Virus record (IMG/VR): IMGVR_UViG_3300009320_000138
Coordinates: 1-20,334 of that record
Origin: a virus
Strand: one strand, 5' to 3'
DNA length: 20,334 bases
A model generated the notes under the pieces. That model was not told where the DNA came from and did not search any database. It was given only the letters and a program-made list of their open reading frames with translations. Below, piece by piece: positions 1 through 20,334 of this stretch. The position numbers and the translations under genes are program-made. How positions within the stretch are numbered: position 1 is the first letter of the stretch; each line of letters starts with the position of its first letter.

Positions 1-21
1 CGTTCGTCGTTACGCCGTTAC

Positions 22-56
22 GGCGAGCGCGGGGCGATGCCCCGCCGCTAAACGGT
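22..56 (-). repeat. Intercistronic hairpin element, copy 1
   Basis: On the minus strand this reads ACCGTTTAGCGG and then a perfect stem GCGGGGC-ATC-GCCCCGC at 29-45. It is the leftmost copy of the hairpin family described under findings and has the same orientation as the others. It lies beyond the terminator at 64-108, so it probably sits just upstream of the next gene to the left, outside the window. Confidence 0.7.
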
Positions 57-63
57 CACGGGC

Positions 64-108
64 CCAAACAAAAACCCCTCTGTCCTCCTGCATGCAGGAC
101 AGAGGGGT
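64..108 (-). terminator. Rho-independent terminator at the end of the leftward operon
   Basis: A perfect 13-bp stem pairs 74-86 (acccctctgtcct) with 96-108 (aggacagaggggt), with a 9-base loop. Read leftward, the stem is followed at once by TTTTTGTTTG, complementary to 65-74. This is the classic GC-rich stem plus U-tract of an intrinsic terminator. It lies about 95 bases after the stop codon of the kinase gene and is the only U-tracted hairpin that I found serving the minus-strand operon. Confidence 0.88.
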
Positions 109-114
109 CTGGTT

Positions 115-143
115 CGTTCGAACGCATCCCGACGGCCGTCGGG
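115..143. repeat. Two short perfect palindromes between kinase gene and terminator
   Basis: CGTTCGAACG at 115-124 and CCCGACGGCCGTCGGG at 128-143 are perfect palindromes in the non-coding strip between the stop at 203 and the terminator. There is no U-tract after either. They may add structure to the 3' end of the transcript or be protein-binding sites; the sequence does not decide. Confidence 0.4.
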
Positions 144-202
144 ACTCGTTTGGGTTATTCGGTTGTCACGTTACACTGTTCGTCTTTCCGGCGTTGACCG
201 CT

Positions 203-640
203 TTAACGGTCGTCCCACATACGCTTCGTTTCGTCGTCGTTCAGCGGCTCGAACTCGTCTGCGATCCGCTCGATTATCCACGAGACGTTGACGTCGTCGG
301 TCACTTGCGCCCGCGACAGGCAGGCCACCGCCGGCGTGTCGATGACCTTGAACCACGTGGTCCACTGATTGCTTTGCCACTGGCGGCGCCGCTCGGCCGT
401 GTGGAACATCCCGTCGATGACGACGGTGTCGCAGGACAGCAGCAGCACGCGGACGAAGCAGCCGACGAAGTAATGGACCCACTCCTGTTCGACCGAGTCG
501 GGCTCGTGCTTGCCCGCGATGACGATCCTTGCCGCGTCGATCGAGACCACCGGATACGGCTGCCGCCTCGCCCACGTCGTCTTTCCGGCCCTGGGCAGCC
601 CGACGGTGAGTATCACCGTTTTGTCCGGCGTTTCAGTCAT
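203..640 (-). CDS. P-loop (AAA_33 / polynucleotide-kinase-like) ATPase
   Basis: This 145-residue protein has a clear Walker A motif, GLPRAGKTT, at residues 14-22 directly after a hydrophobic beta strand (VILTV). SID follows at 33-35, and a second hydrophobic strand ending in an acidic residue (TVVIDGMFH) lies near residue 72. This layout fits the small P-loop kinases grouped as AAA_33, which includes phage polynucleotide kinases and zeta-toxin-like enzymes. No phosphatase domain is fused to it. The substrate cannot be told: an RNA or DNA end, or a small metabolite. The ATG overlaps the stop of the upstream gene by 8 bases, so translation is probably coupled, and the gene is the last before the terminator. 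Its position after portal is unusual for a kinase and may reflect a moron or end-of-operon insertion. Confidence 0.8.
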   Translation of the reverse strand: MTETPDKTVILTVGLPRAGKTTWARRQPYPVVSIDAARIVIAGKHEPDSVEQEWVHYFVGCFVRVLLLSCDTVVIDGMFHTAERRRQWQSNQWTTWFKVIDTPAVACLSRAQVTDDVNVSWIIERIADEFEPLNDDETKRMWDDR

Positions 641-1205
641 CCTTCAGCGCCTCCAGGTACGCCCGTATCTCGGGCACGCCGACCTTCATGTCGGTGGCCC
701 TGCCCGGAATGTCGTCCACGTTCAGCCCTTCGGCCCGGATCATCTTCAGCCCGGCCTCCGTCATGTCGCCGCTGTTCAGCGGCTCCTCGTCGGCTTCTTC
801 TTCCGGCCCTTCTTCCACTTCGTCTGATGCGCCGGATGGCTCTTCCGTTTCCGCGTCGGTTTGCACGCCATCTCTGTTCTCCTCCTCGTCCGGCGCTTCG
901 CTTGTTAAACCGCCAGCGGTCAGCGCCGCGAGCTTCCCGTCGAGTATCTCGACGCTCGCCGTGTCGTTGACCCGCCTGGCCGCCCTGATGAGTCTCGCGA
1001 GCTTGTCCGCTTCGGACTCATCCGCCGGCGGCGTCTCGGCCACCGCCCCGCCCCTTTCCTGTATCATTGTCTTGAGGATCGCCGCCGTCTCCTGGTCGCC
1101 TACGAACACGGCCGCTTCGTAGCTTTCCTGCAACTGCCCGATCGTCCTCTTCGGCGGCGTGGTCCTGCGCACCGACTTGTTGATTCTCTCGATTGCCATC
1201 TTCAT
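633..1205 (-). CDS. Acidic hypothetical protein with E3-binding-like C-terminal helix pair
   Basis: I do not recognise a family for this 190-residue protein. The N-terminal third is basic and helical. The middle (about residues 70-145) is very rich in Glu, Asp, Ser and Ala and looks disordered. The last 40 residues (AGLKMIRAEGLNVDDIP, then VGVPEIRAYLEAL) resemble the small helix-loop-helix of peripheral-subunit-binding or SAP-like domains. Its start overlaps the portal stop as ATGA, so it belongs to the packaging and head operon; an acidic protein right after portal could be a scaffold-like or head accessory protein, but that is inference. Residues encoded at about 893-920 (ALTAGGLTSEA) are a copy of the second hairpin repeat read through as coding sequence, so the repeat has become part of this protein. 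Confidence 0.6.
   Translation of the reverse strand: MKMAIERINKSVRRTTPPKRTIGQLQESYEAAVFVGDQETAAILKTMIQERGGAVAETPPADESEADKLARLIRAARRVNDTASVEILDGKLAALTAGGLTSEAPDEEENRDGVQTDAETEEPSGASDEVEEGPEEEADEEPLNSGDMTEAGLKMIRAEGLNVDDIPGRATDMKVGVPEIRAYLEALKDD
893..920 (-). repeat. Type-2 hairpin repeat inside a coding region
   Basis: On the minus strand ACCGCTGGCGGT is followed by TTAACAAGCGAAGCGC. The same unit occurs at 7978-8005 and 14349-14376 and, with small changes, at 9303-9330. Here it is in frame inside the acidic protein gene and adds no stop codon. Confidence 0.75.
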
Positions 1206-3091
1206 GCTCCTGCCGCCGCCGGTTGTTTGTTTCCGGCCGGCTGTTGGTTACTCGATCCCGGCCCGGTGGTCCCGGACCCCGGTTGGTCGCGCCGTCCGCC
1301 CAGCGTCCCGGCCCTGGTCCGCCCGGCGCCCATGTTATTCGTGATCGTCGTCCTCGCCGCGCCGCCTTGCGGTTTCGCGTTCATCTGGATATCGGGGATC
1401 GCCTTGAACATCGCGTTCCGCTCGTCGATCCCGAGGTACTGGCCCGTGATTTCCGCGATTTTCGCCACGTCGAGCGCCATCCCCTGCGCCGCAGCCGCCT
1501 GGACCATCCCCGGCTGCGCCAGGTCGGTGACCCACTGCCTGACGATCCGGTACATGTCGTCCGGCGACCGGTCGCGGAAGTGGTACGGATCGACCTTCAG
1601 CCCGTAGTCCTCGAATTTTCCCTGTTTCCTGGCCGGGTCCCACAGCCGCGCGACTTTGAGCCCCTCTCCGATCTCCAGTTGGAGGCGCCTGACGGTCACC
1701 GGGTCAGACCAGACGAAGCCGGCGATTTTCTCGATGGTCGAATCGGCCGCCGCGCTCACTTCGGCCCGCCATTCGTTCACGCGCACGCCCGCGCTGGCGA
1801 GGTTCATCTGGTCCTGTCCGAGCGTGTTGGCGTCGGCGTTCAGCCCGCCGAGGATGTCCGTGTTGCCCGAAATCCGGTTCAGCCAGTCCTGCAGCCACGC
1901 GACGGCCTTGTACCCCGCCTCGTTGACGCCACCGATGGAAAAATTAGTCACGTCCTGGACGTTGTTGACACCGACCATCTCGCCGTCTGATGCGTCCCTG
2001 ACCGCCTCTGCCGCGTCCTCGTGCCCCTTGGAAAAGAGGCCGATGTCTTTTTGCCTCTCGGCCTGCCTGCCGATTTTCCTGGCCACGCGGTTGATGAGCA
2101 GAAACAGGTCGTAGATCACCAGGCAGACCGGCAGGTCGAGCATGTTGCCGGGCACGGGCGTGAAGCCATAGATGTCGTACGGGCCCGACGCCGGACCCGT
2201 CCAATCGCTGCGGGCGAGATAGCCGTCGATCTCGAAGTTCGGGTCGCCTGCGATGGTCACGATGGCCCGTTCGCGCGGCAGGTACAGGTCCATCAGTTCG
2301 AGGCGGTCGTACAGCTCGAACTGTTGGCGTTCGGTCGGCCTGGCCCCGTCGATCACGGCCGCCGATTTGCCCGCCGACCGCGACGCCACCTTGGCCGCGT
2401 GCATCCGCTCCAGCGCATCCTTGTCGAACCGCCCCGAGTCCATGGCGTCTTCGTACTCGACCATGTACCGGTTGCCCTCGACGGCCGCGCCGGACCGTGT
2501 CTTGGAGGTCATGTCGATCACGTAGTCGTCGAAATCGACCGGGTCGCAGAAGACCGCCCCGGCGTCCTCCGCGATGTTCCCGTTCGTGTCGAAGCCCGGC
2601 CCGGTCGCCCTCAGCCCGCACTTGGTGACGCCCGTCGCGAACAGGGCGTCGTAGACCACCAACTTGATCGCCCCGTCGAACCGGAGCGTCTTGAGTTCAT
2701 CGTCAATGGCCAGCCGGAACGTCTCGGCGAACGCGAGCAGCTCTTCGTTGGTGCTGGTGACCTTCGCCCTGGGCCTCAGCAGCAGTGACGGCACGAGCGT
2801 CGAGACCATCGAATAGATCAGGTTCAGCGGTTCGGCCATGTCTGGGTTCGCCCCGTAGTGCGGCCCGCAGAAGTGGCGGAGCAGTTCGGTGCGCTTGTCG
2901 CGGTGCGGCTGGAGTTTCCGCTCGGAGAACAGGACCAGTTCCCGGACTTTCCTGGCCTGGAGCGCGTCCTGATCGTTCCGGGAGGTCTTTATGCCCGGCC
3001 CGGCCGGCCCGCCGGGCACGAGGTCTTCCTGCCCGGCGGATGTCGGGTCCACCCTGGAACTGACCTTCGGTCTTTCATTCACTGCGACCAT
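1202..3091 (-). CDS. Phage portal protein
   Basis: This 629-residue protein would form the dodecameric ring at the capsid vertex through which DNA is packaged and released. The call rests on size, position directly after the terminase genes, and familiar portal features: an N-terminal region with repeated hydrophobic helices (EPLNLIYSMVSTLVPSLL near residues 87-104), a long mixed alpha/beta core, and a helical stretch rich in Gln and Ala before the C-terminus. The last 60 or so residues are Gly, Ser, Gln, Pro and Asn rich and probably disordered. The start is well supported: GGGAG lies 7 bases upstream of ATG, and this ribosome binding site is the right flank of a hairpin repeat element. The stop overlaps the next gene as ATGA. 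I cannot assign it to a specific portal subfamily. Confidence 0.82.
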   Translation of the reverse strand: MVAVNERPKVSSRVDPTSAGQEDLVPGGPAGPGIKTSRNDQDALQARKVRELVLFSERKLQPHRDKRTELLRHFCGPHYGANPDMAEPLNLIYSMVSTLVPSLLLRPRAKVTSTNEELLAFAETFRLAIDDELKTLRFDGAIKLVVYDALFATGVTKCGLRATGPGFDTNGNIAEDAGAVFCDPVDFDDYVIDMTSKTRSGAAVEGNRYMVEYEDAMDSGRFDKDALERMHAAKVASRSAGKSAAVIDGARPTERQQFELYDRLELMDLYLPRERAIVTIAGDPNFEIDGYLARSDWTGPASGPYDIYGFTPVPGNMLDLPVCLVIYDLFLLINRVARKIGRQAERQKDIGLFSKGHEDAAEAVRDASDGEMVGVNNVQDVTNFSIGGVNEAGYKAVAWLQDWLNRISGNTDILGGLNADANTLGQDQMNLASAGVRVNEWRAEVSAAADSTIEKIAGFVWSDPVTVRRLQLEIGEGLKVARLWDPARKQGKFEDYGLKVDPYHFRDRSPDDMYRIVRQWVTDLAQPGMVQAAAAQGMALDVAKIAEITGQYLGIDERNAMFKAIPDIQMNAKPQGGAARTTITNNMGAGRTRAGTLGGRRDQPGSGTTGPGSSNQQPAGNKQPAAAGA

Positions 3092-3098
3092 CGTTTGT

Positions 3099-3140
3099 CT
3101 CCCAACGGCACGCGACGATCAAGATCGTCCGCTAAACTCA
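3099..3140 (-). repeat. Intercistronic hairpin element supplying portal RBS and upstream stop
   Basis: Read leftward: TGAGTTTAGCGG, stem GACGATC-TT-GATCGTC (3114-3129), then GCGTGCCGTTGGGAG. The TGA of the left flank is the stop codon of the upstream small gene at 3138. The GGGAG of the right flank (3099-3103) lies 7 bases before the portal ATG. Confidence 0.85.
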
Positions 3141-3326
3141 CCCGTGATACAGCCACGAACCCCGATGACCCGACCGGAGCGCCTTGGCAAATGCCTCGGC
3201 CGTGGCCTCCTCCCGCGCTTGGCGCATCTTCTCCATGCACTCTGCCCACTCGCCGGACCGTTTAAGACGGCGCTTCTTCAGCCACCATTTCAGACGCCCC
3301 CACCAGTTCGGCTTAATCAAACGCAC
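3138..3326 (-). CDS. Small basic hypothetical protein between terminase and portal
   Basis: I do not recognise this product of about 62 residues. It starts with a Trp-, Lys- and Arg-rich segment (KPNWWGRLKWWLKKRR) that could be an amphipathic membrane- or nucleic-acid-binding helix, followed by a charged helix. I chose the GTG at 3326 because GGGAG lies 6 bases upstream. An in-frame ATG at 3464 would add 46 residues, but the first of these (LAIGNWHLGLG) are simply a translated copy of the tandem TTGGCAAT repeat, so that longer form is less likely. The stop codon is provided by the hairpin element in front of portal. Genes of this size between terL and portal often encode head-tail accessory proteins, but nothing here proves it. 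Confidence 0.5.
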   Translation of the reverse strand: MRLIKPNWWGRLKWWLKKRRLKRSGEWAECMEKMRQAREEATAEAFAKALRSGHRGSWLYHG

Positions 3327-3457
3327 GTGGATCTCCCGACGCACCGTCCTGATCTCTACCGGCGCCTCGCCTCCCCTTGCGGGGAACCGAGGACACGCCG
3401 TTCGCCGTTCGCCGTCGCCAAGTCCCAAGTGCCAATTGCCAATTGCCAGCCGTTGAT
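3327..3457. other. Repeat-bearing gap between terL and the small gene
   Basis: This 131-base strip holds a tandem tract of AATTGCC-like units (3420-3448) and a small hairpin CCCC-TTGC-GGGG region near 3372-3383. It is open in one frame, but the translation is repeat-like and I do not treat it as coding. Confidence 0.45.
3420..3448. repeat. Tandem TTGGCAAT-type intergenic tract
   Basis: On the minus strand this is a run of degenerate TGGCAAT / TTGGCA / CTTGGGA units just after the terL stop at 3458. It resembles the tract at 10229-10267. If translated it reads as (L)AIGNWxLG, a pattern I recall from spurious ORFs in planctomycete-like genomes. Confidence 0.7.
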
Positions 3458-4573
3458 TCACCATCTCTCACCCGTTTTGTTCCGCCTGGCCTCATATCGT
3501 TTCCGCCTGTCGGCCGGCGAGTTATGCGGCGGCGCCATCGGCGTGCGGATCTTGAATTTCGGCAGGTCCAGGCACGCCCGCCACGCCAGTGCCCCGGCGA
3601 TGACCAGGTCGCCGTGTTTCTCGCGTACGGCGACCGGCTGTGACTTCAATCGCTGATGGCACGGCCTGCCGAGTTCGTCGTAAATGTATGCCCGATGCTG
3701 ATTTATCGTCTCGATGTCGTACAACTTCACCAGGTCCGCCTCCATCGCGTCAATCCACCGGCCGATGAGCAGATCGTCTGTTATCTCGCCGCGTTTCCAG
3801 CCGAGGTTTGCGGTCCGTTTCTCGACGACCGTTTTCGGGTCGGTGTCGCGCCAGATCATCGGGTACCCGCGGTCGGCCATCGCCCGGATCGTGGTGATCC
3901 CGTGCATCTTGCGGACGCAGCAGATGAGTGCGTTGTTGAAGAACCGCCCGACCTCGACGGCGAACCGCCCGAGCATACCCGGCCGGATCGTGTTGCAGGC
4001 CAGGCACGCGGCCTGTTCGCGTGTGTCGTTGAAAAACACCTGAATCGTCGAATCGGATTTTTCGACGCCCTCGCCCACGTCGATCCCGATGCCCGCCTCG
4101 CGCGAGAATTCGGTCACGTGCTCGGGCAGCCCGGCGGGCCTCGTCTCGGGCCGGATGTAAACCTTCAGGCGCCCGCGCCTGCGCGACTTCGGGACCAGGA
4201 CGTACTTGACGTGCCCCAGACTGTCGCGCTGGACAACCCCGTTTTTGCTCAGCCGGTGAATGTCCATATACTCGACCGGTTCGCGTGCCCGCGCCCGCTG
4301 CCGGTCGATCCACTCCTCCTCGAAGACCGGCTGTCCGGTCTGGGCGTCCCAGTCGCGGAGCATTTCCTGCTTCCACCGCCAGCCCGGCATGCCCGCCTTC
4401 TCCGATTCGATCAGTTCCGGCGTGAACGTCTGCGGGTCCGCCTCCATGCCCAGGTCGACCGCGACGAACCCGTTCCGATTGCCGTGGACGGTCAGCCCCG
4501 GCATGATGACCCGCGACTCGCCCGTCGCTATCGCGAACCGCTCGTCGTCGGCTATCACTCGGTCAACCTTCAT
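3458..4573 (-). CDS. terL: Terminase large subunit, nuclease part (second half of split terL)
   Basis: This 371-residue product is the C-terminal half of a large terminase: an ATPase-tail region followed by the RuvC/RNase-H-like nuclease that cuts concatemeric DNA. The nuclease strand GIGIDVGEGV (Asp at about 165) is the expected first catalytic acid. The C-terminal HGDLVIAGALA (about 320-330) matches the usual HDDLV(I/V)A(L)A motif with the first Asp changed to Gly. The middle acid usually seen before the HG motif is not obvious (ICCVRKMHG, about 217-225). The ATG at 4573 is preceded by GAGGA at 8 bases and overlaps the stop of the ATPase gene by 11 bases. An in-frame ATG at 4717 exists, but its Ala/Pro/Arg-rich extension looks like shadow translation. 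See findings for split gene versus frameshift. Confidence 0.8.
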   Translation of the reverse strand: MKVDRVIADDERFAIATGESRVIMPGLTVHGNRNGFVAVDLGMEADPQTFTPELIESEKAGMPGWRWKQEMLRDWDAQTGQPVFEEEWIDRQRARAREPVEYMDIHRLSKNGVVQRDSLGHVKYVLVPKSRRRGRLKVYIRPETRPAGLPEHVTEFSREAGIGIDVGEGVEKSDSTIQVFFNDTREQAACLACNTIRPGMLGRFAVEVGRFFNNALICCVRKMHGITTIRAMADRGYPMIWRDTDPKTVVEKRTANLGWKRGEITDDLLIGRWIDAMEADLVKLYDIETINQHRAYIYDELGRPCHQRLKSQPVAVREKHGDLVIAGALAWRACLDLPKFKIRTPMAPPHNSPADRRKRYEARRNKTGERW

Positions 4574-5276
4574 CGAGCCGGTCCTCGTGGAGCAGGCGCG
4601 TGTGCCCGCCGTCGGCCATGTTGGCCGTGGTGACGGATGAATAGCCGCCGCCGCCGCGAATGCAAGGGCGAGCAGCGGTGTACGCATCGGCCGCCTCGGG
4701 TTGCAGCGCCGCCTCATCGCTCAGTATCCTCGATGCCGTCCGCTGTCTGATGATCGACGCGCCCTGGGGGATCGCCCACAGCGTCGAGTTGTTCGACGGC
4801 AGCAGTATCTTTTTGCCCATTGGCGTGTAGTCCGGCACGAGAATTTCGCGTCCGGGCATGTGGTTCATGATGAATTTCGCCCGCCCGAGCAGCCCGTCGC
4901 CGGAAGTCTCGTCGCCGATGGCGTCCTCCTCGCGTTTCGACTGGAACATGATGAGCCGCCCGTGATGGAACAGCGCGTCCCAGAGGCACAAAATCACGAA
5001 CAGCCACGTCATTCGCATCTGCCTGGCCTTGAGCACGCTGATACACAGGTTCCGCTGCCAGAGCCTCGTCATGTTCTGGATGTACGGCAGATGCCACGGC
5101 CATCGCTTGATCGGATTGTCCTGGTCGTGCTGATCGCATGTCCAAACAAACCACCGCTGAAACAGTATCGGATCACGTCTCGCCAGTTCCCACCGCGCGC
5201 GGAGCACCGCCGTCAGTGCGGTCGGGTCGGACTTCAAACCGTTCAACGGCCCCGGCAATGCGCATGAGTTCTTCAT
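4563..5276 (-). CDS. terL: Terminase large subunit, ATPase part (first half of split terL)
   Basis: This 237-residue product is the N-terminal packaging ATPase domain. The deviant Walker A motif KARQMRMT lies at 83-90 after a hydrophobic strand, Walker B RILSDEA at 183-189 with Asp-Glu at 187-188, and the coupling motif SVTTAN at 214-219. The ORF then stops at 4563, while the adjoining nuclease half continues in the +1 frame; together they give about 600 residues, normal for one terL. The ATG at 5276 overlaps terS by 104 bases, which is long. A GTG at 5207 (residue 24) would cut the overlap to about 35 bases but has no clear ribosome binding site, so the start is uncertain. Confidence 0.82.
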   Translation of the reverse strand: MKNSCALPGPLNGLKSDPTALTAVLRARWELARRDPILFQRWFVWTCDQHDQDNPIKRWPWHLPYIQNMTRLWQRNLCISVLKARQMRMTWLFVILCLWDALFHHGRLIMFQSKREEDAIGDETSGDGLLGRAKFIMNHMPGREILVPDYTPMGKKILLPSNNSTLWAIPQGASIIRQRTASRILSDEAALQPEAADAYTAARPCIRGGGGYSSVTTANMADGGHTRLLHEDRLDEG

Positions 5277-5913
5277 CGCTTTTTTCTCGCAGGTCCATGA
5301 TGACGGCCGCCGCGGTCCCGTCCACCTTCCCTGAGTGCACCCGTTTTTCGCTGACGATCCCCAGCACCCTGGCGACCAGAGCCATGGCCGTCAGCCTGTC
5401 GTACATGGCCAGCCGGCGCTTGACGACCTCGCCGATCTCGTTACCGTCGTCGTCCGTGAGCATCCGCCGCTCTTCCCACACGTCGCGAACCAGTCCGGTA
5501 TCGACCCCGTCCTGGCGGAGTTCCCGCAGCGATTTTTCACACTGGATGTACGGCTCGAAGTCGGCGATATCGCCCCCGAAACCGATCTTGGCGACCTCCA
5601 TGAGGACCGCTTCTCGTGTGATTCCGTGCGTCTCGAATTCCTCTCGGATGGCGCTGGCCACCTTAACATTCCTTAACAATCTCGACGCCCCGGCGTCCGC
5701 CCCTCTCGGACGGTAACCTGCTGCCAGATAAGCCTTTGCCCCGTTCAGCGACTCAAGATATTTGATGACGAAAAGCCTTTGTTTGGAGGAAAGCGAGTCA
5801 AACGCGGATTTGGTCCCCAAACTGTTCGATTTGGTCTTCGCGCGGCGTGTTTTGGTCTCCGCTCGCGGTTTCGCGCCTTTCGGCGCTGTCGCCTTTTTCG
5901 CCTTTTTCGCCAT
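5173..5913 (-). CDS. terS: Terminase small subunit (Terminase_2-like)
   Basis: This 246-residue protein recognises the packaging site and recruits the large terminase. Residues 41-90 (LSSKQRLFVIKYL, NGAKAYLAAGY, ASRLLRNVKV) match the helix-turn-helix signature of small terminases very well: 'the K/R-Q-x-x-F-V-x-x-Y-L ... N-x-x-x-A-Y-x-x-A-G-Y ... A-x-x-L-L-x-N-x-x-V' pattern. An N-terminal Lys/Ala/Arg-rich tail of about 30 residues is probably disordered. The central part is acidic and helical, and suits ring oligomerisation. It sits directly upstream of and overlaps the ATPase half of terL, the canonical order. The ATG at 5913 has only a weak ribosome binding site. Just upstream lies one arm of the 61-bp inverted repeat. 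Confidence 0.85.
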   Translation of the reverse strand: MAKKAKKATAPKGAKPRAETKTRRAKTKSNSLGTKSAFDSLSSKQRLFVIKYLESLNGAKAYLAAGYRPRGADAGASRLLRNVKVASAIREEFETHGITREAVLMEVAKIGFGGDIADFEPYIQCEKSLRELRQDGVDTGLVRDVWEERRMLTDDDGNEIGEVVKRRLAMYDRLTAMALVARVLGIVSEKRVHSGKVDGTAAAVIMDLREKSDEELMRIAGAVERFEVRPDRTDGGAPRAVGTGET

Positions 5914-5951
5914 GCGCGGTCAATGTCGGCGATTGGACGTTGACCGCTTGA

Positions 5952-6012
5952 GCGGAACATCGACTGCTACTGCGATGCGATGGCCTGAATCACGATAACC
6001 GCTGCACCATTT
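5952..6012. repeat. Left arm of an interrupted inverted repeat
   Basis: Bases 5952-5987 are the exact reverse complement of 7173-7208 (36 bp). Bases 5983-6012 are the exact reverse complement of 6990-7019 (30 bp). The two matches overlap at GGCCTG. The left arm is thus continuous, whereas the right arm carries an extra 153 bases. The inner part encodes the last residues of the XRE gene. Confidence 0.9.
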
Positions 6013-6211
6013 CGGCAACGGAGCACTGCAATGCCTTGGCGACGCGCTGGAGGGTATCGAACTGGGGCGAATATCGGCCTCTTTCCAGGTCCGCCCATTG
6101 CGATTGTGACATCCGCGCCCGTTTCGCGCAGGCTTCCTGCGTCCAGTCCTCGCGGCCGTGAGATTTGATCTGCGCCTCACGGACGCCCTTGATTTTTTTG
6201 GCGATGTTCAT
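5990..6211 (-). CDS. Small XRE-family HTH transcriptional regulator
   Basis: This 73-residue protein consists of a single Cro/C1-type helix-turn-helix domain. WTQEACAKRARMSQSQWADLE (residues about 23-43) is the HTH core, and the following region (SPQFDTLQRVAKAL and then CSVAEMVQ) matches helices 4-5 of XRE domains. The length is typical of a stand-alone Cro-like or antitoxin-like regulator. Its ATG overlaps the stop of the upstream gene by one base (TAATG). The last seven codons lie inside the 61-bp inverted repeat. It sits between the early region and terS, so it may regulate late genes or the promoter at 6912-6940. That role is inference. Confidence 0.85.
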   Translation of the reverse strand: MNIAKKIKGVREAQIKSHGREDWTQEACAKRARMSQSQWADLERGRYSPQFDTLQRVAKALQCSVAEMVQRLS

Positions 6212-6534
6212 TATTTCTCCTTGCGTCGAGCGGCGGCGGCCATGTGCGCCGCTTCACACTCGGAGGCATCGTCCAGCCACGTTTTTTCCGATCTCGCGTC
6301 CAGGGCCTCCATAATCTCATACGCAGAGGATGAGATTTCTGCGGCATAGGGACCCAGATCGCCGGATCGTCCCATGGCGGACGTGACCCTCACGTCAGCA
6401 TCAGGATATTCGGTGTCCAGCCACTCTCGTAATTTTTGTGCGTGGTATTCCGCGTAGCGTTCCGCCTGTGTGGCGGTGGCATACGTGCCCCATGTGCTCG
6501 ATTCGCTGTCAACTATAAATGTAGCCTGGTTCAT
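6211..6534 (-). CDS. Hypothetical protein, 107 residues
   Basis: No family is recognised. The protein is acidic and Ala rich, probably a small alpha/beta fold (ATFIVDSESSTWGTYA at the N-terminus, then helical ERYAEYHAQKLREWL) with a charged helical C-terminus. AAAGGA lies 7 bases before the ATG, a good ribosome binding site. The stop shares one base with the ATG of the XRE gene, so the two are co-translated. The pairing of an XRE protein with a small partner resembles a toxin-antitoxin layout, but no toxin motif is visible. Confidence 0.6.
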   Translation of the reverse strand: MNQATFIVDSESSTWGTYATATQAERYAEYHAQKLREWLDTEYPDADVRVTSAMGRSGDLGPYAAEISSSAYEIMEALDARSEKTWLDDASECEAAHMAAAARRKEK

Positions 6535-6562
6535 CGTCCTGTCCTTTCGTTCGGGTTATTGA

Positions 6563-6602
6563 TCGACCGTTTACCGGCCCGCGCCCTCCGTGGAGGGCTC
6601 GG
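6563..6602 (-). repeat. Hairpin between small genes
   Basis: The stem GCCCTCC-GT-GGAGGGC is preceded on the plus strand by CGTTTACCGG. It may be a diverged member of the intercistronic hairpin family. No U-tract follows, so I do not call it a terminator. Confidence 0.45.
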
Positions 6603-6610
6603 GTGGGGGG

Positions 6611-6850
6611 TTAGTAGCTGTCCTGATGTCTGACGCACAGGACCTCGCCTGCCCCGGCAATCCACATTCCGGGAGCCCCGCAACGTTCGCAGCGTTCGTT
6701 TGGTGTGGTGACAGCCTTGGCGTCGGGCTTGTAAATGCCGCCGGGGCCACTAACGCCCATCCCAGTTGCCTCGTGCAGTATTTGTGTGTGTTGTGGTGTC
6801 TGATCGTTGTTCATCGTCTCGGCGTCATCGTTGTTCATGTTCATGTTCAT
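6611..6850 (-). CDS. Small zinc-ribbon-like hypothetical protein
   Basis: About 79 residues, starting at the ATG at 6850, which is preceded by AAAGGA at 6-7 bases. An ATG at 6904 adds 18 residues but has no ribosome binding site and coincides with the expected transcription start of the promoter just upstream. The N-terminus is a MNMNMNN repeat encoded by a GTTCAT microsatellite. The C-terminal part has CERC, then 14 residues, then CVRH: a CxxC-x14-CxxH arrangement that could bind one zinc ion. It is the first gene after the strong leftward promoter. Function unknown. Confidence 0.6.
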   Translation of the reverse strand: MNMNMNNDDAETMNNDQTPQHTQILHEATGMGVSGPGGIYKPDAKAVTTPNERCERCGAPGMWIAGAGEVLCVRHQDSY

Positions 6851-6851
6851 G
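6831..6851 (-). repeat. AACATG hexamer microsatellite
   Basis: Three units of GTTCAT (AACATG on the coding strand) encode Met-Asn repeats at the N-terminus of the zinc-ribbon-like gene. It is one of several Asn-codon hexamer tracts in this window. Confidence 0.7.
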
Positions 6852-6911
6852 GTAGTTCCTTTCAGGTTCGGGTTGGTGTTTCGTGTTGTGATGTCCTTTG
6901 CCATCTATTGT

Positions 6912-6940
6912 ATTATCGTGTATTCACGTCTGAAAGTCAA
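6912..6940 (-). promoter_or_regulatory. Strong sigma-70-like leftward promoter with an internal palindrome
   Basis: On the minus strand TTGACT (6935-6940) is followed after exactly 17 bases by GATAAT (6912-6917): five of six matches to each consensus hexamer and optimal spacing. Between them, touching the -10 box, is the palindrome CGTG-AATA-CACG (6917-6928), placed where a repressor would block RNA polymerase. It would drive 6611-6850, the XRE gene and probably terS onward. Confidence 0.72.
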
Positions 6941-6989
6941 GGTTTTTTACCGTTTTTGCACGATTATTTTACGGGTGGGATAAACGGTT

Positions 6990-7019
6990 AATGGTGCAGC
7001 GGTTATCGTGATTCAGGCC
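6990..7019. repeat. Inner right arm of the inverted repeat
   Basis: Exact 30-bp reverse complement of 5983-6012. In this copy it is non-coding; in the left copy it encodes the C-terminus of the XRE gene. Confidence 0.9.
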
Positions 7020-7083
7020 CCGAACTAATCTGGATCCCCCCCCGGTGGACACTTGGTTTTTCCGACGATCCGCCTCGTTTACC

Positions 7084-7102
7084 GGCGGACAGCATGTCCG
7101 CC
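7084..7102. repeat. Hairpin element copy (GGCGGACA stem)
   Basis: The stem GGCGGACA-GCA-TGTCCGCC is followed by CCGCCGTTAACCGG. The same stem and loop are found at 11962-11980, and a shorter GCGGACA stem at 13321-13337. It lies just beyond the stop codon of the gene ending at 7109. Confidence 0.7.
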
Positions 7103-7108
7103 CCGCCG

Positions 7109-7306
7109 TTAACCGGCCGGCACGACGTACAGACACCAGTGTTCCGTGTCCAGGCCCACCTCATCGGGTATCCAGGCCATCGCATCGCAGTAGCAGTCGA
7201 TGTTCCGCCACTTGTCCCGCCCCGGCGCCGCCGCCTGCGTGTAATGCTTCAGCCGCCAGCACCGCCGGCACGTCGCGGGTTTGAGTTCCGAATCACCGCG
7301 GGTCAT
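7109..7306 (-). CDS. Cysteine-rich hypothetical protein, 65 residues
   Basis: No family is recognised. CRRC at 13-16 and CYC at 38-40, with a further Cys near the C-terminus, suggest a small zinc-binding domain. The ATG overlaps the upstream stop as ATGA. The segment encoding RNIDCYCDAMA is duplicated in inverted orientation at 5952-5987. The C-terminal part (after AW) lies in the 153 bases that are absent from that second copy. Confidence 0.55.
   Translation of the reverse strand: MTRGDSELKPATCRRCWRLKHYTQAAAPGRDKWRNIDCYCDAMAWIPDEVGLDTEHWCLYVVPAG
7173..7208. repeat. Outer right arm of the inverted repeat
   Basis: Exact 36-bp reverse complement of 5952-5987, inside the coding region of the cysteine-rich gene. 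The direct repeat CAGGCC at 7014-7019 and 7173-7178 bounds the 153-base interruption. Confidence 0.9.
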
Positions 7307-7554
7307 TCATCAGCATCCTCGCCCTCCAGATCGACCCACTTGATCTGGAGGGCGATGTCCTGCGCCATCTTCGTTATCATGCCGATGCAGACGTGCGCGT
7401 TTCCCATCCACCGGATCTTCATCTCGTGAATCACCTCCGGCATTTCCGTTATCCTGTCGCGCCTCAAGAGGACCACGCCGTGCGTGAACCGCCGCATCAG
7501 TTCGACGGTCAGATCGTCCGTCGCGACCAGTTCGATACCGCTTTCCTCGTCCAT
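7303..7554 (-). CDS. Hypothetical protein, 83 residues
   Basis: No family is recognised. It is an acidic alpha/beta-looking protein with alternating hydrophobic strands (GVVLLRRDRI, HVCIGMITKMA). The ATG is preceded by a GAGGTGA-type ribosome binding site a few bases upstream, and the stop forms an ATGA overlap with the next gene. It belongs to the run of small co-translated early genes. Confidence 0.55.
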   Translation of the reverse strand: MDEESGIELVATDDLTVELMRRFTHGVVLLRRDRITEMPEVIHEMKIRWMGNAHVCIGMITKMAQDIALQIKWVDLEGEDADE

Positions 7555-7562
7555 CGGTCACC

Positions 7563-7964
7563 TCACCTCATCCGCCTCACCACCCGCTTTGCAATTTCCG
7601 CTTCGATCAGCGGCGCCAGCTTCGCCGCCATTGCGTGCGCGTAGTACTCGGCCCTATGCGCCTGACCACCGACATCTGCAAATCTCCACAGTACGCAATC
7701 CGAGACATTCGCCACCGCCACCAACGTCAACGTCACACCCGGGCCGACCTTCATTTCCTCCGATTCCACTTTCAGGTTCAGCATCCGGGCGAGTGTCTCT
7801 GCCGTCTCGGCCTCAACTTCACGCAATCGCATCGCCGCCGTATCCGCCCGTTCCCGTGAGATCACGAGTCTCTCCGCCTCCTCCTTGATCAGCGCGAGTT
7901 CCCCCGCAAACAGCCTCTCGACACACCATCCGACCATCCGCGTCCACCATTTCGGTCTGTTCAT
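7563..7964 (-). CDS. Hypothetical coiled-coil protein, 133 residues
   Basis: No family is recognised. An N-terminal Trp/Arg-rich segment (PKWWTRMVGWCVERLF) could be membrane- or partner-binding. Residues 22-75 form a long Glu-, Arg- and Ala-rich helix with heptad character, likely a coiled coil. The remainder looks like a small beta-containing domain ending in a basic tail. It lies downstream of the winged-helix gene. Confidence 0.55.
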   Translation of the reverse strand: MNRPKWWTRMVGWCVERLFAGELALIKEEAERLVISRERADTAAMRLREVEAETAETLARMLNLKVESEEMKVGPGVTLTLVAVANVSDCVLWRFADVGGQAHRAEYYAHAMAAKLAPLIEAEIAKRVVRRMR

Positions 7965-7977
7965 CGTTCACATCTCC

Positions 7978-8005
7978 GCGCTTCGCTTGTTAAACCGCTA
8001 GCGGT
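7978..8005 (-). repeat. Type-2 hairpin repeat
   Basis: Read leftward: ACCGCTAGCGGT and then TTAACAAGCGAAGCGC. The TAG inside the stem is the stop codon of the winged-helix gene at 7998, so the repeat forms the gene end. Confidence 0.8.
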
Positions 8006-9284
8006 TTCGCCCGCCATGGCCGGTCGTCAAAAGCCACTTCGCCGCCTGCACGCCCAGGTCCGCCATCCAGATCCTCGCCCTGGCACATGCCAGTGCATAC
8101 GGATGTCCGCCCATCGCCTCATCTGCCCTGTCCGTGTCGAGATCCTGCTTCGCCAGGTGGCAGGCCTTCGATATCCGCCGCTCTGCGAAATCGACTATGT
8201 CATCATCGCCCAGGCCCGCCCGCCTCAACGCATCGAGCCACTCGGCCCACTTGCTCGCGATCGCGGCGACCTGCGAAAGCCGCTCGCGGACGGCCAGTCG
8301 CGGCGGGAAGCGCAGGCGCGTGAATATCTGCCTGCCGTACTCCTCGGCGTCCCAGATCGCCTGGGGGACCGTCGTGACACCGGCGATCTCCGGTGGCGGT
8401 GGTCTCCCCCGCACGTCTTCATTATCCGGACAGGACGGGGGGCGGGATTGCTCCTGCCCCTCCGTCCCTGCCCGGTCTCGGGGCCGGGTCTCCGGCGGCG
8501 GCCGTTCGCCGCCGGGCGGGTCGTCGTGTTCCGTTTCCGGTCCCATTTCGATTTCGACTATCCCGTTCGCGTCCACGGTCGCCGTTGCGTTCGCGTTCGC
8601 GTTCGTCTCCGCCGGTTCCGGCGGTGGGTCGCCGTTGCGTTCCTGTTCCCGTTTTCGTTCGGGTTCAATTACCCGTTGCCCACCACCCGCAACGTCGGGT
8701 GGTGGGTTCCCGTTCCCGTTCCCGTTCGCGTACGCGCGCGGGCGGGTAACGTCGGCGGAATTTGGCGGAATGATTCCGTCAGATTCCGTCAAATTCCGCC
8801 GTCCATCGACTTTCATCATCTTGACCTTTTGCAGTACGGACTTATCGTCTTGCTTGAAGACCCGCCAATCGAAAACTTCTTCCGGCTCGACCTTTTCGAC
8901 CAGTCCGAGCCGTTGGAGCTTCTTCAGCGCGACGGAAACCTCTTTATGGTCCGTCAGGTCGATTCCAATCTGTTCGGCGACCTCGCGGCAGGTCGCGGCC
9001 CTGGTCCTTCTGACGTCCAGGAGGTAGCCGCGGAAGTGCCTGTGGTCGGCGGCGGCGATCTTGATCCAGGACCACAGGGCCCACAGGTCGCGTCCGCCTG
9101 CCCGCAGGATCGCCCGGCGTGTCGCCTCGATCTCCTGGCGGCAGATGGTCTCGTTATCGCCACGGACCCACTGTTTGACGAACTGCAGGGCCGTCCGTGA
9201 CCCTTTTCGCCTGGCGTCGTCGGGTTCGTACATCTCCCGCCACCGGCAGATGTACCACACCGTTTTCATTCCACTGCGTGCCAT
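7998..9284 (-). CDS. Winged-helix protein, possible phage replication or regulatory protein
   Basis: This 428-residue protein has three parts. Residues about 30-140 contain a winged-helix-like fold (RAATCREVAEQIGIDL, then SVALKKLQRLGLVEKVE), typical of DNA-binding domains in phage replication initiators and MarR-like regulators. Residues about 170-300 are a low-complexity linker rich in Pro, Asn, Glu and Arg, including GNGNGNGN and NANANATAT repeats encoded by hexamer microsatellites. Residues about 305-428 form a helical C-terminal domain with several Trp and Ala-rich helices. A DNA-binding domain, long linker and helical partner-binding domain fit a replication initiator or helicase-loader organiser, but no catalytic motif is present, so this is inference. 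The stop TAG lies within a type-2 repeat. Confidence 0.62.
   Translation of the reverse strand: MARSGMKTVWYICRWREMYEPDDARRKGSRTALQFVKQWVRGDNETICRQEIEATRRAILRAGGRDLWALWSWIKIAAADHRHFRGYLLDVRRTRAATCREVAEQIGIDLTDHKEVSVALKKLQRLGLVEKVEPEEVFDWRVFKQDDKSVLQKVKMMKVDGRRNLTESDGIIPPNSADVTRPRAYANGNGNGNPPPDVAGGGQRVIEPERKREQERNGDPPPEPAETNANANATATVDANGIVEIEMGPETEHDDPPGGERPPPETRPRDRAGTEGQEQSRPPSCPDNEDVRGRPPPPEIAGVTTVPQAIWDAEEYGRQIFTRLRFPPRLAVRERLSQVAAIASKWAEWLDALRRAGLGDDDIVDFAERRISKACHLAKQDLDTDRADEAMGGHPYALACARARIWMADLGVQAAKWLLTTGHGGRNR
8587..8605 (-). repeat. AACGCG hexamer microsatellite
   Basis: Three tandem GTTCGC units on the plus strand (coding AACGCG) give the Asn-Ala repeat in the linker of the winged-helix protein. 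Confidence 0.75.
8705..8728 (-). repeat. AACGGG hexamer microsatellite
   Basis: Tandem GTTCCC units on the plus strand (coding AACGGG) give the Asn-Gly repeat in the same linker. Confidence 0.75.
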
Positions 9285-9302
9285 TTTTTCACTCCGGCCA
9301 CG

Positions 9303-9330
9303 GCGCTGCGCTTGTTAAACCGCAAGCGGC
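9303..9330 (-). repeat. Type-2 hairpin repeat (variant)
   Basis: Read leftward: GCCGCTTGCGGT followed by TTAACAAGCGCAGCGC. The TAA provides the stop of the DUF1937 gene at 9315. Confidence 0.7.
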
Positions 9331-9776
9331 TCGAACACGTGCTCGGGGTCCGGGGTCAGCCTCACTGCCCACCCGTCCGTTCTGATCGTCACGGGGTCCA
9401 TGTAGAGAATCGGCTTGCCCGCCTCCTCGAACTCGGCGATCTCGAAGGCCAGGCCCGTCGATTCCCGCCACCCCGGCAGTCTCATCACGATCATCCCTTC
9501 GCACATCTCCCGTATCGGCTCATACTGCCACAGCCAGAAGTCCAACGCCATCGGGTCATTACCACCCAGGCTGATCGGATGCGAATGCACGATCGGCGAA
9601 AAGATCCGCATCCCCGTCCCCACCAGATACGTCGCCGCGACACACGCCGCCTCGAACCGCCGCCGCCTGACCTTCGCGTCCGGATCGCTGTACGGGCTTC
9701 CCAGGAAGATCATCGCGTCCGTCGGAAAGCCCATCATCGTCTTCGGGTCGATGTTCTCTCTACGTTCGATTTCCAC
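9315..9776 (-). CDS. DUF1937 / nucleoside 2-deoxyribosyltransferase-like protein
   Basis: About 153 residues from the GTG at 9776, which has AAAGGA 7 bases upstream. An ATG at 9812 lies in repeat-like sequence and lacks that support. The protein shows the familiar DUF1937 layout: IFLGSPYSDPD near the N-terminus, a RFEAACVAATYL helix, IFSPIVHSHPI, a Trp-rich segment, MRLPGWRESTGLAFEI and GKPILYM. DUF1937 belongs to the nucleoside 2-deoxyribosyltransferase-like fold, in which the conserved Glu of the ES-x-G-x-x-x-E motif acts in glycosyl transfer or hydrolysis. Together with the three methyltransferases nearby, it may take part in nucleotide salvage or in making a modified base. The exact substrate cannot be inferred. 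Confidence 0.82.
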   Translation of the reverse strand: MEIERRENIDPKTMMGFPTDAMIFLGSPYSDPDAKVRRRRFEAACVAATYLVGTGMRIFSPIVHSHPISLGGNDPMALDFWLWQYEPIREMCEGMIVMRLPGWRESTGLAFEIAEFEEAGKPILYMDPVTIRTDGWAVRLTPDPEHVFEPLAV

Positions 9777-9792
9777 GCCGTTGTCCTTTCGC

Positions 9793-9830
9793 GGTTCCCG
9801 GTTACGAATCACCAGTTACCAATTACCGTT
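9793..9830. repeat. Tandem GGTAATTGG-type intergenic tract
   Basis: Degenerate units such as GTTACCAATTACC lie between the stop at 9823 and the next gene, and the tract begins exactly at that TAA stop codon. A shorter related tract is at 19158-19180. Confidence 0.6.
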
Positions 9831-10218
9831 TCTTGACCATATACTTCAATCCGAACGCCTTGAGGCGATTGCTGACCCAGGCCGCCGTAACACCGAGCAT
9901 CACCGCGGCGGTCCGGACACACCCGTCGGCCATCTCCATCGCGGCGGCGAGATCATTCTCATTGAGCGGCTGGCCCCGCCGCTTCGCTTGCCGCCCGCGG
10001 CGGACATTGGGCTTCCCCTCCTGCTCGCGATTCTTCATTTCCGTGTAGATCATCATCCGTTTCGCCTGAAACGCCTTTGCGTCGTAAAGGGTCTCGGCGA
10101 TCGACACGTCGAGGCCGCGCAGCACGTTGACCAGTTCCACCGCCGAGAGGCCCTTCAATCGCCTCTCGGCGACCGCCCTTCTTCGCGGCGTCATCGTTTT
10201 GACGGCACGGTCGGTCAT
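9823..10218 (-). CDS. Hypothetical protein with Fis-like C-terminal HTH
   Basis: This 131-residue basic protein has a C-terminal Fis-type helix-turn-helix (HTH_8): DLAAAMEMADGCVRTAAVMLGVTAAWVSNRLKAF spread over about residues 89-122, with the AAVMLGV-x3-WVSNRL turn and recognition helix. The N-terminal 85 residues are helical and Arg/Lys rich. It probably binds DNA as a phage regulator or nucleoid-like protein. It follows the DUF5131 gene by four bases and belongs to the same transcription unit. The tandem repeat tract starts at its stop codon. Confidence 0.68.
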   Translation of the reverse strand: MTDRAVKTMTPRRRAVAERRLKGLSAVELVNVLRGLDVSIAETLYDAKAFQAKRMMIYTEMKNREQEGKPNVRRGRQAKRRGQPLNENDLAAAMEMADGCVRTAAVMLGVTAAWVSNRLKAFGLKYMVKKR

Positions 10219-10221
10219 CGC

Positions 10222-11076
10222 TTACACCTGGCAATTGGCATTTGGCATTTGGCATTTGGCAATTGGCGACGGCCCGACGGCATTCTCGTGCGAAACGGGC
10301 GACCCGTTCGGGGGTCCCCACGGGAGATTCCGCCGCCGCAGGTCCACGGGGAATTTCTCGGCGTCCGTCACCAGCTTCCCATCGATCCAGAGTTGCTTGA
10401 CGTACACGGGCGTCATCGTGATATCGCACTGCTTGACGATCTGGCGCACCCACTCCAGCGTCTCGGTACCCGGCGCCCCCTTGCGTCGATCATGCCCGAC
10501 GATCGCGCCGCGGATGTGCCTCGCGGTGGCGACGGGCGTCATCCACCAGAACTTGACCGCCTCCCACAGCGGCTCGAACGATATCCACATCCGTTTCAAC
10601 TGCTCGTCGCTGAACGTCGCCAGTTGGTCGGCCATCTCCTGATTGCAGACGCTCAGCCCATGCGAGATATTCGCGGCGTCCCAGCCGACCGGCCAGGACA
10701 TCGCCATGATGAGCCTCCTGAGCCGCTTTGCATTCTTCGTCAACGTGACGTAGTGATGCCACGGGGCCCGGCCGAGCATCATTTCCATCATACTGTCGAT
10801 CCACCGCGACTCCCGCTGCGGGTCCAGCCAGTCGTTGCAGAAGTTCGCCAGTACGACGCCGACGATCTTCGTATCTTCCGGCTGCCTCATTCGGTTGGGA
10901 TGCACGTGGACCTGGAACTTTTTGCACATCTCGCACTTGGCCAGGCCGCGTGCCGCCCATTTTTTCGCCCAGCACCCGTCGCACCCGCGGCTGCACCCGT
11001 ATCCGCACGGGTTCCATCCGTAGTATTCGGTGACCTGATCGTTTTTGTACCCGATGTTTGATTTCGGCATGCTCAT
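10222..11076 (-). CDS. DUF5131 (phage Gp37/Gp68 family) protein
   Basis: This 284-residue protein matches the Gp37/Gp68 (DUF5131) family: an N-terminal WNPCGYGCSRGCDGCWA at residues 21-37 with four closely spaced Cys (24, 28, 32, 35), then CEMC at 48-51, NFCNDWLDP, and the HHYVTLTKNAKRL motif. The Cys spacing resembles a radical-SAM-like iron-sulfur site, and family members are often found in mobile elements; a biochemical role is not known to me. The ATG overlaps the methyltransferase stop as ATGA. The last dozen residues (AKCQMPNANCQV) are the translated tandem TTGGCA tract, so the C-terminus has been extended into the repeat. Confidence 0.85.
   Translation of the reverse strand: MSMPKSNIGYKNDQVTEYYGWNPCGYGCSRGCDGCWAKKWAARGLAKCEMCKKFQVHVHPNRMRQPEDTKIVGVVLANFCNDWLDPQRESRWIDSMMEMMLGRAPWHHYVTLTKNAKRLRRLIMAMSWPVGWDAANISHGLSVCNQEMADQLATFSDEQLKRMWISFEPLWEAVKFWWMTPVATARHIRGAIVGHDRRKGAPGTETLEWVRQIVKQCDITMTPVYVKQLWIDGKLVTDAEKFPVDLRRRNLPWGPPNGSPVSHENAVGPSPIAKCQMPNANCQV
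10229..10267. repeat. Tandem TTGGCAAT/TTGGCAT tract
   Basis: Five or so units of TGGCAAT or TGGCATT lie head to tail. They are read as the C-terminus of the DUF5131 gene. The same unit type is found at 3420-3448. Confidence 0.85.
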
Positions 11077-11939
11077 GTCGGTTTCTCTTCCACGTTTAGA
11101 TCATTCGGAAACAGCGATGTGTCGTCGGGCACGTCCTGGGCGACGTCGTCGAAAAGCGGCTTTTCCGTGTCCCGGACACGCGCCCGGGCCTTGCGGCAGT
11201 ACGTCTCATTGATATCGATCCCGATCCACCGCCGCCCGAGTTTCTTGGCGGCGACGGCGCACGGACCCTCGCCGGCAAACGGATCCAGGATGATGTCACC
11301 GGGGTTCGTGTGGAGTTGGATGAAGTGGGCGTATAACTCGGGAACTTTCGCGCAGGGATGATCGTTTTCGCCTGGGATGATCTTCCTGATTCCGTAGTCA
11401 CCGGGCCGAATGATATTTTCTGTACGTCGTCCGCCGTTCCATCGAATCGCCGCACCCGGAACGCTGCCGACGAGGACCGTTTCATATGATCGACGATAAT
11501 GCCAGCCCATTCCCATCGGCCCCTTGTCCCACACGATCATTTGCTTGAACGAGAATACTTCGTCCATCCAGAGGGACCATCGGGCGAATTGCGGGTCAGG
11601 ACCGCCGCCGCCGCCGCAGCAGCAGCAGCAGCAGCCGGGCTTCAGAATCCGCCGCATTTTCGGAAGGCTCCCCCGATATACGTCGTTTGCCTCGGCCCCG
11701 TCGTTGGTGATGGGTCGATTGTCGCGTTCTGGGACGTAATCGCCCCGCCCCAGTGCGGCCTCCCAACGGGAGATCAGATCGCCGTTGTTGTTGTTGTTGT
11801 GTCCGTAGGGCGGGTCAGTCACAACGCAATCGACGCATCCGTCGGGCATTTCGGCCATCACTTCCAGGCAGTCGCCCCAGACGATACATCCGTCCGCCTC
11901 GCCGTCGATGACCGCTTTGATTTCCGGGTCCATGCTCAT
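11073..11939 (-). CDS. Beta-class DNA methyltransferase (DPPY type)
   Basis: This 288-residue enzyme belongs to the N6-adenine/N4-cytosine methyltransferases. The catalytic motif IV TDPPYG is at 41-46, and the AdoMet-binding motif I LDPFAGEGPCAVAA lies near residue 222, followed by RWIGIDI (motif II). Motif IV before motif I defines the beta class. The recognition region lies between them and contains Cys6-Gly5 encoded by a triplet microsatellite (11602-11634), and Asn5 encoded by a GTT run just after motif IV. Two triplet expansions inside one enzyme are odd. No restriction enzyme is adjacent, so it looks like an orphan phage methyltransferase, probably for protection from host restriction. 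The stop overlaps the DUF5131 ATG by 4 bases. Confidence 0.85.
   Translation of the reverse strand: MSMDPEIKAVIDGEADGCIVWGDCLEVMAEMPDGCVDCVVTDPPYGHNNNNNGDLISRWEAALGRGDYVPERDNRPITNDGAEANDVYRGSLPKMRRILKPGCCCCCCGGGGGPDPQFARWSLWMDEVFSFKQMIVWDKGPMGMGWHYRRSYETVLVGSVPGAAIRWNGGRRTENIIRPGDYGIRKIIPGENDHPCAKVPELYAHFIQLHTNPGDIILDPFAGEGPCAVAAKKLGRRWIGIDINETYCRKARARVRDTEKPLFDDVAQDVPDDTSLFPNDLNVEEKPT
11602..11634 (-). repeat. Triplet microsatellite coding Cys6-Gly5
   Basis: The plus strand reads (CCG)n and then (CAG)n. The coding strand is GCT-phase repeats read as TGC and then GGC, giving a run of six Cys and five Gly in the methyltransferase target-recognition region. Confidence 0.8.
11784..11800 (-). 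repeat. GTT triplet run coding Asn5
   Basis: Five AAC codons in a row sit directly after the DPPYG motif of the methyltransferase. Confidence 0.75.
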
Positions 11940-11949
11940 TTCTTCACCT

Positions 11950-12031
11950 CGGCGGTTTAGCGGCGGACAGCATGTCCGCCCGCCGTCGTTAACGGCGCGC
12001 GACGATCAAGATCGTCCGCTAAACTCTCATT
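11950..12031. repeat. Compound hairpin element at the methyltransferase 3' end
   Basis: Two units lie back to back. One, in plus orientation, has stem GGCGGACA-GCA-TGTCCGCC (11962-11980). The other, in minus orientation, has stem GACGATC-TT-GATCGTC (12001-12016) with flank GAGTTTAGCGG. Most of it is translated as the methyltransferase C-terminus. Confidence 0.85.
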
Positions 12032-13297
12032 GAACAGCGGCGCGTCCTCCGGCGTGTCCTGGACCACGTACCCCGCGACGGTCGCTTTGCCGATCCGGTC
12101 GCGGGCCTGGTCCGCATATTCCGGCTTCAGTTCGATTCCGATCCAGTCGCGCCCGTACACCGCCGCGACGGCCGCGGTCGTACCGGACCCCAGGAATGGA
12201 TCCAGGACGATGCAGGGGCACGGCCCGTCTGTTTCGCATTCGCAGGACGCTTCCCAGCCGGTTGTGCGCGATTCGATTACCGGCCCCCTGCGAATGTCGC
12301 CCGTATTGCCGCCGCCCTGACATTTCGGCCCGTGCTTACCCGCAATTTTCTTGCCGCTCTGGCCGGATCCGCTCAGAAAGTGCTTCTCAGATTCCACCAC
12401 CCGCCGCCACGGGGCCCCACATTCCGGGCAGCAGCCTTTCGCCGATGTCCCTGCCAGAATGCACGGCTCGACGAGTTTCTGCGGAAACGTGGCGAAGTGG
12501 GCCTCCGGATATGCCTCCCTCGGGATCGTCCAGACGGACCGCTTGTTGGCTTTTCCCGTCGCCGGGGCGTCAATGTTCCCGCCCGTCTGCGCAACGTCTT
12601 TCACCGCCTCCATATCGCAGAAGTACCGCGGCTTCTGCGTCAGGAGGAAAATGTATTCGTGTGCCTTCGTGCATCTGTCGCGGCACGATTCGGGCATCGG
12701 GTTAGGTTTGTGCCAGATGATATCCTGTCGCAGATACCAGCCGTCGGCCTGCAACGCAAACGCCACACGCCACGGGACGCCGACCAGGTCCTTCGGCTTG
12801 AGGCCGCGGGTCCGCGGTCCATGGCCGGATTTAAAATTCGGGCGAGCGCTCTGATTTCGCGCCGAGATGGATGTTGCCCGCTGATTGGCCATGTATCCGT
12901 TGTACGAATCACCCAGATTGAGCCAGAGCGCCCCGTCGTCGCGGAGCACTCGCCGGACGTGCCGGAAGACGGCGACCATCTTTTCGACGTATTCCTCCGG
13001 TGTCGCCTCCAGGCCAAGCTGGGCGTCGATGCGCTTGGCGCCGCACTTGGGGCAAACATCGCGGGCTTGCTTGCTACCACTGGCGGCGTTACTGGCCTGC
13101 TTGTCACTCACAACCGTAGTAAAGCCGTCTACGCAATGGTCACACTCAGCATCCCCCCCCTCCCAGGTCGCGGTACCGTAGTCGCGCAGGCCCCAGTACG
13201 GCGGGGACGTGACGACGCACTGTACGGACGCATCGGGTATCGCCGACCACGTGGCCGGGTCCAGCACGTCGCCGATTATGATCTCATTTCGAACCAT
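11957..13297 (-). CDS. Beta-class DNA methyltransferase (SPPYW type) with Cys pairs
   Basis: This 446-residue enzyme has motif IV SPPYWGLRDYG at 31-41 and motif I LDPFLGSGTTAAVAA at 365-379, followed by DWIGIEL. The order is beta class, and SPPY is common in N4-cytosine enzymes though not proof. Three Cys clusters (CDHC 52-55, CPKC 82-85, CCPECGAPW 289-297) suggest structural zinc sites within the insertions. GLKPKDLVGVPWRVAFALQ and IIWHKPNPMPES are family hallmarks. The last 22 residues, beginning SLADDL at 425, are not enzyme-like: they translate a compound of two hairpin elements read through in the one frame in which the element has no stop. The original gene may have ended near residue 424. 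No cognate nuclease is present. Confidence 0.87.
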   Translation of the reverse strand: MVRNEIIIGDVLDPATWSAIPDASVQCVVTSPPYWGLRDYGTATWEGGDAECDHCVDGFTTVVSDKQASNAASGSKQARDVCPKCGAKRIDAQLGLEATPEEYVEKMVAVFRHVRRVLRDDGALWLNLGDSYNGYMANQRATSISARNQSARPNFKSGHGPRTRGLKPKDLVGVPWRVAFALQADGWYLRQDIIWHKPNPMPESCRDRCTKAHEYIFLLTQKPRYFCDMEAVKDVAQTGGNIDAPATGKANKRSVWTIPREAYPEAHFATFPQKLVEPCILAGTSAKGCCPECGAPWRRVVESEKHFLSGSGQSGKKIAGKHGPKCQGGGNTGDIRRGPVIESRTTGWEASCECETDGPCPCIVLDPFLGSGTTAAVAAVYGRDWIGIELKPEYADQARDRIGKATVAGYVVQDTPEDAPLFNESLADDLDRRAPLTTAGGHAVRR

Positions 13298-13517
13298 GCT
13301 TCCGTGCTTCTTCAGACGAGGCGGACATCTTGTCCGCCGTTAGGGCGAGCCGTCTTTCCAGCGTCAACTTGTCGATCTTGAGTTGCTCCATCTTCTCCAG
13401 CACCGTGAGGAGGTTCCTGTTGACCCGCCAGAGCCGCAGCTTCAGGTCGGCGATTGCCGCCCGCTGCCTGGCCACGGTCTCCCTGGCGATCTTCAACTCT
13501 TGACGGATGGAATTCAT
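13284..13517 (-). CDS. Small coiled-coil protein, 77 residues
   Basis: No family is recognised. Residues 5-58 form an uninterrupted Lys-, Leu-, Arg- and Glu-rich helix with heptads (ELKIARETVARQRAAIADLK, then LLTVLEKMEQLKIDKLTLE), a likely coiled coil. The tail after ALTADKM is encoded by a hairpin element copy. The ATG forms an ATGA overlap with the stop of the 33-residue ORF upstream, and the 3' end overlaps the methyltransferase start by 14 bases. Confidence 0.6.
   Translation of the reverse strand: MNSIRQELKIARETVARQRAAIADLKLRLWRVNRNLLTVLEKMEQLKIDKLTLERRLALTADKMSASSEEARKHGSK
13321..13337. repeat. Hairpin element copy inside coding sequence
   Basis: Stem GCGGACA-TCT-TGTCCGC with flank CGTTAG. 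It is read in frame near the C-terminus of the coiled-coil protein. Confidence 0.65.
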
Positions 13518-13615
13518 TTCTTCGCCACGCCTACACCTCCAAGTCGTTTCCGCCGTAGACCATCCAGGTCCGCCACTAACTGCTGTTCGTCGTACTGGAC
13601 GTTCTTATCAATCAT
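13514..13615 (-). CDS. Very small ORF, 33 residues
   Basis: The ATG at 13615 has AGAGG 6 bases upstream, supplied by the right flank of the hairpin element at 13622-13666. It ends in TGA, forming an ATGA overlap with the coiled-coil gene. The peptide is charged and begins MIDKNVQYDEQQ; it ends in a basic Gly-rich tail. Such a good ribosome binding site and coupling argue that it is translated, either as a real micro-protein or as a leader for the next gene. No family recognised. Confidence 0.5.
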   Translation of the reverse strand: MIDKNVQYDEQQLVADLDGLRRKRLGGVGVAKK

Positions 13616-13621
13616 TGTTCG

Positions 13622-13666
13622 CCTCTGACGGCACGCGCGGGACAAGTCCCGCCGCTAAACTCTCAT
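13622..13666 (-). repeat. Intercistronic hairpin element
   Basis: Read leftward: ATGAGAGTTTAGCGG, stem GCGGGAC-TT-GTCCCGC (13637-13652), GCGTGCCGTCAGAGG. The right flank supplies the ribosome binding site of the 33-residue ORF. Confidence 0.85.
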
Positions 13667-13669
13667 GGG

Positions 13670-13710
13670 GCCCGGCGGCGGCGGTCATCCGTGACCCACC
13701 GCCACCGGGC
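13670..13710 (-). other. Long GC-rich hairpin after the HhH gene
   Basis: GCCCGG plus TGGCGGT pairs imperfectly with ACCGCCGCCG plus CCGGGC around a short loop. It lies just downstream of the stop at 13724. There is no U-tract; it could pause transcription or protect mRNA. Confidence 0.45.
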
Positions 13711-13723
13711 ACAGTTTCCGCCG

Positions 13724-14314
13724 CTACGCCGCCTCATCGGCCTCGGCCGGCGGGCCGTCGCCCTTTTCCATCATCTCAATCCGCTTAAACACGGCCGCCG
13801 CCCGCCACTCGTCGTGTGCCTCGGGATGGTCCGACCAGAACGCGATCCAGGCGTCCTCGATCTGCCTCTGGGCCTTCGCCCCGACGCCTCGGATGTCCTG
13901 CGACCAGAACTCGCCGTGTTCGCCCTGGAAGTCGGCCAGGTCGCCGACGGACCGGACCCCCGCGTCGTTGAGTTTCTCGATCAGCTTCGGCTTGAGACCC
14001 TTCAGTTCGCACAGTTCATATTCGCGCCACGGCGTCGGCGTGTCCTCGCCTTCCGTCTTCTCGGCCGCCATTTGCATCAGCGGCAGTTGCTCGTCGTTGC
14101 CGAACGCCAGGAGGTCGGCGACGGCCTCGTCGTGTGCCGCCCGCGTCTCTTTGGCCTCGGCCTTGGCCCGATCCCATATCTCCCGCGTCCGGCGGACCTC
14201 GGCGATCAGTTCCTTGTTGCGATCATGGTAGTGCTGCAACTTCTTGAGTGTCTCGATAGTCCCGGCCTCGCCGCCATCGACGGGCCCCTGATCTGCGTGT
14301 GCTTCGTCTGGCAT
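13724..14314 (-). CDS. Helix-hairpin-helix (alpha-CTD-like) hypothetical protein
   Basis: About 196 residues from the ATG at 14314, which has GGAG upstream with good spacing. An upstream ATG at 14551 runs through a structured, repeat-bearing gap and is unlikely. Residues about 15-75 form a charged helix (KKLQHYHDRNKELIAEVRRTREI), likely a coiled coil. Residues about 100-160 resemble tandem helix-hairpin-helix DNA-binding motifs as in the C-terminal domain of RNA polymerase alpha: LCELKGLKPKLIEKLNDAG, VRSVGDLADF, then DIRGVGAKAQRQIEDAW, with the characteristic G-V-G turn. It could bind DNA nonspecifically or act at promoters. The same GGAGAAATGAAATG leader sequence precedes the ORF at 15242. 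Confidence 0.66.
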   Translation of the reverse strand: MPDEAHADQGPVDGGEAGTIETLKKLQHYHDRNKELIAEVRRTREIWDRAKAEAKETRAAHDEAVADLLAFGNDEQLPLMQMAAEKTEGEDTPTPWREYELCELKGLKPKLIEKLNDAGVRSVGDLADFQGEHGEFWSQDIRGVGAKAQRQIEDAWIAFWSDHPEAHDEWRAAAVFKRIEMMEKGDGPPAEADEAA

Positions 14315-14528
14315 TTCATTTCTCCAAATTCGTTCAACCGCCTTTTCCGCGCTTCGCTTGTTAAACCGCGAGCGGTCGGGCTCCAAACTGGCCCGCCCGG
14401 CCCGGATTGCCGGCGGCCGGGCGGACCTGTCGAAAGGAGGACATCCGCGGCGGTTTTCGAGCGTGATCCACGAACCACTCGGGCTCCACCGAGCCGGGGC
14501 ACTCACCGCGTTATCCCGTGTTCGATTG
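14315..14528. other. 214-bp structured gap with several hairpins
   Basis: No convincing gene is seen. It holds a type-2 hairpin repeat (14349-14376), a perfect 10-bp stem CCGCCCGGCC/GGCCGGGCGG (14393-14424), and GGCTC-GGTG-GAGCC near 14481-14494. It is the longest gene-free stretch that is not obviously a promoter. It could be a structured 5' leader or a small RNA. Confidence 0.5.
14349..14376 (-). repeat. Type-2 hairpin repeat
   Basis: ACCGCTCGCGGT followed by TTAACAAGCGAAGCGC, identical to the copy at 7978-8005 except for the central base. Confidence 0.8.
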
Positions 14529-14909
14529 TCAAAACGGCGAACGTCGAACAAGTTCGACCGCTAAACTCGCGTTCTGTGCCATCCGTTGCCGTATCCGCCG
14601 CCAGTACTTCTCGGTGCACCGCTTCCGGTGCCCGTTCGGTCCGCCGTTGTGGACGCGTGCGAGCGTTTCGAGGTCACCGGATGCCAGCGCCGCCGGTGCG
14701 TGGCGGCGCCAGTATCCGAGAATGATGGCCCTGCAGTCGGGCGGATTTCGGATCCGGTGCGTGTACTCGTCGGCCCGCCCGCCTCCGTCTATCCAGTACG
14801 CCCTGGAAATCTGGTATCGGCCCCGCGACCTGCCTGAATCACCGACCGCCTCGTCATCGTTGTTGGATTCGACCGCCCCGATCGCGTCGATCAGCCGGGC
14901 GACCCGCAT
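14529..14909 (-). CDS. Lysozyme-like muramidase (endolysin candidate)
   Basis: About 126 residues from the ATG at 14909. The N-terminal LIDAIGAVESNNDDEAVGD has the catalytic-type Glu (residue 14) in the context typical of lysozyme-fold transglycosylases, followed by GRYQISRAYW (30-39) and, near residue 85, ARVHNGGPNG, as in GH23/goose-type lytic enzymes. It would cleave peptidoglycan for lysis or, less likely, DNA entry. The ATG overlaps the small gene at 14891-15064 by 19 bases, suggesting coupling. The last dozen residues (SLAVELVRRSPF) are a hairpin element read through in its open frame. The same frame stays open back to 15242; see the separate entry. Confidence 0.75.
   Translation of the reverse strand: MRVARLIDAIGAVESNNDDEAVGDSGRSRGRYQISRAYWIDGGGRADEYTHRIRNPPDCRAIILGYWRRHAPAALASGDLETLARVHNGGPNGHRKRCTEKYWRRIRQRMAQNASLAVELVRRSPF
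14536..14572 (-). repeat. Intercistronic hairpin element read as the lysozyme C-terminus
   Basis: Left flank GAGTTTAGCGG, stem GTCGAAC-TT-GTTCGAC (14543-14558), then GTTCGCCGTTTTG. It is translated as SLAVELVRRSPF. Confidence 0.8.
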
Positions 14910-15064
14910 ATCCGTATCTCGGCGTCCTTCAGGCCGCCGTTGATCTGTCCGTCGACGAACAGGCTGGCGGCCTCGAAGTCGACGAACATCTCCGGCTGGT
15001 GCTCCTCGGGACAGCGGCACCACTTCTCGCCCGGCCGCCGGTACTCGATCCATATCTTCATCAT
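14891..15064 (-). CDS. Small hypothetical protein, 57 residues
   Basis: No family is recognised. It starts MMKIWIEYRRPGEKW with AAGGGAG 5 bases upstream, has a CRC pair, and ends in CGSPG. Amino-acid composition is natural, whereas the overlapping frame (the upstream extension of the lysozyme ORF) is extremely Arg rich over the same stretch, so I take this frame as the coding one. It may be a small alpha/beta protein. Its stop lies within the lysozyme start region. Confidence 0.55.
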   Translation of the reverse strand: MMKIWIEYRRPGEKWCRCPEEHQPEMFVDFEAASLFVDGQINGGLKDAEIRICGSPG

Positions 15065-15242
15065 GCCGTCTCCCTTCGCTTCGGCCGGACCGCGCGAGAA
15101 GCGCCACCCACAACAGGACCGCCACGGTCCAGAGCAACGCACCGGTCCCTTCCGGCGTCAGCGGCCATCTCGACCGCAGGCACCACGGCCCTTCCCTTTT
15201 GGTCCACGTTTTCATCGCCGTCCCTGGCGTTTCAGATGTCAT
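14910..15242 (-). CDS. Possible membrane-segment ORF in frame with lysozyme (holin-like or broken)
   Basis: From the ATG at 15242 (GGAGA ribosome binding site from the hairpin element) the frame encodes a short cytoplasmic head and one hydrophobic helix, TGALLWTVAVLLWVALLARSG (about residues 33-53), followed by Arg residues. It then runs, without a stop, through a very Arg-rich region into the lysozyme. Either the lysozyme is made with a signal-anchor, as in signal-arrest-release endolysins, or this is a small membrane protein such as a holin that has lost its own stop by a frameshift: a neighbouring frame stops at 15065-15070, right at the next start codon. I cannot decide. Confidence 0.35.
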
Positions 15243-15249
15243 TTCATTT

Positions 15250-15298
15250 CTCCAAACGGCACACACGCGGGGCGATGCCCCGCCGTTAAACGGTCATA
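15250..15298 (-). repeat. Intercistronic hairpin element supplying an RBS
   Basis: Read leftward: ATGACCGTTTAACGG, stem GCGGGGC-ATC-GCCCCGC (15267-15283), GTGTGTGCCGTTTGGAG. The GGAG serves the ATG at 15242. It lies directly after the C5 methyltransferase stop. Confidence 0.85.
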
Positions 15299-15300
15299 AT

Positions 15301-16464
15301 TCATCCCCACAGACAAGCGCCGAGAGTCGCAAACGCATACGCCGCCTCCAGCGGGACCACTCCGTTTCCGAGCAGCCGGAGGCGCTGAGTCCGTCCGGCC
15401 AGCCCATCAGCCACTCGACGAATTTGGCGTTCAAACGCCGCGCGGCTGGCCGCCCCACGCTCGCGGCGATTTCGGCCAGGAGCGACGAGTCGATAGAGTC
15501 GCCTTGCGTGGACAAGCATTCCAAAAGCGTCCGGAGGGAACGCCGGTTCAACGGTGCCGTCGATTTCGAGCACTTTTTGCCAGGCGTCGATGTCCCCGGG
15601 GCCGGGCGGGAAATCCGGCAGTCGTGTTCGACGAAGTTCTGGACTTGCTGGCCCCGTGAGGATCCGGCCGCGTTGCCTGCGATTCGGCCGAGTTCGGCGT
15701 GCGGTAGTCCCGCGTTCGCCGCGGGCGTCGGCCATTCCGTCGCCTGGGCCCCCAGTTCCCCCGTCCCGCCCTGTTTGCCCGATGCGTCCACGTTCCCCGC
15801 TCCGTGGGGGGTCAGCCATGTCATCGCCTGGTTCCGCAATCGTTGTTCCGTTGTCCCCATCTCCTCCGTCCCGTACCGCTCCAGGACCGCCGGACCGTCG
15901 GTCACGTGGTCCCTCGTCGAGGCGCTGTGCCAGAACGAACAGTCGCTGCCGTTTGTGCGGGGCGCCGACTTCCGACGCCGTAAACAGTCCCCCCGCAATC
16001 CGATAATCCATCGCTCGAAGGCAACTGCAAACGGTATCGAACCCGGAAGAAGTGTGCCCGCCCACGTTTTCGAGAAACAGCAGCTCGGGTTCGTATTCCG
16101 CAATCGCCTCAGCGAGCGACCACCAAAGCGACCCGCGAGCGCCGCGAATGCCCGCACGCCCGCCGGCACACGAGAAGTCCGGGCAGGGATACCCGGCGAT
16201 GAACGCCCCGATTCCACCGCCGCCCGTCGCCTGGCGAACGTAATGGCGGAATTGTGGGCCGCAAACGGTGCGCACGTCAGACCAGACAGGCGCCTCAGCC
16301 AGGCAGCCGTTTTCCATCGCCGCCGCAAGGACGCCGACCGCGTAGGCTTCGCACTCAACGTAAGCGACGTGCTCAAAGATTCGGCCGAATGCGAGTTCAA
16401 CCCCGAGGTCGAGCCCGCCGCCTCCGGAGAACAGGCTGAGTGTATCGATGGGATGTACGCCCAC
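15301..16464 (-). CDS. C5-cytosine DNA methyltransferase (Dcm-like)
   Basis: This 387-residue enzyme shows the ordered C5-methyltransferase motifs: motif I LSLFSGGGGLDLG (9-21) for AdoMet binding, motif IV GYPCPDFS with catalytic Cys94, motif VI FLENVGG (130-136), motif VIII GAPHKRQRLFVL (167-178), and C-terminal motifs IX/X with LRLLGNGVVPLEAAYAF. Between about 180 and 300 lies a Gly-, Arg- and Asp-rich target-recognition region. It transfers a methyl group to carbon 5 of cytosine in duplex DNA. The GTG start at 16464 follows GGGGG at about 8 bases; an out-of-frame ATG two bases upstream belongs to a long shadow ORF. No restriction nuclease is adjacent, so it is an orphan phage methyltransferase. 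Confidence 0.9.
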   Translation of the reverse strand: MGVHPIDTLSLFSGGGGLDLGVELAFGRIFEHVAYVECEAYAVGVLAAAMENGCLAEAPVWSDVRTVCGPQFRHYVRQATGGGGIGAFIAGYPCPDFSCAGGRAGIRGARGSLWWSLAEAIAEYEPELLFLENVGGHTSSGFDTVCSCLRAMDYRIAGGLFTASEVGAPHKRQRLFVLAQRLDEGPRDRRSGGPGAVRDGGDGDNGTTIAEPGDDMADPPRSGERGRIGQTGRDGGTGGPGDGMADARGERGTTARRTRPNRRQRGRILTGPASPELRRTRLPDFPPGPGDIDAWQKVLEIDGTVEPAFPPDAFGMLVHARRLYRLVAPGRNRRERGAASRAAFERQIRRVADGLAGRTQRLRLLGNGVVPLEAAYAFATLGACLWG

Positions 16465-16506
16465 ATCAGTTTCCCCCCGCAGCGATCATTATTATCCAGA
16501 TGCAGT

Positions 16507-16932
16507 TCATTGTTCGTCCGGCTCCCAGTCCCACACGCCCTGATGCCCTCTGGCCTTCGGATAACCCTCGACGGGCCGGACATCTGCGAAGACCAAGCCG
16601 AACCGGTCGCCGCGACCGCAGTCGCACAAGGCCAGCTTCGAATCGCCCATCGCCAGCCGCCTCGCCTCGGCAACGAAGGCCGTACAGAGGATCCGCCCGT
16701 GCAGCATCCCGCCATCGACACTCGACGCCACGCGGAGCATGAAGCACTTCTGCTCGTCAGTAAGGTAGTCGCACGCGGCCTCTGGCCAGAACTTGTCGAA
16801 CTTCAGGCCCGCGTGTATGGCGATCCGCTGCCCGGCCAGACACTTGAATCGGTCGTGTGTCCTGGTCTCGATCTTCTTCCACTTGAGACCGACCCAGGTC
16901 GCCCACGGTTCGTACAACGTGATGGTTTTCAT
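16507..16932 (-). CDS. ASCH-domain protein
   Basis: This 141-residue protein begins MKTITLYEPWATWVGLKWKKIETRT, the classic opening of ASCH (PUA-like) domains, with GQRIAIHAG and a later GLVFADVRPV strand. ASCH proteins bind RNA or modified nucleosides; some remove acetyl groups from N4-acetylcytidine. In phages they are often seen among early accessory genes. The ATG overlaps the upstream gene stop as ATGA. Two Cys pairs near residue 103 (CDC) are unusual. The function in this phage is unknown. Confidence 0.82.
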   Translation of the reverse strand: MKTITLYEPWATWVGLKWKKIETRTHDRFKCLAGQRIAIHAGLKFDKFWPEAACDYLTDEQKCFMLRVASSVDGGMLHGRILCTAFVAEARRLAMGDSKLALCDCGRGDRFGLVFADVRPVEGYPKARGHQGVWDWEPDEQ

Positions 16933-17162
16933 GGGTTCACCTCAACCTCGGGGCGGTCATGCTGACTCGCCGCTAAACCGTCGAAAATGTCGCCCGTCAC
17001 ATCGTCCCAGGACTCGCCCGGACCGTCCGGCTCGACGTAGCACGACCCCGGCTCGGCGTCGATACCGCCGCAGACCCCTTGCACCCAGTCCCGGCATGTC
17101 ATGCACCGCTCGTTCACGTTCACGTTCACGTCCAGACTCACACCGCACCTGCACCATCTCAT
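16929..17162 (-). CDS. Cysteine-rich hypothetical protein, 77 residues
   Basis: No family is recognised. The Cys pattern CRC (4-6), CMTC (20-23), C31 and C41 suggests one small zinc-binding module, followed by an acidic tail. A VNVNVN stretch (residues 12-17) is encoded by a GTTCAC microsatellite. Both ends have ATGA overlaps with neighbours. The region encoding DGLAAS matches the flank of the hairpin element (GGTTTAGCGGCG), which may be a remnant copy. Confidence 0.55.
   Translation of the reverse strand: MRWCRCGVSLDVNVNVNERCMTCRDWVQGVCGGIDAEPGSCYVEPDGPGESWDDVTGDIFDGLAASQHDRPEVEVNP
17111..17131 (-). repeat. AACGTG hexamer microsatellite
   Basis: Three GTTCAC units on the plus strand give the Val-Asn repeat in the cysteine-rich protein. 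Confidence 0.75.
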
Positions 17163-17707
17163 GGGTTCACTCTTGCCAAACTCTCAGCCGTCCAGTTGCC
17201 CACGCCGTGGCCGTACTCCGTCAGGACCACGATCTTCGCCAGCCGCTGCAACTGGCCGACGTTCATGCGCCTCCACTTCGGCCCCCCGTCCCGCTTCAAG
17301 AGGCCCGCTGCCTTCATCAGCCCGTAAACGGGTTTGCGTTTCCGGACACCAATTCGCTTCACCGCCGCCCGAATGTTTCCGATCACCCTTTCCATCTTGC
17401 CCCCCGTCAGCGACCGATACCTCTCCAGCATGTCGAAATCTTCCCTCGCCGCCGCCAGCGCCTCCGGCGTGTCCTCGATCAGATCGTCGGGCGTCACCAC
17501 GTCCCTGCCGTCCCCGTCTACGGGGGTGATCGTGATGTAATCCATGCCCCACCGTTTCGCCCGCCGCCCGACCGTCACCCGGAACACCGCATCGGGCCGC
17601 ATGGCATACCGCGGGTGATACAGAACCGTTTGGCCCAGGCACTTTCCGGCCCTCAGCTTCTGGCGGAACGCTTCGGCCCTTTCCAATACGTCATTCACTC
17701 TCATCAT
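17159..17707 (-). CDS. Hypothetical protein, 182 residues
   Basis: No family is recognised. The N-terminal half looks like alpha/beta (DAVFRVTVGRRA, DYITITPVDGDGRDVVTPDDL), while the C-terminal half is basic and helical (RVIGNIRAAVKRIG, VGQLQRLAKIVVLTEYG) and could bind nucleic acid. The ATG at 17707 has GGGAG at 7 bases, supplied by the hairpin element upstream. Its stop overlaps the next start as ATGA. It lies among the early regulatory genes. Confidence 0.6.
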   Translation of the reverse strand: MMRVNDVLERAEAFRQKLRAGKCLGQTVLYHPRYAMRPDAVFRVTVGRRAKRWGMDYITITPVDGDGRDVVTPDDLIEDTPEALAAAREDFDMLERYRSLTGGKMERVIGNIRAAVKRIGVRKRKPVYGLMKAAGLLKRDGGPKWRRMNVGQLQRLAKIVVLTEYGHGVGNWTAESLARVNP

Positions 17708-17714
17708 CTCACTG

Positions 17715-17758
17715 CTCCCAACGGCACGCGCGGGGCAAGCCCCGCCGCTAAACTCTCA
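17715..17758 (-). repeat. Intercistronic hairpin element
   Basis: Read leftward: TGAGAGTTTAGCGG, stem GCGGGGC-TT-GCCCCGC (17730-17745), GCGTGCCGTTGGGAG. The TGA is the stop codon of the upstream gene (17756-17758), and GGGAG is the ribosome binding site of the downstream gene, 7 bases before its ATG, exactly as at portal. Confidence 0.9.
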
Positions 17759-18013
17759 TTCCAGTTCCCTGTCCCTCGTGGCCCGGCCCCAGGCCTCGAC
17801 CATCGGTCCGATCGACGACGCCGCGTATCGGACCACGCCGTCGCCCTTGAGCCTGACCAATCCGTATTCCTCGAACATCACTCGGTAGCGCCTGAACGTC
17901 CTGGGCGCCAGGCTGAGCATCTCGGCGACCTCCGCCTCCCTCAGCGCCACCTTCTCGACGGCGGCCCCGCCCTGGAAGAACGGCCGCTCCGGTTTGCACG
18001 TTGTTTCAGTCAT
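17756..18013 (-). CDS. Small winged-helix or excisionase-like DNA-binding protein
   Basis: This 85-residue protein contains a helix-turn-helix: VALREAEVAEMLSLAPRTFRRYRVMF (about 22-47), followed by a wing-like hairpin EYGLVRLKGDGVVRYAAS. The pattern resembles MerR/AlpA/excisionase-type domains. It overlaps the upstream gene by 8 bases. In a temperate phage a small HTH protein of this sort near the switch could be an excisionase or early regulator. I cannot tell which. Confidence 0.62.
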   Translation of the reverse strand: MTETTCKPERPFFQGGAAVEKVALREAEVAEMLSLAPRTFRRYRVMFEEYGLVRLKGDGVVRYAASSIGPMVEAWGRATRDRELE

Positions 18014-18776
18014 TGGTCCCGTCCTCGTACACCTTCGTCAGCGCCGCCAGTTGCTTCTCCGTCGGCGTGATCTCCCCACGTTCGATCCGCTCCAGGACCG
18101 ACCACTTGATTCCCGCCGCCTCGGCCGCTATCCAGGCCTGCTTGCCCCGGAACTTCGATTTGGCCCTCGCCGTCCGCAACTTCGCGGCCTGTTTCCGCAT
18201 CGCCTTGTTCGCCGCCAGATCCTCCCGCGTGATCCTGTAACGGTGAAGCACCTTTTTCTCGTACCGCTCCTGCCTGTACGAACACGCCGTCAGCGACAAT
18301 CCGTCGCCTGCGAAGCTGGTAACGGTCACCGTCTCCTGGCCGTCCTTACGATGCGGCCACTGCAACCGTACCCCGACCGCCAGCCGGCCTGTGCGGCGGA
18401 CCGTCGTCCCGTGCGCCTCCATTCCATATCCCGACCATCCATCGCAGTTGTCGAAGATGAACGGCCCGCGCCCCCGCCACTGTTCAAAACTCTGGGCCGC
18501 CGACAGATTCGAGCTCGACACCGCCTGCGAGTAGAACCACTCGCCGTACGTCCCGCCGCGCGGGTCCGTGCCGGCCCAATGGTTCATGTCGAACGATTCG
18601 GCCATCTCCTGAAAGTCGCCCGGCTCGAACCGCAGGCCCGCACTGATCGCCAGACCGACCGCGGCCCGCATCGCGCCATTGATCCGTTCCCACGAATGGT
18701 TCGGCCCCGCGCCCAGGGCGTTGTCCCACACGAGCCTGACCAGCGTCATCGCCGGCGATTCTCTTTTTTTCTTCAT
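18006..18776 (-). CDS. Hypothetical protein with C-terminal XRE-type HTH
   Basis: This 256-residue protein has an unfamiliar N-terminal domain with Trp-, Asn- and Gly-rich motifs (ESFDMNHWAGTDPRGGTYGEWFYSQAVSSSN split over about residues 60-90, and FIFDNCDGWSGYGM near 107). A C-terminal Cro/C1-type HTH follows at about 205-250 (KQAWIAAEAAGIKWSVLERIERGEI, then EKQLAALTKVYE). HTH domains fused to a larger effector domain may act as autoregulated early phage functions. The ATG overlaps the upstream stop by 4 bases and the 3' end overlaps the small HTH gene by 8. Function unknown. Confidence 0.62.
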   Translation of the reverse strand: MKKKRESPAMTLVRLVWDNALGAGPNHSWERINGAMRAAVGLAISAGLRFEPGDFQEMAESFDMNHWAGTDPRGGTYGEWFYSQAVSSSNLSAAQSFEQWRGRGPFIFDNCDGWSGYGMEAHGTTVRRTGRLAVGVRLQWPHRKDGQETVTVTSFAGDGLSLTACSYRQERYEKKVLHRYRITREDLAANKAMRKQAAKLRTARAKSKFRGKQAWIAAEAAGIKWSVLERIERGEITPTEKQLAALTKVYEDGTND

Positions 18777-18946
18777 GGCGTAATTTCCTTCGCTGAGACG
18801 AACGCGACCTTGTGATACTTCTTACGGAACATGGCGGCCGCATGGACCTCGCTGAACGCCTTGATCTCGTCGGTTATCCACTCCCACCCGTTCCAAACGC
18901 CGCGCACCCGATACGGCCTCGCCTTTTCGCCTCGTCTGGCCATCAT
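18773..18946 (-). CDS. Small hypothetical protein, 57 residues
   Basis: No family is recognised. It starts at the ATG at 18946, with GGAGG 6 bases upstream and an ATGA overlap with the previous gene; a longer open frame reaches 19108 but runs antisense to nothing useful and lacks a ribosome binding site. The peptide (PYRVRGVWNGWEWITDEIKAF, then HAAAMFRKKYHKV) looks like a small DRBM- or Arc-like alpha/beta domain with basic residues. Confidence 0.5.
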   Translation of the reverse strand: MMARRGEKARPYRVRGVWNGWEWITDEIKAFSEVHAAAMFRKKYHKVAFVSAKEITP

Positions 18947-19155
18947 TTCCGCCCTCCAGGCGTTCGCGGACTCGCCAGACGATGCAGCCGCTCGATCTCC
19001 TCGTTCGCTTGGGCCAGTTGCCGTTTGAGGCAAGCGACTCCACCTACCCCGTGAGAGCCATACCCACCGCCAGACGCCATTCTTAGATACTGCCCTCCGC
19101 CCATCCATGATTCACCGTCGATTCCACACATCGGACATTTCGCTTCGTCGCTCAT
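18943..19155 (-). CDS. Small CxxC protein with coiled coil, 70 residues
   Basis: No family is recognised. CPMCG at residues 7-11 resembles the start of a Lar-like or zinc-ribbon protein, and a third Cys lies at 42. A Gly-rich stretch follows, then a helix RQLAQANEEIERLHRL with heptad spacing. It is coupled to the next gene by ATGA. Short CxxC phage proteins of this type sometimes counteract restriction, but there is no direct evidence here. Confidence 0.55.
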   Translation of the reverse strand: MSDEAKCPMCGIDGESWMGGGQYLRMASGGGYGSHGVGGVACLKRQLAQANEEIERLHRLASPRTPGGRK

Positions 19156-19166
19156 TTGGTCACCAA

Positions 19167-19442
19167 TTACGATTTACCATCCACGACCAGCAGTGCATCT
19201 ATCCACGCCTCGAAGTCCTCGGGGCAGTGCGTCAGGACCGCCGAGATGGTCCTGAGCCTCCGGACAACGGCGGTCCGCACCCTGTCTGGTCTTCCGGACG
19301 CCGCCAATCGGTTGCATCCGTCGCGGACATATCCGCCCAGCAGTTCTTCGGCCATCGCGATCCTTCGCGACGTTGCGGTCTCGCAGACCCCCAGCACGGC
19401 CGCCAGCCGCGCCGCCGAGACGTTCAAATTTCTCACAGCCAT
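19167..19442 (-). CDS. Hypothetical early protein with possible HTH, 91 residues
   Basis: No family is recognised. Residues 8-35 (VSAARLAAVLGVCETATSRRIAMAEELLG) can be read as a helix-turn-helix with the LGV turn; the rest is basic and helical and ends in an acidic strand (FEAWIDALLVVDG). It is the first gene after the intergenic repeats following the Cro-like gene, and so a likely early leftward gene. Confidence 0.5.
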   Translation of the reverse strand: MAVRNLNVSAARLAAVLGVCETATSRRIAMAEELLGGYVRDGCNRLAASGRPDRVRTAVVRRLRTISAVLTHCPEDFEAWIDALLVVDGKS

Positions 19443-19589
19443 GGTCCACCGCCTTCTTGACCCCGTTTAGCGCCCGTCCTTCATCGGGCGCTAAAGATTT
19501 TCCCGAAGGCATCCATGCCGACACGTGACCGCCACGGGCGCTAAAGATCGCGTCCGATTCCCGCCCGACGGTCGTGTCTCGCGAGCGTA
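19443..19589. promoter_or_regulatory. 147-bp gap with repeated CGGGCGCTAAAGAT sites
   Basis: CGGGCGCTAAAGAT occurs at 19485-19498 and at 19535-19548, exactly 50 bp apart. An inverted TTTAGCGCCCG at 19466-19476 forms a perfect 11-bp stem with the first copy, followed on the plus strand by GATTTT. The sites could be operators, or a terminator facing rightward. No gene is seen. Confidence 0.5.
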
Positions 19590-19865
19590 TCATTGAGTGT
19601 CCTCCGAAGACGGGAGATCGGCATGCCCCACCACAAGCGATTTCATTGGTACACGCAGAAAATCCGCGATCGCCTTGACCCTCGGGGCGCTTTGGTGATG
19701 CGGATGTCCTCCGAGCGTCCTGGCCACCGTCGACTGATTGCACCGGACAGCCGCCGCAATCAACGTATTCGTCAGCCCCAGAGTATTCCTCGCCTCGACG
19801 AGCGGCGCCACGTTAAACCGCAATTCACCTTTTCGCTTCACCCGTTGTTCCTGTTTCCGTCGCAT
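19590..19865 (-). CDS. Cro-like XRE-family repressor
   Basis: This 91-residue protein has one Cro/C1-type HTH: VAPLVEARNTLGLTNTLIAAAVRCNQSTVARTLGG (about residues 19-53), then PRVKAIADFLRVPMKSLV. It is transcribed away from the CI-like gene across a palindrome-rich intergenic region, the arrangement of the lambda-type switch. It is the first gene of the leftward early operon and so a natural Cro counterpart. A basic N-terminal tail precedes the domain. The ribosome binding site is a modest GGAG about 10 bases upstream. Confidence 0.78.
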   Translation of the reverse strand: MRRKQEQRVKRKGELRFNVAPLVEARNTLGLTNTLIAAAVRCNQSTVARTLGGHPHHQSAPRVKAIADFLRVPMKSLVVGHADLPSSEDTQ

Positions 19866-19871
19866 TTCTTT

Positions 19872-19903
19872 CTGTCTCCGTTGAGTATTGTAGACGGAGA
19901 CAG
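19872..19903. promoter_or_regulatory. Candidate operator, inverted repeat CTGTCTCCGT/ACGGAGACAG
   Basis: A perfect 10-bp inverted repeat (19872-19881 and 19894-19903) with a 12-base spacer. It covers the -10 box of the leftward promoter, as expected for an operator where CI-like or Cro-like protein would block the early operon. Confidence 0.7.
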
Positions 19904-19914
19904 CGACACATCAA
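19887..19914 (-). promoter_or_regulatory. Leftward early promoter of the cro-like gene
   Basis: On the minus strand TTGATG (19909-19914) and TACAAT (19887-19892) are separated by 16 bases. The -10 box is strong; the -35 is moderate. It lies about 20 bases upstream of the cro-like ATG and within the candidate operator. Confidence 0.55.
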
Positions 19915-19943
19915 CACAAATCCGGAAAAAAACGCAAAATTTC

Positions 19944-19959
19944 TTTCCGAATACGGAAA
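19944..19959. promoter_or_regulatory. Second candidate operator TTTCCG-AATA-CGGAAA
   Basis: A perfect 6-bp inverted repeat with a 4-base spacer sits between the two divergent genes, nearer the CI-like gene. It differs in sequence from the 19872-19903 site, so two different repressors may act here. Confidence 0.55.
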
Positions 19960-19986
19960 CGGCGGTCAACATAAGCGGTTAGCACC

Positions 19987-20334
19987 ATGGAATTCGGCAG
20001 GAAAATCCAGCGCCTTCGGGCGGACAGATCACCGGAATGGGTCGGCGCGAAGGTCGGCTGCGCCGGAACGAACGTCCGCCGCATGGAATCCCAGAGCCAA
20101 CTCCCGCGCCTCGACCTCGCCCTGAAACTCGCCCAACTGTTCTCCGCCCCCTTGGACTGGTTAGCTGACGACACGGCCGACTGGCCCCCGCCCCCGCCGC
20201 CCGATCAGGAGGCGGTTGACCTAGTCAAGTCGGCGTTGGTCGGAAAGGGTCTGGCCGGCGAGTTGTCTGCCGAGGAGCGTGATTTGATTTCGACGTATCG
20301 GTCGCTCGATCCTGCTAGCCAGATGATGTTACTC
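19987..20334 (+). CDS. CI-like XRE-family repressor, N-terminal part (cut by window edge)
   Basis: The only convincing rightward gene. The frame opens at the ATG at 19987 and stays open for 116 codons to the window edge. Residues 1-60 are a Cro/C1-type HTH: MEFGRKIQRLRADRSPEWVG, AKVGCAGTNVRRMESQ, then LDLALKLAQLF. A Pro-rich hinge (PPPPPPDQE) near residues 75-83 and a charged helix follow, typical of two-domain phage repressors. The ribosome binding site is weak, so it could be leaderless or poorly translated, as is common for maintenance repressors. A C-terminal protease or dimerisation domain may follow outside the window. Confidence 0.75.
   Translation, partial: MEFGRKIQRLRADRSPEWVGAKVGCAGTNVRRMESQSQLPRLDLALKLAQLFSAPLDWLADDTADWPPPPPPDQEAVDLVKSALVGKGLAGELSAEERDLISTYRSLDPASQMMLL

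Follow-up and report, generated by a model that had tools for sequence, protein, structure and literature searches.

The window, that is the whole stretch of DNA analysed, comprises the 20,334 bp of an IMG/VR virus record. It is a single metagenomic fragment lacking end repeats, and nearly all of its credible genes are oriented leftward. A portal gene and the terminase genes terL and terS occupy part of its left half. TerL is spread over two overlapping frames on the minus strand (4563-5276 and 3458-4717, together 3458-5276); in the relative L053 both parts lie in one frame. Either the frameshift is genuine or the contig has an indel error here. Between the start of terS and the repeat arm described below lies a hairpin, which occupies the position expected for the ribosome-binding site in front of the terS ATG. 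Further to the right, three DNA methyltransferase genes are found within 20 kb (11073-11939, 11957-13297 and 15301-16464), two of the N6/N4 type and one of the C5 type; genes for DUF5131 and DUF1937 proteins lie in between or close by.

To the right of terS, a segment of about 1 kb is bracketed by an interrupted inverted repeat (Table 1). According to the original prediction, this segment should hold an XRE regulator, two small genes and a strong leftward promoter that an inversion would turn away from terS. Profile matches (HTH_31 for the regulator, Terminase_2 for terS), the open reading frames and a TTGACT-17-GATAAT promoter bear this out. A match of the XRE protein to RstR falls below the cut-off. 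For the gene at 6611-6904, translation is likely to start at 6850, which is preceded by an AAGGA box and gives a protein of 79 aa. The gene beyond the cassette (7109-7306) encodes a small CxxC-containing protein with no family match; searches of phages, IMG/VR and Phycisphaerae genomes returned no homologue, and the nominal matches were judged to be due to chance.

Table 1. Features of the terS-XRE region and of the interrupted inverted repeat.
Feature	Position	Strand	Evidence or remark
Portal gene	1202-3091	-	Identified via homology
terS, terminase small subunit	5173-5913	-	Terminase_2 1.1e-18; phrog_51 1.1e-23
Hairpin, 12-bp stem	5916-5947	-	Just upstream of terS start; adjoins left arm
Left arm, outer part (X)	5952-5987	+	Reverse complement of 7173-7208, lying outside coding sequence
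Left arm, inner part (Y)	5982-6011	-	XRE gene ends here: final codons (E)MVQRLS plus stop at 5990-6011
XRE/Cro-CI-type regulator, 73 aa	5990-6211	-	HTH_31 6.8e-11; HTH_3 3.6e-9
Bracketed cassette	6012-6989	-	Reversed GC skew
Cassette gene, 107 aa, no assigned function	6211-6534	-	ORF; coding-like codons
Cassette gene, 97 aa as listed, no assigned function	6611-6904	-	ORF list
Predicted sigma-70-type promoter, TTGACT-17-GATAAT	6940-6912	-	10/12 matches; faces XRE and terS
Right arm, inner part (Y')	6990-7019	+	Matches XRE 3' end, 30/30; now non-coding, upstream of promoter
CAGGCC direct repeat, left copy	7014-7019	+	
153-bp interruption	7020-7172		3' part of gene 7109-7306 and palindrome-bearing intergenic DNA; missing from left arm
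Palindromic hairpin in interruption	7077-7103	+	Member of dispersed set; 11955-11981 is 96% identical
CAGGCC direct repeat, right copy	7173-7178	+	
Right arm, outer part (X')	7173-7208	-	Codes for RNIDCYCDAMA in gene 7109-7306; best of six frames
Small gene, 65 aa, CxxC-containing	7109-7306	-	ATGA overlap of start with upstream stop

The repeat consists of two maximal exact inverted matches, an outer pair X/X' (36/36) and an inner pair Y/Y' (30/30), which share the 6 bp GGCCTG/CAGGCC. Allowing one mismatch, the outer pair grows to 39 bp (5952-5990/7170-7208). The left arm had been predicted to be 61 bp long. It does run without a break from 5952 onward, but it comprises 60 bases (5952-6011), base 6012 being mismatched. 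The right arm contains the same 60 bases, broken by 153 bp. Both the split of this arm and the bounding of the 153-base gap by CAGGCC direct repeats were found exactly as predicted; a third CAGGCC lies within the gap at 7151. The inverted repeat is real and far above chance expectation: none of 30 block shuffles produced an exact inverted match beyond 16 bp, the longest ones ranging over 12-16 bp. For the 6-bp microhomology at the internal joint, the chance expectation is approximately 0.002. In folding predictions, neither the 153 bp nor the left-arm region stood out from shuffles. A second, imperfect inverted similarity (78-87%) links 3404-3450 with 10220-10273; it is made up of short tandem repeats of the CCAATTGCCAATT type in the ends of coding ORFs.

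Each half of the repeat is coding in one copy only, as had been noted before: X is wholly coding at the right, while at the left the XRE gene takes up 22 bp (5990-6011) of the 30-bp Y. X together with the 21 codons after it has a typical coding score in the frame of gene 7109-7306. The score is reached by 50% of true coding stretches and by 0.4% of stop-free off-frame stretches. Because X is codon-typical in this gene, X' is native at the right, as is the 153-bp stretch or at least its right half, and X at the left is the copy. A transposon-like origin of the 153 bp, with CAGGCC as target duplication, was rejected on the same grounds, since the right half has the codon usage typical of the 3' part of gene 7109-7306. 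Codon bias gives no decision for the origin of Y. The Y codons M68-V69, however, align with a conserved aliphatic pair in XRE relatives, and the XRE domain is complete only when they are counted. The position of these codons on the conserved pair suggests that Y is most likely native to the XRE gene, and that 6990-7019 represents an XRE 3' end with its stop codon, located outside any gene.

Strand composition sets the cassette apart from its surroundings. At fourfold sites, the coding-strand GC skew of the three cassette genes is -0.07, -0.14 and -0.45 (pooled -0.195), compared with +0.19 elsewhere in the record, where 26 of the 28 other genes have positive values. None of 3032 equal-sized runs (123 sites) outside the cassette matched the pooled value. 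The flanking genes are normal (terS +0.11, gene 7109-7306 +0.42). The intergenic pieces within the cassette are likewise reversed, unlike the adjacent 7020-7108 beyond its edge: on the plus strand the intergenic skew switches at the arms from +0.26 (6851-6989) to -0.23 (7020-7108). AT skew at fourfold sites is unreversed (+0.167 for the 36 A/T sites of the cassette versus +0.185 elsewhere), which counts against an inversion, as full inversion should flip both GC and AT skew. GC content at these sites is 0.71 in the cassette versus 0.83. A crude test of replication-linked versus transcription-linked skew in the phage group found opposite-strand ORFs to be often reversed, a result confounded by spurious antisense ORFs. 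The inference of inversions from GC skew is both used and disputed (PMC6220195 versus PMC9098844). The mixed skew data favour an inversion of the cassette, short of proof, with a foreign cassette as a possible alternative.

Related sequences were sought in INPHARED (DNA and protein), IMG/VR, a GTDB portal search and 397 Phycisphaerae genomes, none of which yielded a close relative. The IMG/VR scans used terS, portal, terL, gene 7109-7306, XRE, a degenerate pattern for the X arm and a portal alignment. All relatives obtained match in portal or terL only (21-36% identity) and none contains the cassette. The cassette neighbourhood is absent from these distant relatives, as is any comparable inverted repeat save the REPIN-type repeats of L052; lacking the cassette, they are unable to polarise the event. 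Portal relatives were detected in 7 of the 397 Phycisphaerae genomes, with a best identity of 36%. Among 84,980 GTDB species genomes, the dispersed hairpin ACGGCxxxCG-N5-CAAG-N5-CCGCTAAAC occurs only in Humisphaera and one Phycisphaerae MAG. Together, the distribution of the hairpin and the portal relatives point to a likely host in the Phycisphaerae.

Short palindromic repeats, which fall into four or more families, sit mostly at gene boundaries of the window (positions 28, 890, 3105, 7077, 7975, 9300, 11955, 11992, 13628, 14346, 14534, 15266 and 17721). In the REP-like family at 3105, 11992, 13628, 14534 and 17721, the stem sequences vary yet stay complementary and the flanks are constant; outside the window, Humisphaera and one Phycisphaerae MAG were the sole places where this family was found. 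In the closest portal relative, G084 of the Phycisphaerae set (L052:9800-13349), paired REPIN-like hairpins of approximately 100 nt flank terS-terL on both sides. These adjoin a Y1_Tnp/RAYT-like HUH transposase (Pfam 1.9e-9).

We propose, with a probability of about 0.45, that the arms are the scar of a single microhomology-guided strand-switching replication event, which gave rise to an inverted duplication and most likely flipped the XRE cassette. The ancestral orientation and the order of the jumps, which we infer, would have been as follows. In the earlier state, terS pointed leftward and the cassette (promoter, two small genes and XRE) rightward, so that the XRE 3' end, now 6990-7019, would have converged on gene 7109-7306, with a short spacer containing a palindrome between them. 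Arriving from the terS side, a nascent strand would have jumped to the opposite strand at 7208, copied back to 7173 and slipped across the 153 bp from CAGGCC to CAGGCC. It would then have read through the XRE end and probably the entire cassette in reverse, before switching back to its first template at the former XRE 3' end. The outcome would be X and Y at the left, a flipped cassette, a Y' relic at 6990-7019 and an unchanged X', with the cassette promoter now facing terS. Such a strand switch accounts for the second XRE 3' end with stop at 6990-7019. In both parts, the second arm exactly copies, as reverse complement, a donor site elsewhere in the locus (36/36 and 30/30), and X is coding-typical at its donor. 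The outer joints, inspected by eye, carry little microhomology (0-4 and about 1 bp), compared with 6 bp at the internal joint. Inversion and template-switch duplication had been put forward as alternatives; apparently they are one event. The junctions fit microhomology-guided switching, and the cassette looks to have been inverted once, with an XRE 3' end left behind at 6990-7019 and a reversed GC skew, although the AT skew is not reversed. An inversion by staggered breaks was rejected: it would leave X outer at the left and inner at the right, but X is found in the outer position on either side.

Two other readings of the arms are less probable. A plain inverted duplication, in which an inverted copy of the 219 bp at 6990-7208 (minus 153 bp) was put between XRE and terS, is possible but rather unlikely. 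The last XRE codons would then come from the inserted copy, the 153 bp having been lost between the CAGGCC repeats. It needs an equal number of jumps and uses the same microhomology, and a foreign origin of the cassette could explain its odd composition; the unreversed AT skew also speaks for it. It leaves the reversed GC skew unexplained, however, and requires the coincidence that the copied 6990-7011 supplied conserved C-terminal XRE codons and a stop. Slightly more doubtful is a library or assembly chimera, with opposite strands joined at microhomologies and the arrangement existing in the contig alone. The record is one metagenomic fragment, and its apparently frame-split terL suggests that the contig may contain errors. 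Inverted joins with short complementary joints are, moreover, typical of multiple displacement amplification (MDA): 85% of MDA chimeras are inverted joins with an intervening deletion, mostly at short complementary priming sites and often less than 10 kb apart (PMC1855051). The present locus resembles these in its inverted, closely spaced joins and short complementary joints, but differs in having two joins and a slip inside 60 bp, after which the original strand is resumed; this makes a chimera less likely. An out-and-back double jump 36-60 bp apart would be needed, with both joins within a continuous contig, plus the internal slip. In addition, the XRE frame ends sensibly within the arm, and arms of 30-36 bp are shorter than an ordinary read.

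According to the original prediction, inversion between the arms would flip the promoter away from terS. A past inversion is partly supported by the XRE 3'-end relic and the GC skew; a current switch is not, given that no recombinase is encoded in the fragment, one arm is interrupted and a second orientation was not seen. For an active cassette of the inverton type, in which exchange between Y and Y' flips promoter and XRE, we see a low probability, although perfect inverted repeats do surround a promoter-bearing segment. In-silico exchange of Y and Y' turns the promoter away from terS, and the five ORFs examined (XRE, the two small genes, terS and gene 7109-7306) all remain intact because the XRE stop sits within the arm. 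The reversed GC skew would also suit a cassette that is mostly in the other orientation. Against this, a serine or tyrosine recombinase (PF00239, PF00589) is absent from the 20-kb record, which may be a fragment and whose host could supply one. The right arm is interrupted, even if Y/Y' is 30 bp and perfect, and the X part is superfluous: in-silico exchange of X and X' shortens gene 7109-7306 to 44 aa. No other orientation is known. Promoter invertons and Hin-type segments likewise place a promoter-bearing segment between inverted repeats; the present locus differs from them in the missing recombinase of the fragment, the interrupted right arm and the single known orientation. It is still a little less probable that a Phycisphaerae phage carries a reversible XRE/promoter cassette whose inversion sites hold the stop codon of the regulator, redirecting terminase transcription without damage to genes. 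If the switch were active, it would be an unusual case of phase-variable control of a phage structural operon.

Two further explanations are very improbable. The RNA of the left arm (XRE 3' end and terS leader) could pair with the mRNA of gene 7109-7306 over 36 perfect nucleotides and exert antisense control. Both arms lie in leftward transcription units and their transcripts would be complementary, but any inverted duplication yields such complementarity automatically, and no Rfam match was obtained. Equally improbable is a small mobile element or moron spanning 5952-7208, with the arms as its terminal inverted repeats. The deviating composition of the cassette would fit, and on visual inspection the flanks CGCTTGA/CACTTGT are identical at 5 of 7 positions. 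However, 7208, the right end, falls inside the continuous, codon-typical gene 7109-7306, and there is neither a transposase nor a clean target duplication.

The locus is most likely a replication scar of a known mutational kind, probably one that inverted the XRE cassette. If such a replicative inversion did take place, the locus is a legible example of how a copying error can reorient an entire regulator and promoter cassette in a phage and give packaging genes a new promoter in a single step. It would also provide a cheap test that separates scars from invertons, based on the native site of each arm and a flip of strand skew at the arms.

Template switching between inverted repeats is known to homogenise the arms and to invert the spacer (PMC8604942). 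The proposed strand-switching event shares several traits with such template-switch or quasipalindrome-type events (PMC8604942, PMC7202029), namely perfect arms copied from the opposite strand, an apparent inversion of the spacer and a return to the original template. It differs in scale, as the published spacers are a few bases, compared with 978 bp here. The arms are 978-1185 bp apart and 60 bp long, and there is an extra 153-bp slip between direct repeats. Several jumps per event, short microhomology at a joint and a combination of duplication, deletion and inversion are also features of FoSTeS/MMBIR (PMC2621351), which was described for human copy-number changes, whereas the event proposed here affected approximately 1 kb of a phage genome.
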